Shown piece after piece: positions 1 to 64,000 of a DNA stretch of 64,000 nt. A program made the translations under genes and the position numbers. Under the pieces are notes generated by a model. That model was not told where the DNA came from. It worked only from the letters and a program-made list of their open reading frames with translations, and searched no databases. The number at the start of each line of letters is the position of its first letter. Positions within the stretch are counted from its first letter, which is position 1. Source of the stretch: an uncultured Granulosicoccaceae bacterium (GTDB lineage Bacteria > Pseudomonadota > Gammaproteobacteria > Granulosicoccales > Granulosicoccaceae); the NCBI GenBank assembly GCA_938003855.1, contig CALKXD010000218.1:1-64000 (forward strand). Direction: 5' to 3'.

Positions 1-115
1 TAGCAACGTCGACAGTGGGTATGGTGATTTCAATGGTGGTCAATGATGTGAATTGCTTGTTTGGGCTATAGGTACAGGATCGGCGTGTATTTACCGGTGA
101 TCTCGCAGAGCATGT

Positions 116-547
116 TTATTTGTGCGTCAGGGATTTTTGCATAAACCATCGGCAGTGCGATGGAGGGTGTTGCTGCGGTGTGTTACAGAGCTTGCCAAAT
201 TCCGCATAACCGAGTCTGCTGTAGAAGATCTTTGCTGTCGGGTTAGAGGTATCCAGCCAGGCCGAGTGGCAGCCTGTGCTGCGGCCCTTGGCTTCGGCCC
301 TATTCATCAGCGATCGACCCAGACCTTTTCCACGATGCGCCTGATCTACCCACAGGGTTTTGATAAGCAGCCAGCTGTAAGAAGTGCTGGCGGTCAGGCC
401 ACCGGCCAGCGTGTCATTGTGGTCTCTCAGTGCTAACACGATAGACTGGTTTTCGGCCTGTTTAAGGCTGGCTTGCAGCGATGCCAGTAGTTGGTTCTCT
501 ATAGCCACGGCGACGGTGTTGTCGGAATCTTCTATGCGAAAAGTCAT
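116..547 (-). CDS. GNAT-family N-acetyltransferase
   Basis: Predicted cytosolic acetyl-CoA-dependent N-acetyltransferase of 143 residues, the usual size for a single GNAT domain. The acetyl-CoA pyrophosphate-binding motif is visible as HRGKGLG (about residues 71-77), preceded by the beta-strand LIKTLWVD and followed by the long helix SLMNRAEAKGR. The C-terminal part ARIFYSRLGY-like stretch (TAKIFYSRLGYAEFG, about 104-118) is the typical end of the fold. The acceptor substrate cannot be read from sequence. It stands alone: the next gene on the same strand ends 290 bases upstream, with nothing recognisable between. The fold is clear, the substrate unknown. Confidence 0.85.
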   Translation of the reverse strand: MTFRIEDSDNTVAVAIENQLLASLQASLKQAENQSIVLALRDHNDTLAGGLTASTSYSWLLIKTLWVDQAHRGKGLGRSLMNRAEAKGRSTGCHSAWLDTSNPTAKIFYSRLGYAEFGKLCNTPQQHPPSHCRWFMQKSLTHK

Positions 548-839
548 GCTGGAGTTCCCTCAGGGTAAGACCACGGGTGTTGTCGCAAGTGAGGTGCGCT
601 GGCCGGGTGCTTCTGCCGCCGGCGCGAGGCAAACGGCTGCCCGCAGAACCACATCGGCGATCGGATCTATCCGCCGGTCGCCGTGCTGGTGTCTTCAGGT
701 AAAGGTTACAGCAAAGCTGGATCGCAACGGCCTGCCATCGTTTCGTTCTATGGTCATAGCCGTCACGGTTCCATGCCTGTGTGCAGCAGCTGTACGTGCA
801 CGCCCGGTCTGTGAAGGCTGCCGGAGGAATGGTCGGGGT

Positions 840-2162
840 TTAGTTACTGCGATAAACGTTGAAGCGATTCAACGTAAATGTGCCCGTACCCCAGAAGGTC
901 TCAGTGCCAATTTCTATCGCCCCCATGCAGGCGTTATCTGCCATTCGCGGGACACCAAAAGAAGGCCCGTTGAATCGAGACCAGTTGACAAAAGCATTCC
1001 AGTCCAGCGTGCCGCTGTTACCCGGTGCCGTGGCGACGAAGGCAACGTATGCCCAGCCGAGTTGCGGGTTGATGTAGACATCCCAGTCCTGCCCACTCAG
1101 TGTAACGCGTGTGACCGGCGTGCCAGGTGTGCGAATGGTTGGTACACCGACCCAAACCATCATTTCATACTGTTTGTTGTGTTCTTCGGCTTCGCAACTC
1201 GTGTGGAAAAAAGACTCCAGTGCAACATTGCGCTCGACCTGGCCGGTTTCGGAATAATTGTACTCTACATAGTATTGCGGCATGCGATCGACCAGCACCG
1301 GTAAGCCGGTTTGTGCGACAGTGCCAGAGCTGTTGTACCTGGTTTTGCGACCGTAATAGACCTGCGGGTAGGACTTTACCGCGTACTCATTGCCCTGGTC
1401 GCGAGGTAGCCAGTTATAGTCCCACTTTGCGACATAGTTGCCGGCGTTTCCGGTGAGCTCGACGCACTGCGACCAGTTGTCAGAGAAAACCGCGCCATCG
1501 TTCCAGGTGTTGTTCTGCAGCACGTAGTTACCGTAAGGGATTTCAAGCCACGGTATGCAGCTGCGCTGGTTCAGCAGTGGCTGATTGGCGGTGGCGGTGA
1601 CGCCATTGACCACGACGCAGGTCCGGTTGTTTTCAAAACCAAAACCGGTATTGCCGGCATCGCTGGCGTCGGTCAGGCAGATCGGGTGGCCATTGCTAAA
1701 GCCAGGTGTCGCTGCTGCAACCGGGGCCGGTGCATTGCCGGCTGGGATGCTGGTGTTGCTTGCAGCGGTGCTGTTGCCGGTCGTTGAACTCACGACACAG
1801 CTGCGCTGATTCTCCCATCCCCAGCCATCGCCGTCACTATCAGATGACAGATGCAAACAGGCTGGCACCGATGTATTGGTGGAATTATTGTCAACAAAAT
1901 TATTAACAGCAGACTGCGACGTGAACGTGGTGCTGGAGGAAGACCCGTTCAGGTGATAGCTGGCGCACAGCCAGCGCCCGTCAATCAGGTCGCAATCTAT
2001 CCGGGGGGCTGAGCATTGCTGCTGATAGGATGCTCGGGCCGCGTCGAGCGTGTTAGCGCTGGCGATGCAGCTGCTGTTATCTGTCTGGGTATATCCGGTT
2101 ACGGGTAAAACCAGCAAAAATACAGTAGCTGCCAGAGTACCGAGCAGGCGTTGTCGCCACAT
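840..2162 (-). CDS. Secreted GH12-type endoglucanase/xyloglucanase with CBM10-like repeats
   Basis: Predicted exported beta-glucanase of 440 residues. A signal peptide (about 1-25, ending GYTQ) is followed by a Cys-rich region. This carries two related repeats, GDGWGWENQRSCVV (about 111-124) and NTGFGFENNRTCVV (about 171-184), whose GWGWEN-x-x-SC pattern resembles the cellulose-binding CBM10 module. From about residue 200 to the end the sequence matches the GH12 jelly-roll: VKSYPQVYYG, then QYEMMVWVG with candidate nucleophile Glu333, then AIEIGTETFWGTG with candidate acid/base Glu421. GH12 enzymes cut beta-1,4-glucan or xyloglucan; the exact substrate is not readable. No other glycoside hydrolase is nearby, so this is a stand-alone secreted depolymerase. 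Family assignment is from remembered motifs. Confidence 0.8.
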   Translation of the reverse strand: MWRQRLLGTLAATVFLLVLPVTGYTQTDNSSCIASANTLDAARASYQQQCSAPRIDCDLIDGRWLCASYHLNGSSSSTTFTSQSAVNNFVDNNSTNTSVPACLHLSSDSDGDGWGWENQRSCVVSSTTGNSTAASNTSIPAGNAPAPVAAATPGFSNGHPICLTDASDAGNTGFGFENNRTCVVVNGVTATANQPLLNQRSCIPWLEIPYGNYVLQNNTWNDGAVFSDNWSQCVELTGNAGNYVAKWDYNWLPRDQGNEYAVKSYPQVYYGRKTRYNSSGTVAQTGLPVLVDRMPQYYVEYNYSETGQVERNVALESFFHTSCEAEEHNKQYEMMVWVGVPTIRTPGTPVTRVTLSGQDWDVYINPQLGWAYVAFVATAPGNSGTLDWNAFVNWSRFNGPSFGVPRMADNACMGAIEIGTETFWGTGTFTLNRFNVYRSN

Positions 2163-2308
2163 AAGAGGTCAACCAAGTTGAAGGGAAACGCATCTTGGAT
2201 AACTGTCCGTTCTATTAAATGGAACCAGTTCACAGTTTTTTACACTATGGGAAGCAGTAGCCATTACCAGACTGTAGCGTTGCTCAATCGGCCCTTTTTT
2301 GTATCAAA

Positions 2309-3937
2309 TCAGGGTGAAATGTGTACACCGAGTGCAACACCATCGTGACCGGGGTCGGCACCGCCGTCCAGTTTCCCCTGATCAATGCGAATGCCGTGGA
2401 CAGCGGCAATACCAAAAGTGTGCGCGCTGCGCTGCACGTCGTAGCCCATCTCACGCAGGGGCTCAACGGTGTAGTCGGGAATGCGGTTCATGATATCAAT
2501 CACATCGCTGGTGCTGGAAAATCGCGGAGCAGATACGGCGTCGCTCATGGTCATGTCGAAATCGATCACATTAAGCAGCGCCTGAAGCACGCCCATGGCG
2601 ATCTGTGTGCCACCGGGTGCGCCAATGACAATGTGCGGTTCACCGGCTTTGAACACCATCGTGGGACAAACCGAGCTGAAACGGCTCTTACCCGGTGCTA
2701 TCGAACCGGCGCGACCCGGGCGTGGATCAAAAACCCCCATGCAGCCGTTGTACATGAATCCGAGACCGTCACTGATAACCCCCGACGGCATGCCCAGAGA
2801 ATGCGTCATCGTGACGCAGTTGCCGGCAGCGTCCACAACGCTGACCTGCGTTGTATCGGGTGGCTCCGGTTTCGACTGTGAGCCCAGCCTTGTCACGCTG
2901 AGCTTCTGGTGGTTTTGTATTTTGCCGGCAAGTTCGCTGGCGTATTGCTTGTCGAGCAGTCGCTCCATCGGCACCGTGACAAAAGCCGGGTCACCGACAT
3001 GGGCGTCTTTGTCGGCGGTGGCGGCTTTCATCGCCTCGCAGACGATGCGAATGTACTCGCTGCTGTTATGGCCATAACCGGCAAGATCAAACGACTCCAG
3101 AATGTTCAGCATTTGCAGCAGCATGACACCGCCGCCGGGAGGGTGGTTGGTGTGCAGTTCCAGGCCGCGATAGCGGCCTTGCAGTGGTGCCGCGCGCAGG
3201 GTGCGGTAAGCACTAAGATCTTGCCGCGAGAGCAGGCCGCCGTGACTGTGCATGTCCATGGCAATCTGCTCGGCAATTTCGCCCTGGTAAAAGATCTCGG
3301 CACCGTGTCTGGCGATGCGTTCGAGCGTTGTGGCGAGGTCGGGGTTTATCACCTGATCGCCAATCTTTTTAACGCTGCCATCGGGCTGAAAATAAATATC
3401 GCGACCGGTTTTTGAGTAGCCCAGTCGATCAGTAATTTCAACGCGACCGAAGTCGGCTCCGTGCGTCCACCAGTGATAGACATGTGGACGTACCGCAAAG
3501 CCGGTTCTGGCCCGGGCGATGGCCGGTGCGCAGATGTCTGACCATTCCCAGCTGCCGTAGTCTCTGATTGCTTCGGAGTAGGCCAGCAGGCTGCCCGGCG
3601 TGGTTATGGCCTGATAGCCGAGATCATTGATGTTGTCGCGCAATACAAAACCGAAACCGTCTCGTGTTTCGCCCTCCAGCCGGTCAAGCCACATATCAGG
3701 TGTTGCGGCCATCGGTGTCTTGCCGTGAAAATCGATACAGGTGTGAACGCCTTTGCCGGGCAGGTAAATCTGGCAGCTGCCAAAGCCCGCAATACCACAC
3801 ATCTGCGGGTCGACCACACCTTGTACCAGTGCTGCTGCCATCGCCGCGTCGACGGCGTTACCGCCTTGCATCAGCACCCGTGCGCCGGCTTCTGAGGCTT
3901 CGGGCTGGGCGCAAACTATCATTGCATTCGATGACAC
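2309..3937 (-). CDS. ggt: Gamma-glutamyltransferase-family Ntn hydrolase
   Basis: Member of the gamma-glutamyltranspeptidase family (542 residues), which hydrolyses or transfers gamma-glutamyl groups of glutathione and related amides after autocatalytic cleavage. The N-terminal GGNAVDAAMAAAL block (about 25-37) is diagnostic. The cleavage and nucleophile site is DTTQVSVVD (361-369), by alignment with E. coli making Thr362 the nucleophile of the small subunit. The usual TTH is TTQ here, and the usual PPSSGG loop appears as NHPPGGG (about 264-270), so specificity may differ from classical GGT. No signal peptide is visible, unlike periplasmic GGTs, so it is probably cytosolic (YwrD or acylase-like branch). 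It is transcribed away from the haemoglobin gene across a 274-base gap. Confidence 0.85.
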   Translation of the reverse strand: MSSNAMIVCAQPEASEAGARVLMQGGNAVDAAMAAALVQGVVDPQMCGIAGFGSCQIYLPGKGVHTCIDFHGKTPMAATPDMWLDRLEGETRDGFGFVLRDNINDLGYQAITTPGSLLAYSEAIRDYGSWEWSDICAPAIARARTGFAVRPHVYHWWTHGADFGRVEITDRLGYSKTGRDIYFQPDGSVKKIGDQVINPDLATTLERIARHGAEIFYQGEIAEQIAMDMHSHGGLLSRQDLSAYRTLRAAPLQGRYRGLELHTNHPPGGGVMLLQMLNILESFDLAGYGHNSSEYIRIVCEAMKAATADKDAHVGDPAFVTVPMERLLDKQYASELAGKIQNHQKLSVTRLGSQSKPEPPDTTQVSVVDAAGNCVTMTHSLGMPSGVISDGLGFMYNGCMGVFDPRPGRAGSIAPGKSRFSSVCPTMVFKAGEPHIVIGAPGGTQIAMGVLQALLNVIDFDMTMSDAVSAPRFSSTSDVIDIMNRIPDYTVEPLREMGYDVQRSAHTFGIAAVHGIRIDQGKLDGGADPGHDGVALGVHISP

Positions 3938-4211
3938 GATGGCCTTTCCTCTCTTACGCTACGCGGTCAATATAAGCGAGAGCGGTATGAGACTACAACA
4001 GTCACAGATGAATCCAACGGCGGGGAAGGCGTAACGGGTTTATTGACTTGCTTGATAAAGACATGGCAAATACCCACTTTGATCAGTGCGCAGACGGCAT
4101 TGGCTTTCGTGCAGTGACAATCTATGTGGTTTGAGCGGTTGCGACGAAGACCGGCTGCTGTTGCAATAGAACCGTTTATAACACAGACCCCAGGTATGCA
4201 GACCAGCAACT

Positions 4212-4967
4212 ATGACCCGTATCAACCAACAGCGGCACCCGACCGACAATGGCTATCTGACAGAAAAAATTCGCAGCCAGTATATTGCTAATGCGGTGGC
4301 CGGCGACCTGCTGCCGGAGAACGCTCATAGAATGGCAGCACTGGTATCACTGGATGCCTCCGATAACCCGGCAGAGCCTATTCAGTTCTGGCAATTGTAC
4401 TCGGTGCTCGGGCAGGACCGTATCGTTAATATCGTGCGTAGTTTTTACCAGAGAGTATTTCATGATGAAAACTGGTTTCAGTCAGTTTTTGCACGCGTCG
4501 GCGGGATTAATCACCATGTAAATACGCAATCGGCGATGTGGATCGATGTGATGGGGGGCGGGCCGGCCTACCACGGTGGTGAGTATCGGCTCAGTTTTCA
4601 CCACACCCACAATGCGATGCAACTGATGAATGATAAAGGCGCTAAGCGCTGGGTGAAGTTAATGGTCGAGACGCTCGATGATAGATCGATTGATATGACG
4701 GATGACCCCCGGGTACGGCCAGCTATTAACACTTTTCTATCGCATTTTTTCGCCAAGTACGCCGACGAATTTAATTTCAGTAATACCGCTGTGTTCGGGG
4801 AGACTAACGGTGCGGTAAAGCGCAAAATTAATCTGATGAAGTTAACCGACGATGAAATCTCGTCGCTGTCGGTGACCGACTTAAAGCAAGCGCTAAGCAC
4901 CCGTGGTATTGATGTTGATCTTTATCCGGACAAAGCCGCGCTGGTCAGTAAAGCATTGCGGCTCTAG
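4212..4967 (+). CDS. Group II-like truncated haemoglobin with C-terminal SAP-like motif
   Basis: 251-residue protein. The central part (about 57-190) reads as a 2-over-2 truncated haemoglobin: FWQLYSVLGQDRIVNIVRSFYQRVF, then MGGGPAYHGGEYRLSFHHTH, where one of His130/131/133 should be the proximal haem ligand, then a C-terminal helix HFFAKYADEF. Such globins bind O2 or NO for detoxification or redox chemistry. A 45-residue N-terminal extension and a tail LSVTDLKQALSTRGIDVDLY...KAALVSKAL (about 219-249) are extra. The tail has the helix-turn-helix pattern of a SAP nucleic-acid-binding motif. It converges on the aconitase X gene 46 bases downstream. Globin call is good; the SAP call is tentative. 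Confidence 0.7.
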   Translation: MTRINQQRHPTDNGYLTEKIRSQYIANAVAGDLLPENAHRMAALVSLDASDNPAEPIQFWQLYSVLGQDRIVNIVRSFYQRVFHDENWFQSVFARVGGINHHVNTQSAMWIDVMGGGPAYHGGEYRLSFHHTHNAMQLMNDKGAKRWVKLMVETLDDRSIDMTDDPRVRPAINTFLSHFFAKYADEFNFSNTAVFGETNGAVKRKINLMKLTDDEISSLSVTDLKQALSTRGIDVDLYPDKAALVSKALRL

Positions 4968-5013
4968 CGATATCAGTGCCGATGCATTGCACCGCTACGT
5001 TTGATGCCGGGTT

Positions 5014-6756
5014 CTATAAATCCGGTTCTGTCGTACTGGTTAGCCAGAACGGATCTTGACAGGTGTGGGTGCCACTGCAGGCGGCGTCGACGCAGTGGGC
5101 CAGGGTGTCAAAATAGATTTGCCGGTTTACCAGACCCGGTGCATAGTGCGCGTACTTTCCGGAGTTTGTCATCAGAACGCCGCCGCCGACAGGGATGACC
5201 GGCTCCGTCAGCATGCACCAGCAGGTGTCAGTAATAAACTCGACGCCAAACTGCTCCAACGGTGTCACCAGGTCGGCCTGGTTGGCGGCGGTGTGGATAG
5301 CCCGGCCAAGCGTTACATAGAGTTTTGTGTCCGGATGTTTCTGCTTCCCTGCACACAGTGAAGCCAGTGTCTGGCACTCGGTCAGTGAAAAGTGCGGGTT
5401 GCCTAGGCACACGGCACTGACGGTGGTGTCGGTGGCTGAATTCAGCTCGTGCCAGCTGCCAAGTAAATCTGTATTGCTGACGCGCAGCGGTGGCGTGTGG
5501 TGGGTTCGCATGTGTACATCGGCACTGTCGGCTTCCGGCGTAACGCCGTACAAGTGAAACATGGCACTGGACGATGTGGTCGCAAAAGCGGCACTGAATG
5601 CTTTTAAGTTATCGCTGGTGGGTGCTGTTTTGTCGAGCCCGTACACTATGGGTACATCGTTCTCTGCCAGCAGGCCGATATGATAGCCGAGCAATGGCCA
5701 GTAGGCATCGCTGCTTTGCAGTGGCGTTTCAACGGCAATTGAGCAGGTCGGCAGACGCCCGGCATCAAGGTGGCAGCCGCTCGATGGCGCACGTCCGGTC
5801 AAGGCGATGCAGATATCTATAAAGTCAGCATATTTGAGGGTACGCGCGCCAAGCACACTATTGGCATAGACCACGGCATTTGATTCGGCCCAGACAATCT
5901 GCTCACCGCGTGCGGGAGCGGTGTCGAGCAGGTACGGTGCGCAGGTATAGCTGAGTTGCGCGCCCATCTTCATGTAGGCGTCACCCAGTGCGCTGGCCGG
6001 TGACCCGAAGTCGGGATCGATACCCTGTTGCCGCCAGCGGCGCTGGTCGACAGAGATAGAGTTCAGAGTGGTTGGCACTCGAACGCGTGCTCCCCACTCG
6101 ACCAGACGGGTGGCAAACAACAGGCTGGACGGACCATTATAGACGCAACCATCGATATGCGCCTGTGTCACGTCAATAAGTTCGCGAGCGCCTTGTATTT
6201 CTGCCATTCGGGTGATTACCTGCATGGCAACCTGCGCTGCTCTACCGTGTTCACCGTTTAACAATGCCTCATCGATCGAGGACATTTTCAATGAATAATT
6301 GTTGCGGTGGGTATCGTCCATGGCTGGTGAATGATCAGTGCCGGATGCAACTATCAGCCGTTGTTGATTCAGGGACACCTGTTGACCGTTTTGCAGTTGC
6401 TCGAAATCCATTTTATTAAGTTGCAGCACCGGCAGGGATCGCTCAAACATAACGTCCGCGATCACCACACCAAGCGTCAGGATTTCTTCTGGTTCAGAGA
6501 ATACCAGTGCAGCCGGGGCCTTATTGTTGAGGATCAACTCAAGCAACACACTGCTGCCGGTGCATGACCCCCGGCCACCGGGAATAGCCAGCACTTTGCC
6601 TGCGACATTCTGACCTTTCAGTGGATGGTGCTGATCGATAACATCACCGGTGACCGGGCTGACGCCACCCCAGAAACTCAGTGGGATATCTGAGCGCAGT
6701 ACTGTGCCCTGCGCTGCACCGTCGACCAGACTGCGGCCTGTAAGGGGGGTAATCAT
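5014..6756 (-). CDS. Fused aconitase X (AcnX) dehydratase, swivel plus catalytic domains
   Basis: 580-residue single-chain aconitase X. The small swivel domain (DUF126) comes first (about 1-135): GGVSPVTGDVIDQHHPLKG, then GRGSCTGSSVLLELILN (61-77) with the conserved serine. The large catalytic domain (DUF521) follows (about 150-560), with VRVPTTLNSISVD, GRAPSSGCHLDAGRLP and several Cys residues that could ligate an iron-sulphur cluster. Known AcnX enzymes dehydrate cis-3-hydroxy-L-proline (bacterial type II, including fused forms) or mevalonate 5-phosphate (archaeal type I). The first is the likelier role here, but no proline racemase or ketimine reductase is adjacent. It lies 55 bases downstream of cutC on the same strand, possibly in one operon with the kinase. 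Confidence 0.8.
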   Translation of the reverse strand: MITPLTGRSLVDGAAQGTVLRSDIPLSFWGGVSPVTGDVIDQHHPLKGQNVAGKVLAIPGGRGSCTGSSVLLELILNNKAPAALVFSEPEEILTLGVVIADVMFERSLPVLQLNKMDFEQLQNGQQVSLNQQRLIVASGTDHSPAMDDTHRNNYSLKMSSIDEALLNGEHGRAAQVAMQVITRMAEIQGARELIDVTQAHIDGCVYNGPSSLLFATRLVEWGARVRVPTTLNSISVDQRRWRQQGIDPDFGSPASALGDAYMKMGAQLSYTCAPYLLDTAPARGEQIVWAESNAVVYANSVLGARTLKYADFIDICIALTGRAPSSGCHLDAGRLPTCSIAVETPLQSSDAYWPLLGYHIGLLAENDVPIVYGLDKTAPTSDNLKAFSAAFATTSSSAMFHLYGVTPEADSADVHMRTHHTPPLRVSNTDLLGSWHELNSATDTTVSAVCLGNPHFSLTECQTLASLCAGKQKHPDTKLYVTLGRAIHTAANQADLVTPLEQFGVEFITDTCWCMLTEPVIPVGGGVLMTNSGKYAHYAPGLVNRQIYFDTLAHCVDAACSGTHTCQDPFWLTSTTEPDL

Positions 6757-6811
6757 AAGGAACAGCCTGCGCGGGTGGTGTTTAACGTTCTATTTATTTG
6801 CATGGTGAGGT

Positions 6812-7549
6812 TCAGTCGGCAAGAGTAGATAACAGTGTTTTAAATTGCCTGACCAGCATGGCATCGGTACCGGCAGAGTCGCTTGCAGCAAAGCCCATCG
6901 ATACCAGTTGCTGATCGTTCTTCCGCAGGATACTGCACGACGAATGAAATGATCGAATCCCGACTCGCGCGATTGGTTTGACCAGCGCAGGCGAAAGGCC
7001 GGCGCCGGCGATAATATTGATTCTGCCCTCGGCCTGTCGGTGCAGCTTTGCCAGTTGATCAATACCGTGTTCAACACTGATTGTGCCGCCGGACGTGAGA
7101 ACATTATTGAATCCGAGCTCGACGGCCTGCTCCAGCGCCTGTAGTGGGTCCGGTACAGTATCTATAACTCTGTGCAGGGTTTTTTTCATTGTCCCCGCTG
7201 TGCGGCACAGAGTGGCCAGTGTGTTGATATCGAGCGTGCCGTCGGCGTTGCTGGCGCCCAGCACAACACCGCTGAGGTCAGTGTGCTGTGCTGTTTCGAT
7301 ATCGCTGCACATGATTTGGAGCTCATCGCCGGTGAAGCAGAAATCCCCCGGTCGTGGGCGAATCAACGCGTATACCGGCATTGGCAGGGATGCCGCTAGT
7401 TGCATCAGGCCCAGGCTTGGTGTCAGTCCGCCAAGCGCCAGTGCCGAGCACAATTCTATTCGATCAGCCCCACCGGTCAGGCTGGCTTGCAGCCCGTCGG
7501 CGCTATCCACACAGACTTCCAGGGTTGTGGTGCTAACTGCCACGAGCAT
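6812..7549 (-). CDS. cutC: CutC family protein
   Basis: TIM-barrel protein of the CutC family (245 residues from this start). Visible family blocks are LEVCVDSADGLQASLTGGADRIELCSAL, GGLTPSLGLM, YALIRPRPGDFCFT, TLHRVIDTVPDP and NNVLTSGG. CutC was named for copper tolerance in E. coli, but that role is disputed and the biochemical activity remains uncertain. The reading frame stays open upstream to 7615, yet homology starts at MLVAVSTTTLEVC. I therefore place the start at the ATG at 7547-7549, giving a 17-base overlap with the end of the sugar-kinase gene. That overlap suggests translational coupling, and a carbohydrate-linked role is as plausible as copper handling. Confidence 0.85.
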   Translation of the reverse strand: MLVAVSTTTLEVCVDSADGLQASLTGGADRIELCSALALGGLTPSLGLMQLAASLPMPVYALIRPRPGDFCFTGDELQIMCSDIETAQHTDLSGVVLGASNADGTLDINTLATLCRTAGTMKKTLHRVIDTVPDPLQALEQAVELGFNNVLTSGGTISVEHGIDQLAKLHRQAEGRINIIAGAGLSPALVKPIARVGIRSFHSSCSILRKNDQQLVSMGFAASDSAGTDAMLVRQFKTLLSTLAD

Positions 7550-8435
7550 GCACTGCCGCACCGAGCAGGCCTTGTTCCGGGCCACTAACTGCAGCGTAGA
7601 GCAGGGGGGATGCACGACTGACCAGACGGCGACTATTGACTTCGCGGTCCAGCGCGCTGATCAAGCTGTCGTTACCGGCCAAACCGCCACCCACCGGTAC
7701 CACAGACGGGCCCAGTAGGTTGACCACACTGGCCAGTGCACCACCGACAATGTCGAGCCATACGTCAACGGTCTGCCCGGCCAGGCTGTCGCCCGCCTGC
7801 CATGCCTTTAGTATTTCAATGCTGGAGGCGTGGGTCGATGTTATTTGCTGATGCAGCCGTTCGAGACCGCGTGCCCCGCCAAAAACGTCGACGCAATTGT
7901 GCTGACCGCAGTTACAGAGCACAGCGGGAAGCGAGTAGCCGGTGCGTACCGTACTGGCCGGACCATGGCCCCACTCACCGGTGCCGCCATCGGGACTTTT
8001 GAGCACCCGCCCATCTATAACGACTCCACCGCCGATGCCAGTGCCGAGGATTATTGCCAGTACGACGGGGTGGCTCTGTGCGCCGCCGTAGACGGATTGT
8101 GCCAGTGCAAATGCGTCTGCGTCGTTAATCAGGGTAACCCGGCGTCCGAGTGCTTTTTGCAGATCGGTGGCCAGCGCTCTTCCCGACAGGCACGGGATGT
8201 TAGCGCAGGTAATGACACCGGTGTCTTGATGAATGACGCCGGCAATCGAAATACTGATGGCAGTACCATCGGCCGGGCTCAGCGCATTTAGCGCACTGCA
8301 GAACTTGCTAAAATCAGAGCGCGGTGTGACATCGCGAACGATGCCGGTGATGCGCCCATGCGCGCTGACATCGGCTGCTACGATTTTAGAACCGCCGATG
8401 TCAAAGCAGCGCAGGAGTGGAAGTTTGGCATTCAT
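7533..8435 (-). CDS. ROK-family sugar kinase (N-acetylglucosamine kinase-like)
   Basis: 300-residue ROK-family ATP-dependent sugar kinase. The N-terminal phosphate-1 motif FDIGGSKIVAADV (11-23) and the central ILGTGIGGGVVIDG block are clear. The ROK zinc-binding motif follows as CNCGQHNCVDVFGGARGLE. ROK kinases with this pattern phosphorylate N-acetylglucosamine, N-acetylmannosamine, glucose or fructose; NagK is the closest by eye. Together with the overlapping cutC it probably forms a two- or three-gene minus-strand operon with the aconitase X gene. The substrate is inferred only from family resemblance. Confidence 0.85.
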   Translation of the reverse strand: MNAKLPLLRCFDIGGSKIVAADVSAHGRITGIVRDVTPRSDFSKFCSALNALSPADGTAISISIAGVIHQDTGVITCANIPCLSGRALATDLQKALGRRVTLINDADAFALAQSVYGGAQSHPVVLAIILGTGIGGGVVIDGRVLKSPDGGTGEWGHGPASTVRTGYSLPAVLCNCGQHNCVDVFGGARGLERLHQQITSTHASSIEILKAWQAGDSLAGQTVDVWLDIVGGALASVVNLLGPSVVPVGGGLAGNDSLISALDREVNSRRLVSRASPLLYAAVSGPEQGLLGAAVHARGS

Positions 8436-8664
8436 CTGTGGCCGCAGTATATCTGTGTTGGCCGGACTGTGCGATGTTGTCGCTTGTCATCAGCCCGGCG
8501 CAGCGGTGGACGGCCGGACGCGGTTAAAATACGTTGATTTATATAGCGAAAATCTATACCGGTTGTATCAGGTGTCAGCGGTTTGTGCCGGTGGTATTCG
8601 TGTGGTGGTCATGGCCTGTTTTTCTGCGACGAACGATGCAGGGTTGGCGGCGTGACAGGTAAGC

Positions 8665-9942
8665 TCAGTCGTTCGCAATCTTTGCAATTGACTGCACGGG
8701 CTTAGTCAGCAGACCTGCGCCAAGTGCCGTCACCAGTCTGTCTGCATAGGGGAGTTTTGATACCGGCCCAAACAGCGCGTCTCTTAGCATCGGCATAATC
8801 CTGCTGTCTGACTGATAAAACGGCGTCAGCAGATAGCTTGCGACCTGATAGAGTCGAACATGATAGCGACGCGCCTGCGCGTAGCGCTGCAACCGGTGCG
8901 TTAAATTATCGGTGGCTGTCGATGACACACTGCCGGACCCGTTGCGACCGGCGGTCAGTGCCGCCGTTAACGCGGCCGCGTCGAGTAATGCCATGTTTAC
9001 TCCCTGGCCCAGTTGCGGACTGGTCGAGTGCGCAGCATCACCGATAAACACCAGTTTGCGGCGAAACGGTGTTCTCATTGTCTGGTGGGCGTATTTTGCG
9101 TGGGTCAGATCATTGAAGCTGCCTAGTTGATCGGTGAGCGGCTGGACCGCCGGCCATTGCCTGTTGACGTCCTGCTTCCAGCGATCAATACCAGCGTGCA
9201 GAATTGATTGATAGTCGGTTGATTTAAGACTCCAGAACAACGTCGCTACCTCTGACGGGTTGTCGGGCAGTTGACCGCACGGCAACACACCGACCATTAC
9301 GCTGGCACCGGCATAGCGTTGCTCGAGGAGATCGCGCGAGAAGTCGGTGCCTTCAAGCTTGACGGTAGCCCACAATGCACCGTAGGCGAGTGCCGTGCGC
9401 GGAGGCTGACCTGCCATCGTCGACACCAGTTTTGAGTGGCTGCCGCTGGCATCGACGACCAGATCAAAGCGCTGATCAGATCGCGTGCCCCGTTCATCGA
9501 GCAATGAAACAGCACGGAAATCATCATCGTTGGTGCTGTGGTAATACAGACCGCAGATATCGCTGCCGGTTTCAACCGTGATGCCACGTTTCAGCACAGC
9601 GCCATAGAGCACATGAAACAAGGACGCGCGATGGATCGCCACGCCGTATAGATTGCCGGCCAGTACGTGGTAGTTGATGTCGAGGACAATTTTCCCGCCC
9701 GGTGCCACCCGACCCAGCATACCGCCTATAGTCTGGCCCAACTGCTCGACCCGGGCGCGCAACCCGAGTTGTTCCAGCACGGCCAGTCCAGTGGGTTGCA
9801 ACATCAGGCCGGAACCGACTGCCTGCGGCTGTTGAAATCGCTCAAACAGTGTGATGTTAAAGCCGACGTCGTGCAGCGCCAGCGCCGCAGACAGTCCCGC
9901 GGGCCCGCAACCGACAATCGCAATGTGATTCAGTTCTGACAT
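8665..9942 (-). CDS. FAD-dependent aromatic-ring-type monooxygenase
   Basis: 425-residue class A flavoprotein monooxygenase (UbiH/salicylate hydroxylase-like). The N-terminal Rossmann fingerprint IVGCGPAGLSAALALHDVG (9-27) binds the ADP part of FAD. The GD motif appears late as FIGDAAHSTSPQLGQGVNMALLDA, where Asp contacts the flavin ribityl chain. These enzymes hydroxylate aromatic or polyene substrates with NAD(P)H and O2; this substrate is unknown. No signal peptide is present. It is monocistronic as far as visible: 230 bases separate it from the kinase gene downstream and 530 from the ABC operon upstream. Confidence 0.85.
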   Translation of the reverse strand: MSELNHIAIVGCGPAGLSAALALHDVGFNITLFERFQQPQAVGSGLMLQPTGLAVLEQLGLRARVEQLGQTIGGMLGRVAPGGKIVLDINYHVLAGNLYGVAIHRASLFHVLYGAVLKRGITVETGSDICGLYYHSTNDDDFRAVSLLDERGTRSDQRFDLVVDASGSHSKLVSTMAGQPPRTALAYGALWATVKLEGTDFSRDLLEQRYAGASVMVGVLPCGQLPDNPSEVATLFWSLKSTDYQSILHAGIDRWKQDVNRQWPAVQPLTDQLGSFNDLTHAKYAHQTMRTPFRRKLVFIGDAAHSTSPQLGQGVNMALLDAAALTAALTAGRNGSGSVSSTATDNLTHRLQRYAQARRYHVRLYQVASYLLTPFYQSDSRIMPMLRDALFGPVSKLPYADRLVTALGAGLLTKPVQSIAKIAND

Positions 9943-10472
9943 AGATATCCGGGGGTGTTCAACAGGGTGCCATGCACTGATGTCGATCCAGGGTAAATTG
10001 CTATCGGACTATACCGTGTCAGCGTACCGGGAGCCGCCCGGGTGAGACAAGTGACAAGCGAACGCGACGCGGTGTCGATGCGCTATAGCCTGAAAAACAA
10101 CCACCATCGAGTATCCCCCGGGCAACGGCGGCAAACCTCCCGATGCCTGTGGCCCTCTCGCGCCGCTGCACGCTTCGCCGTGTTTACCTTCGGTTTTATC
10201 CCCGCACCGACTCGACTGGAACGTCTACCCCGCAGCGCCATAGCCACCGCGCAACTGAAAAATACCCGTCGCCGGTGACGCAATCGATGTGTGCGTGAGC
10301 CATAAAGGCGGTTTATACTGAGCGGGCATTGGCTGGTGGCGACCGCAGGTGCACAACAAGAAGAGTACAACCTCTGGTCGGTTTCATGGATCAGCGCCGC
10401 ACCAAATACTGTCTTGCATTCGTATGCAATTTTTGTCACGATTAGTCATGAACAATTGAGGAGTCAACAAAT
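9943..10472. other. Intergenic region between FAD monooxygenase and ABC operon
   Basis: About 530 bases between divergently transcribed genes, with no reading frame that resembles a protein. It should hold both promoters. The only structure I can point to is the inverted repeat at 10414-10429. Confidence 0.5.
10414..10429. promoter_or_regulatory. Inverted repeat TTGCAT-N4-ATGCAA, candidate operator
   Basis: Six-base arms TTGCAT and ATGCAA flank TCGT, 43 bases before the ATG of the substrate-binding protein. Position and symmetry suit a repressor or activator site for the sugar ABC operon. No regulator gene lies next to this operon, so the cognate protein is unknown. Confidence 0.35.
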
Positions 10473-11714
10473 ATGAACGCTATTTTACGAAGTGCTGTTG
10501 TCAGCGCTCTAATGATCGCCGGATCGACAACAGTGTATGCCAACTGTGGAATCAGCAGTGGTCGCGTCAGTATTGTCGGAAATGAGTTTCCGGCCATTCA
10601 GACGGTCGCCAAAGGAGCGATGGACTGCGCAGGCGAAGGCATCGAGGTGAAATCCAACCTGACCGCCGATCACCAGAAAATTAACGTCGCCGGTTTGCAG
10701 GGCAACCCCGCAGAATACACCAGCGCAATTATTGCCAATTCATCAATTGTTGCCCTGATGAATGAAGATGTTATCCGTCCGCTGGATGATCTGGTTGCCA
10801 AACACGGCGCTGACATCCCGAAAAACCAGTTGATCACCATCAATGGCAAGGTCATGGCGGTGGCGTTTATGGCCAATGCCCAGCACCTGACCTACCGCAA
10901 GGACGTGCTCGCTGAGCTTGGTATCGAGACCCCCAAAAGCTACGAAGACATGCTCGCTGCTGCCGAGAAAATCCGTGCCGCCGGTAAGTCCGAGTTTCCA
11001 ATCGGTGGTGCCTACAAGGCCGGCTGGAATCTGGCTCAGGAATTCGTCAACATGTACATCGGTCACGGTGGGCAGTTCTACAAAGAAGGCACAGCAGAGC
11101 CTGCACTGAATAATGATAGCGGTATCGCCGCGCTTAACATGATGAAAGAACTCAGTGCTTACATGAACCCCGATTATCTGACACACGATTCCAACGCCAC
11201 CGGTGCGGAAATGGAAGCCGGCAACGTCATCATGATGAACATGTGGGGTTCGCGTGTCGGCAAACTGCAGGACGATGAAGGCGCACCTGCAGAGATCGCA
11301 TCCAACATCGAAGTCTCCGGCCCGCTGATGGTTGGTGACAGCGGCACACCGGCGACCACACTGTGGTGGGATGGCTGGACTGTTGCTAAAAACATCTCGG
11401 ACGCTGATGCCGAGGCAACTTTCCTTGCCATGAAAAACGGCATAAGCCCCGGTATCCTCAACGACGAGACCATGGGCCAGGCGGTATGGATGATCGAAGG
11501 TTACACACCGGCACCGGTTAACCAGGGCGTGTTCGATTCAATCAGTTCCGGCGCTGTTGCCTACCCCATGTTGCCTTATCACGGTCTGATGCATACCGCA
11601 CTTGGAAATGAGCTGGCTGATTTCCTGACCGGTAAGGAAGACGCCGCCAAGACGCTGGCAGACGTCGAAGCAGCTTATGCAACTGCTGCGAAAGAAAAAG
11701 GCTTCCTTAACTAG
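10473..11714 (+). CDS. ABC sugar transporter, periplasmic substrate-binding protein
   Basis: Family 1 extracellular solute-binding protein of 413 residues, first gene of a four-gene importer. An N-terminal signal peptide (about 1-23, ending VYA) directs it to the periplasm. The lobes show the usual features: HLTYRKDVLAELGIETPKSYEDMLAAAEKI (hinge region) and TTLWWDGWTVAKNISDADAEATFLAMKNGI near the C-terminus. AGGAG lies a few bases upstream of the ATG. It delivers a sugar or oligosaccharide to the two permeases that follow. The exact ligand cannot be read; oligosaccharides or glucosides are usual for this class. Confidence 0.85.
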   Translation: MNAILRSAVVSALMIAGSTTVYANCGISSGRVSIVGNEFPAIQTVAKGAMDCAGEGIEVKSNLTADHQKINVAGLQGNPAEYTSAIIANSSIVALMNEDVIRPLDDLVAKHGADIPKNQLITINGKVMAVAFMANAQHLTYRKDVLAELGIETPKSYEDMLAAAEKIRAAGKSEFPIGGAYKAGWNLAQEFVNMYIGHGGQFYKEGTAEPALNNDSGIAALNMMKELSAYMNPDYLTHDSNATGAEMEAGNVIMMNMWGSRVGKLQDDEGAPAEIASNIEVSGPLMVGDSGTPATTLWWDGWTVAKNISDADAEATFLAMKNGISPGILNDETMGQAVWMIEGYTPAPVNQGVFDSISSGAVAYPMLPYHGLMHTALGNELADFLTGKEDAAKTLADVEAAYATAAKEKGFLN

Positions 11715-11725
11715 GGAAACGCCGT

Positions 11726-11798
11726 TGCGGCAGCGTATCCGCTGCCGCATACAAGCACTAGTGGAAATTCCGTTGCGCATTGTTCTGCACGATGCGCA
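11726..11798 (+). other. Tandem intercistronic hairpins after the binding-protein gene
   Basis: TGCGGCAGCG (11726-11735), loop TATC, and CGCTGCCGCA (11740-11749) form a perfect ten-pair stem just after the stop codon. A second stem pairs TGCGCAT (11774-11780) with ATGCGCA (11792-11798). Neither is followed by a T run. Such hairpins between binding-protein and permease genes usually protect the upstream mRNA or partly attenuate readthrough, giving more binding protein than permease. Confidence 0.6.
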
Positions 11799-11875
11799 TT
11801 CACACCTAACCATGGTCGTTGGTATTGAACCCGTCTGGGGCAATGCCGGGGCCACTAGCAGATCAGACCGGTTGC

Positions 11876-12898
11876 ATGAAACATAAAACCTTTTTCTGGT
11901 TTATTCTGCCTACCTCACTGGCGATGCTGTTGTTTATCGCGTTACCGATTGTCTCGGTGGTGATGCAGTCGATGTACGCCCCGCACGAGCAAGTGATCGT
12001 CGAGGTGGAAAGCTGCGATATATTCGGTTGTAAAAAATCGACTATGGTTGACCAGGACGCCACGCGTGAAATTCGCGAGGCCGAGCCACTGGGTCGCTTT
12101 GTCGGTACAGAGATCTATACCAACCGCAATCACCTGGCGACCACTGAAATCGGTCTGGCCTGGCAGCAGGCAACCGGCTTTTCAGAATTTGTCTCTGCCT
12201 TGATGAATCTGCCGTTCTATCGTGCTCTGGCATTTACGTTAACATTTACCTTTGTGGTAACCCCGCTGGTATTGATACTGGGCTTTATGATTGCCGTGGC
12301 AGTCAACAGCATACCGGCGCCATTGCGCGGTCCCACTATTTTTCTGTCATTGCTGCCGATGATTATCAACACGCTGGTCGGGTCGCTGATTCTTTTCTGG
12401 ATGGTCGATGCGCGCGGTATTGTCGGTACGTTACTGCAAACCCTGGTCGGTGATCCCAATTTATCGATGAAAGCGTCAACGCCGCTGACCTGGGTGATGC
12501 TGATCGTCTATGGTGTCTGGCACGCCGCACCGTTTGCCTTTGTGGTGTACTACGCCGGTTTGCAGACTGTGCCTAAAGACACGCTTGAGTCAGCAATGAT
12601 GGATGGTGCCAGTCGATGGGAACAGATTCGCTATGTGATCATTCCTCATCTGTTGCCGTTGACAACGTTCATTGCACTGATGCAGTTGATGGATAACTTC
12701 CGTGTGTTTGAACCCATCCTCAGCTTTAACGCGTCAGCGCATGCAACATCGCTGTCGTATTTTATCTATGACGACCTTGGCGGCGAGACCCGTTTGTTGT
12801 CTTCGGCGGCAGCAACGTCGGTATTGACGATTATTGGTGTGGCGATACTGCTTACCCCGGTGCTGATTCGCACATGGCGCGACTTTGGACGGAAATAA
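11876..12898 (+). CDS. ABC sugar transporter permease (MalF type)
   Basis: 340-residue inner-membrane permease of the binding-protein-dependent sugar importer. The N-terminal helix FWFILPTSLAMLLFIALPIVSVV is followed by a periplasmic segment with a CDIFGCKK loop (paired Cys, possibly a disulphide), then five further hydrophobic spans. The cytoplasmic EAA loop reads ESAMMDGASRWEQIRYVIIPHLLP and contacts the ATPase. The frame is open from a TTG at 11819, but the ATG at 11876 immediately precedes the first membrane helix, so it is preferred. It ends 3 bases before the next permease, so the two are co-translated. Confidence 0.85.
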   Translation: MKHKTFFWFILPTSLAMLLFIALPIVSVVMQSMYAPHEQVIVEVESCDIFGCKKSTMVDQDATREIREAEPLGRFVGTEIYTNRNHLATTEIGLAWQQATGFSEFVSALMNLPFYRALAFTLTFTFVVTPLVLILGFMIAVAVNSIPAPLRGPTIFLSLLPMIINTLVGSLILFWMVDARGIVGTLLQTLVGDPNLSMKASTPLTWVMLIVYGVWHAAPFAFVVYYAGLQTVPKDTLESAMMDGASRWEQIRYVIIPHLLPLTTFIALMQLMDNFRVFEPILSFNASAHATSLSYFIYDDLGGETRLLSSAAATSVLTIIGVAILLTPVLIRTWRDFGRK

Positions 12899-12901
12899 AG
12901 C

Positions 12902-13783
12902 ATGAATAACGTTAGCGATCGCCGTTCGCCGGTTTTAAAACTGTTTCTTTGGTCGTTTCTGATCCTATGGCTGATACTTGCAGCGTTCCCGTTTTTCTGG
13001 ACATTCTGGGGATCGTTTAAAGTTGAGGGGGATTTTTTCTCCAAGGCTGACTGGACCTGGGCTTTATTTGGTCATCTGACTCAGGCCGAAACCGGCGGAG
13101 CGTTTACCGGTGACGGCTATCACGGTGCCTGGGTGCAGGAGGAGTTCTGGCGTGCTGCGATAAACACTTTTGTGGTGGTGTTTTTCACCGTGGCAATCTC
13201 ACTGACCATTGGCACTCTGGCAGGCTATGCGCTGTCTCGCTCTACCTATAACTACGCTTTCTGGTTGTTGATCCTTGCGTTGATTTTCAGGGCTATGCCA
13301 CCGATAACGCTGGTGTCCGGTTACCTGCTGCCGTTTTATCAATGGAATTTATGGGGGCATCTGCCCACTGCCATTGTGGTGCTGGTCGCGATCAACCAGC
13401 CATTCACGTTGTGGATGCTGACGTCGTTCTTTCGCAACATCCCGAAAGATCTCGACGAAAGCGCGATGGTAGACGGCTGTACGCACTTTCAGGCTTTTCG
13501 CCATGTGATTATTCCGGTGATGTGGCCCGGGGTGATAACCACCGGTCTGTTTTCATTGCTGCTGGCGTATAACGATTTTGTCGTCACTGCAATGATACTG
13601 TCGCAGGATAATCAAACCATGGTGCCTAAGATCGCCAGTTTTCTAGGTACTACCCAGACTAAAGGCAATGTTATGTTTGCGGTGGCGTCGGTGGTCTCGG
13701 TGACGGCGCCACTGTTTGTACTGGTGATGTTTTTCCAACGTCAGATCGTAAGCGGACTGACAGCAGGCGCGGTGAAAGGATAA
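12902..13783 (+). CDS. ABC sugar transporter permease (MalG type)
   Basis: 293-residue second permease subunit. It has about six hydrophobic spans, starting FLWSFLILWLILAAFPFFWTF, and an EAA loop DESAMVDGCTHFQAFRHVIIPVMWPG (about residues 182-207). The C-terminal RQIVSGLTAGAVKG is the signature end of MalG-type subunits. It pairs with the preceding MalF-type subunit. The ATPase gene begins 4 bases after its stop. Confidence 0.88.
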   Translation: MNNVSDRRSPVLKLFLWSFLILWLILAAFPFFWTFWGSFKVEGDFFSKADWTWALFGHLTQAETGGAFTGDGYHGAWVQEEFWRAAINTFVVVFFTVAISLTIGTLAGYALSRSTYNYAFWLLILALIFRAMPPITLVSGYLLPFYQWNLWGHLPTAIVVLVAINQPFTLWMLTSFFRNIPKDLDESAMVDGCTHFQAFRHVIIPVMWPGVITTGLFSLLLAYNDFVVTAMILSQDNQTMVPKIASFLGTTQTKGNVMFAVASVVSVTAPLFVLVMFFQRQIVSGLTAGAVKG

Positions 13784-13787
13784 TTTA

Positions 13788-14840
13788 ATGGCCGGTATAA
13801 CACTCAAAAATGTCAACAAGCGCTGGGGCACATTTGTTGGCGTCAAAGATTTTGATCTCGACATAGCAGATCAGGAATTTCTGGTCTTACTGGGTCCGTC
13901 CGGGTGCGGTAAAACCACCACCATGCGCATGATCGCCGGGCTGGAAGATGTTACCGAGGGCGAAATCTATATCGGTGATCAATTGGTCAATAACCTCGAG
14001 CCCAAGGACCGTGATATTGCCATGGTTTTTCAGTCCTATGGCTTGTACCCGAACATGACCGTGTGGGAGAACATTCGTTTTCCACTGAAAATACGCAAGA
14101 TCGATCCCGCCACACACGAACAACGCGTGCAGCGTGCGGTTGATATGGTCGAGTTGCAGGAGTTTGTCCATCGGCGGCCGGCTGCATTGTCCGGTGGCCA
14201 GCGCCAACGCGTGGCGCTGGCTCGGGCAATCGTGCGTGAGCCGACGGTGTTCCTGATGGACGAGCCTTTGTCCAACCTGGATGCAAAGTTGCGCGTGTCT
14301 ACTCGTGCGCAAATTAAAAACCTGCAGCACGAACTACAAACCACCATGATCTATGTTACTCACGATCAAATAGAAGCCATGACACTGGCGGATCGTGTGG
14401 TGGTGATGAATCAGGGCGTCATGCAGCAGGTGGCCACACCGCGCGAAATTTACGATAACCCCGCCAATACGTTTGTTGCAGGGTTTATGGGTACACCGGC
14501 GATGAATCTAATCAACGGCTCGCTCGATAACGGTGTGTTTCGCGCTGACCGCATAGAGATTGGAGGATTAAAACAGCAGCACTCTGGTCCGGTGACGCTG
14601 GGTTTTCGGGCCGAGGACGCCGCGCTCAGCCAACAGCCGGCGCAGATTGCTGCACCGGTCTATTCGCTGGAGCTGCTCGGTGAGTCTTCGATGGTCACCA
14701 TGCGGGCAGGGGGGACGATTGTCGCGATTAAGGCAGATAAAGACTACACAGCTCAAATAGGCGATGGCGTGCATGCGACAATTCCTGCATCGATTTGCCA
14801 TTTGTTCGACATCGACAGCGGTGAGCGGCTGTCCGGTTAA
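13788..14840 (+). CDS. ABC sugar transporter ATPase (MalK/UgpC type)
   Basis: 350-residue cytoplasmic ATPase energising the importer. Walker A GPSGCGKTTT (about 36-45), Q-loop MVFQSYGLYPNM, signature LSGGQRQRVALARAI, Walker B VFLMDEPLSNLD and H-loop IYVTHDQIEAMT are all intact. A C-terminal regulatory TOBE-like region (about 235-350) follows, as in MalK and UgpC. It is the last gene of the transporter operon; a 250-base gap separates it from the formylglycine-generating enzyme on the same strand. Confidence 0.9.
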   Translation: MAGITLKNVNKRWGTFVGVKDFDLDIADQEFLVLLGPSGCGKTTTMRMIAGLEDVTEGEIYIGDQLVNNLEPKDRDIAMVFQSYGLYPNMTVWENIRFPLKIRKIDPATHEQRVQRAVDMVELQEFVHRRPAALSGGQRQRVALARAIVREPTVFLMDEPLSNLDAKLRVSTRAQIKNLQHELQTTMIYVTHDQIEAMTLADRVVVMNQGVMQQVATPREIYDNPANTFVAGFMGTPAMNLINGSLDNGVFRADRIEIGGLKQQHSGPVTLGFRAEDAALSQQPAQIAAPVYSLELLGESSMVTMRAGGTIVAIKADKDYTAQIGDGVHATIPASICHLFDIDSGERLSG

Positions 14841-14931
14841 CTAAAATCCGTCGCTGTAACCGACCGGCGCCTGACCCGCATTAGCAGGAACCAACGCGTC
14901 CGGGGGGAGTCACATCCGCCAGCAATACCGT

Positions 14932-15013
14932 GGTCCTGCTGTTGGCTGACGGCGGTCGGGCGATCAACCTCAGGGTTTAAACGTACACCGCGGACGGCAA
15001 CGACAGCAGGACC
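14932..15013. repeat. Long-loop inverted repeat upstream of the FGE gene
   Basis: GGTCCTGCTGT (14932-14942) is exactly complementary to ACAGCAGGACC (15003-15013), with 60 bases between that contain further partly complementary GC-rich segments. It lies between the ABC operon and the FGE gene. It could act as a transcript-end structure or as a 5-prime leader fold; no T run is seen. Confidence 0.4.
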
Positions 15014-15091
15014 GGCGCTGATCTGTCCGGTAGAATAACGCAGCGCGCCGGCCATGGCGACGCACTGACTTGTCGATTTTGGATACCTCCC

Positions 15092-15979
15092 GTGAGTGAA
15101 AACAACCCGCCAGCAAGCGATGATTGCATCGTCGATATAGAGTCCGCCCGTGCTTTTATCGGCACGGCCAGCGCACTGATTTCAAAAGATGGTGAAGCAC
15201 CATTGCGGCGGCAGACTCTGCCTGCCTACCGGATCGAAAAAACCACGGTTTCCAATCAACGGTTCGAACACTTTGTCAACGACACAGGCTATGTTACCGA
15301 GGCTGAAGAAATCGGCTGGTCATTCGCTTTTTTGTCACACCTTCCTTCCCCTGAAAAACATGATCAGCGAGCCGCCGACGCGCAGTGGTGGCGGCAGGTA
15401 GAGGGGGCGAACTGGCGCTGCATTAACGGGCCGCAGTCCGAGTCTGACTGGCGGCCTGATCATCCGGTGGTACAGGTATCCAAACGGGACGCTGACGCCT
15501 TTGCCAGCTGGGCTGGCGGCCGGTTGCCAACCGAGGCCGAGTGGGAACACGCGGCCCGTGGCGGTCTGGGTGATGTGCGTTTTCCGTGGGGGGATCAGGA
15601 GCCGGACGACGATAACTTCCAGCCCTGCAACATCTGGCAGGGGCGGTTTCCGCACCACAACCTGGCACTTGACGGCTACCCGGCAACCGCACCTGTGAAA
15701 TCGTTCGACCCAAATGGTTACGGGCTTTACAACATGTGTGGAAACGTATGGGAATGGACTGCGTCCCCCTTTAAATTGCGTTCACTAAGTGCACGGGCCA
15801 GAAAAAAAGAACGATCCTCGAAAAACTATTTCACCATGAAAGGCGGCTCTTTTATGTGTCATAAGAGTTACTGCTTTCGCTACCGGATTGCCGCCCGAAG
15901 TGGCACTTCAGCGGACAGTGCCACCTCTCACCAGGGGTTCAGGCTGGCCTACGATTCCAACACCACTGCAGCGGCTTGA
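15092..15979 (+). CDS. Formylglycine-generating enzyme (sulfatase-modifying factor)
   Basis: 295-residue FGE-sulfatase domain protein. True FGEs oxidise a Cys in the CxPxR motif of type I sulfatases to formylglycine using O2 and copper. The catalytic pair is present in the C-terminal motif GGSFMCHKSYCFRYRIAARSG as Cys256 and Cys261, which separates real FGEs from the many look-alike domains lacking them. Other family blocks are RLPTEAEWEHAARGG (144-158), FPWGD and GLYNMCGNVWEW. The start is a GTG; no strong Shine-Dalgarno sequence is seen. No sulfatase lies in this window, so the client is encoded elsewhere. Position after a sugar importer suggests sulfated glycan use. Confidence 0.9.
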   Translation: MSENNPPASDDCIVDIESARAFIGTASALISKDGEAPLRRQTLPAYRIEKTTVSNQRFEHFVNDTGYVTEAEEIGWSFAFLSHLPSPEKHDQRAADAQWWRQVEGANWRCINGPQSESDWRPDHPVVQVSKRDADAFASWAGGRLPTEAEWEHAARGGLGDVRFPWGDQEPDDDNFQPCNIWQGRFPHHNLALDGYPATAPVKSFDPNGYGLYNMCGNVWEWTASPFKLRSLSARARKKERSSKNYFTMKGGSFMCHKSYCFRYRIAARSGTSADSATSHQGFRLAYDSNTTAAA

Positions 15980-16082
15980 AAAGACTAACTGGTGCCTGCT
16001 GTGGCTTAGTTAAAAAACTTTTAGTCGTCAATGCACACCCGGTCGTCAGATAACCAATACCCTGGCAGGTCAGGTAGTGCAC

Positions 16083-16227
16083 GCTAGTGCCTATAGAAGC
16101 CCGCACCAAACAAACCGGCCGTCGGTTTATCCGGCATCGTTCAGGCTGTGGGACTGTGGCGCCCCGTTGCAGACAACACCCCTGAGGCAGGATACACTCA
16201 AACCTGACACTGGAGGTGGGCACTAAT
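16083..16227. repeat. Possible relic of a MITE-like element
   Basis: Sequence resembling the left end of the 29743-29910 element (GCTAGTGCCTAT, 16083-16094) and a matching right end (GGTGGGCACTAAT, 16215-16227) bracket about 145 bases between the FGE and MDR genes. The inner part is no longer clearly palindromic. If real, its right edge abuts the ATG at 16229. Confidence 0.3.
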
Positions 16228-16228
16228 C

Positions 16229-17254
16229 ATGAAAATTGTGGGTATTGAACGCTATCTAGACACCGGCGATGCACAATGTTTTGTCGACGCCGAGATCGAC
16301 AAGCCCGTGGTCAGCGGACGCGACATCCTGGTGCAGGTACAGGCGGTCAGTGTTAATCCGGTTGATACCAAAGTGCGCAGTGGTCGCGGTCAGCCGGAAG
16401 GTAAAATCGAGTCACCACCCAGAGTGCTCGGCTGGGACGCCAGCGGTACGGTTGATGCGGTGGGACCGGATTGCACGCTGTTCAAGCCCGGTGATGCCGT
16501 CTACTACGCTGGAGACATCACCCGCTCTGGATCCTATGCCGAGTTTCAATTGGTGGATGAGCGCATTGTCGGCCACAAGCCCGCGTCTTTGTCGCATGCT
16601 GAAGCCGCTGCTCTGCCGCTAACCACCATCACGGCTTACGAGGCCCTGTTTGATCGGCTGGGTATTGACCGTGATGGAGCCAGTCGGGGAGAAACCCTGC
16701 TGATTATCGGTGCCGGTGGCGGCGTCGGGTCTATCGGCCTGCAATTGGCACGGCACGCCGGACTGACGGTGGTGGCCACCGCTTCGCGACCGGAAACCTC
16801 TGACTGGGTGAAAAGTCTGGGTGCCGCTCATGTGGTTAATCACCATGAAGATATGGTCAGCCAGGTACGCGCCCTTGGCTTGCAGTACGTCGACCATATA
16901 GCCATCTTTAACGACATGCGCCACTGGGATACCGCTGTCGAACTGATCCGTCCGCAAGGTGGTATTGTGAGTATCGATGACACCAACCTGCCTATGCCAA
17001 TGGAGGTTATGAAATCCAAGGCGGCCAGCCTGCACTGGGAGTTTATGTTTGCCCGTGCCATGCACGGCACACCGGATATGATCGAGCAACACAGGTTGCT
17101 GAACTGGACGGCGCAAAGGGTAGATGATGGCAGTATGCAAAGCACTGCCTCCACTGTGCTCAGCCCTGTTAATGCGGCAAATCTGCGCAAGGCACACACG
17201 CTGATCGAAAGCGGGACATCAAAGGGCAAAGTAGTGGTTGAGGGTTTTTCCTGA
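16229..17254 (+). CDS. Zinc-binding-alcohol-dehydrogenase family (MDR) oxidoreductase
   Basis: 341-residue medium-chain dehydrogenase/reductase of the quinone-oxidoreductase-like branch. The GroES-like domain (about 1-125) contains VSVNPVDTKVR and GWDASGTVDAVG but lacks the Cys/His/Glu zinc ligand set. The Rossmann domain carries the NADPH-binding motif LLIIGAGGGVGSIGLQLARHAG (about 155-176). Such enzymes reduce quinones or enones with NADPH; this substrate is unknown. GGAGG lies about 12 bases upstream of the ATG. It is monocistronic. Confidence 0.85.
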   Translation: MKIVGIERYLDTGDAQCFVDAEIDKPVVSGRDILVQVQAVSVNPVDTKVRSGRGQPEGKIESPPRVLGWDASGTVDAVGPDCTLFKPGDAVYYAGDITRSGSYAEFQLVDERIVGHKPASLSHAEAAALPLTTITAYEALFDRLGIDRDGASRGETLLIIGAGGGVGSIGLQLARHAGLTVVATASRPETSDWVKSLGAAHVVNHHEDMVSQVRALGLQYVDHIAIFNDMRHWDTAVELIRPQGGIVSIDDTNLPMPMEVMKSKAASLHWEFMFARAMHGTPDMIEQHRLLNWTAQRVDDGSMQSTASTVLSPVNAANLRKAHTLIESGTSKGKVVVEGFS

Positions 17255-17316
17255 GTCGCTTCATCCGAGTCACCTCACCCGGGTGGCCTTATTTGATCAG
17301 AATTTCCCGGTGTCGA

Positions 17317-17535
17317 TCAGGGCTTAGTGTCTTCATGCGTGCGCTGCGTAGTCTCTCTGCGGATCTTTTTTGATTCTGCCTCCGGGAATATCCAGATACT
17401 CAGTACCATTAGCGGACCGAGAAATAACGCTACCCATTTTTCGATGCCGCCGCCGTGGGTATGATCGTAGTAGAACATGGCCAGGCAGACTGCCAGCATA
17501 ACCACCGATAACAATAGCTTCATGTGGGATGGCAT
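17317..17535 (-). CDS. Small single-span membrane protein of unknown function
   Basis: 72 residues from the ATG at 17533-17535, which overlaps the TGA of the upstream DUF6166 gene by one base (TGATG). An alternative start is the next Met (17523). One or two hydrophobic segments are visible, LLLSVVMLAVCLAMFYY and VALFLGPLMVLSIWIF, followed by a very basic, polar tail ESKKIRRETTQRTHED. No family is recognised. The tight overlap suggests co-expression with the DUF6166 protein. Confidence 0.55.
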   Translation of the reverse strand: MPSHMKLLLSVVMLAVCLAMFYYDHTHGGGIEKWVALFLGPLMVLSIWIFPEAESKKIRRETTQRTHEDTKP

Positions 17536-17831
17536 CAGGCGGTAATCTCCGCCAGAGCCGCGTCTATCTCTGCAGAACTGAGCTGCCAGCAATTTTCGAG
17601 GCGCGAGGTCACGCGCAGCATAAACGGTCGGCTGAGCGCAATCGCGCGCTCTGCAGCGATGCCGTGATCAACCAATAGCGCTAACGCCAGTTGCCGGGGT
17701 TCATCACCGCTATAGGCCCACTCGAAGCCCTGGTCAGTAAATTCTGCCACCTGGAGTTGCTGGTCGAGTGGTGTTCCGTTGACAGTGACGACTATCCCGT
17801 CGATAGTCCTGTCACCGCTGTAGTTGCTCAC
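17535..17831 (-). CDS. DUF6166-like small protein
   Basis: 98-residue protein matching the pattern I associate with DUF6166: an N-terminal GDRTIDGIVVTVNGTPLD, then GFEWAYSGDEPRQLALALLVDHG, then a C-terminal WQLSSAEIDAALAEI. Function is unknown; the shape (short beta sheet plus helices) fits a small binding or immunity-like module, but that is guesswork. No signal peptide or membrane span. It overlaps the small membrane protein gene by one base, so the two form a transcriptional pair. Confidence 0.6.
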   Translation of the reverse strand: MSNYSGDRTIDGIVVTVNGTPLDQQLQVAEFTDQGFEWAYSGDEPRQLALALLVDHGIAAERAIALSRPFMLRVTSRLENCWQLSSAEIDAALAEITA

Positions 17832-17992
17832 ATTTCAGTCGCCGTTAGTTAGCAGTCTTATGTGTATCGTATCTTAGACTGAAAATCCAGCGGATCGAGT
17901 GCTCGACAGGATGAAACTGGCGCGAGTTGGTATACTTTCGGTGCCCGGTGAATAAATCCGCACAACGCGTCACGGCAGTCAAAGGAGGAACC

Positions 17993-18739
17993 ATGGAATT
18001 ATCCGGTAGCCCGATGAGCAAACGTCAGTTTAATTATCGCGAAGTTTATCGAAGCCGTATTGCCACCTGGTACAACGGCTATGTCCATGTTGCCCTTATT
18101 TATCTGATCGGGTTCGGGTCAATATTTGTCTATGCTAGCCATATTGAGCAAGTCTCCCGGCTTGAATGGATGATCGTCCCGCTGGTGTTTTTACTGGCCA
18201 ATTTTTTTGAGTGGTTCCTGCACGCGCAGATCATGCACCGGCCACGAAAAAATCGCGCCCTGAAGGCTATTTACACGCGACACACGCTGATGCATCACCA
18301 GTTTTTCACAGAAACTGAAATGCGTTTTGCCAACCCGACTGACTGGCGGGTAACGTTTTTTCCACCCTATGCGCTGATCGTATTTATTTTGATGTCGGTT
18401 CCGCCGGCTTTGATCGTTGGTTTTGTGTTTTCAGCCAACGCCGGTTTTTTACTGATGTGTACGACAACGGGTCTCTACCTCATCTATGAATTCATGCACT
18501 TTTGCTGTCACATCGATGACAACTGGTTTGTGCGATACTGTCCGCTGGTCAATACCCTGCGCCGCCACCATACCGCACACCACAATCAGTCGATCATGAT
18601 GAACCAAAACATGAATCTGACATTCCCGCTATCAGACTGGCTGTTCGGCACCTCTGATCTTGATCGTGGATTGCTTGGCACGTTGTTCAACGGTTATAGC
18701 ACGCGCTACAAAAAACAACCGGACGACAGTAAACGCTAG
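17993..18739 (+). CDS. Fatty acid hydroxylase/sterol desaturase-superfamily membrane protein
   Basis: 248-residue integral membrane di-iron-type protein. It has about four hydrophobic spans (for example VALIYLIGFGSIFVYASHI and ALIVFILMSVPPALIVGFVF). His clusters expected for the di-iron site are present: EWFLHAQIMH, YTRHTLMHHQFF, EFMHFCCH and LRRHHTAHHNQ. The superfamily hydroxylates or desaturates lipids, carotenoids or sterols using O2. The frame is open upstream, but AAGGAGG at 17982-17988 places the start at the ATG at 17993. It converges on the reductase gene, 37 bases downstream. The substrate is unknown. Confidence 0.8.
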   Translation: MELSGSPMSKRQFNYREVYRSRIATWYNGYVHVALIYLIGFGSIFVYASHIEQVSRLEWMIVPLVFLLANFFEWFLHAQIMHRPRKNRALKAIYTRHTLMHHQFFTETEMRFANPTDWRVTFFPPYALIVFILMSVPPALIVGFVFSANAGFLLMCTTTGLYLIYEFMHFCCHIDDNWFVRYCPLVNTLRRHHTAHHNQSIMMNQNMNLTFPLSDWLFGTSDLDRGLLGTLFNGYSTRYKKQPDDSKR

Positions 18740-18776
18740 GCCTGCTGTCTGGCGGGCCGTCGCTCAATGCAATGGA

Positions 18777-19715
18777 CTAAATGTCCAGCGTTATCCGGTC
18801 TCCGGCACTACCGGAGACACAGGGGGTAATCCATTGATTGCGATCAGCAGCAGGCATTGTCAGGTCACGATGCAGCGGACTGCCGGCCGTCCACCGGCAT
18901 TTGCATTCCAGACACACTCCGCCTTCGCAGGAGGCCGGTGTTTCAACACCGGCAGCACGTAAGGCCTGTAGCATGGTTTGTCCTTCCGCTACTGTGATAA
19001 TACGGCCGGTCTTTGCCAGCGCTACCTCATAGGCCGGGTCGGCGTTGGTATTCAGGCCAAAGTGTTCAATGTGCAAACGATCACCCAATTGATCCGCGTA
19101 ATTTTCGCAGGCACTGATCATTCGTGCCGGACCACAGCAGTACAGGTGGGTTTCGTCATCAAGGGTTGTGATCAGATTTTCTATATCCAGACGGCTGCCG
19201 TCATCGCTGAAGTGCAGGGTATACGATGTGTCAGGTAGCAATGTCGCGAGGTGATCAGCAAACGGTGCTTTATCTGCACTGCCGGCGCAGTAATGCAAAT
19301 GCCAGGGCCGATCTGATTCACCAAGTGTGTGCAAGGTGGATAAAAACGGCGTGATACCAATGCCACCCGCCACCATCACTAACGGGGAGACGGTATCTAT
19401 CGGGAACGTATTGCGCGGCAGTGACAACAGCAACGGGTCTCCGACGCTGATCTGGTCATGCAACTCTATTGATCCGCCACGACCTGTGGCGTCTTTCTGT
19501 ACGGCTATCTGATACGCAGTACTGACAGACGGGTCACCGCACAGGGAATACTGTCGAATGCTGCCTGAAGGCAGATGGACATCCACATGCGCACCGGCGC
19601 TGAACGGTGGCAACGGCCAGTGGTCGACATCTGTTAAATGATAAGTCCGTACCTCTGAGTCAAGGTGGTCGATGCGGTTCACAACAACGCTCACGCGATG
19701 GATGCTTTTAACCAT
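18777..19715 (-). CDS. Phthalate-dioxygenase-reductase-family oxidoreductase (flavin, NAD, 2Fe-2S)
   Basis: 312-residue electron-transfer protein. The domains run in order: flavin-binding barrel (about 1-105, with RQYSLCGDP as the RxYS flavin motif), NAD-binding domain (about 108-220, GGIGITPFLSTL and YCCGPARMI), and a C-terminal plant-type ferredoxin. The 2Fe-2S ligands are CEGGVCLECKC plus a later Cys in WITPCVSG. It passes electrons from NADH to a partner oxygenase or reductase. The MOSC gene ends only 3 bases upstream, which makes the MOSC protein the likeliest partner; no Rieske oxygenase subunit is nearby. Confidence 0.88.
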   Translation of the reverse strand: MVKSIHRVSVVVNRIDHLDSEVRTYHLTDVDHWPLPPFSAGAHVDVHLPSGSIRQYSLCGDPSVSTAYQIAVQKDATGRGGSIELHDQISVGDPLLLSLPRNTFPIDTVSPLVMVAGGIGITPFLSTLHTLGESDRPWHLHYCAGSADKAPFADHLATLLPDTSYTLHFSDDGSRLDIENLITTLDDETHLYCCGPARMISACENYADQLGDRLHIEHFGLNTNADPAYEVALAKTGRIITVAEGQTMLQALRAAGVETPASCEGGVCLECKCRWTAGSPLHRDLTMPAADRNQWITPCVSGSAGDRITLDI

Positions 19716-19718
19716 GAC

Positions 19719-20186
19719 TTACTCCGGCGCGATAGTGTCGTTCAGAAAGATCCGGCCGCCTTCAAGGATGCGGGCGTTGAGGCCGGCACGGTGCAGCAGC
19801 ACGTCGTAGAGGGGCAGGCCGGTGATCTGCTCTATGTGTCGGCATGGCGTCGACAGCCGGGTTCCCTCGACCAGTGTCTCACCGACGCGAAACCTGACGC
19901 CCACCAGATGATTTAACGGAACCCCTTGGGTAGTGACGTTGCGACGATGATCCTGTGCGGCCAGTGTAATATTGTGGTCACGAGCCAGCGCCTGTAGGGT
20001 TTCCAGTTCGAAAAAGGTGATTTGCCGGCCGTCTTCCGGTCGATCCGAATGAAACGCGTCACCGGTGGTGTGGCGATCGCCGACGATGCCGACAGCGCTG
20101 ATCAGTTCCAGTTCGCCGACATTGCGCATCGGCAGAAATGATCGCGGTACTACATGCAAGCCGTGGATTGTGCCGGTCCAGGTCAT
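19719..20186 (-). CDS. MOSC-domain (molybdenum cofactor sulfurase C-terminal-like) protein
   Basis: 155-residue single MOSC domain from the ATG at 20184-20186; upstream in-frame codons lack family resemblance. Visible motifs are GIVGDRHTTGDAF, GRQITFFELETLQAL, DHRRNVTTQGVPLNHLVG, and RLSTPCRHIEQITG, whose Cys is the candidate molybdenum ligand. MOSC proteins such as YiiM, YcbX and mARC reduce N-hydroxylated bases and related compounds and need an electron donor. Here the donor is probably the reductase encoded 3 bases downstream. The domain is shorter than YiiM or YcbX and has no fused ferredoxin. Confidence 0.85.
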   Translation of the reverse strand: MTWTGTIHGLHVVPRSFLPMRNVGELELISAVGIVGDRHTTGDAFHSDRPEDGRQITFFELETLQALARDHNITLAAQDHRRNVTTQGVPLNHLVGVRFRVGETLVEGTRLSTPCRHIEQITGLPLYDVLLHRAGLNARILEGGRIFLNDTIAPE

Positions 20187-20337
20187 TGATCGATGCCCCC
20201 CTGATCGGAAATGCATCAAGCATGCATTACATTGTGTGTTTTTGCCAGCCGTATATGATAACCGTCTGTGCTGCCACAACCAGCCCCCGGCCAGGGAGAG
20301 GGGCGAGCTTAATCATCAGTCATTGTTGCACCGTTTG

Positions 20338-21465
20338 TCAGCAGCCATTACTGTTAATCTCTTTGTGGATCAGTGCAAAGGCCGCCGGAGACAATTGGTG
20401 TGCGTGGTGAGTATCGTCCATCACCACCTTGAATTTTCCGTCGCCGATCCGTTCGACGGTGCTGGCTATGACCGGCTCGTACACCTCTGTGTAGTGGCCC
20501 TTATGGTAAGCGGGATCATACTTGTTGTGAATTTGAAAGTGCTTTCGTCCTGTGCCGCTGGATGCCAGCACATACATGTCGAAATGATTTACCTGGCTGT
20601 AGAGCGCCGGGGTATTTTGCTCGTAGTCGTCAAGCTGCGCCCCCTTGATGAAAATAGGAGTGGTGCCCGCCACTGAATAGCTATCGTTGATGCGGTCGTC
20701 CACCGCTGCTGCGATTGTCGCCGACCAGCCTCCCCCTGACATACCAAATATACTGACGCAGTCGTAGCTGTTGTCCGCCAGAATCCGGTTCAGCGCAACG
20801 ACAACCGGCTCTACAAAGTACTGAACAGGGATGCCTTTGTCGGGTGTCAGATACATGAACTGATTGTGGGTCGAGAGCTGGATATTCCCGATGTTGGGGA
20901 CATTTACCACCGGCCGGCTGTTATAACCATACAGCGGCATCGATACCGTCAGCACGGCATAACCGTCCTGCAGAAACGGCGAGATGAAAGGCGATGCATA
21001 GCGGAAACCGCCGCCGTGTGCGCCGTGGTAAATCACCAGCTTTGACGCATTGCCGGATTTCGGTAGAAACAAATGCATGCGGGCCTGCAGGCCAAAGTCC
21101 ATATCGTGGACGTATTCGTCAACCTGCCCAAGTCCTCTGAAGTTACGGTAGATTGACGTGGCGGCGTTTTCATTCAGTTTAGCACGTTCCTGCGGGTAGC
21201 CATCCTCGCCCCATAGTACGGTTTTTAATTTGTCTCTGATCAGCGCCACATCAGCCGGGCTCTGTACCTGCACAAGCTGATTTATATCTGTTTCAACAAT
21301 AGGCTCTCTGTACCCGCCGGAGTACGAGCCACCGGCAAACTTCTGATAGACCGACTTGGCCAGATGATATGGGGGCAATTCAAGCTTATAGGCAATTAGC
21401 CCATAGCCGACCGCCATTGCCAGTAGACCAAACGAGAGAATACTAACCGCTATAAATTTCAGCAT
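20338..21465 (-). CDS. Membrane-anchored or secreted alpha/beta hydrolase
   Basis: 375-residue protein with one N-terminal hydrophobic segment (about 3-26, LKFIAVSILSFGLLAMAVGYGLIAY), acting as signal anchor. The catalytic domain shows IYHGAHGGGFRYA (about 145-157, oxyanion-type HG loop) and the nucleophile elbow IFGMSGGGW with Ser243. A late DDTHHAHQLS supplies a candidate His. The bond cleaved is unknown. It is the last gene of the polysaccharide operon, 110 bases after the flippase gene. A role trimming, deacylating or modifying the surface glycan outside the cytoplasm is plausible. Confidence 0.7.
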   Translation of the reverse strand: MLKFIAVSILSFGLLAMAVGYGLIAYKLELPPYHLAKSVYQKFAGGSYSGGYREPIVETDINQLVQVQSPADVALIRDKLKTVLWGEDGYPQERAKLNENAATSIYRNFRGLGQVDEYVHDMDFGLQARMHLFLPKSGNASKLVIYHGAHGGGFRYASPFISPFLQDGYAVLTVSMPLYGYNSRPVVNVPNIGNIQLSTHNQFMYLTPDKGIPVQYFVEPVVVALNRILADNSYDCVSIFGMSGGGWSATIAAAVDDRINDSYSVAGTTPIFIKGAQLDDYEQNTPALYSQVNHFDMYVLASSGTGRKHFQIHNKYDPAYHKGHYTEVYEPVIASTVERIGDGKFKVVMDDTHHAHQLSPAAFALIHKEINSNGC

Positions 21466-21575
21466 GATTCAGTGCCGTATTGTCGATGGTTGAAACTGGC
21501 CGCGGAGACGCATGGATAAATCAGCAAAGGCAGCAGCCGCAAGGTATCGCCGCGCCTACTGCCCTCTCAGTGGTA

Positions 21576-23099
21576 TCAGGCCGAGCGAAATCGCGTGATT
21601 GCACTTCGGCCGCCCGTCATCACGTACTGGCGCTCGGAGGAGGTGAGCAGTGTGAAAAACGCCACGGTCACATAAAAAACAGCTGCTATCAGAGCCTGAC
21701 CGAGCAGCATCAGATAGCCATCCGGTGCATTGCGATCAGACAGCACCTTGAGCATAAACAGCAGCACAATAGTGGACGGAATGCAGCGCACGTAGGTGTC
21801 TCGAAAATAATCCCACAAGCTTGACCCCAGAACCCGGCTGGTTAGTATCGGGGTAATCAGACCATAGAATAGAATCTGTGTTATGGCGGTACCGATAGCG
21901 ACCCCGACTAGCTCGTAGCGCTGTATCAGCACAATACTCAGTGCCAGGTTTAACAGCGAAAATCCAAAATTGTAGAACGAAAATATATTGTGCCGCGACG
22001 TGGCGAGCAGGATCGAGTAACTGAGCAGTTGCGGTCCCTTAACCAGTTGCGTAAAGAACATAATGGCGAGCACCGCAGAGCACTGCACTGCATAGTGGGG
22101 TCCCATCCAGATCGAGATAAAATAATCGCCGACGACCAGCACACCCATGCACAGCAGGTTAGATATCAGCAGCATGAACTTGGTGCCGGTAACATAGGTC
22201 TGATAAATAGCTTTATCCCCCTGCGTGGCATCTTGTTCACTGAAGACCGGTACAAACGTCTGCGCAATAGCCAGAATCAGTTTGTTGGTATATTCGCTCA
22301 AGCTCCAGGGAATGGTGTAGTAGGTGATCGCCGCCGCCGACATGAAAAAACCAATAACAAAAGCATCGCTGTAGTAAACAAGCTGCATGGCAACCATTGA
22401 CAGGAAAGTAAATTTACTGAAATGAAAAATACTTTTTACTGCTGGTCGCTCGGCTTTGGTGAGATCAATTTTAACCTCGGGCTCTACCCTGCGCATCGCC
22501 AGATACATGACGACACCGGACAAAAGGTTACCCAGCAAAGAGATCACGCCCATAGCAATCAGGCCGTAGCCATTGGTCAGTGCATAGTAAAAGAGTATGG
22601 CTTTCAGCAGGCTCACGGTCAGGTTGATGCCGTTGATAATTTCAAAGCGCTGAAAGCCGTACATCGATCCGACCAGAACGCCGGTAATCACAAAGATGCA
22701 GATGTCCAGTGCGCCGATCAGTATCAGGGTGTGGACGGTATCTGCCAGTGACTCCTCAAAACCGAAAAAACTCACCAGTCCTGACGCCAATAGCGGGCTG
22801 AACGACACTAGCAATACACCGACGGTAATCATGATGACGAAACCGGAGGCCATTATGGTATTGAGAGATTTGTAATCTTTTAATGCCTTGAAGCGGGAGA
22901 CATATTTTGCCATCGCCGAGCTGACACCAAGGTCAAGCAGCGCCATGTAGCCGGTCAGGGCAGACACCACAGACCAGATGCCATATCTTGTATCGCCCAG
23001 TGAGTGCACCAGGAACGGTGACAACACGAATGCAATCACGATAGCGCCGGCAATGCCGACGTAGTTCGAGAAGATATTCTTCACTATAGTTTTTAACAC
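21576..23099 (-). CDS. Polysaccharide flippase (Wzx/MATE-like)
   Basis: 507-residue polytopic inner-membrane protein with 12-14 hydrophobic spans. It begins with the classic Wzx opening NIFSNYVGIAGAIVIAFVLSPFLVHSLGDTRYGIWSVV and contains DLGVSSAMAKYVSRF early in the chain. It would flip undecaprenyl-linked oligosaccharide across the inner membrane. It starts 5 bases after the glycosyltransferase gene stop, so it belongs to the same operon. No polymerase (Wzy) or chain-length regulator is present, so the glycan may be short or completed by genes elsewhere. Confidence 0.87.
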   Translation of the reverse strand: MLKTIVKNIFSNYVGIAGAIVIAFVLSPFLVHSLGDTRYGIWSVVSALTGYMALLDLGVSSAMAKYVSRFKALKDYKSLNTIMASGFVIMITVGVLLVSFSPLLASGLVSFFGFEESLADTVHTLILIGALDICIFVITGVLVGSMYGFQRFEIINGINLTVSLLKAILFYYALTNGYGLIAMGVISLLGNLLSGVVMYLAMRRVEPEVKIDLTKAERPAVKSIFHFSKFTFLSMVAMQLVYYSDAFVIGFFMSAAAITYYTIPWSLSEYTNKLILAIAQTFVPVFSEQDATQGDKAIYQTYVTGTKFMLLISNLLCMGVLVVGDYFISIWMGPHYAVQCSAVLAIMFFTQLVKGPQLLSYSILLATSRHNIFSFYNFGFSLLNLALSIVLIQRYELVGVAIGTAITQILFYGLITPILTSRVLGSSLWDYFRDTYVRCIPSTIVLLFMLKVLSDRNAPDGYLMLLGQALIAAVFYVTVAFFTLLTSSERQYVMTGGRSAITRFRSA

Positions 23100-23104
23100 G
23101 TTAT

Positions 23105-24025
23105 TTAGTTACCGCTGGTGTTATAAGGCTGTAGCGCTGTTCGTATCAGTTCCACCCAGGCTTGACCTGAAGTAGGTTGAATGCTTAATGCTCGCAGATA
23201 CCATTTCATGGCATCCCTTGGTCGATCATTTGCCGCAAACCACGCCGATGTCAGCCACACGTTTTTCAGAGCCCGCTTTCGAACTGTATTATCGACCCGG
23301 CTGTTGTCCGCGCGGTCCAGCGCGTTGGTAACAACACGCAGTCTGTCTTTACAGGTACGCTGGTGATCCTTGGAGGTGGAGTCCGGCACCCATCGATAAA
23401 GCGTTCTCGGCTCCGGGATTCCAAGGAATCTCATATCCGCCTCTGCCATGCGGAGCCATAGATCCCAGTCGGGGGCGGTACGAAATGATGTGTCGTATCC
23501 TCCCACGGCCAACACAGAATCACGGCGCACCATTACACTGGAGTGAGTAATGAAATTGTCAAGCAATAGAGCGCAGAGGTGATCGCCTTTGACACATTTT
23601 CCGTTTTTAAACGTTTGTGTAGAGACGCGGTCGCAGTCACCGAAGTTACGGACACCGGTGTAGATCACGTCGGCGTAGTCGGTTTCATGTAGCTGTGCTT
23701 CCAGCTTGTCGCTCGCCCAGATGTCATCGGCATCGAGGAATGCGATAAACTCTCCGCTTGCTTGTTCGATGCCAAGGTTTCTGGCGCTTGCGTGTCCCTT
23801 GTTTTTTTGCTTTATGACGGTGATCTTATTGCCATAGCCGGCGACCAGATCCATCGTGTTGTCAGTCGACCCATCGTCAACCACTATTATTTCATCGGGC
23901 TGAGAAGTCTGAGCAAATACTGAATCCAGTGATTCGACGATTGTCATTGCGCCGTTGTAAACCGGCATGATAACAGATAAGGTCGGAAAGCTTGGTTGAG
24001 GTATGTTATAAGCGAGTTCCATCAA
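23105..24025 (-). CDS. Family 2 glycosyltransferase
   Basis: 306-residue GT-A fold transferase. The N-terminal SVIMPVYNGAMTIVESLDSV and IIVVDDGSTDNT bind the nucleotide sugar; the metal-binding DxD motif is FIAFLDADDIW (about 92-102). A second acidic motif, DWDLWLRMAE, provides the likely catalytic base. A C-terminal region of helices (about 225-306) follows. It is cytosolic or membrane-associated and inverting. Sugar specificity is unknown. It lies 3 bases after the AsnB-like gene and 5 before the flippase gene, pointing to surface-glycan assembly. Confidence 0.88.
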   Translation of the reverse strand: MMELAYNIPQPSFPTLSVIMPVYNGAMTIVESLDSVFAQTSQPDEIIVVDDGSTDNTMDLVAGYGNKITVIKQKNKGHASARNLGIEQASGEFIAFLDADDIWASDKLEAQLHETDYADVIYTGVRNFGDCDRVSTQTFKNGKCVKGDHLCALLLDNFITHSSVMVRRDSVLAVGGYDTSFRTAPDWDLWLRMAEADMRFLGIPEPRTLYRWVPDSTSKDHQRTCKDRLRVVTNALDRADNSRVDNTVRKRALKNVWLTSAWFAANDRPRDAMKWYLRALSIQPTSGQAWVELIRTALQPYNTSGN

Positions 24026-24028
24026 AGC

Positions 24029-25546
24029 CTACCCCCCGATGGTTTGTTCTAAATGCATTACCACAAGTACGCGAGCAAAAAGGTTGGGCGCTTCAGTGCC
24101 GTACTGGCGGTTGATTGTCGCCTTAGCCAGTCGGGGAAGAAGCTGCCGGTTTCTGAAGCTGGAGGCTTCCGCGCCCCCCTGCATCGTCATCCGCATAAAG
24201 CGGGTGGCAAATTTCCAGGTGCGTTGGCGGCGCTCCAGTATCGAACCGGAGTGAACCGATATAAAAGGAAACCTGGGTAGCTCGGGATAAAACTGATCAA
24301 TCGCCTCGCTGTGAAATTCCCGACCCTCGAAGTAGTCGAACGGCAGATTGATCAGCAGATCAAATAGCTTGTGGTTCAGGTAGGGGGCAAGAACATGCGT
24401 CTGTTTGTTCAGCAGAGAAAAGGGCGCTAGCGCAAGTTCACGTCTGACCCGGTTGTAAAAAAAGTAAGGCGCTGCCGGATTGGGCAGGTCGGCATATTTC
24501 TCCAGCTCTTTTGATAGTCGCTCAGTCGCCAGTTCGCGCGACCAGCGCTTCATGGCGGTGGTGGTCAGGAAACCCGGCAGGTAGCCCTCATCGTCGAGCA
24601 ACCAACTGCACAACCCGGTGAAATCGTGATTGCGAAACTGGCTGATCATTCGGGAGTCATCGTAGACGCCACAGGAAATAATGTCGCCTGCGATCCCGTC
24701 CCATGAAACCTGCGTTTGCTGATCGGCAAGCCAACGCGCCACCGGCATCATATGGGCGTGCTCGTCTGAACAAAAATCGGTAAGCAAGTCCTTGTCTATT
24801 TCGTCGGCAAAGCGGTCGTCCGACTGCTCTACAATGACATGCTGAAGATTCATTGCCCGGGTTATCTGAGCGGCGGTTTGAGCGTCATTGTCAGGGCGCG
24901 GTGGCATGGAACGCGCGGTGATGACCGACTTAGGCGCGCGACCTGCCCGTACCATTGCATATAGAATATGGCGTGAATCCCGACCCGCTGACAGCGGTAC
25001 CACCATATCAACATCTTCCGGTGGCAGCATTTCTTCAACTGCCTGCTGAAACACTTCACCGTAGGCATGCACTGCGTCCTGCCGTGACAACGCCGATTGG
25101 TCACAAGGCAGTGCTGTGGCATTGGTGCTCAGAGTTAATTCACCGTTTTCAAAGGTCAGATCAGTGCCGGGTGGCAATGTTCTGATCGCCTCGAAGGGGG
25201 TGTCTTCACCTATGTAATGGCCAAGTCTCAGAAAAACAGCAATGGCGGCATCATCAAGCCTGGCACTGGCGCCGGCTTCAATTAGTGACATGGCAGAGGT
25301 GCTGACACCGATTCCATCAGATAAAATGGCGTAAAACACCGGTAGAAAGCCAAACCGGTCATTGCTCATTAAGAGCCTCTGACCATCCCAGTTCCAGCGA
25401 GCCCAGACACCTTCGGTGGATTTTTCCGTAACGTCCCCGACCGAGTAGCCGAGGGCTATGTCAGTATCCCCTTCTACCTGCCAATTGCCCGAACCAGTCG
25501 AGCGGATGACAAGTGTGCCGGCATAATCTTTATGGCGAACCAGCAT
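24029..25546 (-). CDS. Asparagine-synthetase-like amidotransferase lacking the glutaminase Cys
   Basis: 505-residue AsnB-family protein. The N-terminal Ntn-type domain (about 1-150) keeps SNDRFGFLPVFYA but starts MLVRHK, so the catalytic Cys2 needed to hydrolyse glutamine is absent. The synthetase domain has the PP-loop as VVPLSAGRDSRHIL (about 182-195) and further conserved DGIAGDIISCG-type sequence. It should adenylate a carboxylate and couple it to ammonia or another amine. It is first in the operon with the GT2 and flippase genes, so glycan amidation is one possibility and an ammonia-independent ligase another. Related proteins occur in O-antigen loci and in lasso-peptide cyclisation; no precursor peptide was seen. 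Confidence 0.8.
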   Translation of the reverse strand: MLVRHKDYAGTLVIRSTGSGNWQVEGDTDIALGYSVGDVTEKSTEGVWARWNWDGQRLLMSNDRFGFLPVFYAILSDGIGVSTSAMSLIEAGASARLDDAAIAVFLRLGHYIGEDTPFEAIRTLPPGTDLTFENGELTLSTNATALPCDQSALSRQDAVHAYGEVFQQAVEEMLPPEDVDMVVPLSAGRDSRHILYAMVRAGRAPKSVITARSMPPRPDNDAQTAAQITRAMNLQHVIVEQSDDRFADEIDKDLLTDFCSDEHAHMMPVARWLADQQTQVSWDGIAGDIISCGVYDDSRMISQFRNHDFTGLCSWLLDDEGYLPGFLTTTAMKRWSRELATERLSKELEKYADLPNPAAPYFFYNRVRRELALAPFSLLNKQTHVLAPYLNHKLFDLLINLPFDYFEGREFHSEAIDQFYPELPRFPFISVHSGSILERRQRTWKFATRFMRMTMQGGAEASSFRNRQLLPRLAKATINRQYGTEAPNLFARVLVVMHLEQTIGG

Positions 25547-26116
25547 TTGAAATGCCCTTAATTATTGTTATGGGTACGTGTTGGTTACTGCCACGAAACA
25601 CGGTAGCCGGGTGACAGGCGGTTTGCGCTGGTGCTGTAAAAGCAGATCCAGGCCGATGTTCGTTTGCATCGTCCCAAAGGTTCTCGACTGGATTTGTCAA
25701 TCCTGAAGAACTGAATGATCCGAAACTATCGGCGTTTTAAAAAATCACCAGCAATATCAATGGTGTGCTTACTGGCTGGCTGAATGACACCTGCATTCAC
25801 TTTGGTCGAAACAGCCCGATAAATAGAGCTCGCTGTGATAAACGGCGGCGCTACCAGGTTGTCGGCGGCCATTCCAGGGCGGGTGGAGCGGGGCGGATGG
25901 GTTTATCAGGCGTCGCTTATTAATTCATAGGTCGCCAAGTTTGCGCAACCGGCCCGGGGAGTTACACGGTTGAACGTATACAGACCGTGTGAAAACCAGA
26001 CTGTCATTAACGAATGATGGTGGCAGTTTCTGTTTTCGATGGGCACTAATACGCTTTATCCTGAAAATGTGTTCTGAAGCCTCTAGAAAGGCCTCAATTC
26101 GAATTTGCCGTTGCCC
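25547..26116. other. Non-coding or decayed region
   Basis: About 570 bases upstream of the polysaccharide operon with no plausible intact gene on either strand. It should hold the operon promoter near its left edge. The right part borders transposase remnants and contains one transposon-end-like sequence (26027-26050). It looks like an insertion scar. Confidence 0.5.
26027..26050. repeat. Solitary transposon-end-like sequence
   Basis: TTTCTGTTTTCGATGGGCACTAAT closely resembles the right terminal repeat of the 29743-29910 element (TTTCTGGATGGGCACTAG core). It is in right-end orientation, so any element body would lie to its left; no matching left end was found. It may be a deletion product. 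Confidence 0.4.
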
Positions 26117-26403
26117 CTAGAGTCGAATTAACGTCAAACAGCAGACCATTTTTGCCTTCATACCTGCGATCAAACCAGGAACGCCATGCAGATTTATAGC
26201 CCACCGCAAAATGGTGGCGAGTGACGATAAGCTGACTTCACCGCGGACGTTTTCAAAGCGTCGCAGCAACACGGTCTTTGGTACATCCGCTGTTTAACGG
26301 AGCCGTACGGGTGTTCGACAGTCTCTCGACGTTGATCGAGGAATTCAGGTCTTGAAGCCAACCTGTTTGCCATTCTATCCAGTACTGCTTCGTCCTCATA
26401 TCT
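26117..26403 (-). pseudogene. Transposase C-terminal remnant (IS1182/IS5-like), frameshifted
   Basis: On the minus strand the sequence RYEDEAVLDRMANRLASR, then RRETVEHPYGSVKQRM, matches the C-terminal DDE domain of IS1182-type transposases, where the VEHPFG-type motif is diagnostic. The frame is lost near 26284, and the continuation RFENVRGEVSLSSLAT...LRWAINL is found in another frame, ending at a TAG at 26117-26119. Only about the last 95 residues survive. The N-terminal two thirds of the transposase and one end of the element are missing. In the first frame it is joined to a LysR fragment. Confidence 0.75.
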
Positions 26404-26562
26404 TGAGACCTTACGTGTGGACCGATGCAGTAAATCTGTACCCGGTGTTTTTTCGAGCTTGGCGCTGGCAACCGCCGGGGCGATTCCCGGTGCCCGGCCT
26501 GCTGAATTGATATTGAGTTTCTCTGTGGCGAGTACAAATAGTCTGATGCTGTCGGTGTCCAT
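26404..26562 (-). pseudogene. LysR-type regulator N-terminal remnant
   Basis: The first 53 codons of a LysR-family gene: MDTDSIRLFVLATEKLNINSAG, APAVASAKLEK and LLHRSTRKVS form the winged-helix DNA-binding domain. After RKVS the frame runs directly into transposase sequence at 26403, so the effector-binding domain is gone. It faces away from the SDR gene at 26874, the usual arrangement for a LysR regulator and its target. It therefore probably once controlled that gene. The chimeric 122-codon frame is unlikely to be functional, though the HTH itself could still fold. Confidence 0.75.
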
Positions 26563-26873
26563 TCAATGATATTGAACTTCCGAATTCTAAATTAACGTGT
26601 CACTATCTTGTCTGGATTATCGAAATAATATATCGATGTTCCAAAATGTGGTTTCACGTCAGGATCAAACGCGCTTAGCGTTTACCGACGTTTAACGAGC
26701 CAGACCAGGTCGTTTAGTGAGAAACACACACAGGTACCGGCCTTATCGAGTTGGGGCAATAAAATGTTCCAAATCGATCCTGTCCAATGGGTGATCTGCC
26801 TATCCTGAGCGAGCGTGTGTGATCTGCCGTGAGCCATATCGCTTAGCACAACAACACTGACGAGAACATACAC
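26563..26873. promoter_or_regulatory. Promoter region between LysR remnant and SDR gene
   Basis: About 310 bases without a gene. An inverted repeat ATCGA (26619-26623) and TCGAT (26633-26637), separated by nine A/T-rich bases, has the T-N11-A-like form of LysR sites. It may be the orphaned operator of the broken LysR gene. Exact promoter elements for the SDR gene could not be fixed. Confidence 0.35.
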
Positions 26874-27674
26874 GTGCCAAAAACTATTCTGATTACCGGG
26901 GCCACCGATGGAATCGGCCTTGAAACCGCAAAAAAACTGGCGGGAGCCGGTCACCGGGTGCTAGTGCACGGACGCAACCCTGCCAAACTCAAAGCCACCG
27001 CAGACGCGTTGTCTGAACAGATCGGTGGAGGCCCTGTTGAAAGCTATCAGGCTGACCTGTCTGTGCTGTCAGAAGTGACTGAGCTGGCAGCGGCAGTTCG
27101 CGCCGGTAACGACTCGCTTGATGTACTGATTAACAACGCCGGTGTATTTAAGGTAGTGAAGACAATCACGGACGACAAGCTCGACGTCCGCTTTGTGGTA
27201 AACGCTATCGCACCTTATTATCTGTCACAGCTGCTGATGCCTCTGCTTAGCAGCACATCCCGAATTGTTAATGTCTCTTCCGCCGCTCAGGCGCCCGTTG
27301 ACATCAATGCATTGGCAGGGCAAACACCCATCCTCGACGACATGAGCGCCTACGCGCAGAGTAAGCTTGCAATTACGATGTGGTCCCGTCATATGGCCGG
27401 ACAGGATGGCCCGGTTGTGATCGCAGTAAATCCCGGGTCTCTGCTGGGCAGCAAAATGGTCAAAGAAGCGTTCGGTCAGGATGGCGGTGACTTAGCCATT
27501 GGTGCCGGAATTCTTTTCAGGGCGGCGGTCGATGACGAGTTTGCAAATGCCAGCGGTTTGTATTTTGATAATGACAGCGGCGATTTCGGTGCACCGCATA
27601 ACGATGCGCTGGATAAGCCAAAGAGCGAAAAAGTTGTCGCGGCGATTGAGGCTGTGCTGGCGTCACTGGTTTGA
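26874..27674 (+). CDS. Short-chain dehydrogenase/reductase
   Basis: 266-residue SDR from a GTG start. The NAD(P)-binding motif TGATDGIGLETAKKL (8-22) is followed by VLVHGRN, whose Arg suggests NADPH preference, the NNAG motif (DVLINNAGVF), and a catalytic YAQSK (Tyr and Lys). It is closest to retinol-dehydrogenase/WWOX-like SDRs, a broad group. The substrate is unknown. Its likely former regulator, a divergent LysR gene, has been destroyed by a transposon event. It converges with padR (12 bases between the stops). Confidence 0.88.
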   Translation: MPKTILITGATDGIGLETAKKLAGAGHRVLVHGRNPAKLKATADALSEQIGGGPVESYQADLSVLSEVTELAAAVRAGNDSLDVLINNAGVFKVVKTITDDKLDVRFVVNAIAPYYLSQLLMPLLSSTSRIVNVSSAAQAPVDINALAGQTPILDDMSAYAQSKLAITMWSRHMAGQDGPVVIAVNPGSLLGSKMVKEAFGQDGGDLAIGAGILFRAAVDDEFANASGLYFDNDSGDFGAPHNDALDKPKSEKVVAAIEAVLASLV

Positions 27675-27685
27675 TACGCGGGCGG

Positions 27686-28234
27686 TCAGGTTTTAAGGGT
27701 TGATAAAGTGCGGCTTGCCTCGTCAAGCCACTGTAGCTGTGACTGGCAACCGAGAATCCCGCGTCTGAGCGTTAAATACAGCATGTGCTGGTCTGCGGTA
27801 TCACCAGGCTGTGGCGGCGGGGAGTAGACGTCAGACTCAATGGACAAATACACCGCCAGTTGCTGCTGTGTCCGTGACACTTGTTGCTCCAGTTGCGTTT
27901 GCAGTACATCGATACCAACCAGCTCGGCGTTGAGCATTTTAACCAGTTGCGTTTCACGGACCGGCGACTCTCTGGTGGGGCCGCTCGCCCACTGGTGCAG
28001 CGCTGTTCGACCGACCGTCGAAATGCGATAAATTTTTTTGTCCGGTTTGTCGGATTGCGTCTGGACCTTGAACTTGATCCAGTCACTTTCTGATAGTGAG
28101 GCTAGCTCGCGGTAGACCTGCTGATGACTGGCAGACCAGAAATACCCGACCGACTGATCAAACGATTTGACAATATCGTACCCGGATTGCGGCTGTTTGT
28201 TGATCAGGGTTAAAACAACGTATTTCAGAGACAT
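27686..28234 (-). CDS. PadR-family transcriptional regulator
   Basis: 182-residue PadR-type repressor, counted from the second Met (MSLKYVVLTLIN), where homology begins; an ATG six codons upstream is possible. The winged helix-turn-helix occupies about 1-80: GYDIVKSFDQSVGYFWSASHQQVYRELASLSESDWIK is diagnostic (gene pattern GY-E/D-I...W...YP/R-x-L). A C-terminal helical dimerisation domain (about 95-180) contains LQTQLEQQVSRTQQQL. PadR proteins sense phenolic or lipophilic compounds. It is divergent from the P450 gene 330 bases away, its most likely target. Confidence 0.88.
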   Translation of the reverse strand: MSLKYVVLTLINKQPQSGYDIVKSFDQSVGYFWSASHQQVYRELASLSESDWIKFKVQTQSDKPDKKIYRISTVGRTALHQWASGPTRESPVRETQLVKMLNAELVGIDVLQTQLEQQVSRTQQQLAVYLSIESDVYSPPPQPGDTADQHMLYLTLRRGILGCQSQLQWLDEASRTLSTLKT

Positions 28235-28567
28235 AGGTAGATCGGGTAGCACAGAAATTTTAAGTATGCACTAAATTGCAGACAGAAATGAACAGCACTT
28301 TTTAAGGTTGGGCTGCGGGCGGGTTGCGTAACAGCGGTGGCGACCCGGCTGACTCATTTTGCCAATGACAACAGTCGCTCCGGGCTGTCTGTAATTGGCG
28401 ACAGTGTCGGGTTACCTGGGGTGGTGTGCAATCAGGTTGTATGCGGATGGATGCAACCGTCTAACAATAATGACCTGACGTGCTGATAGTTAGGGGAGTT
28501 AGTAGTATTTTCACCGGCTCTGTGTTTATGCCACACTGCAGACACTAAGCAGCAGGAAAACCCGACA
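28235..28567. promoter_or_regulatory. padR/P450 divergent intergenic region
   Basis: About 330 bases containing both promoters. I see no intact gene and no palindrome that I can confidently call a PadR operator. Confidence 0.4.
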
Positions 28568-29725
28568 ATGCAAGCCCCGGTAGTTAACATCGATCTTGCG
28601 TCCTTCTGGACCGACCCCTATCCGGCGTATTCACAAATGCGTAGCGAAGCTCCGATCTGCTTTGTACCACAACTGGGCGCTACACTGCTTACGCGCCGCG
28701 ATGATATCTTCGCTTGTGAAAAAATAGTTGATGTATTTTCCTCCGACCAGCCCGGTGGCCTGATGACCGTGTTGATGGGAGAGAACATGATGCGCAAGGA
28801 CGGCGAGGCACATGTCACAGAGCGCCGACAGGCACTGCCTTCGTTGTCGCCGCGCACGGTCAGGCAGGTGTGGAAATCACAGTTCGAAGTCGCGACCGAG
28901 GCGGTGCTCGATACCCTTGAGAAATCAGACGGGTGTGATCTCGTGCGGGATTTTGCCATGCCTGTGTCAGGCAACGCACTGCGTTTCATCACCGGGCTCA
29001 CCAATATGACGCCTGCCGAACTCGATCGTTGCTCGCAAGGCATGATCGACGGCATTGCCAACTACGCCAATGACCCGGCGATAACCAAACGGTGCAACGA
29101 AGCCACCGCGTTTATAGATCGCTGTATTGACGATATGCTGCTGCCGGGTGAAGACCTGTCAGCCGAATCCTTGTTGCAGGTGCTGCTGGCCGCCGGTCAG
29201 CCTATGGCAAGCATCAGAGCCAATATCAAGTTAGCAATCAGCGGTGGTCAGAATGAACCACGGGATGCAATTGCCGGAGCGGTATGGGCGCTGTTAAGCC
29301 ATCCCGATCAATTAAAAGGTGTCATAAGTGGTAACACCAGCTGGCGGCAAGTGTTCGAAGAATACGCGCGCTGGGTATCTCCAATTGGGATGTCGCCAAG
29401 GCGCATTGCCAAAGCGTTTGAGTGGCAGGGTGTGCAGTTTGAACCAGACAGCCGTGCCTTTCTTATGTTTGCCAGTGGTAATCGTGACAGTGCCGTGTTT
29501 GATCAACCGGACGTATTTAACGTCAATCGGGATACCTCGGGGTCGGTCAGCTTTGGTGCCGGGCCGCACTTTTGTGCCGGCGCCTCTGCATCACGGGTAT
29601 TGATTGGTGAAGTCGCCTTGCCACGATTATTCGAACGTTTTCCCGATCTGTCGCTCAACGGTGATGTGCCGTTTGGTGGCTGGGCTTTTCGTGGTCCACT
29701 GACAATGCCGGTTAATTTTTTTTAA
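28568..29725 (+). CDS. Cytochrome P450
   Basis: 385-residue soluble bacterial P450. The haem-thiolate loop is SFGAGPHFCAGASASR with Cys336. The K-helix ExxR is EEYAR (Glu265, Arg268), and the I-helix reads AISGGQNEPRDAIAG (about 223-237), where Asn-Glu replaces the usual acid-Thr pair, as in a known subset of bacterial P450s. No membrane anchor is present, so electrons should come from a ferredoxin; none is adjacent. The gene is divergent from padR, suggesting inducible oxidation of a hydrophobic or aromatic compound. The substrate is unknown. Confidence 0.9.
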   Translation: MQAPVVNIDLASFWTDPYPAYSQMRSEAPICFVPQLGATLLTRRDDIFACEKIVDVFSSDQPGGLMTVLMGENMMRKDGEAHVTERRQALPSLSPRTVRQVWKSQFEVATEAVLDTLEKSDGCDLVRDFAMPVSGNALRFITGLTNMTPAELDRCSQGMIDGIANYANDPAITKRCNEATAFIDRCIDDMLLPGEDLSAESLLQVLLAAGQPMASIRANIKLAISGGQNEPRDAIAGAVWALLSHPDQLKGVISGNTSWRQVFEEYARWVSPIGMSPRRIAKAFEWQGVQFEPDSRAFLMFASGNRDSAVFDQPDVFNVNRDTSGSVSFGAGPHFCAGASASRVLIGEVALPRLFERFPDLSLNGDVPFGGWAFRGPLTMPVNFF

Positions 29726-29742
29726 CAAGCACGGTTGTGTCT

Positions 29743-29910
29743 AGCTAGTGCCCATCCAGAAACAGGGTGTCGCGAGGATCATTCAGGTGCGTGAGATTTT
29801 GCCTACCACAGGTAGGCGCTTAGTTGTTCTTAAGTAACTACCTGCGGTCGGCAAAAGATGGCGTGCCTGAGTGGTACGCAGTAGCGCTTGTTTCTGGATG
29901 GGCACTAGCT
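29743..29910. mobile_element. 168-bp palindromic MITE-like element
   Basis: Perfect 22-base inverted repeats occupy 29743-29764 and 29889-29910. Inside them the two halves remain largely complementary almost to the centre: for example TTTTGCCTACCACAGG on the left against the complement of CCTGCGGTCGGCAAAA on the right. The whole element could fold as one long hairpin. It has no coding capacity and lies between the convergent P450 and TPP-enzyme genes, where it may also serve as a terminator. Similar end sequences occur at 26027-26050 and 16083-16227. Confidence 0.8.
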
Positions 29911-30067
29911 GCCACTGATCCAGTCGCAGCCCGGCATCTAAAAGAATGCAATCTCTGTCAACCGCTATGCAACAAGACTATAGCGCCGCTGGTGCGTTGT
30001 CGTCACAGCCGACAGCGCAATTGTCTGTCGCCAGCGGCACAGCAGATAGGCAGTTGACGCAGACGTC

Positions 30068-31813
30068 TTATGCCACACGATCGCCTTTTTTAACCTGCAC
30101 GGCTCTGTTGTCAACCGCTGGCAACATGCGCGCCGGGTCGCGAGTGACCATCACGTCAATAACACTGGGTACCTGCTTTTGTGAAAATGCGTTTTTCAGC
30201 GCAGATTCTAGATCGTCGGGGTGTTCAACGCGTTGTCCATGGCATCCCATCGCATTAGCAACGGCTGCGTAGTCGGTTTCCGCGAGGTCGGAACTTTGAT
30301 AGTTGCCGTCACCATACATCAGGTGCTGCAGGGCTTTTACGTATCCGGAAGCCGCGTTGTTAACCACGATAACCGTCACACCAAGTTTCATGCGACGTGC
30401 GGTTTCCAGCTCCCCCAGCACCATGTTGAACCCGCCATCACCGGTGAGTCCAACAACAACGGCGTCGGGTTGTGCCAGTTGCGCACCCATCGCGCCCGGC
30501 AGCCCATAACCGATAGAGGCAAAGCCGCGGTCGGGGACAAAGGACCGGCCGGCCGCTTTGGTATCAAACAGCAGCCCACCCCAATGTGCTGCAAAGCCGC
30601 CATCTGCGATCAGGTAGCCATCCTGCGGTAAGTGACGGTTCAGCTCAGTGATCAGTCGCGCCATGTGCACCGGGCACTCCTCTGAATAAAGCCGTTCGGA
30701 GACGTCGTCATGCCACGCTTTCATTTTAACCGGTACCTCTTCTATGTAGGACTGCCGCGCACTGCGTTGCGCGCCGGCGGTATCAGCCATCGCGTCGTGC
30801 AGGTCGGTCAGTCCGGCCTGTGCGTCCCCCCAGAGCTTCAGTGCCGGTTCAAAGGTGCGGCCCATTTCTTCAGCGACGTTGTCGAGATGTATAACGGTGG
30901 CATCGGCCTGCGGGATGGTATAGCGTTTGGTGGCGATCTCACCGAGTTTGCAGCCAACCACCAGCAGGCAGTCGGATGATTCAATCAGCGCATTGGCAAT
31001 TCGATCATAGCGACCGAACAACCCCGCGTTCAGGGCTGATTTGCAAGAGATAGCACCTTTACCTGTCAGGGTGTGCGCGACCGGTATTGCGCAGGCTTCG
31101 GCCAGTGCTGTAACCGCTGCGGTTGCGTTTGATATATGCACACCGCCCCCGCACAGGATCATCGGGCGTTTGGCCTTGCCGAGGAGCCCGGCCGCGCGCT
31201 GAATGGATTCCCGCCCGGGTCGACAACGCAGTGCAGGGGCCTGTGCATGCGCCAGATCAACATCAAAGTCTTCATCGCGGAACATATGCATACCATGGGC
31301 TACATCTTCTGCGACATCTACCACAACGGGACCGGGACGGCCTGAGGTGGCAATCGCAAAAGCGCGGCGCATAATCTCTGGTATCCGCTGGATGGCTTCT
31401 ACTTTCAAAAGCTCTTTGCAGGCAGGACGCAGGATCGCAACCTGGTCGGTTTCCTGTGTCATGTTTTTACCCGAGTGATCACGTTGCGCATCACCGACAA
31501 TGGCGATAAGCGGTGAGCCTGCATTTAAGGCTTCTACCAGGCCGGTGACCAGGTTAGTTGCACCAGGCCCAAGCGTGGCATCTACCAGGCCCACACGTCC
31601 GGATACTTTGGCATAGGCATCGGCGGCAAATACAGCGCAGCGCTCGTCGTTGATCAGGTTGTGTTGCAGGCCAAGCCGTCGTGCCGCATCGTAAAACGGT
31701 AATAGCTGAAAGCCACCCATGCCGAACATCGGGCCGGCTTCAAACGCCAGTAGCATTCGGACCAGAGCCTCTCCGCCGGTGATGCCGTTACTTGTCGATA
31801 AAGAGGTGTTCAT
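30068..31813 (-). CDS. Thiamine-diphosphate-dependent enzyme, acetolactate synthase-like
   Basis: 581-residue three-domain ThDP enzyme of the acetolactate synthase/oxalyl-CoA decarboxylase group. The N-terminal PYR domain has NDERCAVFAADAYAK, whose Glu activates the cofactor. The central nucleotide-binding-like domain (about 190-330) contains KRPMILCGGGVHIS. The C-terminal PP domain has the GDGGFNMVLGELETARR...VIVVNN motif that binds Mg-ThDP. The reaction could be decarboxylation or carboligation of a 2-oxo acid; it lacks features specific to biosynthetic IlvB, and no IlvN partner is present. It lies 57 bases downstream of the E1 alpha/beta genes, probably in the same operon. Confidence 0.85.
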   Translation of the reverse strand: MNTSLSTSNGITGGEALVRMLLAFEAGPMFGMGGFQLLPFYDAARRLGLQHNLINDERCAVFAADAYAKVSGRVGLVDATLGPGATNLVTGLVEALNAGSPLIAIVGDAQRDHSGKNMTQETDQVAILRPACKELLKVEAIQRIPEIMRRAFAIATSGRPGPVVVDVAEDVAHGMHMFRDEDFDVDLAHAQAPALRCRPGRESIQRAAGLLGKAKRPMILCGGGVHISNATAAVTALAEACAIPVAHTLTGKGAISCKSALNAGLFGRYDRIANALIESSDCLLVVGCKLGEIATKRYTIPQADATVIHLDNVAEEMGRTFEPALKLWGDAQAGLTDLHDAMADTAGAQRSARQSYIEEVPVKMKAWHDDVSERLYSEECPVHMARLITELNRHLPQDGYLIADGGFAAHWGGLLFDTKAAGRSFVPDRGFASIGYGLPGAMGAQLAQPDAVVVGLTGDGGFNMVLGELETARRMKLGVTVIVVNNAASGYVKALQHLMYGDGNYQSSDLAETDYAAVANAMGCHGQRVEHPDDLESALKNAFSQKQVPSVIDVMVTRDPARMLPAVDNRAVQVKKGDRVA

Positions 31814-31870
31814 AGCGCTTGCTCGAGGTGATGTAGAAGTATTCTGTGAGACGGATGTGAAACGGGGTGA

Positions 31871-32839
31871 CTAACGACAAAGTCTGATCGCGGCGTCTAC
31901 CATCATCTGGCCGGTGACACGCAACTGATTTTCAAGGTTGGGTGCATAGGCGATCAAGGATCTGGGCGCCCCGATTCTAGTGATGGGGGCCTTCAATGCC
32001 TGCAGCGCATGTTCTGCCACAGTGGCGGCAATCTCTGCACCAAAGCCGCTGACCTGTACTGACTCATGCGCAACGATCAGGCGGCCGGTTTTCTTCACGC
32101 TGTTGATGACGGTTGATTTATCCCACGGCCACAGACTGCGCAGATCTATAACCTCCGCTTCAATACCCTGAGAGGAAAGGTCCCGACCGGCGTCAGCCGC
32201 CAGGTTTGCGGTGTTGGACCAGCTCACCAGTGTGACATCGCCACCACCGCGGCGGATTTCAGCCCTGCCGAATTCATAGTGGTAGTCAGGATCGACCTCG
32301 CCTTCGTTTGCCCAGATATCCTTGTGCTCCAGATAGACTATCGGGTCATCGCATTGGATGGCGGCTTTCATCATCGAGTAGTTGTCCTGCGGCGTCGCCG
32401 GGCAGACGACAACCAGCCCCGGTATGTGGGTGTACCAGCTTTCCAGCGACTGGCTGTGCTGTGCAGCGGAAGACCGCCACATGCCCATCGGCTTTCGGAT
32501 TACCATCGGTGCCCGTGATTGTCCCCCAAACATAAAGCGTGCTTTGGCTATCTGATTGACCAGCTCATCGGTGGCACACAGAGCAAAGTCTGCAAAGCGC
32601 ATTTCAACGATGGGTCTGGTGCCGACCATCGCTGCGCCGAACGCCGCGCTCATGATGGCGGCTTCAGAGATGGGGGCATCCGACACCCGCTGTGCGCCGA
32701 ATTCTTCACGCAGGCCCTGGTATTGCTGAAACACACCACCACGGCCGAGGTCTTCGCCGATGCACCACACGTTGCTGTCTGCACGCATTGCTTCGGCGAC
32801 TGCGAGTCTGGCTGCTGCCGCGTAAGTCATGATCGCCAT
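31871..32839 (-). CDS. 2-oxo acid dehydrogenase E1 component, beta subunit
   Basis: 322-residue transketolase-like PYR-domain subunit of a two-chain E1, closest to pyruvate or acetoin dehydrogenase E1 beta. Visible are GEDLGRGGVFQQYQGLREEFG with the catalytic Glu, VSDAPISEAAIMSAAFGAAMVG and the C-terminal PLIAYAPNLENQL-like end. No lipoyl domain is fused to it. Its ATG overlaps the alpha-subunit stop by one base (position 32839), so the two chains are made together. No E2 or E3 gene is nearby, which is unusual. Confidence 0.87.
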   Translation of the reverse strand: MAIMTYAAAARLAVAEAMRADSNVWCIGEDLGRGGVFQQYQGLREEFGAQRVSDAPISEAAIMSAAFGAAMVGTRPIVEMRFADFALCATDELVNQIAKARFMFGGQSRAPMVIRKPMGMWRSSAAQHSQSLESWYTHIPGLVVVCPATPQDNYSMMKAAIQCDDPIVYLEHKDIWANEGEVDPDYHYEFGRAEIRRGGGDVTLVSWSNTANLAADAGRDLSSQGIEAEVIDLRSLWPWDKSTVINSVKKTGRLIVAHESVQVSGFGAEIAATVAEHALQALKAPITRIGAPRSLIAYAPNLENQLRVTGQMMVDAAIRLCR

Positions 32840-33837
32840 CAGTAGGCGTCCTGTCGGGGGCTGCCGATATCCTGCACGTCGTCAAACACACTTGCGTCAG
32901 CCGGCCAGGCAGCATCGGTGGCAACCGCCAGTGCGTGTGTCATCTCGTCATTGCCAGCGTCTTTCAAGGCATCAAGCTGGTGTGCGGGTAATCCGGCGGT
33001 TATCAGGGTTTCCCGTAAACGGGTAATGGGATCGTTTGTCCGGGCGGAATGCTGCGCCTCGCCATCGGGACGGTAGCTGGCCGGGTCAAAGTAGGTGTGA
33101 CCGTCGAGTCGATAAGTGCTGGCGTGTAGAAAAGCGGGTTGGCGGGTGTCGCGTACCTGGGTGATCAGCCGCCCGGCGGTATCGGCGACTGCGTCGGCAT
33201 CGTTGCCATCGACGGTTGTCGTAGACAGGCCCAGTGACTGTGCGCGTGCGGCAGGACCGTCACCGGCAGTCATCTCGGCGGTCAGTGTGGTGGCTGAGTA
33301 GCGGTTGTCTTCGCAGACAAATAGAATCGGCAGGCCAAACACACCGGCCCAGTTCAGACCTTCCAGAAACGGACCGCGGTTGGCGGCACCATCGCCGAAG
33401 AAGCACACCACAATGTGGTTGTCCCCCGACAGTTTTATCCCGTGCGCTGCGCCGGCGGCAATCGTGATATTGGCGGCGACAACGCCATTAGCGCCGAGCA
33501 TGCCGACACTGAAATCTGCGATGTGCATAGACCCGCCTTTGCCGCTGCAACAGCCGCCACTTCGCCCAAGCAGCTCTTGCATCATAGTGTCTGGATTAGC
33601 GCCTTTGGCGAGTGTGTGGCCGTGACCGCGGTGCGTAGAGAGCATGTAGTCTTTGCGGGTCAGGTGCATCATCACACCGGCTGCTACGGCTTCTTGTCCG
33701 ATCGACAGATGTATGGCACCGTGCACCAGTTTGTCGCGTACCGCCGCCAGCCGTGCCTGTTCTTCAAACGCTCTGATGCGTTGCATCATCGACAGCAGTG
33801 ACAGGCCGCGATCAATGTCGTAATTGCTTATGGTCAT
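32839..33837 (-). CDS. 2-oxo acid dehydrogenase E1 component, alpha subunit
   Basis: 332-residue alpha subunit of the same E1. The ThDP-binding motif is VVCFFGDGAANRGPFLEGLNWAG...FVCEDNRYS (GDG to N about 28 residues later). RKDYMLSTHRGHGHTLAKG and the phosphorylation-loop-type YRLDGHTYFDP are also characteristic. With the beta subunit it decarboxylates a 2-oxo acid or acetoin. It is the first gene of the minus-strand operon. The start faces the duplicated unknown gene at 33965 across 127 bases, the shared promoter region. Confidence 0.87.
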   Translation of the reverse strand: MTISNYDIDRGLSLLSMMQRIRAFEEQARLAAVRDKLVHGAIHLSIGQEAVAAGVMMHLTRKDYMLSTHRGHGHTLAKGANPDTMMQELLGRSGGCCSGKGGSMHIADFSVGMLGANGVVAANITIAAGAAHGIKLSGDNHIVVCFFGDGAANRGPFLEGLNWAGVFGLPILFVCEDNRYSATTLTAEMTAGDGPAARAQSLGLSTTTVDGNDADAVADTAGRLITQVRDTRQPAFLHASTYRLDGHTYFDPASYRPDGEAQHSARTNDPITRLRETLITAGLPAHQLDALKDAGNDEMTHALAVATDAAWPADASVFDDVQDIGSPRQDAY

Positions 33838-33964
33838 TCCTCACTCGCACTCCGGCAAACGCTGACATGCTGATTGCTACAACACCAAACTATCATGCAG
33901 ACTGTAACAATCAAACACCGCAGCGCGTTATATTAGGACCACATTCCCGATCCCTGTCAACCGC

Positions 33965-34816
33965 ATGCAGACAAACCAGTCGACCATAAACCTGTTGCCC
34001 GACGCGCTCAAAGACGCGGTCCGCTTGCGCGACTCTATCACCGATGCTGACAGCAACGACCATGGCAGGATTGTGCTATCCGGCTCGCACGGTGGAATCT
34101 ACCCGGCGGCAGTGGCATCGCAGGCAAACGTCCGCGCTGTCATCTTCAACGATGCGGGTATTGGGCTGGGCGGTGCCGGTGTTGCCGGCGTAGACGCCCT
34201 GGCACAGGTGGGCATGGCCGCGGCGTCCGTCGATTGCCATAGCGCCAGAATCGGCTCGGCCGCCGATCAACTGGCATCGGGAGTTATCAGTCATGTCAAT
34301 CAACCAGCCGCACAACTAGGCATTGCCGTGCAGATGCCAGTCAGTAAAGCACTTGTCCGACTGATCGACGCACCCCAGCCACCGGCACAACTGGACGCCA
34401 TTGCTGAAGCGCGATGGCAATTCACAGAACCATCGTCCGGGCTGCAGCTGTTGTGTGTCGATTCGGCGTCACTGGTCTGTGCAGACGACGCTGATCGAAT
34501 TATTATTACCGGATCGCACGGCGGACTGATTGGTGGTGATCCGGCCCGTGCGTTAAAGGCTTTGGCGCGACTTGCAGTATTTAATGATGCAGGAGTCGGC
34601 AAGGAGGCCGTCGGGATATCACGGCTGGCGGCACTTGATACGGCCGGTGTTGCTGCGGTTACTGTGTCCAGCCAGTCGGCGGCTATCGGCAGTGCGCAAT
34701 CGTGTCTGGATACTGGCGTGATAAGTCACAGCAACACGCTGGCACAATCAAGCGGCTTTCAGGTCGGCGCGCTACTGATAGACGGCCTGATGCAACTCGG
34801 CCACCACCCGGGGTAA
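33965..34816 (+). CDS. Unrecognised protein with two tandem copies of a GSHGG/NDAG module
   Basis: 283 residues, no recognised family. The protein is an internal duplication: residues about 35-120 and 178-265 align, sharing SGSHGG/TGSHGG (39-44, 182-187), VIFNDAGIG/AVFNDAGVG, ARIGSA/AAIGSA and GVISHVN/GVISHSN. A 55-residue spacer with a Cys-containing strand lies between. Gly-rich turns after strands suggest an alpha/beta fold with two pseudo-symmetric active sites or ligand sites. No signal peptide or membrane span. It is divergent from the E1 operon and ends 1 base before the convergent lacI stop. Its neighbourhood suggests involvement with the ThDP enzymes or the sugar regulon, but that is conjecture. 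Confidence 0.7.
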   Translation: MQTNQSTINLLPDALKDAVRLRDSITDADSNDHGRIVLSGSHGGIYPAAVASQANVRAVIFNDAGIGLGGAGVAGVDALAQVGMAAASVDCHSARIGSAADQLASGVISHVNQPAAQLGIAVQMPVSKALVRLIDAPQPPAQLDAIAEARWQFTEPSSGLQLLCVDSASLVCADDADRIIITGSHGGLIGGDPARALKALARLAVFNDAGVGKEAVGISRLAALDTAGVAAVTVSSQSAAIGSAQSCLDTGVISHSNTLAQSSGFQVGALLIDGLMQLGHHPG

Positions 34817-34817
34817 A

Positions 34818-35906
34818 TCAGGCGGTTTCTCCGCGCACCAGTTCGGTGCCCACATCGGTTAAAACGCCAACCGGCGAGCCACTGATTTTTTTAAGTAATG
34901 CATCAGCGGCGGTTTTCCCTATGCGAAGCCTGAATGCTGCGGTGGTAGTAAGGCGGGTGGGCAGGATAGCGCCGATGTCCATACCACCGAAGCCGGCGAT
35001 TGCTACATCACCCGGTATTTTCAGACCTTTCTGCTGACACAGCATCATGCCACCGACGGCCATGTTGTCATCTAGATAATAAAGCACGCGCAGATCGGGG
35101 TTGGCGGTCAACAGTTGCTCGGTACCATAGTAACCGGCATAAAACGATGCTTTGTCTTTGAGAAAGGTGGTTGTCACGGGTGAGTTGTTTTTATTTTTCC
35201 GGCCCGGTGCCGGAATGCCGCACTCTAGCAGCGCAGAGGTAAATCCGGCCAACCGTTCTGCGCCCAGGTTTACATCCTCGTCGCGCACACCGATATAGCC
35301 AAACGGCCCCTGGTAGCGATTAGCCAGATAGCGCCCCATCTCCGCACCAGCGTCAAAATGATTAAACCCGACCCGCATCGGGTCAGACTTCTCCATGGTG
35401 TCTTTACCGCCACACAGATTCCAAATTTCCACACACGGGATAGTCAGAGACTGCAAAAATGTTCTGTTGGCAAGCGACCGTTCACGACCCGCCACAACCA
35501 GTCCGCTGGGTCGCCAGCTCAGCGCTGAGTTCAGCCAGGCTAATTCGACCTCATCGTCGTAGCCGACCACGCCGACAATCGGTTGGTAGTTAACCGACGA
35601 GAATCTGTTTTCCAGACCTTCGAGAATCTGGCCATACAACTCACGGCTTAACGTGGGGATGCAGATGCCCACCAGGTTGTTGGCTGTGTCAGAGCCAAAT
35701 GCGGCCGCCAGGCGGTTGGGTACATAGCCCATTTCCTCGGCGATTTTAAGTACTAACGCCCGTGTTTCAGCGGAGTAGCCGGTGGTGCCACGCAGTGCCC
35801 GTGACGCTGTCATCTTCGATACACCGGCCCGCTCGGCGACGTCAGCCAGCGACACCGACGTCGAGCGGCGTGTGGAATTAGGTTTTTTTGAAGAAGTCAT
35901 TGACAA
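34818..35906 (-). CDS. LacI-family transcriptional regulator (GntR-like clade), copy 1
   Basis: 362-residue repressor. The LacI helix-turn-helix is VSLADVAERAGVSKMTASRALRG (about 18-40), followed by the hinge helix (PNRLAAAFGS). A periplasmic-binding-protein-like effector domain follows: GICIPTLSRELYGQILEGLENRFSSVNYQPIVGVV and the C-terminal DDNMAVGGMMLCQQ, GDVAIAGFGGMDIGAILPTRLTTT. This sequence style is that of gluconate repressor GntR of E. coli. A palindromic operator lies 32 bases upstream of its ATG, between it and the divergent RbsA-type gene, so it likely autoregulates and controls the transporter. An aldonate or its phosphate is the expected effector. Confidence 0.88.
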   Translation of the reverse strand: MSMTSSKKPNSTRRSTSVSLADVAERAGVSKMTASRALRGTTGYSAETRALVLKIAEEMGYVPNRLAAAFGSDTANNLVGICIPTLSRELYGQILEGLENRFSSVNYQPIVGVVGYDDEVELAWLNSALSWRPSGLVVAGRERSLANRTFLQSLTIPCVEIWNLCGGKDTMEKSDPMRVGFNHFDAGAEMGRYLANRYQGPFGYIGVRDEDVNLGAERLAGFTSALLECGIPAPGRKNKNNSPVTTTFLKDKASFYAGYYGTEQLLTANPDLRVLYYLDDNMAVGGMMLCQQKGLKIPGDVAIAGFGGMDIGAILPTRLTTTAAFRLRIGKTAADALLKKISGSPVGVLTDVGTELVRGETA

Positions 35907-35937
35907 AGAATCCGCAGAACCAGTAGTGTTGGCTTGA

Positions 35938-35962
35938 GTTACCGGTAACGTTACGCCGTAAC
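35938..35962. promoter_or_regulatory. LacI-type operator, double palindrome
   Basis: GTTACCGGTAAC (35938-35949) is a perfect 12-base palindrome, immediately followed by GTTACGCCGTAAC (35950-35962), a second, odd-centred palindrome. Both sit between the divergent lacI and RbsA-type genes. The first is identical to sites at 40035, 44812 and 53286. The GTTACC half-site matches what is known for GntR/IdnR operators. Confidence 0.8.
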
Positions 35963-35999
35963 GTACGTCCGCCAGATTAACACACAGCCAGCCCGAAAA

Positions 36000-37556
36000 A
36001 TGAAATCACGTCGGCCTTACAGTCAAAATTCACAGTTCCCGGACGGGCTGTTTTTTCACGAAATCAGTAAATCCTTTGGCGGCACCAAAGCCCTTCGTGA
36101 CGTGTCTATGCGCGTCGGCCACGGTGAAATTGTCGCACTGCTCGGTGAGAACGGTGCGGGTAAATCGACACTGATCAAAATCCTTGGCGGAATTCATACA
36201 CAGGATCAGGGCGACGTTGTCATTGACCGTAAGCCTTACCATCACACCCCGGGGAGTATCAGGAATCGTCAACCGGTGGCTTTTATACACCAGGACCTGG
36301 GGTTGATCGAGTGGATGAGCATTGCAGAGAACATGGCGCTGGCGCAGGGCTATTCCACGCGTTTCGGTTTGATCAACTGGCGTGCGGTAGAGCAGGTTAC
36401 GCATACTGCATTGCAGCGGGTAGGGTGTGATTTCAGTCCGTCTATGCGGGTCAGTCGTCTGTCACGCGCTGAAAAATCACTGGTCGCCATTGCACGTGCG
36501 TTGTCGGTTGATTGCGACTATCTGGTGCTCGATGAACCCAGTGCCAGTTTACCGGATGCCGATGTCAGACGACTGTTTGAGGTCCTTCATCAACTGCGCA
36601 ATGATGGTGTAGGAATGATCTACGTGTCGCACCGGCTGGATGAAGTATTCCGTATTGCTGATCGCGTTGTAGTACTGAGAGATGGCGAGATGGTCGGCGT
36701 GCGTCCGGTTGCCCATACCACTCCCGACGAACTGGTCGACATGATCGTTGGTAAAAAGCCTAAAACCTTCTCCAGACGCGAGCTCGAATCGCGTCCGGTC
36801 GTGATGGCGCTTGACGCTATATACACCGAGTCCGCCGGCCCCGTCAGCCTGACGATACGACAAGGTGAGATACTCGGGCTGGTCGGTTTGCGAGGTGCCG
36901 GACAGGAAGACATCGGACGCTGCCTTTTTGGCTGCGCCATGTACGATGGCCGGATCACGCTTGACGGTGAACCCTATCACCCCGGCTCGCCAGAGCAGGC
37001 CATCAGGGCGGGTATAGGCCTGATACCCCGTGACCGGGTGGTTGAGTCGGTGGCGACAAATATGGCCATACGCGAGAACTTTTTCCTCAATCCGGCGGCG
37101 TCCGGGCGCGGCATGCTGTCGTTTCTAAGCCAGGCGGCTGAAGCCGGCAAAGCCTATGAGGCAGGACTCGATGTCGGCTTGAGACCCAACAGCCCTGAAC
37201 TGCCTATCGATGCATTGTCCGGTGGTAATCAGCAAAAGGTAATTGTCGGCCGCTGGCTCGCCAGTTCTAATCGCGTGCTAATAGCCGAAGACCCGACAGC
37301 CGGCGTTGACGTTGGTGCAAAGGCAGAGATCTACACACTGCTCAGTGAGCTGGTTGATAGTGGCGTTGCCGTGGTGATTATCTCAACTGACTTTGAAGAG
37401 GTTGCTAATGTTGCGAACCGCGCCTGTGTATTTAACCGGGGCGTATGTGTCGGCCAGCTGAGCGGCCTGCAGTTAACCACCGAAGCATTGATACAAGCGG
37501 CATCCGCCAATGAGGTACCACTGAGTATGACGGACACCATTAATGAACTCCATTGA
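36000..37556 (+). CDS. Sugar ABC importer ATPase, RbsA type (two ABC domains)
   Basis: 518-residue tandem ATPase. Domain 1 has Walker A LLGENGAGKSTLIKIL and Walker B YLVLDEPSAS, but its signature is SRLSRAEKSLVAIARAL, where family members usually have a LSxGQQQ-like sequence. Domain 2 has the degenerate Walker A GLRGAGQEDIGRCLFG normal for the second half of RbsA, with a good signature ALSGGNQQKVIVGRWL and Walker B VLIAEDPTAGVD. It powers uptake of a monosaccharide-like compound with the permease and binding protein that follow. Its end overlaps the permease start by 14 bases. Control by the operator at 35938 is likely. Confidence 0.9.
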   Translation: MKSRRPYSQNSQFPDGLFFHEISKSFGGTKALRDVSMRVGHGEIVALLGENGAGKSTLIKILGGIHTQDQGDVVIDRKPYHHTPGSIRNRQPVAFIHQDLGLIEWMSIAENMALAQGYSTRFGLINWRAVEQVTHTALQRVGCDFSPSMRVSRLSRAEKSLVAIARALSVDCDYLVLDEPSASLPDADVRRLFEVLHQLRNDGVGMIYVSHRLDEVFRIADRVVVLRDGEMVGVRPVAHTTPDELVDMIVGKKPKTFSRRELESRPVVMALDAIYTESAGPVSLTIRQGEILGLVGLRGAGQEDIGRCLFGCAMYDGRITLDGEPYHPGSPEQAIRAGIGLIPRDRVVESVATNMAIRENFFLNPAASGRGMLSFLSQAAEAGKAYEAGLDVGLRPNSPELPIDALSGGNQQKVIVGRWLASSNRVLIAEDPTAGVDVGAKAEIYTLLSELVDSGVAVVIISTDFEEVANVANRACVFNRGVCVGQLSGLQLTTEALIQAASANEVPLSMTDTINELH

Positions 37557-38604
37557 ATCATCAGCACTAGAACCAACCAGAGACGAGCTGACACAATTGT
37601 CGCTGATGCAGCGCATTCTTAGAGCGATACCGGTATACGGCTTAGTCATTCTGATGCTGCTGCTGATGATAACATTTTCTATTCTGCTGCCGGATACGTT
37701 CCCGACGCTGCTCAACCTGCGCTCTATAATTTCCGATAAGGCGATCATCGCACTGCTGTCGCTGGCGGCGATGATCCCGATGGTCACCGGAAAAATAGAC
37801 CTGACGGTAGGCTACGGTATTGTGCTGTGGCACGTGCTGGCTATCAGCTTGCAGATTATGGGGTTGCCGTGGCCGCTGGCCTGCCTGCTGGTGTTGCTGA
37901 TGGGGGCATTTGTCGGGTTCCTCAACGGGGTACTCGTTGAAGTAGCCAAAATTGACAGTTTTATAGCCACACTCGGTACCGGCACGGTGCTGTATGCACT
38001 GGCGCTTTGGCACACTGGCGGTCGGCAGGTAGTCAGTGCACTGCCAGACGGATTTTATGCCATCAACGGCACTTTCGTTTTTGGTTTGCCCGTTACCGGT
38101 TTCTATGTTCTCGCCATTGCTTTTGCGCTATGGCTGGTGCTTGAGTATCTACCGGTGGGACGCTACATGTATGCGATTGGCGCTAACCCGAAAGCGGCCT
38201 CACTGAATGGTATTGCTGTGCCGAAATTTGTCATGCTGGCCTTTGTATCGTCAGGCCTTTTAACAGCACTGGCCGGAATCATACTCGCCAGCAAATTGCG
38301 CATCGGGCAGGCAAGCGTCGGGTTGGAGTACCTGCTGCCCGCACTGGTCGGAGCGTTTCTAGGGTCCACCACGATCAAGCCCGGCCGCGTCAATGTCTGG
38401 GGCACGATAGTTGGCGTGGTGATCCTGGCCGTTGGTATTTCCGGGATTCAGCAGTTCGGGGGTTCGTTCTGGGTTGAACCTCTGTTCAATGGCGTTACGC
38501 TGCTTGTTGCTATCGGCATTGCCGGCTATGCGCAGCGCAAGCGTGGTGGTGTAGTACAGGTAAAAAGAAGCACCAGCGATGTCGATACCAATAACCCACA
38601 ATAA
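37543..38604 (+). CDS. Sugar ABC importer permease, RbsC type
   Basis: 353-residue inner-membrane permease of the ribose-type family (BPD_transp_2). It has 8-10 hydrophobic spans, with the characteristic FVGFLNGVLVEVAKIDSFIATLGTG and MYAIGANPKAASLNGIAVPKFVMLAFVSSGLLTALAG, the latter holding the coupling region that meets the ATPase. The ATG lies inside the last codons of the RbsA-type gene, so translation is coupled. The binding-protein gene begins 19 bases downstream. Confidence 0.9.
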   Translation: MNSIESSALEPTRDELTQLSLMQRILRAIPVYGLVILMLLLMITFSILLPDTFPTLLNLRSIISDKAIIALLSLAAMIPMVTGKIDLTVGYGIVLWHVLAISLQIMGLPWPLACLLVLLMGAFVGFLNGVLVEVAKIDSFIATLGTGTVLYALALWHTGGRQVVSALPDGFYAINGTFVFGLPVTGFYVLAIAFALWLVLEYLPVGRYMYAIGANPKAASLNGIAVPKFVMLAFVSSGLLTALAGIILASKLRIGQASVGLEYLLPALVGAFLGSTTIKPGRVNVWGTIVGVVILAVGISGIQQFGGSFWVEPLFNGVTLLVAIGIAGYAQRKRGGVVQVKRSTSDVDTNNPQ

Positions 38605-38623
38605 ACTACAAGGAACACGCACC

Positions 38624-39718
38624 ATGATGAAAAACAGTTTGTTAGTTGCCGCATTACTGGCAGGCACATGGACTGGCAATGTTCTCGCTGACGCCATGTC
38701 AGATGCCAGGGCGGTGGTTGAAAAATATGCCACCAAAGTAGAGGTGTGGGACGGGCCGACTACCGGCCCCGTTGCACAGTCGGGAAAGACCATTGTTGTA
38801 CTGGCCGGTGATTTGAAAAACGGCGGCATACTCGGTGTCACAAAAGGCATAGAAGCGGCAGCCGCAGAGATCGGCTGGGAGGTGCGGGTACTGGACGGCG
38901 CCGGCTCTATATCAGGGCGTACCTCGGCGTTTGGTCAGGCAATGGCACTGAAGCCCGATGGTATTGTGATCAACGGCTTTGACGCCGTCGAGCAGAAACC
39001 CGGCATGGAGTCTGCCACCAAAGCCGGCATTCCTATGGTCAGCTGGCATGCCGCCTCCCGGATCGGCCCTATCGACGATATCGGGGTGTTTGCCAATGTC
39101 ACCACGGATCCAATGGAGGTCTCGCGTTCCGCCGCGATGTGGGCCTATGCCGACGCCGCCGGTGAACCCGGTGTGGTTATATTTACTGATTCAACCTATC
39201 AGATAGCTATTGATAAGGCCGACCGCATGAAAGAGGTGATCGAAAAACTTGGCGGTAACGTGCTGGAATACGTCGACACGCCAATCGCCGAGACCTCACA
39301 GCGGATGCCGCAACTGACCACCGCACTGCTGCAACGCTATGGTGCGAAGTGGACACACTCGCTGGCGATCAATGATCTGTATTTTGATTTCATGGGACCC
39401 TCTCTGGCAGCCGCCGGAATCAAAGGCGATGGCGCGCCGGTCAATGTCGCGGCGGGTGACGGTTCCGAGTCTGCCTATCAGCGTGTGCGTTCAGGGCAGT
39501 ATCAGGCTGTGACCGTGGCTGAGCCGTTAACTCTGCAGGGCTGGCAGCTGGTCGATGAAATGAATCGTGCGCTGGCCGGCGAGCCCTGGTCGGGCTATGT
39601 GTCACCGTTGCATGTTGTGACAAAGGACAACGTCGAATTCGATGGTGGTCCGAACAACTCCTTTGACCCTGAAAACAACTACCAGGCGGCTTATAAAAAA
39701 ATCTGGTCAGGCATGTAG
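38624..39718 (+). CDS. Sugar ABC importer periplasmic binding protein, RbsB-like
   Basis: 364 residues from the ATG at 38624, preceded by AAGGAA; an in-frame ATG 45 bases earlier overlaps the permease and lacks signal-peptide character. The signal peptide MMKNSLLVAALLAGTWTGNVLA is clear. The mature protein has the periplasmic binding protein type 1 pattern: TIVVLAGDLKNGGILGVTKGIEAAAAEIGWEVRVLDGAGS and GIVINGFDAVEQKP. It binds a sugar or polyol-like ligand and delivers it to the RbsC-type permease. It is last in its operon. The ligand cannot be read; the regulon suggests an aldonate or aldose. Confidence 0.87.
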   Translation: MMKNSLLVAALLAGTWTGNVLADAMSDARAVVEKYATKVEVWDGPTTGPVAQSGKTIVVLAGDLKNGGILGVTKGIEAAAAEIGWEVRVLDGAGSISGRTSAFGQAMALKPDGIVINGFDAVEQKPGMESATKAGIPMVSWHAASRIGPIDDIGVFANVTTDPMEVSRSAAMWAYADAAGEPGVVIFTDSTYQIAIDKADRMKEVIEKLGGNVLEYVDTPIAETSQRMPQLTTALLQRYGAKWTHSLAINDLYFDFMGPSLAAAGIKGDGAPVNVAAGDGSESAYQRVRSGQYQAVTVAEPLTLQGWQLVDEMNRALAGEPWSGYVSPLHVVTKDNVEFDGGPNNSFDPENNYQAAYKKIWSGM

Positions 39719-40019
39719 ATACACGCCCGTTTGTGTGCCTGTTATGTGAAAACGGAGACGGGCTATCCGGTTGGCTCCGCTTGATAAATCGGGCAACTGA
39801 CAGACCCGGGCAGCGGTTGTTGCAGCCCGGGCCTATAGAGCGGTTGAAGCACGATCTATGGATCGCGGCGGCTGTTGAAATTCTAGATTTTTAATGTGAC
39901 CGCTCATAGCGGTGGCATAACTCTCACGTCCCAGGCGACACATCAAGTACCCGCAGCTGTGGTGGTGGCCCCGGGTATCCATAGGATTCAGTCTATAGCG
40001 CTACAATCGACCTGCAAGG
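39719..40019. other. Intergenic region with GC-rich hairpin
   Basis: No gene is seen between the two Rbs-type operons (39719-40109). The hairpin CCCGGGC (about 39805-39811) against GCCCGGG (about 39825-39831) is perfect over seven pairs with a 13-base loop. No T run follows, so it is at best a weak or Rho-assisted transcript end for the upstream operon. Confidence 0.45.
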
Positions 40020-40048
40020 TTGACAGTGTGTAGAGTTACCGGTAACGT
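40020..40048 (+). promoter_or_regulatory. Candidate promoter with embedded LacI-type operator
   Basis: TTGACA (40020-40025) is a consensus -35 box; 17 bases later TAACGT (40043-40048) could be the -10 box. The palindrome GTTACCGGTAAC (40035-40046) lies between and over them, so a bound repressor would block RNA polymerase. It stands 62 bases before the start of the second Rbs/Frc-type operon. Confidence 0.7.
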
Positions 40049-40109
40049 CCAGTGGTGAGGAATACCCGAAGGTGTCGGCGAACACGCCAGTTCAATCGAT
40101 TGGAAAACT

Positions 40110-40874
40110 ATGTCAGAACCACAGCCAGTTGTATCAATGCGGCGCATAGGCAAGAAATTCGGCGGTGTCACCGCACTACACGATGTTGATCTGGATGCCA
40201 GCGCGGGGCAGGTGCTCGCTATCGTCGGGGACAATGGCGCCGGTAAATCCACCCTGATAAAAATTCTGACAGGCGTCTATCAGCCTACCAGCGGCTCGAT
40301 TCATCTCGACGGCAAACCGCTGGAGATGAACAGCCACTCTGATGCGAAAGCGCTAGGCATCGACGCGGTGTATCAAACGCTTGCCCTTGCCGACGATCTC
40401 GACCCCGCTGCCAATATGTTTCTGGGCAGTGAACTGACCCGGTCCTTTATGGGAATCCCCTATCTCGACAATAAAACCATGCGCCTTGAAGCGGTACGGG
40501 TGCTGGATGAGCGGCTCGGCGTGAAGCTTCGAAGCATGGATGTCGCCACTGAGAGTTTATCCGGTGGACAGAGGCAGGCGGTAGCCATAGCGAGAGCGGT
40601 TTATCAACCTGACCTGCGCGTATTGGTGATGGATGAGCCGACGGCTGCACTGGGTCCGCAGGAAACCGCCAGAACGCTGAAGCTGATCAAGGTACTTCGT
40701 GATGAGGGCTTAACTATATTGCTGATCTCGCACTCACTGGACGATGTCTTTGAGGTCTCTGATCAAATACAGATCATGCGCCGTGGTCGTCGGGCCGGCC
40801 TGGTAAAAACGGAAGATTCTTCGCCTAAGGAGGTTCTCGGGATGATTGTCGGCGCTGCGGAGGATGCCGCATGA
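40110..40874 (+). CDS. Sugar ABC importer ATPase, single-domain FrcA/RbsA type
   Basis: 254-residue ATPase with one ABC domain. Walker A is VGDNGAGKSTLIKILTG (about 43-59), the signature SLSGGQRQAVAIARAVYQP, and Walker B VLVMDEPTAALGP; the sequence is closest to the N-terminal half of RbsA-like proteins, as in FrcA. A homodimer would serve one transporter. It shares its last four bases (ATGA) with the permease gene. It should be repressed through the operator at 40035. Confidence 0.9.
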   Translation: MSEPQPVVSMRRIGKKFGGVTALHDVDLDASAGQVLAIVGDNGAGKSTLIKILTGVYQPTSGSIHLDGKPLEMNSHSDAKALGIDAVYQTLALADDLDPAANMFLGSELTRSFMGIPYLDNKTMRLEAVRVLDERLGVKLRSMDVATESLSGGQRQAVAIARAVYQPDLRVLVMDEPTAALGPQETARTLKLIKVLRDEGLTILLISHSLDDVFEVSDQIQIMRRGRRAGLVKTEDSSPKEVLGMIVGAAEDAA

Positions 40875-42007
40875 CAAATCAGTCGCCCGTTACACACGCT
40901 GACGCCGGCCGATCATGGCAGGACAGACTAGAGCCCTACCTGGCGATAATAGGCCCAATGGCAATGATTGCCATGATACTCATTGTGATGGCGATTCTGG
41001 AGCCGACGCGCTATTTCAGAGCGTCAAATTTTAATATTATATTTCTAGAGGCTGCGTTGTATATGCCTATGGCCATGGCAATGACTTTTGTCATAACGCA
41101 GCGTGGCATTGATCTGTCAGTCGGCTCGGTAGCTGCACTGACCGGCATCATCATGGCCTTTGCTATGAAGCAATACGGTTTTGCTCCGTGGTTTGCAGTC
41201 GGGTTGGCAATCACAACCGGCGCGTTGTTCGGTTTGATCAACGGTCTGGTGATTACCCGGTTTAAAGTGCCCGACCTGATCGGCACTCTGGCAATGGACC
41301 TGGTGTATCGTGGTTTTGCTCTGGTACTGGCCAAGGGCCTGGTGCTGGCTCGATTTCCCGATCTCATCACCGATATCGGTCGCGGCCGTATCCCCGGTTT
41401 TATCCCGATTCCGGTACTTATCGGGCTAACCACATTTGTGGTCGGCGCGTTTCTATTGCGCAAGAGCTGGTTCGGACGCTACTCGATCGCCATCGGATCA
41501 AATCCGGAAGCCGCCGAGATGACCGGTATATCGGTTAATCGCTATAAAATCTATGCCTATGTGCTAATGGGGGCGATGGCCGGTCTGGCCGGCCTGATGC
41601 TGACCGGCAAGCTCAACGCCATTCAGGCGACCTCGGCGCCATACTTTAATCTGCACGTGATCGCCGCCGTTGTGGTGGGTGGCACCTCGCTGTTCGGTGG
41701 ACGCGCTTACATGCTCGGTTCCCTTGCCGGGGTACTGCTGCTGTCGATGATGATTAATGCACTGGTCACACTGCGTATTGAGTTCTTCTGGCAGTCGGTT
41801 GCCTCCGGAGTAGTGATCATTTTATCGGTCGCCTTCTACACCTGGCTGCAAAAGAAAGACCGCGACGGTTCAAAAGGACTGCTGGCCAGTCTGCGTACCC
41901 CTGAAAACAACAAGATCTATAAATTGGCCGGTGCCCTGGTTTCTGCGTTACTGGTGTTTGTCGTACTCGGGTTTCTGTTCGCTGCGGACACCACCGGTAG
42001 TGGATAG
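40871..42007 (+). CDS. Sugar ABC importer permease, RbsC/FrcC type
   Basis: 378-residue polytopic permease with about ten hydrophobic spans. Family landmarks are TQRGIDLSVGSVAALTGIIMA (about 76-96), LINGLVITRFKVPDLIGTLAMDLVYRG and IAIGSNPEAAEMTGISVNRYKIYAYVLMGAMAGLAG. Its ATG overlaps the ATPase stop codon, so the two are translationally coupled. A 156-base gap with the binding-protein leader follows. Confidence 0.9.
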   Translation: MTNQSPVTHADAGRSWQDRLEPYLAIIGPMAMIAMILIVMAILEPTRYFRASNFNIIFLEAALYMPMAMAMTFVITQRGIDLSVGSVAALTGIIMAFAMKQYGFAPWFAVGLAITTGALFGLINGLVITRFKVPDLIGTLAMDLVYRGFALVLAKGLVLARFPDLITDIGRGRIPGFIPIPVLIGLTTFVVGAFLLRKSWFGRYSIAIGSNPEAAEMTGISVNRYKIYAYVLMGAMAGLAGLMLTGKLNAIQATSAPYFNLHVIAAVVVGGTSLFGGRAYMLGSLAGVLLLSMMINALVTLRIEFFWQSVASGVVIILSVAFYTWLQKKDRDGSKGLLASLRTPENNKIYKLAGALVSALLVFVVLGFLFAADTTGSG

Positions 42008-42163
42008 CGGGTAATCGCCCCTGAAAAGCGACAAACAGGGTATAGCGCAATTGTCACAACCAGACGACAACCCGGAGGCATGAAGCAAACACAACGACTC
42101 GCCTGCTGTATGAGGCACACGTGATTAACGCCTATTTGATGTCACACCACAGAGGAAGAATCC

Positions 42164-43351
42164 ATGAAGCAACGAAGCACAACATCTGTAACCCGTACCC
42201 GTAACCGGACCCGGACCCGTAACCTGGCCCTGGCCCCGATTGCCGTGTCGGTACTGCTGTCCACCTCGGCGGTGGCGCTTGATCTGCCGCTCAAAGAGCT
42301 TCCCGGTGACGCGGATCGCGATCACTGGCTGCCGGCTCAGGTTAATGTGCCCGGCAAACTGGAGGCTCTGCAGGCGGCCACAGGAGAGGCCGCCGTTCCG
42401 TTCACTGGCAAGCAGGAAAAACCACTGCAGATCGCATTGATCTATCCGTCCGCAGATACCTCTGACTTCTGGGCCAGAAACTACCTGGCATTGACCAGCC
42501 GACTGGAGCAGGTAGGGATCGAATTTGAAACCACCGAGTTTGCCTCAAGGCAGATTGAGCACTCACTGCAATCCACATACGCGACTCAGGTTGCGCAGGA
42601 CGCCGACCTGTATGACTACGTAATCTTCGGGCCGTCGGAACTGGCAACTCAGGCTGACAACATTGAAAAACTTGTCGGCACCAAGGGGCTGACCACCTAT
42701 GTCTGGGCCTTCCACACGCCATTGAAGCACTTTGAAACCCAGCCAGCGGCGTGGTTTGATTTCTCGTCCGCCTATGGGGCACAAAAAATCTGTGATTACA
42801 TGCTTGAGCGTTTGGGTTCGGATGTTACCTATGCAATGAATCGTGGTATCCCCGGTGTCACCGACAATCAACGCTCCGGTGATTTCAAGGACTGCGTTGC
42901 TGAGAAGGGCAATTGGAACGTAGTGTATGAGCACTATGGTGAGTACCAGCGCGAGGGCGGCTTCGACGGTACCAATTCGATACTTCAGGCCTACCCGGAA
43001 GCAACGGTGATTCACAATGCCAATACCGCGATGGCAATGGGTTCGGTTGAGGCGCAGGTCGCTGCCGGTAAGCACAAAGAGATATTTTCCACCGGCTGGG
43101 GCGGCACCGGCCTGGAGCTTGATGCGATTCGCCGTGGCGAACTGGACGCCACCCCTATGCGGATGGGTGATGATGTGGGTGCGGCCACCGCTGAGGCGAT
43201 CAAGGCCGATCTGGAAGGTCGCGCCGATGAGTTGCCACTGGTGTTCCTCGGCAGGATTACAGTAGCGCATGACGAAATGGAAGCCAGCGAACTGGATGCC
43301 TTGCAGAAAGAGGCATTCCGGTTCTCGGGACTTGAGCCTTTGAAACGTTAA
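42164..43351 (+). CDS. Periplasmic binding protein type 1 (LuxP/TorT/RbsB-like)
   Basis: 395-residue exported binding protein. The N-region of the signal peptide is oddly repetitive, VTRTRNRTRTRN, before the hydrophobic core LALAPIAVSVLLSTSAVA. It reflects a GC-rich direct repeat in DNA at about 42190-42236. The mature part has IALIYPSADTSDFWARNYLALTSRLEQVGIEFE, NRGIPGVTDNQRSGDFKDCVAEKG and FSTGWGGTGLELDAIRRGEL, the layout of LuxP or TorT-type sensors and ribose-type binding proteins. A stretch of about 50 residues lies between signal peptide and domain. It probably feeds the FrcA/FrcC-like pair. Confidence 0.83.
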   Translation: MKQRSTTSVTRTRNRTRTRNLALAPIAVSVLLSTSAVALDLPLKELPGDADRDHWLPAQVNVPGKLEALQAATGEAAVPFTGKQEKPLQIALIYPSADTSDFWARNYLALTSRLEQVGIEFETTEFASRQIEHSLQSTYATQVAQDADLYDYVIFGPSELATQADNIEKLVGTKGLTTYVWAFHTPLKHFETQPAAWFDFSSAYGAQKICDYMLERLGSDVTYAMNRGIPGVTDNQRSGDFKDCVAEKGNWNVVYEHYGEYQREGGFDGTNSILQAYPEATVIHNANTAMAMGSVEAQVAAGKHKEIFSTGWGGTGLELDAIRRGELDATPMRMGDDVGAATAEAIKADLEGRADELPLVFLGRITVAHDEMEASELDALQKEAFRFSGLEPLKR

Positions 43352-43361
43352 TCCCGGGGGC

Positions 43362-43402
43362 AGCGTGCCTGCAGTTGCGAACGTAGCTGCAGGTGCTTTT
43401 TG
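43362..43402 (+). terminator. Rho-independent terminator
   Basis: CCTGCAG (43368-43374) pairs with CTGCAGG (43387-43393), the intervening TTGCG and GTAG partly pairing, and TTTTT follows at 43397-43401. It sits 15 bases after the stop of the binding-protein gene and ends the second Rbs/Frc-type operon. Confidence 0.85.
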
Positions 43403-43632
43403 TTCTGCATAGCTGCGGCAATCAGACATCTGTAATCTGCGGCGGCCTCGGTAAACGTCGACATTACTGTTGCCGCTCAGAACTGAATCTGCCACTGCCA
43501 GTTACGGTCAGGGGGCGGTTTTCATAGTCCTGCATCGCCATAAATGACGTAAACACAGGGTTTGCTTAGTCGCAGAAACACCGGGACGCTTTCGTGTAAT
43601 AATTGAGGTATCTGTTACTCCCAAGAGATTCT

Positions 43633-44706
43633 GTGCCCAAGTACGACAAACCCGCCAGGCAAATCACGATGGAAGATGTTGCCCAGGCCGCCGGGGTATC
43701 CCGTATGACGGTCTCCCGTGCGCTTCGCAATGACGGATCCGTGTCAGTGGCAACGCGCGCGCGGATCATGAAGATCGTCGCCAAACTCAACTATGTCCCT
43801 GACCAGTCAGCCGGCACGCTGTCGACCCGGCGTTCGGGGTTTGTCGCCACCCTGGTGCCGTCACTGAACAACCTTCACTTTGCCGAGTCAGTACAAGCGC
43901 TCAACGTAGAACTCGAAGCCATCGGATTGCAGATCCTGCTGGGTCATACCGCCTATTCGACAGAGCGGGAAGAAAACCTGGTGGAAAGCATGTTAAAGCG
44001 GCGCCCGGAGGTGATTGTTCTGCCGTTTGACGGCCACTCCAGACGCACTGTGAAATTACTCAAGCAGGCCAACGTGCCGGTGATTGAGCAATGGGAGCGA
44101 CCCCAGCGGCCGGTGGGCTATACCGTGGGCTTTTCCAACCGTGACGCGTCACGGCAAATGACGGAAGCATTGATTGCAAAAGGTTATCGCAAGATTGCTT
44201 TTGTCAGCGAAATAGAAGACGCCTGGACCCGGGGTGCCGCCCGTCGCGCCGGCTTCGAAGAAGCAATGCAGGCGGCGGGTTTATCGACCCGGCAGATGAT
44301 TCGCTACGGTAGTCCGCCAATGTCTATCGAGGACGGTTACCAGCTAGGCTCCGATTTTAAAAAATATTTTAACGATATCGAATGCATATTCTGCGTCTCG
44401 GACGCACCGGCGTTTGGCGTGCTGTCTGCGTTGAAAGTGCAGGGCATTCAGGTACCGGATGATATCGCTGTGGTCGGCTTCGGTAATTTTGAAGTATCGC
44501 GGTTTGCGTCACCCTCGATCTCCACCGTCGAGGTCGATCCGGCACGCATCGGTCGCGAAACCGGACGACTGATCCGGCGGCTGCTCAGTGACGATGAATC
44601 ACCAGATGATATCCCCGGTCATATTGCAGTCGACGTCCGGTTGAGCTGGCGCGAAAGTACGCGTAATGCCGACGCCGCTCAGACCGACACTGAACCCGAC
44701 GCCTGA
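43633..44706 (+). CDS. LacI-family transcriptional regulator (GntR-like clade), copy 2
   Basis: 357 residues from the GTG at 43633, preceded by AAGAGA; the frame is open from a TTG at 43603 and another start is the Met at 43669. The helix-turn-helix MEDVAQAAGVSRMTVSRALRN resembles copy 1 at 34818, with the same M-T-x-S-R-A-L-R recognition helix. The effector domain contains LVPSLNNLHFAESVQALNVELEAIGLQILLGHTAYST and VGFGNFEVSRFASPSISTVEVDPARIG. No GTTACC palindrome lies before it, so it may be expressed constitutively. It stands between two of the operator-bearing operons and is a good candidate for the shared repressor. Confidence 0.87.
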   Translation: MPKYDKPARQITMEDVAQAAGVSRMTVSRALRNDGSVSVATRARIMKIVAKLNYVPDQSAGTLSTRRSGFVATLVPSLNNLHFAESVQALNVELEAIGLQILLGHTAYSTEREENLVESMLKRRPEVIVLPFDGHSRRTVKLLKQANVPVIEQWERPQRPVGYTVGFSNRDASRQMTEALIAKGYRKIAFVSEIEDAWTRGAARRAGFEEAMQAAGLSTRQMIRYGSPPMSIEDGYQLGSDFKKYFNDIECIFCVSDAPAFGVLSALKVQGIQVPDDIAVVGFGNFEVSRFASPSISTVEVDPARIGRETGRLIRRLLSDDESPDDIPGHIAVDVRLSWRESTRNADAAQTDTEPDA

Positions 44707-44770
44707 CGTAGCCGCGCAATCGCTGTACCGGTCAGCGCTGGCACATAAATGCACCTTTACAAATTAATTC

Positions 44771-44824
44771 TTGCACTATCAAATTCAATTGGTATTATGC
44801 TTATCAGAAATGTTACCGGTAACA
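44771..44824 (+). promoter_or_regulatory. Promoter with downstream LacI-type operator
   Basis: TTGCAC (44771-44776), a 16-base spacer and TATTAT (44793-44798) form a good sigma-70 promoter. The 14-base palindrome TGTTACCGGTAACA (44811-44824) falls at about the transcription start, an ideal repressor position. The ATG of the UgpC-type gene is 41 bases further on. Confidence 0.75.
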
Positions 44825-44864
44825 TTGCTGGTTTTAAGCCCATTTTTGCAACAAAGACAATTTG

Positions 44865-45956
44865 ATGCCTTCCATTCAGCTGCAACAACTGACTAAGCTC
44901 TACGGCAACCTTGAAGTGCTACACGGTATCGACCTTGAGATGCAGGACGCCGAGTTTACTGTCCTTGTGGGCCCGTCGGGCTGTGGAAAATCCACTACCT
45001 TACGGATGATTGCGGGGCTGGAAACAGTCTCCTCCGGTGAAATATTCGTTGACGGCAAACCGATCAGTCATTTGGAACCAAAAGACAGAGATCTGGCGAT
45101 GGTGTTTCAGGACTACGCGCTTTATCCCCACATGAATGTCGCGAAAAACATGTCGTTTGCGTTGCGCCTGCAAAAGCGCCCGAAGAAAGAAATCAACAAA
45201 AAAATCAGTGAGGTCGCGGAGATGCTCGGGCTGACTGATTACCTGCACCGCAAGCCGGCAGAGTTGTCCGGTGGTCAGCGTCAGCGTGTAGCAATGGGTC
45301 GTGCGCTTACGCGCGATAGCTCTACCTTTCTGTTCGACGAACCGCTCTCAAATCTGGACGCCAAGCTTCGTACACAGATGCGTGCAGAGCTCGCGATGAT
45401 GCGCAAACGCGTGCACAAAAACATGATTTACGTCACCCACGATCAGATCGAAGCGATGACCCTGGCTGATCGTATCGTTGTGATGAGCGGTGGCTACATA
45501 CAACAGCAGGGTACACCGGAACATCTGTTTAAGCACCCGATCAACAAGTTTGTCGCGGGCTTTCTAGGTACACCACCGATGAACTTCCTAAAAGCGGATA
45601 TCAGTCGCCAGGCAGACCGGACGGTTCTGGCCGGGCCAGGGTTTTCACTGCAGTGTGATAACCAGGCCACGGCCAAACTCGCCAATTTTAGCGGCTCACA
45701 GGTAGACCTGGGTATTCGCCCCTCGGATCTGATCTTTGACCCTGCTGCCGACAGCGCTGAATCCCTGCAACTCCACGTCGAACTCTCTGAGTATATCGGT
45801 GCACAGTCGGTGCTGATTTGCGACTGTGCCGGTGAGAAAATAATGGTGGAGCTTAAATCAGACACCCCTATCGCGTTAGGCGAGCAACTTAAGTTTCGGA
45901 TCAATATGGCAGACGTACACCTGTTTGATCCAGCCAGTGAGCACGCGCTCGTATAG
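44865..45956 (+). CDS. Sugar ABC importer ATPase (UgpC/MalK type)
   Basis: 363 residues from the ATG at 44865 (the preceding TTG could extend it by one codon). Walker A is VGPSGCGKSTT, then MVFQDYALYPHM, signature LSGGQRQRVAMGRAL, Walker B FLFDEPLSNLD and H-loop YVTHDQIEAMT. The C-terminal TOBE-like domain (about 240-363) includes DLGIRPSDLIFDP. Unusually for this class it is the first gene of the operon, followed by binding protein, two permeases, cytochrome b561 and lactonase genes. Control by the operator at 44811 is likely. Confidence 0.9.
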   Translation: MPSIQLQQLTKLYGNLEVLHGIDLEMQDAEFTVLVGPSGCGKSTTLRMIAGLETVSSGEIFVDGKPISHLEPKDRDLAMVFQDYALYPHMNVAKNMSFALRLQKRPKKEINKKISEVAEMLGLTDYLHRKPAELSGGQRQRVAMGRALTRDSSTFLFDEPLSNLDAKLRTQMRAELAMMRKRVHKNMIYVTHDQIEAMTLADRIVVMSGGYIQQQGTPEHLFKHPINKFVAGFLGTPPMNFLKADISRQADRTVLAGPGFSLQCDNQATAKLANFSGSQVDLGIRPSDLIFDPAADSAESLQLHVELSEYIGAQSVLICDCAGEKIMVELKSDTPIALGEQLKFRINMADVHLFDPASEHALV

Positions 45957-45996
45957 TGCGGGCAGATATTATTGACCATTCCTTTGGAGGAAACAG

Positions 45997-47325
45997 ATGT
46001 TACAAAAACTAAAGACACTCGGGCTCGCTGTGACAGTGGCAGCCTGTCTTGGCGGGCAGGCAATGGCTGGCCCGTACGACGAATTCGCCGGCACCACACT
46101 GGTGGTGAATTTTCCTGCTCATCCGCACTACAACGCAGTGATGAAAATCCTGCCGGAGTTCACTAAAGAGACCGGTATAGAAGTCGAGGTTGATCAGCTT
46201 CCGTACCTGAAAATGCGTGAGCGACAGACACTGGAGCTTGGTCAGGACGAAGGCGACTATGACCTGATCGCCTACGTGGTATTTTCCAAGGCAGACTATG
46301 TGTATGCCGATCAACTGGAAAATCTAGCGCGCTACTACATGAACCCGAAACTCGCAGATCCCTCCTACGATGCTGATGATCTGATCGACGGCTACGTCTA
46401 TAACATTGGCTTTGCCGGTGGCAATAAAGGTTATCTGCAAGGCAAGACCGGTTCATTGTTCGGTATTCCGTATGGGTCTGAAACGTCAGTCCTTGGCTAT
46501 CGCAAAGATATCTTTGAGAAGCATGGTCTGACAGTGCCGGAAACCTATGAGGAAATGCTCGATATCGCCTGTAAAATTCCTGAGCTCGAGCCCGGTATGG
46601 GTGGGCTGAGTTCACGCGCTGCTTCGGGTCATCATGCAAGCCATGCGTTCCTGCTGCATCTGGCACCTCTTGGTGGACGCGTATTTGATGATGCCTGGAA
46701 CCCTATCGTGAACAACGAAGCCGGTGTACAGGCAGCCAATGCTCTGAAGACGATTGTTGAATGCGGTCCCAAGGGTGCCAGCAGTTTCGGTTTTGGTGAA
46801 GCGCTCGGGTCATTTCTCAATGGCGACACAGCCATGTTTCTCGATACCACGGTAGTGGCGGGTCAGATCGACGATCCTTCAAAATCAAAAGTTGTGGGTA
46901 AAGTCGGCTGGGCAATGCACCCGATGGGTACCCGCCGTGGCAGCCAGACCGGTGGTTTCGGTATTGGTATCCCTAAAAACGCCGAACACAAAGACGCCGC
47001 GTTTTTGTTGATGCAGTGGCTGACATCAAAAAAGGGCGACAAACTGGTCGCACTGGCCGGTGGCAATCCCTCGCGTTTCTCTACGCATGAAGATGCTGAA
47101 GTCAATGCGAAGTTCCCACACATGAAAACCTTTGGTGAAGCACTTCAGCATGCTGATCCTGACTGGCGTCCGATTATTCCTGTATGGGGCAAGATCAACG
47201 CTGACCTCGGCACAACCTTGTCAAAGGTACTCACCGAAGACCTCGATATCCAAGAGGCGCTTGATGGTGTCGCCGAACGTACCAAAGCGGTAATGGAAGA
47301 CGCAGGTTACTACACCTGGAAATAA
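45997..47325 (+). CDS. Sugar ABC importer substrate-binding protein (family 1)
   Basis: 442-residue exported binding protein, preceded by a strong ribosome site TTTGGAGG. The signal peptide is MLQKLKTLGLAVTVAACLGGQAMA. The mature part shows GYRKDIFEKHGLTVPETYEEMLDIACKI, then ALGSFLNGDTAMFLD and GFGIGIPKNAEHKDAAFLLMQWLTSKKG, typical of sugar and polyol binding proteins of the MalE/UgpB type. It serves the permeases at 47464 and 48375. A stable hairpin follows the gene. The ligand is unknown; its place in the aldonate-type regulon argues for an aldose, polyol or aldonate. Confidence 0.88.
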   Translation: MLQKLKTLGLAVTVAACLGGQAMAGPYDEFAGTTLVVNFPAHPHYNAVMKILPEFTKETGIEVEVDQLPYLKMRERQTLELGQDEGDYDLIAYVVFSKADYVYADQLENLARYYMNPKLADPSYDADDLIDGYVYNIGFAGGNKGYLQGKTGSLFGIPYGSETSVLGYRKDIFEKHGLTVPETYEEMLDIACKIPELEPGMGGLSSRAASGHHASHAFLLHLAPLGGRVFDDAWNPIVNNEAGVQAANALKTIVECGPKGASSFGFGEALGSFLNGDTAMFLDTTVVAGQIDDPSKSKVVGKVGWAMHPMGTRRGSQTGGFGIGIPKNAEHKDAAFLLMQWLTSKKGDKLVALAGGNPSRFSTHEDAEVNAKFPHMKTFGEALQHADPDWRPIIPVWGKINADLGTTLSKVLTEDLDIQEALDGVAERTKAVMEDAGYYTWK

Positions 47326-47342
47326 CGATGTAACACGCCGAC

Positions 47343-47372
47343 CGGAGTCCGGCGCATCTGTGCCGGGCTCCG
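47343..47372 (+). other. Intercistronic stabilising hairpin
   Basis: CGGAGTCCGGCGC (47343-47355), loop ATCT, and GTGCCGGGCTCCG (47360-47372) pair over 13 positions with two G-U wobbles. No T run follows. As after the binding-protein gene at 11714, it probably raises binding-protein mRNA relative to the permease genes. Confidence 0.7.
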
Positions 47373-47463
47373 CGACACGCTATCGCTAATACTGTCTGGC
47401 TGGTAAATGATTACCGGCTCAGCAACGTTCCCAAACTCCGAATCGAGCTGCTATTGCTGCCAA

Positions 47464-48375
47464 ATGAGTTACTCTACGCTTAATCGCTTAACGCCCTATA
47501 TCTTTCTGGTGCCCGCACTGGTGATTATGGCTATCGCGCTGATCTACCCGCTGGGCTATATGGTGTACGGCAGCTTTCGCTCCTGGGATCCGAGCCAGGC
47601 ACTGCCCGACACCGACTTTGTCGGTCTGGCCAATTATATCAGTCTCTGGAACGATCCCAACTTTCACGAAAGTCTAATGGTGACGCTGAAATTCGCATTT
47701 TCAGTGGTATCCATCGAGATGGTGATCGGTGTCGGCCTGGCGTTGCTGCTGGACCGGAATTTACGCGGTATGTCGCTACTGCGGACCCTGTTTATTTTAC
47801 CCATGATGATCGCACCGGTCGTGGTGGGATTGATGTGGCGTTACATGTACCACCCAAGCGTCGGGATATTTAACCGATCACTCGAAGGCATGGGACTGGG
47901 GTCTGTGGACTGGCTGGGTCAACACGCCTTGTTATCGGTAGTTATTGCTGACATCTGGCAGTGGACGCCGTTTATTTTTATTTTATCGCTGGCGGCTTTG
48001 CAATCGCTGCCACGCTCTGCGCTGGAGGCGGCTCGCATTGACGGGGCTACCGGATGGCAGCAGATCATCCATATAAAATTGCCGCTGATGATGCCGGTGT
48101 TGATCGTCACCTGTCTGTTGCGATTGATTGATGCCTTTAAAGTACTTGAAGTGATTCTGGTTATGACGGAAGGCGGTCCCGGTTTATCTACGGAAATTCT
48201 CGCCTTGCGAATCTCTAGAACTGCCACTGAGTTCCGCGAACTCGGGGTAGCCGCTGCGATGTCGAACTATCTGTTAATGCTGTTATTGCTGCTGACAATC
48301 ATGATGCTGGCCTATAACAAAGTGCTGGAAGTGCGTGCCGCGCGGGCGCGTCGTATTGCCGAGGAGGGGTTGTAA
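47464..48375 (+). CDS. Sugar ABC importer permease (MalF/UgpA type)
   Basis: 303 residues from the ATG at 47464, which directly precedes the first membrane span; an in-frame ATG at 47407 would add an unlikely Cys-rich leader. Six spans are visible, beginning YIFLVPALVIMAIALIYPLGYMVYG. The EAA loop is ALEAARIDGATGWQQIIHIKLPLMMPV. Its TAA overlaps the ATG of the next permease by one base. It forms a heterodimer with that subunit. Confidence 0.87.
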   Translation: MSYSTLNRLTPYIFLVPALVIMAIALIYPLGYMVYGSFRSWDPSQALPDTDFVGLANYISLWNDPNFHESLMVTLKFAFSVVSIEMVIGVGLALLLDRNLRGMSLLRTLFILPMMIAPVVVGLMWRYMYHPSVGIFNRSLEGMGLGSVDWLGQHALLSVVIADIWQWTPFIFILSLAALQSLPRSALEAARIDGATGWQQIIHIKLPLMMPVLIVTCLLRLIDAFKVLEVILVMTEGGPGLSTEILALRISRTATEFRELGVAAAMSNYLLMLLLLLTIMMLAYNKVLEVRAARARRIAEEGL

Positions 48376-49310
48376 TGGCCGATCAGGAAAAAAAACAACA
48401 TCCGGCGTTTTATGCACTGTTGGTGCTGTTGATCATGATGTCGGTCGGGCCGATTGCGTTGATGTTCGTCAACTCTTTTAAGCTCGATGTAGACATAATC
48501 TCCGGCACATCCGGTCTGTTGTTTTTACCCACCATTCAAAACTATGAAACTGCACTGTGTGATGTGCTTCCCTATGAACTTGATCACCTCGACTTCTGCT
48601 CACTGAAGTTTGGCGGTTCGTTTATTAATTCACTGATCATTGCACTGGTCTCCACGGTACTGACACTGATTATTGGTTGCATGGCCGCCTATGCACTGGT
48701 GCGCTTCCGGTTTATGGGCAGAGATACCGTGTCGGGTACCACACTGATGGTACGCATGGTACCGCCGGCGGTATTGCTGGTACCGGTGTTCGGCTTGTGG
48801 AATAACGAATTCTGTCTCGACAAAGAAGGCTGGCTTGGCGGCTTAATACGGGATAACTTCGGCGGGCGTGGTGATGTCTGCCTGGCTGGTACCCATTCTG
48901 GAATCATTCTGATCTATGTGGCGATGAACCTACCGTTCGTCATCTGGATTCTACAGAGCTTTATAGTACAGGTACCGCGTCAACTCGAAGAAGCCGCGCG
49001 AATGGACGGTGCCGGCCCGTTCCAGGTGTTCTTTAAAGTCGTGCTGCCGTTGATTAAACCCGGCCTGGCAGCGGCGGCTATCTTCACCTTTCGCATTGCC
49101 TGGAATGAATATTTACTGGCGTCAGCGCTGTCGGATCGCGATACCAAAACCGTCCCGATACTTATCGTTAACAATATGTCTGAATTCAATGTCGAGTGGG
49201 GCGTGATTATGGCTACCGGTGTTCTGCTGGCTATACCCCCCATTATATTTACCTTGTTCGCCTCACGTCAGATCATCACCGGTATGACTGCGGGTGCGGT
49301 CAAAGGGTAA
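48375..49310 (+). CDS. Sugar ABC importer permease (MalG/UgpE type)
   Basis: 311-residue second permease, with a ribosome site GAGGAGGGG just before its ATG. It has six spans, an EAA loop QLEEAARMDGAGPFQVFFKVVLPLIKPG and the MalG-type C-terminus ASRQIITGMTAGAVKG. A periplasmic loop carries several Cys (ALCDVLPYELDHLDFCSLKF and EFCLDKEGW...DVCLAG), unusual and perhaps disulphide-linked. The cytochrome b561 gene starts 5 bases after its stop, so readthrough is expected. Confidence 0.88.
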   Translation: MADQEKKQHPAFYALLVLLIMMSVGPIALMFVNSFKLDVDIISGTSGLLFLPTIQNYETALCDVLPYELDHLDFCSLKFGGSFINSLIIALVSTVLTLIIGCMAAYALVRFRFMGRDTVSGTTLMVRMVPPAVLLVPVFGLWNNEFCLDKEGWLGGLIRDNFGGRGDVCLAGTHSGIILIYVAMNLPFVIWILQSFIVQVPRQLEEAARMDGAGPFQVFFKVVLPLIKPGLAAAAIFTFRIAWNEYLLASALSDRDTKTVPILIVNNMSEFNVEWGVIMATGVLLAIPPIIFTLFASRQIITGMTAGAVKG

Positions 49311-49315
49311 TACCG

Positions 49316-50044
49316 ATGTGGGAATATCTGTCAGCACCATTTGATGCTGACCGGGCGCATGAAATATCGGACCTTCGACTGTGGCATGCGAGATTGATGT
49401 TTCTGGCCTGGGGCTTTCTGGCACCGTCAGCGGTATTGATTGCGCGTTTTTTTAAGGTTCTGCCCAGTCAGGATTGGCCGAACCGCCTCGACAGTCAGTT
49501 CTGGTGGCGTTGCCACTGGATTGGTCAGAGCATAGTGATGGTGTTGACTGTTATCGCCTCCGGCCTGATGATTTTTACGGTACAAAATCAATCGGGCTGG
49601 CATGGCTGGCTGGGTTATACGGTGTTGATGCTGGTCTGTGTGCAGGTAATTCTCGGTTATCTTCGCGGCAGCAAAGGCGGCCCGGGTGACCCGCAACCAG
49701 ATGGCAGCCTGAATGGTGACCACTACAGCATGACCAAGCGCCGCCGTACATTTGAGTCAGTACACAAAACCGTCGGTTACACCACGCTGCTACTGGCACT
49801 GTCTACGATCATGGCTGGCCTCTGGCTGGTCAACTCACCTCGCTGGATGTGGTTGATTGTGGCTCTGTGGTGGGGGTGTCTCGCGATAGCCTTTGTGGTA
49901 CTGCAGCGACGTGGTATGGCTATCGATACCTATCAGGCAATCTGGGGGCCGGATTCAGAGCACCCCGGTAACAAGCTTCCAACAGTGAGTTGGGGGATGA
50001 ATCGTCGTAGAATAGGCAGCCCTGCGTCTGAGCAAACGGAATAA
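49316..50044 (+). CDS. Cytochrome b561-domain membrane protein
   Basis: 242 residues from the ATG at 49316; the open frame upstream overlaps the permease and is not homologous. Five to six hydrophobic spans contain His pairs suited to two b haems: RLWHARLMFLAWGF, WRCHWIGQSIVMVL, GWHGWLGYTVLM and ESVHKTVGYTTLLL. This is the b561 core found in DOMON-linked and eukaryotic-type proteins. It would carry electrons across the inner membrane. Its presence inside a sugar-importer operon, next to a lactonase gene, suggests coupling to periplasmic sugar oxidation, but no dehydrogenase is encoded here. Confidence 0.78.
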   Translation: MWEYLSAPFDADRAHEISDLRLWHARLMFLAWGFLAPSAVLIARFFKVLPSQDWPNRLDSQFWWRCHWIGQSIVMVLTVIASGLMIFTVQNQSGWHGWLGYTVLMLVCVQVILGYLRGSKGGPGDPQPDGSLNGDHYSMTKRRRTFESVHKTVGYTTLLLALSTIMAGLWLVNSPRWMWLIVALWWGCLAIAFVVLQRRGMAIDTYQAIWGPDSEHPGNKLPTVSWGMNRRRIGSPASEQTE

Positions 50045-50046
50045 TT

Positions 50047-50967
50047 ATGTTTGGTGTCATTGAAGGTACCGGTTTTGAACCCATCGATGAGGCATTCAAC
50101 GAGTGTCTCATCGGGCACGCCCGCGTTGAGCGTCTGTGGACCGGTGCGCGATGGTCAGAAGGACCGGTGTGGTTTGCCGCTGGTCGCTATCTGCTGTGGT
50201 CGGATATCCCTAACAATCGCATGCTGCGCTGGGACGAGACTGATGGCTCGGTCTCAACGTTTCGAGCACCGTCCAATAATTCCAATGGCAACACCGTTGA
50301 TCAACAGGGCAGGCTGGTCAGTTGTGAGCATTTGACCCGCCGTGTCACCCGCACCGAACACGATGGATCAATTACCGTATTGGCTGATACCTACCAGGGC
50401 AAGCGACTTAATTCTCCCAATGACGTGGTGGTCAAGTCGGACGGGTCTGTCTGGTTTACCGACCCGTCCTACGGCATTATTATGGATTATGAGGGGGATC
50501 GGGCCACGATCGAACAAGATGGCTGTCACGTCTATCGGGTCGCCCCTGAGGACCTTGCAATCACGCGGGTGACGAATGACTACCTGAAGCCCAACGGGCT
50601 GGCATTCTCCCCCGATGAAAAATATCTCTATATCGCAGATACCGGTGCATCCCATCAGCCGGGTGGCCCGGCTGATATTCGCAGGCACAGCGTTAATGAC
50701 AACGGCACACTGGGCGATGGTCCGGTCATCGCGACCTGCGACAACGGGCTGTTTGACGGGTTCCGGCTTGACCGTCAGGGTCGCCTTTGGTCGTCTGCCG
50801 CCGATGGCGTGCACTGTCTGAACAGCGACGGAAAATTGCTCGGCAAAATTCACGTACCGGAATTCGTCAGCAATGTGTGCTTTGGTGGTCCCAAGCTGAA
50901 TCGCTTGTTTATATGCGCAACAACGTCTTTGTATTCGGTCTATCTAAACGTCAACGGCGCTCGCTGA
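50047..50967 (+). CDS. SMP-30/gluconolactonase-family lactonase
   Basis: 306-residue six-bladed beta-propeller of the SMP-30/gluconolactonase/LRE family. Metal-site and family motifs are ARWSEGPVWFAAG (Glu ligand), NSNGNTVDQQGRLVSCEH, LNSPNDVVVKSDGSVWFTDPSYG (Asn ligand) and KPNGLAFSPDEKYLYIADTG; a later NGLFDGFRLDRQGRLW supplies the Asp. It hydrolyses aldono-lactones to aldonates with a divalent metal. No signal peptide, so it acts in the cytoplasm. It begins 2 bases after the cytochrome stop and ends the operon. Together with idnD/idnO/gntK it completes a route from lactone to 6-phosphogluconate. Confidence 0.88.
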   Translation: MFGVIEGTGFEPIDEAFNECLIGHARVERLWTGARWSEGPVWFAAGRYLLWSDIPNNRMLRWDETDGSVSTFRAPSNNSNGNTVDQQGRLVSCEHLTRRVTRTEHDGSITVLADTYQGKRLNSPNDVVVKSDGSVWFTDPSYGIIMDYEGDRATIEQDGCHVYRVAPEDLAITRVTNDYLKPNGLAFSPDEKYLYIADTGASHQPGGPADIRRHSVNDNGTLGDGPVIATCDNGLFDGFRLDRQGRLWSSAADGVHCLNSDGKLLGKIHVPEFVSNVCFGGPKLNRLFICATTSLYSVYLNVNGAR

Positions 50968-50995
50968 GCTGTACGCAATTACAGCTGCGTTTTTG
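50967..50995 (+). terminator. Rho-independent terminator after the lactonase gene
   Basis: AGCTGT (50967-50972) pairs with ACAGCT (50981-50986), with loop ACGCAATT, followed by GCG and TTTTT at 50990-50994. It overlaps the last base of the stop codon and ends the UgpC-lactonase operon. Confidence 0.75.
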
Positions 50996-51098
50996 TAACG
51001 TTGTTTTTTCCGTGGAATCAGCTTAAAGAGCCGGAGCCGAAAAAACATACCGGCCAAAATGCGCACTGAGTCGGCGCTTTAATCGCATCTATAAAGTC

Positions 51099-51124
51099 TA
51101 CCGGTGTGTTTACGGACACCGGTA
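51099..51124. other. Perfect 9-pair hairpin
   Basis: TACCGGTGT (51099-51107) is exactly complementary to ACACCGGTA (51116-51124), loop GTTTACGG. It lies between the convergent lactonase and idnD genes. It contains ACCGGT like the regulon operator but not its GTTACC half-sites, so I read it as a transcript-end structure rather than an operator. Confidence 0.5.
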
Positions 51125-51183
51125 CCTGCATGGCAGATTAACCGTTCGCCGGCCGCGATGGCGCAGGTCTCTATAATACAGAA

Positions 51184-51205
51184 AGCGCCGCCTTCCGGGG
51201 GCGCT
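51184..51205 (-). terminator. Probable terminator of the idnD operon
   Basis: AGCGCC (51184-51189) and GGCGCT (51200-51205) form a GC-rich stem. Read on the minus strand it is followed by TTTCTGTATTATAG, a weak T-rich tail. It lies about 60 bases past the idnD stop. Otherwise the 300 bases 50968-51267 hold no gene. Confidence 0.5.
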
Positions 51206-51267
51206 GCGATGGCCGGCCGAAGCACTCTAGAATTTTAGCGCTAGTCGATGCTCTAATATTTTATTGT

Positions 51268-52296
51268 TTAGTCAAACGCCAGTTGAATCTTTAGCGCCTG
51301 CGATCGATCGGCGGCCAGCGTGAATGCCTCGGTGGCATCTGTCATCGGCATTGTGTGGGTGATCAGTGGCTTGACATCAACCTGCCCGTTACGCATCCAC
51401 TCGACACCGGTAAAAAACTCCTCGTGAAAACGAAATGAACCGCGCAACTGCAGTTCTTTTGCAGTCATCTGTTGTACGGGCAGAGTCATATCTCCGCCCA
51501 GACCGAGTTGTACAATGGTACCTCGGGGTCGCAAGGCGGCAATGGCTCCGGCCAGTGCTGCAGCGACGCCGGTACACTCGAACAGCACATCAAAATACCC
51601 TTTCTCCTGACACCAATCGGACAAGGCATCTTCGTGGCCGGCGTTGACGGCCCGGTTGGCACCAATGGCCTCGGCTGTCTGCAAGGGAAAATCGGCGATA
51701 TCAGTGGCAATAACTTCCACGGCACCGGCACTGCGGGCAACCAATACACACAAAAGCCCGATGGGCCCGCAGCCGGTGACCAGCACGCGCTTTCCAACCA
51801 GGTTGCCGGCCTGTGCCGTTGCGTGAATCGCTACAGCCAGTGGTTCTGCCATGGCAGCTTCTGCCATGCTAAGGGCATCGGCCACCGCGCACTGAGCAGC
51901 ATCGACGGTGAGCTGCTCGCGAAACGCACCCTGTATGTGAGGGTAGGGCATGGCCGATCCATAGAAGCGCATATTCATGCAATGGTTTGGCTTGCCTTCA
52001 AGGCAGTAGCGGCACTGGCGACACGGACGGGACGGCGACACTGCCACCTGTTGCCCGACCTGCAAGTGATCCACATCTGCGCCGGTGGCAATGATGCGAC
52101 CGGCGATTTCGTGCCCGAGAATCATCGGCTCGCGAAGCTTCACCGTGCCGAAACCGCCGTGGTTGAAATAGTGCAAGTCTGACCCGCAAATTCCACCGCG
52201 TTCGATTTTCACCTGCACTTCGCCGGCACCGGGGTCACGTACCGGACGCTCTTCTATTCTGAGATCTTTTGCCGCGTGGGCTACGATTGCGCGCAT
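51268..52296 (-). CDS. idnD: L-idonate 5-dehydrogenase
   Basis: 342-residue zinc-dependent medium-chain dehydrogenase closely resembling IdnD, which oxidises L-idonate to 5-keto-D-gluconate with NAD(P). Catalytic zinc ligands are Cys37 (GGICGSD), His62 and Glu63 (GHEIAG); the structural zinc is bound by Cys92, Cys95, Cys98 and Cys106 (PCRQCRYCLEGKPNHC). The Rossmann motif is VTGCGPIGLLCVLVARSAGA. Its ATG overlaps the TAA of the 2-hydroxyacid dehydrogenase gene by one base (52296). A related sorbitol or threonine dehydrogenase cannot be fully excluded, but the context strongly favours IdnD. Confidence 0.88.
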   Translation of the reverse strand: MRAIVAHAAKDLRIEERPVRDPGAGEVQVKIERGGICGSDLHYFNHGGFGTVKLREPMILGHEIAGRIIATGADVDHLQVGQQVAVSPSRPCRQCRYCLEGKPNHCMNMRFYGSAMPYPHIQGAFREQLTVDAAQCAVADALSMAEAAMAEPLAVAIHATAQAGNLVGKRVLVTGCGPIGLLCVLVARSAGAVEVIATDIADFPLQTAEAIGANRAVNAGHEDALSDWCQEKGYFDVLFECTGVAAALAGAIAALRPRGTIVQLGLGGDMTLPVQQMTAKELQLRGSFRFHEEFFTGVEWMRNGQVDVKPLITHTMPMTDATEAFTLAADRSQALKIQLAFD

Positions 52297-53252
52297 TAGC
52301 GAGCCTCTGGTAATACAGGGGTTAACAGTGGGTGTCCGGCAAAGTGGGCCGCGAGGTTGTCGCGCATGAGTTTACCCATTGCCTGTCGCGTTTGCACGGT
52401 ACCGGATGCATGATGCGGTTGCAGCAGAACATTGTCCAGCGCCAGCCAGCGCGGATCAATGTCAGGTTCGTTATCAAAGACATCCAGTGCGGCTGCTCCC
52501 AGGCTACCGCTCTCCAGCGCATTGAGCAGGGCGTCTTCGTCAATGTTTGACGCACGGGAGATATTGATGAGTGTGCCTTGTTTACCCAGCGCTTCAATCA
52601 ACTGTTGATTGACGATATGACGGGTATCAGCCGAGGCGGCCAGAGTAACGAAAAGCACATCGGCTTTTGTGGCCAGCTCAATCGCGTCGGGGATATAGGT
52701 CCAGCCATCGGCGTAGGGTTTTGCTTCGGTGTCGGTGTAGAGTATCTGGTCAGTAAATCCACTGAGGCGTCGGGCCACCTCAAAACCTATACGACCCAGA
52801 CCCAGCACGCCAATGCGTTGCCCGTAGACCCGGGTGCCGAGTTTATGGTTGCCCTGTGATTTCCAGTTACCACTGCTGACCCACTGTGCGGCACTGAGCA
52901 TGTCGCGTTGCAGGCAAAGCAACATGGCGACGCCAAGGTCGGCAACATCGCCGGTGAGTACATCAGGGGTGTTGGTTACCTGTATGCCATTCTGCAGGCA
53001 GTGGTCAACGGCGACGGCATCGTAGCCAACGCCATAGACGGTTACGATTTCAGCCGCAGGGCAAGCGCTTAGCAAAGCGCTGTCAGCACCGAGTTCACCC
53101 CGCGTGACCAATGCCCGAATCGAACCGCCATATTGCTCCAGTAGAGCTTGTTTGTTGTCGGTTCTGTAGTACGGAAGCATCTGGTAGTTTTCATCCAGCG
53201 CTTGCTGATCCCATTCCGGGAGCTCGCCTATTTGCAATACGATCGGTTTCAT
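52296..53252 (-). CDS. D-2-hydroxyacid dehydrogenase (2-ketogluconate/hydroxypyruvate reductase-like)
   Basis: 318-residue D-isomer-specific 2-hydroxyacid dehydrogenase. The nucleotide motif is IGVLGLGRIGFEVARRL. The catalytic set appears as Arg in INISRASNIDE, Glu in DVFDNEPDID and His in LLQPHHASGT. Members reduce glyoxylate, hydroxypyruvate or 2-keto-D-gluconate. In this gene neighbourhood reduction of 2-ketoaldonates to gluconate or idonate is the best guess. It is the first gene of the minus-strand pair with idnD and faces the palindromic operator 32 bases upstream. Confidence 0.87.
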   Translation of the reverse strand: MKPIVLQIGELPEWDQQALDENYQMLPYYRTDNKQALLEQYGGSIRALVTRGELGADSALLSACPAAEIVTVYGVGYDAVAVDHCLQNGIQVTNTPDVLTGDVADLGVAMLLCLQRDMLSAAQWVSSGNWKSQGNHKLGTRVYGQRIGVLGLGRIGFEVARRLSGFTDQILYTDTEAKPYADGWTYIPDAIELATKADVLFVTLAASADTRHIVNQQLIEALGKQGTLINISRASNIDEDALLNALESGSLGAAALDVFDNEPDIDPRWLALDNVLLQPHHASGTVQTRQAMGKLMRDNLAAHFAGHPLLTPVLPEAR

Positions 53253-53283
53253 TTAAATTTCCTGTAGTACTGGAATTAAAGGA

Positions 53284-53299
53284 ATGTTACCGGTAACAT
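53284..53299. promoter_or_regulatory. LacI/GntR-type operator, 16-base perfect palindrome
   Basis: ATGTTACCGGTAACAT reads the same on both strands and is the longest of four related sites in this window. It lies between the divergent 2-hydroxyacid dehydrogenase/idnD and idnO/gntK operons and can control both. The sequence matches my memory of the enterobacterial GntR/IdnR operator. Confidence 0.85.
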
Positions 53300-53385
53300 C
53301 CGTGCTGACGCAAGTAAAACAAATCGACGTGCGTACGGGAAATTCGTTACTCTGACGAATTACCTAAACCACAATGAGGTCCAGC

Positions 53386-54147
53386 ATGGAACTATTCAGT
53401 CTTAACGGCAAAACCGCCCTGATCACCGGTTCATCGCAAGGTATTGGCTATGCGCTGGCAAAGGGACTGGCGTCTGCCGGTGCCAGTCTTATCCTCAATG
53501 GCAGAGACACCGGAAAACTGGATAAAGCAGCGTCGCAGTTGCGCGATGCCGGCTGCACTGTCACCAGTGCAGCGTTTGATGTGACTGATCACGATGCCGT
53601 TCGACAGGCGGTCGATGCACTGGAGAGTGACGGCCACTGTATTGATATATTAATCAATAACGCCGGTATGCAGCATCGCGGCCCACTCGAGGAATTCGAC
53701 CCCTCGGCATTCGAGAAACTTCTGCAAACCAACATCGCCAGTGTTTTTCATGTATCGCAGGCAGTGGCCAGACACATGATCAATCGCAAAGCGGGAAAAA
53801 TCATCAATATCGCCAGTGTCCAGACCGCACTGGCGCGCCCGGGTATAGCGCCCTATACCGCGACAAAAGGTGCCGTCGGAAATTTAACCAAAGGTATGGC
53901 AACCGACTGGGCCAGGCTGGGTTTACAGTGCAATGCGATCGCGCCGGGTTACTTTGACACTCCGCTTAATGCGGCGCTGGTTGCCGATGCTGAGTTCTCG
54001 GCATGGCTTGAAAAGCGCACACCTGCCGGGCGCTGGGGCGAAGTAGAAGAACTGGTCGGTGCAGCGGTATTTTTGTCGTCATCGGCAGCCAGCTTTGTCA
54101 ACGGCCATACATTGTACGTTGACGGCGGCATTACCGCGTCACTCTGA
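53386..54147 (+). CDS. idnO: Gluconate 5-dehydrogenase (5-ketogluconate reductase)
   Basis: 253-residue SDR from the second ATG (53386), which has GAGG six bases upstream; the ATG at 53374 overlaps that ribosome site. FSLNGKTALITGSSQGIGYALAKGLASAGA (4-33) and LILNGRD mark it as Ga5DH/IdnO-like; the catalytic residues are in INIASVQTALARPGIAPYTATKGAVGNLTKGMATDWA. It reduces 5-keto-D-gluconate to D-gluconate with NADPH. Preceded by the operator and followed after 2 bases by gntK. Confidence 0.88.
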   Translation: MELFSLNGKTALITGSSQGIGYALAKGLASAGASLILNGRDTGKLDKAASQLRDAGCTVTSAAFDVTDHDAVRQAVDALESDGHCIDILINNAGMQHRGPLEEFDPSAFEKLLQTNIASVFHVSQAVARHMINRKAGKIINIASVQTALARPGIAPYTATKGAVGNLTKGMATDWARLGLQCNAIAPGYFDTPLNAALVADAEFSAWLEKRTPAGRWGEVEELVGAAVFLSSSAASFVNGHTLYVDGGITASL

Positions 54148-54149
54148 CA

Positions 54150-54650
54150 ATGACCTGCTTCGTAGTTATGGGGGTTGCCGGATGTGGCAAGAGCACTGTC
54201 GGGGAGGCGCTGGCAAACCACTTTGCGCTGATCTATGTCGAGGGTGACGCGCTACACGATCAATCCAACGTGGCAAAAATGTCGCGCGGTGAGGCACTGA
54301 CCGATGATGATCGTTGGCCATGGCTGCAGCGCATCGGTGAGCAACTGGCCAACAGCGATAACCCCACGGTGATCAGCTGCTCAGCATTGCGTCGTGTCTA
54401 CCGGGACCACATCCGCAAGCACGCCGCCAGGCCCGTGGTGTTTGTGCATCTGGCAGCGGCTCAGTCAGTAATCGCTGAGAGAATGGCAAGACGCACTGAC
54501 CACTTTATGCCGGTGAGCCTGTTAACCAGCCAGTTCGAGACCCTCGAGCCGCTGCAGCACGATGAAGCCGGCATTGCTATAGATATTTCACAGACCGTGG
54601 AGCGCGTCATCGCCGATACGGTCGAGTACGCGGAGCCATTGTTGGTATGA
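54150..54650 (+). CDS. gntK: Gluconokinase
   Basis: 166-residue P-loop gluconate kinase, the normal length of the GntK/IdnK family. Walker A is VMGVAGCGKSTVGEAL (6-21); family landmarks are EGDALHDQSNVAKMSRGEALTDDDRWPWL and VISCSALRRVYRDHIR, then HFMPVSLLTSQFETLEPL. It phosphorylates D-gluconate to 6-phosphogluconate for the Entner-Doudoroff or pentose phosphate route. Its last four bases (ATGA) overlap the next gene. Confidence 0.93.
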   Translation: MTCFVVMGVAGCGKSTVGEALANHFALIYVEGDALHDQSNVAKMSRGEALTDDDRWPWLQRIGEQLANSDNPTVISCSALRRVYRDHIRKHAARPVVFVHLAAAQSVIAERMARRTDHFMPVSLLTSQFETLEPLQHDEAGIAIDISQTVERVIADTVEYAEPLLV

Positions 54651-55525
54651 CTGAAAAAGTAGCACTGATCGGGGCGGGAGTAATGGGCAATGCCATTGCC
54701 ACGCGTTTGCTGGACACGGGGCACCACCTGACGGTATTCGATCTCGACCCTGACAAAGTACAAGCCTTAGTCGCTAAAGGCGCCAGCAGTGCGAGTACTG
54801 CAGCCGACGCTGCAGCACAGGCTGCTGTCGTGGTACTGAGTCTGAATTCGGCAGACATTGTAGAGCGTGCTGTATTTGGTGATGCGGGTGTCGCGCAGGG
54901 AGCCGCTGTCGATACGCTTATCATCGATATGTCATCTATTGATCCGGAAGCCACGCGCCTGTTGGCAGAGCGTGCCGGTGAGCAGCAATTACACTGGGTA
55001 GACAGTCCGTTGTCAGGCGGTTCTCCGAAAGCACTGTGCGGCCAACTGACCCTTATGTTGGGCGGTAGTGATCAGGCAGTACACAGAGCGCAGGCCTTTC
55101 TGACCGCGCTGTCTACAAACTGCACACACATGGGGCAGGCCGGAGCCGGTCAAACAACCAAGCTGATTAATCAGGTGTTATGCGGTCTGGGGTTTATGGC
55201 AATAGCCGAAGCAACCAGACTGGCTCAGGATGCCGGTATCGATGCACAGAGGATTCCCGTCGCGCTGAAAGGCGGTCGTGCCGACAGCGCGCTGTTGCAG
55301 GAATACCTTCCGCGTTTTGCCAACCGCGATTACACCCCCACGGGTCGTCTAGATAATATGGTAAAAGATCTCGATGCCGCACAGTCACTTGCAAGGTCGA
55401 GCAATACATCGATGCCGCTCACGGCGGTTTGTGCTGAACTTCATCGGCTTATGGTATCGGCAGGCTATGGTGCAGAAGATCAGGCCATGCTGATGGAATA
55501 CTGGCGTGACAGAGCGCCGGTTTAG
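54647..55525 (+). CDS. Beta-hydroxyacid dehydrogenase (HIBADH/tartronate semialdehyde reductase-like)
   Basis: 292-residue NAD(P)-dependent beta-hydroxyacid dehydrogenase. The N-terminal motif is VALIGAGVMGNAIATRLL (5-22), the substrate loop DSPLSGGSPKA (119-129), and the catalytic Lys is Lys172 in GAGQTTKLINQ. Family members act on 3-hydroxyisobutyrate, tartronate semialdehyde, or related acids; some accept oxidised aldonates. The overlap with gntK (ATGA) places it in the idnO operon. Its exact role in aldonate use is not clear. Confidence 0.87.
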   Translation: MTEKVALIGAGVMGNAIATRLLDTGHHLTVFDLDPDKVQALVAKGASSASTAADAAAQAAVVVLSLNSADIVERAVFGDAGVAQGAAVDTLIIDMSSIDPEATRLLAERAGEQQLHWVDSPLSGGSPKALCGQLTLMLGGSDQAVHRAQAFLTALSTNCTHMGQAGAGQTTKLINQVLCGLGFMAIAEATRLAQDAGIDAQRIPVALKGGRADSALLQEYLPRFANRDYTPTGRLDNMVKDLDAAQSLARSSNTSMPLTAVCAELHRLMVSAGYGAEDQAMLMEYWRDRAPV

Positions 55526-55553
55526 CAGATACAGGCAGAAAATAACTACCGCA

Positions 55554-55655
55554 CCGGTGCACGCTGCACCGGGCACCGATTAGTGTGGGTATTAAGGTCT
55601 GAAAAAACTCTATCGCTACTATAAAGACACCGACTAAGGCCGGTGGTTTTGCTTT
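55554..55655 (+). terminator. Hairpin plus bidirectional terminator
   Basis: CCGGTGCA (55554-55561), loop CGC, TGCACCGG (55565-55572) is a strong hairpin. A second one, CACCG (55628-55632) with CGGTG (55641-55645), is followed by GTTTTGCTTT on the plus strand and, read on the minus strand, by TCTTTAT. It probably ends transcription of both the idnO operon and the convergent repeat-protein gene. Confidence 0.7.
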
Positions 55656-55682
55656 ATAGAATTGTGACGATTCCCTCAGCCG

Positions 55683-58145
55683 TTAACGCATAGAGCGACC
55701 CGCCTTGCGGCGGCGGGTACGTGCCAGTGTTGCAGCGGGAAGACCCAGAGCAAGCAAAGTCCAGGTCTCCATAGAACCAGCGCCATTCAGACCGGTGCGA
55801 AGCGTCGGGATATCGTTTGTATCCTGGTCGTTATCATCGGTATCAGTATCAGTATCAGTGGAATCGGTATTGTCTGAGTCAGGGATGCCATCGTTATCCG
55901 AGTCTGAATCGAGATAGTCCGGGATGCCGTCTGCATCGGTGTCTACACCGGTTTCGGTGGCGTCCGGCACGCCGTCTCCATCGCTATCGTCGTCAAGATA
56001 ATTAGGGACAGTATCATTGTCTGAATCAACCTGTCCCTCTGTAGCATCGGGTATCGAGTCATCATCGCTGTCGGTATCTATGTAGTTCGGGAGTCCGTCT
56101 GCATCGGTGTCGATCTGTCCTTCATCTGCGTCGAGGATAGTGTCATTGTCAGAATCCGTATCGATGTAGTTGGGAACATTGTCGGAATCGCTATCAATAA
56201 TGCCTTCGTCGGCATCGGGGATACCGTCGCCATCGGAATCAGTATCGCGAAAGTTGCCGATGCCATCTTCATCGGAATCCACGGGGCCTTCGACTGAATC
56301 GTCAATACCATCGCCATCAGAGTCGGTATCCAGATTGTCTGGCGTGCCGTCGCCATCGGTGTCCGCGGTGCCTTCAACTATGTCTGGAATTCCGTCACCA
56401 TCAGAATCAGTATCGTTGGTGTTGATTCCGTCAGAATCAAGATGATCTGCTAGACCATCGTTGTCCGTGTCGACCGCACAGCCATTGATGATTCTTGAAT
56501 TCTGAGCGCTGAAATCATCAAACGCCGTGACGACGTCAATACGTGCTGTATCAATGGTTGCCGGTGCTGTGGTTAGAACGGTTCTGTGTGTCCACGACCT
56601 GAAGGTGGAGCTTGCCATGCGCAATGCCCCCATGGTGGCTTCAGTGTTAACAACACTGCCGCCATTCTGCGCTGTAATATGCGCTATGTTTCCATCGTCC
56701 GGGGCACTGGCCATCTCGGCATAGGCGGTGTCATTCAGTACAATATTCAGGATCGTTGATCCCACTGACCCTATTGCGTTGTTCCAACCGATATCGACAG
56801 CAAATTGTGACGAACCTGTGGGCACATAACCGACTGGACAATCCTCCATTACCGCGGTCCAGGTTACGCTGGTTTCGTTATCGATAGACGCATCATCAAT
56901 GCCTGAAAGTGCGCGATCATCTAGAACGCCTTCGGCAGAATCGATGACCGTGTCACCATCACTGTCTGTGTCGCGAAAGTCGGCTTTGCCGTCAGAGTCT
57001 GTATCTGTGTTTCCCTCGATATAGTCAGGAAGCCCATCGTTGTCAGAGTCGCTGTCGAGGTAGTCCGGGATATTGTCCCCGTCAGTATCAACGTTGCCTT
57101 CCAGCGCGTCGCTGATGCCGTCGGCATCTGAATCCAGATCAAGGTAGTTCGCTGTGCCGTCAGCGTCGGTATCGGCAATTCCTTCAATGGAGTCTGCAAC
57201 GCCGTCACCATCAGAGTCGGTATCCCGGTTGGCCGGCGTACCATCACCGTCGCTATCTGCCGTGCCTTCAACCAGGTTGCAGATGCCGTCGTTGTCATCA
57301 TCACCAGTGGCACAGGCCAGCATGGCAAGTGAGTTGTAGGCAACAAACGGTGGGTCAGCATACTGCGGCAGTTCTACTCTAATCTTACGCGCGTTCTGAA
57401 GCTGCTGGTTGCTTAAGCCAAATTCACTGAGCTCGACACCAAACCCTTCGAGTTCCTGAGATGACGCCACAGCGTTAGACGGGTAAGGCGGGGTTGTAGA
57501 AAAGCGATCATTAGACAGGTTGGCAATGTCCGGGTGAGCATTTTCGGGAGATCCAACCGGTGTCCCCAGTACGTTGTCGTTGCCGTCGAGCAGGGTAAAT
57601 ACTATCTCGGCGGATCGAGCAGCCGCTGAATTGAAATAGATAAAATCTATCCGCCCGTCGCCAACGTGGTCCGTGTCGAGCGCATAGAAAAAGAAGTCGA
57701 GCGTTGCATCCATGTTGTTGGCGAAAGTAGAAAGACCAAGGCCATTGATTCCGTCAGTCATATACGGCGTGACATCGTTGTCAATGATGGGGTATACCGG
57801 GCCGCCCCAACCGCCGTCGTTGTCGTCATTCGCACCCTGGCCGGCATCATTCGATTGAGCTGTAACCGGTATAAAGGCACGGAATTCGCCAGGTGTAAAG
57901 ACGACACCGTTAGCGCTTAGAGTAGCGTCATCGACACCGGTCGATATTGTCACACCATTAGCGGTAACCGATGTCAGGTTGTGCATTGTGTCCGCGGCAA
58001 CCAGTGAAGGAGCCGATTCAGACGTCTGCCAGAATCCACCCAGATCGGAGGTAATGCCAGTGATTGATTGCTCAGCCTGTGCGGATGAAATATAGACAAT
58101 CCCCATACAGGCGAAGGTAACTGACTTACTGAATTTTTGGTTCAT
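55683..58145 (-). CDS. Secreted Asp-rich (thrombospondin type 3-like) repeat protein with CTERM-like tail
   Basis: 820-residue exported protein. A signal peptide ends about residue 24 (SSAQA). Residues 25-280 form an unrecognised beta-rich domain. Block 1 holds four 28-residue repeats (293-404) and block 2 six more (591-758), each of the form EG-x-D-T-D-x-D-G...N-x-x-D-T-D-S-D-x-D-G-I-x-D, typical of Ca-binding thrombospondin type 3-like arrays. Between them lies a second beta-rich domain (about 425-555). The C-terminus ETWTLLALGLPAATLARTRRRK is a hydrophobic span plus Arg cluster, like CTERM sorting tails processed by exosortase or rhombosortase-type enzymes. It may be a large surface or extracellular adhesin; function is unknown. 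Confidence 0.8.
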   Translation of the reverse strand: MNQKFSKSVTFACMGIVYISSAQAEQSITGITSDLGGFWQTSESAPSLVAADTMHNLTSVTANGVTISTGVDDATLSANGVVFTPGEFRAFIPVTAQSNDAGQGANDDNDGGWGGPVYPIIDNDVTPYMTDGINGLGLSTFANNMDATLDFFFYALDTDHVGDGRIDFIYFNSAAARSAEIVFTLLDGNDNVLGTPVGSPENAHPDIANLSNDRFSTTPPYPSNAVASSQELEGFGVELSEFGLSNQQLQNARKIRVELPQYADPPFVAYNSLAMLACATGDDDNDGICNLVEGTADSDGDGTPANRDTDSDGDGVADSIEGIADTDADGTANYLDLDSDADGISDALEGNVDTDGDNIPDYLDSDSDNDGLPDYIEGNTDTDSDGKADFRDTDSDGDTVIDSAEGVLDDRALSGIDDASIDNETSVTWTAVMEDCPVGYVPTGSSQFAVDIGWNNAIGSVGSTILNIVLNDTAYAEMASAPDDGNIAHITAQNGGSVVNTEATMGALRMASSTFRSWTHRTVLTTAPATIDTARIDVVTAFDDFSAQNSRIINGCAVDTDNDGLADHLDSDGINTNDTDSDGDGIPDIVEGTADTDGDGTPDNLDTDSDGDGIDDSVEGPVDSDEDGIGNFRDTDSDGDGIPDADEGIIDSDSDNVPNYIDTDSDNDTILDADEGQIDTDADGLPNYIDTDSDDDSIPDATEGQVDSDNDTVPNYLDDDSDGDGVPDATETGVDTDADGIPDYLDSDSDNDGIPDSDNTDSTDTDTDTDDNDQDTNDIPTLRTGLNGAGSMETWTLLALGLPAATLARTRRRKAGRSMR
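55812..56474. repeat. 84-bp tandem repeat array, block 2
   Basis: Codes for residues 558-778 of the Asp-rich protein, including six diverged 84-base units. The repeats are coding and translate in register, so they reflect the protein array rather than a satellite. Confidence 0.8.
56916..57305. repeat. 84-bp tandem repeat array, block 1
   Basis: Codes for residues 281-410 of the same protein, including four 84-base units. Similarity to block 2 offers a substrate for recombination that would delete the domain between them. Confidence 0.75.
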
Positions 58146-59066
58146 TGTATATTCCGATTAAAAGTGTCTGGTGTATAGACTTCGCGGGAAGGCCACTATT
58201 TACAGTTGGCAGGCGGGCTCGGAAGTATTTGTCGACAGGTGCTCAGACGCAACACGGCCGGCGATGTGGATCTGAGCCGTGCTCGTAAAAGCTTGATGAA
58301 TCGTGTGGCAGAAGGTGGCGATGCGCCCACAAGGCAGGCATGACAACCCGAAGATGTGGCTAGCAACACTGCATGCAAGCCGGTAAGCGCGTTGGTAGAG
58401 AGTCTGGTGCATCGTTAGTTCCCAAAGACAGGCCTGAACGTCGGGTGCTTCGTTGCAAATGCACTGCCAGTGGTTGGAACACATTGAAACAAATAGTTAA
58501 ATGACTGCGGTATCCGAGGGTTCCGTGATCGCAGCAAATCCGGATGTCGAGTCGGTGTTAGAGCAGCGCCAAAGCACCTGACTGGTATCAGGTAAATACC
58601 GTACCAAGAGGGGCCGGCAGTTATATGATGGTGATATCCTCAACAGGTACACGAATTACAGTTCTACGGTCTATGCAGAGAGCCACAACGGAGAGCCACT
58701 GCCTGGATTCAGTCTCAATACTTGTCAGTGTATAGCAGGCGTGCGGATCACTGCCGGGACAATCACGTCGAATTTACCCCCGTTGATACAATGCCTCGAT
58801 TCTTCAATGGCATGATCCCATGCAACTGCAGCTTCAGTAAAAATCTCTGTCGATTCTTTTTTCCATCCGGGTCAACCATGCGCGTAAAGTGACCGCTTCT
58901 ATCATTTGCTGTGATATTGCATCTTTTTGATTCTCAGGCAGTACCGCTAACAATGCCGGACTCGAACTTTTGATCGTAATGTTGTTAACCGACCTGGCAA
59001 CATAAAACACCCACCGTCACTGCACAGCGATAACCGCCATGGCTTAACGACGGTAAGCACATCTGC
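58146..59066. other. Long stretch with little coding evidence
   Basis: About 920 bases between the repeat-protein gene and the lysR gene. No frame resembles a known family. The left 120 bases should hold the promoter of the repeat protein. The only frame I would flag is the short minus-strand one at 58834-59010. The region may be a decayed accessory insertion. Confidence 0.5.
58834..59010 (-). CDS. Short hypothetical ORF or gene fragment
   Basis: A 58-codon frame from a GTG, with a protein-like helical composition: ALLAVLPENQKDAISQQMIE and LRAWLTRMEKRIDRDFY. No family is recognised and no ribosome site is clear. It could be the end of a degraded gene or chance. Confidence 0.25.
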   Translation of the reverse strand: MFYVARSVNNITIKSSSPALLAVLPENQKDAISQQMIEAVTLRAWLTRMEKRIDRDFY

Positions 59067-60014
59067 CTATTTATTGGGGGGCTTGGTGCTTTGTCCATTA
59101 GCTGCTGTGACCAGTGCCTTGAATTGCGCATCAATAAATTTCAAAAAGCCGTTAAGTAAATGAGAACGTACATCATCACCGTTGGTGATCAAGGCGATGG
59201 TGCGCGTGGGGGTTGAGAGTTTCAGGTTCAGGGCAGTTACCGTGTAACGTTTAACCAACTGGTTGAGGACATTTTCCGGCAGAACGGCCAGGCAGTCAGA
59301 TTGCTCTAGAATCTGCACCACGCTGGACAATGACCCACCGGAAAAGGCCGTCCGCACGTGTTTTACGCCCAGCCGGTTTAGCACGTCACGCATGTCTGTT
59401 TCAAGCGGGCTTTCGGAGGGTGGAGATATCCAGCGGTACTCCAGCAGTGCGGCGGGCGTCGCTTTGACACGCCGGGTCAGCGGGTGATCTTCGCGACAGG
59501 CAATGATGTTTTTTGCGGCAACCAGTCGTCGGCTGCTGAGCCCACGGGTAATATCCATGGTGTCCACCGGTGCTACCACGACATCAATTTCGCGTCGTTT
59601 CAGTCGCCGCAGAAGTTGCGCCGTGTAGGCGTGCGTCTGATCTATGCGCACATCTGGCTGGGCGCGCTGGAAAGAGGCGATCATCGGGGTGAGTACCGCA
59701 TCACTTAAGTAGGGGGTACCGCCAAGTTTCAGCAGTCCTTCTGTGCCTCCCTTGAACTGCTCGACCGCGTAGGCGGCCCGGGCGCTGGCAACCAGCACCG
59801 CGCTGCCTTGTGATGCCAGTGATTCGCCGAGTGCAGTCAGACGCCAGGGACGGCTTGATCGATCGAAAATTGGCGCACCAATGCGGATTTCCATATCAGA
59901 CACCAGCCGCGATAGCGCAGGCTGAGACGTGCCAAGAATAGCGGCCGCAGCGGTCAGGCCACCGCGTTCACGGATCACATGCAGCGTGGAAAGGTGTTTG
60001 GGATCAAGTGCCAT
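59067..60014 (-). CDS. LysR-family transcriptional regulator
   Basis: 315-residue LysR regulator. The helix-turn-helix is LSTLHVIRERGGLTAAAAILGTSQPALSRLVSDMEIRIG (8-46). The effector domain starts GLLKLGGTPYLSDAVLTPMIASFQRAQPDVRIDQTHAYTAQLLRRLKRREIDVVVAP, resembling GbpR or CbbR-like regulators of aromatic and sugar-acid uptake. It is divergent from the TRAP operon 180 bases away, its probable target. An inverted repeat overlaps its start codon. Confidence 0.88.
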   Translation of the reverse strand: MALDPKHLSTLHVIRERGGLTAAAAILGTSQPALSRLVSDMEIRIGAPIFDRSSRPWRLTALGESLASQGSAVLVASARAAYAVEQFKGGTEGLLKLGGTPYLSDAVLTPMIASFQRAQPDVRIDQTHAYTAQLLRRLKRREIDVVVAPVDTMDITRGLSSRRLVAAKNIIACREDHPLTRRVKATPAALLEYRWISPPSESPLETDMRDVLNRLGVKHVRTAFSGGSLSSVVQILEQSDCLAVLPENVLNQLVKRYTVTALNLKLSTPTRTIALITNGDDVRSHLLNGFLKFIDAQFKALVTAANGQSTKPPNK

Positions 60015-60027
60015 ATCAGATTGATAT
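60013..60027. promoter_or_regulatory. Candidate LysR autoregulatory site
   Basis: ATATCA (60013-60018), GAT, TGATAT (60022-60027) is a perfect inverted repeat of the T-N11-A kind, touching the lysR start codon. It could bind LysR for autorepression and for activation of the divergent TRAP genes. Confidence 0.4.
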
Positions 60028-60193
60028 AATAACGTGTTAAACCATCATTTCATATACATGCTTGTGTCAGGTAGTGTCTGTGCGGATACAGAGGGGTTGC
60101 ACAGAGGGCACTGTCGCCGGAAAAGTACCTGTCCGGGTTTCCTGTCGAGAGCCCTCTGACATGCCACATTCGCTATCAGCACTGGAGGAATAC

Positions 60194-61243
60194 ATGACTT
60201 ACACCCGATTGACGAGAGTCAAGCAGATAGGACTGAGTTGCATTGCCGCGAGCCTGCTCGCTGCCTCGTCTGCGGTTACTGCCGCCACTATCGACGGCCC
60301 GAAAGTGTTCTGGAAAATTTCCATGTGGGGCAACCCGCGGGCGCTTTCAGTTGGCATGGAAGAGTTGGCTAAGAGAGCGGCAGAGGAGACTGACGGCAAC
60401 TTCACTATCAAGATTTTTTACGGAGCGCAGTTGTCCAGCAATCGTGAAAACCTCGACGGCCTGAAGCTCAATGCCTTTGAAGGCGCGGCAATCTGCAATT
60501 TCTATCACCCCGGCAAGAACCCGGCGTGGATGGTATTTTCACTGCCGTTCCTGCCACTCGGTGATCCTAAAGTCGACAAATACGTTCGCTCTAAGATGAT
60601 GGAACACCCGGCAATCGTCGCCGACATGGAGCGCTGGAATGCAATGCCGTATGTGTCGGGCCTGTTGCCACAGTATGAGATTCTCGGTAAGGGTGAGCCG
60701 CCACTGACACTTGAGCAATGGTCTGGTTTGCGTGTCAGGGCTGGAGGTGGTCTTGGCTCGGCGATGGAAAAACTCGGTGCCGTCAAGCAAACATTGCCCG
60801 CCGGTGAAAGCTCCACGGCGTTTCAGCGTGGTGCACTCGACGCGGCGGCATTCCCCTACACCTATGCCCATGTGGCCTTCAAGATCTCGGATGAAGCTGA
60901 GTGGTATACCAGCAATCTCGCGCCGGGCACCTCCGAATGTGGGTGGGTTTTTAACAAAACCGCCTATGAGCAACTGCCACCACAGTACCAGCAGTTCCTG
61001 ATGGATAATCGCGACATGGTGATGGACATGGAGCAGGCCGCCTATGCCGAACAAGACGCCAAAAACCTGCCCGAATTTGAAAAAAGCATGACCAAGATCG
61101 TCTATTCCGAGGAAGACCTGGCACGCTTTAAAGAGATTGCCGGCAAGCCCGTATGGGACGAGTGGATTGAAGCGAATAAAGACAAGTTCGACTCACAAGG
61201 ATTGTTTGACGCAATCTGGACCTACGCCGAAGAAGCCAAGTAG
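60194..61243 (+). CDS. dctP: TRAP transporter substrate-binding protein (DctP family)
   Basis: 349 residues from the ATG at 60194, with CTGGAGGAA just upstream. Signal peptide about 1-31 (IGLSCIAASLLAASSAVTAA). The mature part shows GNFTIKIFYGAQLSSNRENLDGLKLNAFEGA and LRVRAGGGLGSAMEKLGAV, the latter carrying the Arg that usually clamps the substrate carboxylate, then FPYTYAHVAFKI. It binds an organic acid in the periplasm and delivers it to the membrane subunits. The ligand is unknown. Confidence 0.88.
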   Translation: MTYTRLTRVKQIGLSCIAASLLAASSAVTAATIDGPKVFWKISMWGNPRALSVGMEELAKRAAEETDGNFTIKIFYGAQLSSNRENLDGLKLNAFEGAAICNFYHPGKNPAWMVFSLPFLPLGDPKVDKYVRSKMMEHPAIVADMERWNAMPYVSGLLPQYEILGKGEPPLTLEQWSGLRVRAGGGLGSAMEKLGAVKQTLPAGESSTAFQRGALDAAAFPYTYAHVAFKISDEAEWYTSNLAPGTSECGWVFNKTAYEQLPPQYQQFLMDNRDMVMDMEQAAYAEQDAKNLPEFEKSMTKIVYSEEDLARFKEIAGKPVWDEWIEANKDKFDSQGLFDAIWTYAEEAK

Positions 61244-61269
61244 CACTCAGACCTGCTGACTGCAACCTG

Positions 61270-61938
61270 ATGGCAGACCCGTCTGATCAACCGGTGGACT
61301 GGACTCACAGCACGGTCGGCAAGCTCGACCGTGGCTTGCAGCCTGTCGAAGATATAGCCAACCTGATTGCCGCGGTGGCGATCTTCATACTGATGCTGCT
61401 CGGCACAGCGCAGATTGTTCTGCGCACGGTGTTCAATTCACCGATTGCCGGCTATATCGACCTGGTCGAGCTCTCCATGGCGGGAATGGCGTTTATGGGG
61501 GCTGCCTACTGCCAGCGACTCGGTGCGCACATACGCATGGAAATCCTGGTGTCGCACCTGCGTGGCCGGTGGCTGTGGGCATTTGAAGTCTTTGGCACCC
61601 TGGTGGCGATGATCATCATCGGCGTATTGGTCTGGTATGGCTGGGGCCACTTTCTGCGTTCTTATCAATTGGGGGATACCACCATTGATGCAGAGTACCC
61701 GGTCTGGCCGTCCAAGCTGCTGGTGCCGATAGCCTTTGCTTTGTGGTGGCTGCGACTGAGTGTTCAGCTGGTCGGGTCCCTTCGCCTGTTGCACAATCCA
61801 GCTCTTGAGCCTGCCGGTGTTGCGGTTATTCAGGATGTACGCAGTGTGGCAAAGGACGAAATACAAGAAGCGCTTGGCGAACCTGTCGATCATCTTGTAG
61901 CGCCGGACAACACCGCCACCAACAGAGAAGCCGAATGA
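61270..61938 (+). CDS. dctQ: TRAP transporter small permease (DctQ family)
   Basis: 222-residue membrane protein with four spans: IANLIAAVAIFILMLLGTAQIVLRTVF, LVELSMAGMAFMGAAYC, VFGTLVAMIIIGVLVWYGW and LLVPIAFALWWLRLSVQLVGSL. The QRLGAHIRMEILV segment is characteristic. An unusually long cytoplasmic C-tail (about 180-222) is present. ATGA overlap with the large-subunit gene (61935-61938). Confidence 0.88.
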   Translation: MADPSDQPVDWTHSTVGKLDRGLQPVEDIANLIAAVAIFILMLLGTAQIVLRTVFNSPIAGYIDLVELSMAGMAFMGAAYCQRLGAHIRMEILVSHLRGRWLWAFEVFGTLVAMIIIGVLVWYGWGHFLRSYQLGDTTIDAEYPVWPSKLLVPIAFALWWLRLSVQLVGSLRLLHNPALEPAGVAVIQDVRSVAKDEIQEALGEPVDHLVAPDNTATNREAE

Positions 61939-63257
61939 TCATAGGTATCGGTTTCGATGACCCGTTTCTGGTCGGGCTGATCGGCCTGGGCCTGATCTTC
62001 ATTCTGGTGCTGCTGGGTGTCCGCGTTGTGTTTGCGGCTTCAGTAGTCGGTCTGCTCGGTCTGGTTGAACTGCTTGGCTGGGGACCTGCGGCGGGCATCG
62101 CCGGTACCATTCCGCATTCTAAATCATCGGTCTACGCGCTCAGTGTGTTGCCAATGTTTATTTTTATCGGGTTCCTTGCCTTTCACGCAGGCATGACTCA
62201 GCAATTGTTTGATGCCGCCCGCAAGTGGGTTGGCTGGGTCCCCGGTGGACTCGCGGTAGCAACGGTTTTTGCCACCGCAGGCTTCGCGGCGGTGTCGGGT
62301 GCGTCGACAGCTACCGCCGCAGTGTTCTCACGCGTTGCTATACCGGAGATGCTGAAATACGGTTACGACAAAAAACTCAGTGCCGGTGTGGTTGCCGCTG
62401 GTGGCACTCTGGCATCTCTTATTCCACCGTCGGCAATACTGGTGATATACGCCATCATCGTCGAGGAATCCGTCGGTCAGTTATTGCTGGCTGGCTTTTT
62501 ACCCGGTCTGGTATCGGCTCTAATCTATGCCGCTATCATCATCTGCTGGGCCACTGTTAAACCGGCCGATGCACCGGCGGTAACCGGATACACCTGGAAA
62601 CAACGCTTCCTGGCGCTACCCGGTATATCGCCGATATTTCTGGTGGTGTTTATAATTATGTCGGCCATCTATCAAGGGTGGGCGACACCGACCGAAGCCG
62701 GTGCTCTTGGTGCGATGGTGGTGTTTTTACTGGCATTGATGAAAGGCACGCGGGTTACCACTATTCGCAGCGCACTGATGGAGTCTGCCAAACTCACGGT
62801 AATGATTTTTTCATTGATCTGGGGTGTGCTGATTTTCGTGCGATTCCTGGGGTTTTCCGGTCTGCCGGAAGCGTTTACCAGCTGGATCGTCGGCCTTGAT
62901 GCTTCACCTATGACGATCATGATCTGCATCCTGCTGGCCTATGCGGTACTGGGTATGTTTATGGACGCCATCGGCATGTTATTGCTGACGCTGCCGGTCG
63001 TGTATCCCGCGGTACTTGCACTAGGGTTCGACTCAATCTGGTTCGGCATTATCGTGGTAAAGATGGCAGAGGTCTGCCTGATCACACCGCCTATCGGGCT
63101 GAACTGCTTTGTTGTTAACGGGGTACGCCCGGACATTTCACTGTCCGATGTGTTTCGCGGCATAGCGCTGTTTTTTGTCGCGGATGTCATCACAATCGGA
63201 TTACTGCTGGCGTTTCCTGAAATAGTCACCTGGCTGCCCAACCTGATGAAAAACTAA
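61935..63257 (+). CDS. dctM: TRAP transporter large permease (DctM family)
   Basis: 440-residue polytopic protein with about 12 spans, the Na+-coupled transport subunit. Landmarks are LPMFIFIGFLAFHAG, AAVSGASTATAAVFSRVAIPEMLKYGYDKKLSAGVVAAGGTLASLIPPSAILVIYAIIVEESVGQLLLAGFLPG and the C-terminal VCLITPPIGLNCFVVNGV. Family DctM-like. It works with DctQ and the binding protein. Confidence 0.92.
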   Translation: MIIGIGFDDPFLVGLIGLGLIFILVLLGVRVVFAASVVGLLGLVELLGWGPAAGIAGTIPHSKSSVYALSVLPMFIFIGFLAFHAGMTQQLFDAARKWVGWVPGGLAVATVFATAGFAAVSGASTATAAVFSRVAIPEMLKYGYDKKLSAGVVAAGGTLASLIPPSAILVIYAIIVEESVGQLLLAGFLPGLVSALIYAAIIICWATVKPADAPAVTGYTWKQRFLALPGISPIFLVVFIIMSAIYQGWATPTEAGALGAMVVFLLALMKGTRVTTIRSALMESAKLTVMIFSLIWGVLIFVRFLGFSGLPEAFTSWIVGLDASPMTIMICILLAYAVLGMFMDAIGMLLLTLPVVYPAVLALGFDSIWFGIIVVKMAEVCLITPPIGLNCFVVNGVRPDISLSDVFRGIALFFVADVITIGLLLAFPEIVTWLPNLMKN

Positions 63258-63273
63258 TGATCGGAACCGCGCT

Positions 63274-63768
63274 ATGAAGCTTGCTGTTACTTTGCCACTC
63301 GCGACTGCCGCATCTATAGTCGATGATGCTCTGCTTGCGGCACGACAAGAATCACTGTTACCGACAACTGTCGTCGTCCTGGATGGCGGCGGTAAACTGC
63401 TGGCAATGAAGAGCGAAGACGGCTCCGGTTTGTTGCGTTTCGACGTTGCTTTTGGAAAAGCGTGGGGGGCGTTGGGCATGGGCATGTCCAGCCGATTGAT
63501 CCGTGACCGGCTTTGCGCCCGGCCGGTGTTCCAAAACTCGTTAATTGCGGCATCAGAGGGGCAATTAGTGCCTGTCCCCGGAGGGGTGCTCATCGAAGAT
63601 AAAGACGGCTATACCATTGGTGCGGTAGGGATCAGTGGTGATACCTCTGAGAAAGACGAATACTGTGCGATCACTGCTATCCGCAAAGCAGGACTCCACA
63701 GTGAGCCAAAGAACATCGACGAAAACTGGCGCACGTCTACTCTGTCCGATCACGAAAAACGGAACTAG
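63274..63768 (+). CDS. GlcG/HbpS-family protein
   Basis: 164-residue haem-binding/GlcG-like domain protein. The first part, DDALLAARQESLLPTTVVVLDGGGKLLAMKSEDGSGLLRFDVAFGKAWGALGMGMSS, and the later VPGGVLIEDKDGYTIGAVGISGDTSEKDEYCAITAI show the family pattern. HbpS binds haem in redox sensing; GlcG accompanies glycolate genes. The biochemical role remains unclear. It starts 16 bases after dctM and probably belongs to the TRAP operon, hinting at 2-hydroxyacid use. Confidence 0.87.
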   Translation: MKLAVTLPLATAASIVDDALLAARQESLLPTTVVVLDGGGKLLAMKSEDGSGLLRFDVAFGKAWGALGMGMSSRLIRDRLCARPVFQNSLIAASEGQLVPVPGGVLIEDKDGYTIGAVGISGDTSEKDEYCAITAIRKAGLHSEPKNIDENWRTSTLSDHEKRN

Positions 63769-64000
63769 CCGTGGCCATTTCGTGTATCCACTCGCTGATC
63801 AAAGTGCCGGGTATTGGTCTGCAGGCGCGGCCTGGTCGCGTCCGCTTTATTGATAAGCGTCAGAGTGGGGCGTCCAAGGTATTCCTCCGGCAGCAGCATC
63901 AGTCGGACAAAGCGGGTAGAGATCCGGTCAACTGCGGTCGCCTTCACCGGTGCATTGGCTTCTTCAAACCACGCCTTGCCCGGTGTCATATCGTCAGCAC
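63765..64000 (-). CDS. C-terminal end of a gene running off the right edge (possibly cupin-like)
   Basis: On the minus strand the frame is open from the window edge to a TAG at 63765-63767, about 77 codons. The visible end contains GKAWFEEANAPVKATAV, RFVRLMLLPEEYLGRPT and LTLINKADATRPRLQTN. It resembles in a general way the last strands of cupin-fold proteins, with an early acidic WFEE turn, but I cannot name the family. It converges on the GlcG-like gene with a 4-base overlap. No start is visible. Confidence 0.5.
   Translation of the reverse strand, partial: ADDMTPGKAWFEEANAPVKATAVDRISTRFVRLMLLPEEYLGRPTLTLINKADATRPRLQTNTRHFDQRVDTRNGHG

What the first reader, a model, noticed from the sequence alone, without database searches (positions are those of the whole stretch)
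18777..20186. MOSC protein paired with a phthalate-dioxygenase-type reductase
A stand-alone 155-residue MOSC domain with a conserved candidate Mo-ligand Cys is encoded 3 bases upstream of a flavin/NAD/2Fe-2S reductase. YcbX has a fused ferredoxin and mARC uses b5 plus b5 reductase; a split MOSC plus PDR-type reductase would be a compact two-gene N-reductive molybdoenzyme system.
Basis: partly seen in the sequence, partly recalled or inferred. Interest (0 to 1): 0.5.

Follow-up and report, generated by a model that had tools for sequence, protein, structure and literature searches.

The report
Paired MOSC protein and flavin reductase
Two adjacent bacterial genes, one for a small molybdenum-cofactor-type protein and one for a reductase that would feed it electrons from NADH, are nearly always found together in related bacteria, often beside uptake genes and a regulator, so they probably form a two-part enzyme that strips oxygen from a compound still unknown.

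Summary
A 155-residue MOSC protein (19719-20186, minus strand) lies 3 bases before a 312-residue phthalate-dioxygenase-reductase-type (PDR) flavin/NAD/2Fe-2S protein (18777-19715).

The pairing is not local chance. A PDR-type reductase directly follows the MOSC gene in 84 of 86 related loci. In a draw of 398 phylum genomes, 8 of 10 genomes with a close MOSC homologue (own included) have it; 0 of 59 loci with remote homologues do (one place twice; two with under 200 bases downstream). Gene gaps have median 0, the two families diverge in step, and two Rieske oxygenase queries found none in the 86 loci.

The MOSC protein models as a MOSC fold nearest YuaD, YiiM and mARC1, keeps the invariant cysteine, and lacks the YiiM 3-alpha and MOSC_N domains. 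An XRE-cupin-type regulator is near in 72 of 86 loci and a transporter in 75, suggesting a dedicated metabolic role; the window lacks these neighbours.

Most likely an NADH -> flavin -> 2Fe-2S -> Mo reductase for an N-oxygenated compound. YiiM-type MOSC-reductase fusions are known, so this is a split variant. Substrate, Mo binding and electron transfer are untested.

The parts
19719..20186 (-). Short MOSC protein, 155 aa, only a MOSC domain; invariant Cys115 (candidate Mo ligand), N83 and R54 at positions that contact Moco in a published E. coli YiiM model
18777..19715 (-). PDR-type reductase, 312 aa: flavin-binding RxYS motif, NAD-binding GGIG motif, C-terminal plant-type 2Fe-2S domain (C263, C268, C271, C299)
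19716..19718 (-). 3-base gap between MOSC stop and reductase start; in 90 homologous pairs the median gap is 0 bases, 30 of them with a 4-base overlap
20187..20337 (-). Gap upstream of the pair that would have to hold its promoter; one weak sigma-70-like match at its edge (20341-20312), total matches no more than chance

Best explanation
The two genes encode one two-component enzyme. The reductase takes electrons from NADH onto its flavin, passes them one at a time through its own 2Fe-2S cluster, and hands them to a molybdenum cofactor held by the small MOSC protein at Cys115. The reduced Mo then removes an oxygen atom, most likely from an N-oxygenated small molecule (N-hydroxy compound, oxime, amidoxime or hydroxamate). 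Shown here: the genes, their motifs, the predicted fold, and their near-constant pairing. Inferred from the MOSC and PDR families: cofactor binding, electron path and N-O chemistry. Inferred from the neighbourhoods of relatives: the substrate is usually imported, and uptake and reduction are probably controlled by an XRE-cupin regulator, so the role is a dedicated metabolic step rather than general repair of base analogues.
For: PDR directly downstream on the same strand in 84 of 86 loci (6 plasmid loci and the best 80 of 140 genome places). In a draw of 398 phylum genomes, 8 of the 10 genomes with matches of 150 bits or more (own included) have the pair, and 0 of the 20 weaker loci that were fetched; 0 of 39 remote loci from the relatives and class searches (two of them, L007 and L029, have under 200 bases downstream). 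Gene gap median 0, 88 of 90 within -20 to +30 bases. Distance matrices of MOSC and reductase correlate, r = 0.72 over 42 non-redundant pairs, 0 of 2000 permutations as high. The separated reductase of the exception L081 falls inside the partner clade. 2Fe-2S motif in 90 of 92 partners, the other two (L062, L098) being cut near contig ends, and RxYS in 91 of 92. Fold: VIA Z 18.0 to YuaD 1ORU, 16.5 to YiiM 5YHH, 15.5 to mARC1 7P41. The genome has moaA (386.5 bits) and moaE (119.8 bits) matches, so probably makes the cofactor. Two Rieske oxygenase queries hit none of the 86 loci nor the window. XRE-type regulator in 72 of 86 loci, mostly at the operon border. The review read says that all MOSC proteins assayed in vitro show N-reductive activity (PMC10637980, passage).
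Against: No biochemical evidence at all: Mo binding, complex formation and activity are untested. Two close homologues lack a neighbouring reductase (L145, L146), and L110 has none in 13.5 kb. The correlation of distances partly reflects shared descent. In the window itself no regulator or transporter is adjacent, so the metabolic context is borrowed from relatives. The review warns that it is uncertain whether N-reduction is related to the biological function of MOSC proteins (PMC10637980).
Confidence: 0.65

Rival explanations
1. The MOSC protein is a sulfur carrier or Moco-handling protein, as MOSC domains were first read, and the reductase activates or repairs something else; they are co-transcribed but not one enzyme.
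For: MOSC domains were first described as predicted sulfur carriers in metal-sulfur cluster biosynthesis (title of the 2002 paper seen in a reference list; PMC10637980 section 4). The only NCBIfam match is a MoaC/MOSC protein, far below its cut-off (30.2 against 457 bits).
Against: Pairing is with one group of redox partner; identified neighbours among relatives are transporters, a regulator and catabolic enzymes. MOSC and reductase diverge in step. A systematic search for Moco genes in the neighbourhoods was not made.
Confidence: 0.12
2. The reductase serves a Rieske-type oxygenase encoded elsewhere, as PDR-type reductases commonly do, and the MOSC gene is an accessory passenger.
For: PDR-type proteins commonly feed oxygenases (established knowledge; Klebsiella and Phaeobacter plasmid examples). 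The own genome has 9 further matches to the reductase.
Against: Two query oxygenases hit none of 86 loci and not the window, while the same queries hit 4 of the 29 loci fetched by the reductase search. In the reductase tree 39 of 42 partners plus the detached L081 reductase form one group without the other 23 unpaired reductases (support 92); the three remaining partners, of the more distant MOSC subgroup, group with three unpaired reductases.
Confidence: 0.1
3. It is a detoxifier of mutagenic N-hydroxylated bases, equivalent in role to YiiM/YcbX.
For: Same superfamily and presumed chemistry; YiiM and YcbX protect E. coli from 6-N-hydroxylaminopurine (PMC3831636, start of abstract; PMC5818509, passages).
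Against: Sparse distribution, frequent linkage to uptake systems and an XRE-type regulator, and occurrence on plasmids suggest a specialised substrate; the genome already has three other MOSC genes. The window copy itself has no such neighbours, so this is not excluded for it.
Confidence: 0.13

Closest known systems
YiiM-type MOSC fused to flavin/2Fe-2S reductase ('MOSC and FAD-binding oxidoreductase domain-containing protein'; UniProt Q89NR8 named in PMC10637980; Rhizobium johnstonii RL_RS32145)
   Same: MOSC plus a reductase with flavin, NAD and 2Fe-2S domains in that order; presumably the same electron path
   Different: One chain; YiiM-type MOSC with a 3-alpha domain; reductase part only 29% identical over 309 aligned positions. 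Here two genes and a MOSC protein without the 3-alpha domain
mARC with cytochrome b5 and NADH-cytochrome b5 reductase
   Same: MOSC Mo enzyme fed by NADH through a flavoprotein and a one-electron carrier (literature)
   Different: mARC has a MOSC_N domain and uses a separate heme carrier; here a single reductase carries flavin and 2Fe-2S
YcbX with CysJ, and the Vibrio YcbX that carries FAD and ferredoxin domains
   Same: MOSC plus flavin plus 2Fe-2S electron chain (literature)
   Different: Ferredoxin fused to MOSC, MOSC_N domain present; in E. coli the flavoprotein is CysJ, borrowed from sulfite reductase
Bacillus subtilis YuaD (1ORU)
   Same: Nearest solved fold (Z 18.0, rmsd 2.5, 154 aligned, 18% identity); MOSC domain alone
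   Different: No partner reductase mentioned in the passages read
Phthalate dioxygenase reductase (2PIA) and PDR/VanB family
   Same: Nearly the whole reductase aligns, E = 7.4e-53; same cofactor motifs
   Different: Known members serve oxygenases (established knowledge); these lie next to a MOSC gene and no oxygenase was found nearby with two queries

Membership tests
MOSC superfamily (PF03473) | MOSC domain above curated cut-off | tested here: met
   28.1 bits, cut-off 22.7
MOSC superfamily (PF03473) | Invariant cysteine | tested here: met
   C115, 92 of 92 paired and 59 of 59 unpaired homologues aligned
MOSC superfamily (PF03473) | MOSC beta-barrel fold | tested here: met
   Predicted model only: pLDDT 87, pTM 0.85; YuaD Z 18.0, YiiM 16.5, mARC1 15.5, unrelated rows at or below 8.6
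MOSC superfamily (PF03473) | Binds Moco and reduces N-oxygenated compounds | not testable with these tools
   needs protein
YiiM subfamily | C-terminal 3-alpha domain (PF03475) | tested here: not met
   Not found in the window MOSC; found in E. coli YiiM and in the Rhizobium fusion
YcbX / mARC subfamilies | MOSC_N domain (and ferredoxin domain in YcbX) in the same chain | tested here: not met
   155 aa, MOSC domain only
YuaD-like small MOSC | MOSC domain alone, long beta3-beta4 loop in place of the 3-alpha bundle | tested here: inconclusive
   MOSC domain alone and YuaD is the top structure, but the loop is modelled with low confidence at 43-50 and its role was not tested
PDR/VanB reductase family | Flavin (RxYS), NAD (GGIG) and C-terminal plant-type 2Fe-2S parts in that order | tested here: met
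   Pfam gives no separate flavin domain for the window protein, the motif and the 2PIA alignment do
PDR/VanB reductase family | Electron donor to an oxygenase | tested here: inconclusive
   No Rieske oxygenase found in 86 loci or the window with two queries; one elsewhere in the genomes is not excluded

The most novel reading that the evidence does not exclude
A dedicated catabolic MOSC enzyme system: a short MOSC protein with its own PDR-type reductase forms the committed reductive step for imported N-oxygenated nutrients, switched on by an XRE-cupin sensor and combined with interchangeable transporters. In a few loci it would reduce an oxime or nitrone to an imine that a neighbouring ornithine-cyclodeaminase/ketimine-reductase-family enzyme (L055, L059, L065, L051) turns into an amino acid. 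To my knowledge (not searched exhaustively) this would be the first MOSC system whose natural substrate could be read from its gene context.
Probability: 0.3. Interest if true: 0.75.

Novelty: new variant of a known kind. Interest (0 to 1): 0.48.

Why it matters
MOSC proteins are among the commonest molybdenum enzymes (in about 79% of Mo-using bacteria, PMC10637980 section 4), yet the same review says it is uncertain whether N-reduction is related to their biological function, and the 2018 YiiM structure paper says YiiM's electron partner had not been identified (PMC5818509). A short MOSC protein with its own NADH-type reductase, tied by gene order in relatives to a regulator and uptake systems, makes both the electron path and the natural substrate directly testable.

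Tried and rejected
Sequence search of solved structures with the MOSC protein alone gave nothing at E <= 1; the fold search was needed.

Looked for a local metabolic context in the window: none of the neighbours typical of relatives is adjacent. One search finds only weak matches (20.9-28% identity), among them a TRAP-like pair at 60.3-63.2 kb; the nearest is an ABC-type ATPase match at 13.8 kb. Recent horizontal origin by base composition: GC of the pair 0.562 against 0.545 for the window, not distinctive, although in 13 other genomes of the genus and 34 of the family the best match is 34% identical or less.

Promoter-like sites near the pair are at chance level (2 against 1.7 in shuffles); terminator-like sites exceed chance (5 against 1.5), but none lies just after the pair on its own strand.

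Literature: searches for MOSC with YiiM and reductase, operon, oxidoreductase and fused, phthalate dioxygenase reductase (0 papers), molybdenum or vanillate O-demethylase oxidoreductase (top 20 of 2,224 seen), catabolism, transporter and gene cluster, Bradyrhizobium, hydroxamic, 'MOSC and FAD-binding oxidoreductase' (0 papers) and YiiM electron transfer since 2019: no title or abstract start listed describes this pair. The library holds open-licence papers only; the Kozmin 2010 CysJ paper is not held.

Large ORFs over the transporter region of Bradyrhizobium-type loci (clusters c24, c35) looked at first like fusions with MOSC. One c35 example (L086) has no Pfam hit outside MOSC, one c24 example (L083) none at all, and a translated search puts the MFS transporter over the same stretches, so I read them as spurious frames. 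No MOSC-PDR fusion in one frame was seen in the pairs checked.

Pyruvate kinase matches of the fold search (Z 8.6 or less, about 85 residues) are partial barrel matches and were set aside.

Full report
What is there. On the minus strand, 20186-19719 encodes a 155-residue MOSC protein and 19715-18777 a 312-residue reductase; stop and start are 3 bases apart. Pfam gives MOSC at 28.1 bits (cut-off 22.7) for the first, and Fer2 and NAD_binding_1 for the second. The reductase aligns over nearly its whole length with phthalate dioxygenase reductase 2PIA (E 7.4e-53) and with the reductase part of a cytochrome P450 protein, 6KBH (E 2.2e-53). The gene downstream (17927-18739) converges on the pair and matches the fatty acid hydroxylase family; the gene upstream (20338-21465) has no Pfam hit and lies next to ORFs that read, by eye, like surface-polysaccharide genes. 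Neither looks related to the pair.

The MOSC protein. With a 52-row alignment of close relatives AlphaFold2 gives pLDDT 87 and pTM 0.85, weak only at 43-50. Foldseek's best match is B. subtilis YuaD, then YiiM structures and mARC1; VIA-align gives Z 18.0 (YuaD, rmsd 2.5, 154 aligned), 16.5 (YiiM 5YHH), 15.5 (mARC1 7P41), with unrelated rows from 8.6 down. Pfam finds no YiiM 3-alpha domain in it, while it finds that domain in E. coli YiiM and in a Rhizobium MOSC-reductase fusion. The YiiM structure paper names C120, N87, R55, Q115, R117 and S118, among others, as contacts in a Moco model (PMC5818509, passages). In a pairwise alignment C115, N83 and R54 of the window protein fall on C120, N87 and R55; R110, S112 and T113 fall on Q115, R117 and S118. 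C115 and N83 are present in 92 of 92 paired and 59 of 59 unpaired homologues; R54 in 92 of 92 and 46 of 59; R110 in 91 of 92 and 8 of 59. So a Moco site is plausible, with some residues typical of the paired clade. The pairwise alignment is at low identity and the mapping is approximate.

The reductase. The seven reductases first aligned share RxYS and the cluster cysteines, and GGIG. Over 92 partners (window included) the motif C-x4-C-x2-C-x(20-40)-C is present in 90; in the two others, L062 and L098, the gene runs to or near the contig end. RxYS is present in 91 of 92, and a strict [AS]GGIG[IV]TP in 79 of 92. That the flavin is FMN and the donor NADH is recalled from phthalate dioxygenase reductase, not tested.

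Is the pair conserved? A protein search of plasmids gave 107 records with the MOSC protein. Of six neighbourhoods fetched, five carry annotation and all five show a PDR/VanB oxidoreductase next; the sixth, unannotated, has it too. A scan of the species-genome collection with a MOSC alignment gave 140 confirmed places, of which the tool kept the best 80; the other 60 were not seen. Among 86 loci (80 plus 6) the reductase follows directly on the same strand in 84. Exceptions: L081, where a reductase lies within 3.4 kb on the other strand and falls inside the partner clade, and L110, where a search at E <= 10 found none in 13.5 kb. Because the scan started from paired proteins it is biased to close kin, so an even draw of 398 genomes of the phylum was searched with the profile: 62 genomes matched. 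Ten genomes have a match of 150 bits or more, the window's own included; 8 of these ten have the reductase next to it (7 of 9 without the own genome), L145 and L146 being the two without. Of the weaker matches 20 were fetched and 0 of 20 have it; the rest were not read. Of 39 remote loci from the relatives and class searches, 0 have it within the flanks held. In these 59 remote loci, two (L007, L029) have under 200 bases downstream, so they say nothing, and L152 is the same place as L006. Gaps between stop and start, measured in 90 pairs (L070 dropped for want of a start codon), have a median of 0; 88 lie between -20 and +30 and 30 are 4-base overlaps. The two outliers are L064 (+45) and L092 (-472, probably a wrong start chosen by the script).

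Do they evolve together? Over 42 non-redundant pairs the distance matrices correlate at r = 0.72; none of 2000 permutations reached this. Shared ancestry contributes to this figure. In the MOSC tree 39 of 42 paired rows plus L081 and L110 form one group (support 99), and the next group up holds all 42 with L145 and L146 (support 95). In the reductase tree 39 partners plus the L081 reductase form one group (support 92); the three partners of the second, more distant MOSC subgroup fall with three unpaired reductases (support 80). One origin of the pair with few losses fits but is not proven; both are quick trees without bootstrap.

What surrounds it elsewhere. Translated searches with one query each over the 86 loci found relatives of an XRE regulator in 72 (26-100% identity; ORF clustering adds L049, L066 and L069, making 75). 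Pfam was run on one representative only and gave HTH_3 and Cupin_2. Its position is mostly at the border of the operon: to the left on the opposite strand in 48, directly after the reductase in 20 on the same and in 4 on the opposite strand, with two other placements (L050, L087). Uptake proteins of different kinds are near: a metabolite/H+ symporter of the shikimate-transporter type in 40, TctC-type binding proteins in 19, TRAP binding proteins in 17; 75 of 86 loci have at least one transporter hit, and 67 both regulator and transporter. In three marine alphaproteobacterial loci (L055, L059, L061) there are a urea-type ABC transporter, an amidase (in L055 matching PRK07488 indoleacetamide hydrolase at 558.7 bits, cut-off 532) and an alpha/beta hydrolase, and in L055 and L059 also an ornithine-cyclodeaminase-family and a threonine-dehydratase-like protein. 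Another set has an acyl-CoA dehydrogenase, a CoA transferase and a thiamine-diphosphate enzyme (13-15 loci). Some counts include distant hits of 25-35% identity, several neighbours gave no Pfam hit, and many loci are Bradyrhizobium, so these figures are rough and not independent. The common factor is import plus reduction of some compound. In the window these neighbours are missing.

Could the reductase serve an oxygenase? Two ring-hydroxylating oxygenase subunits used as queries hit none of the 86 loci and not the window, but hit 4 of the 29 loci from the reductase search (L174-L202). Two queries cannot cover all oxygenases.

Can the host make the cofactor? Its genome holds matches to moaA (386.5 bits, cut-off 284) and moaE (119.8 bits, cut-off 23.4), and three more MOSC genes; the remaining Moco genes were not checked.

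Known relatives. The review by Struwe and co-workers (PMC10637980; section 4 read in full, passages elsewhere) describes YiiM-like proteins with MOSC, 3-alpha, flavin and 2Fe-2S domains (Q89NR8) and Vibrio YcbX proteins with FAD and ferredoxin domains. A Rhizobium johnstonii protein of the first kind has 586 residues and all these domains; its reductase part is 29% identical to the window reductase. The window pair therefore probably works like these, with the parts on two genes and a different MOSC subtype. None of nine literature searches (listed under Tried and rejected) showed a description of the split pair.

Judgement. The two-component reading is well supported by genomics; molybdenum, electron transfer and substrate are not shown. 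I put the whole statement (Mo reductase of N-oxygenated compounds with this electron path) at 0.65, and a dedicated catabolic role with an imported substrate at 0.3.

Noticed in passing
L049 3965-5419 (CP099135.1, E. coli IncY plasmid, cattle-farm floor sediment): The MOSC-PDR pair, with an MHS-type transporter and an XRE regulator, sits near a site-specific integrase and an IS26 transposase on an E. coli plasmid; megablast found no such DNA in the complete E. coli genomes collection.
   Followed up: partly
L046 1030-1722 and L172 3965-4666: In Ruegeria and Phaeobacter another MOSC gene (about 230 aa) lies next to a MarR regulator, in the same neighbourhood as a PDR/VanB reductase gene; possibly a second, YiiM-type MOSC-reductase association.
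   Followed up: no
L145 1477-1968 and L146 1492-2115: Close MOSC homologues without a neighbouring reductase; they lack the PRxFLPM motif near the N terminus that most paired proteins share, but the paired subgroup L147-L150 lacks it too.
   Followed up: partly
window 15092-15979: Formylglycine-generating-enzyme/EgtB-type protein (PF03781, 231 bits) near an ABC-type ATPase ORF at 13788-14840; not related to the pair.
   Followed up: no
window 20338-21465: 375-residue protein with an N-terminal hydrophobic stretch and no Pfam hit; weak NCBIfam similarity to a putative quorum lactone hydrolase (20.6 bits, cut-off 182).
   Followed up: no
own genome G000: C132, C26, C211 (L001, L002, L003): Three further MOSC genes (193, 284 and 160 aa ORFs), so the host has at least four MOSC proteins.
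   Followed up: partly
   Followed up: no
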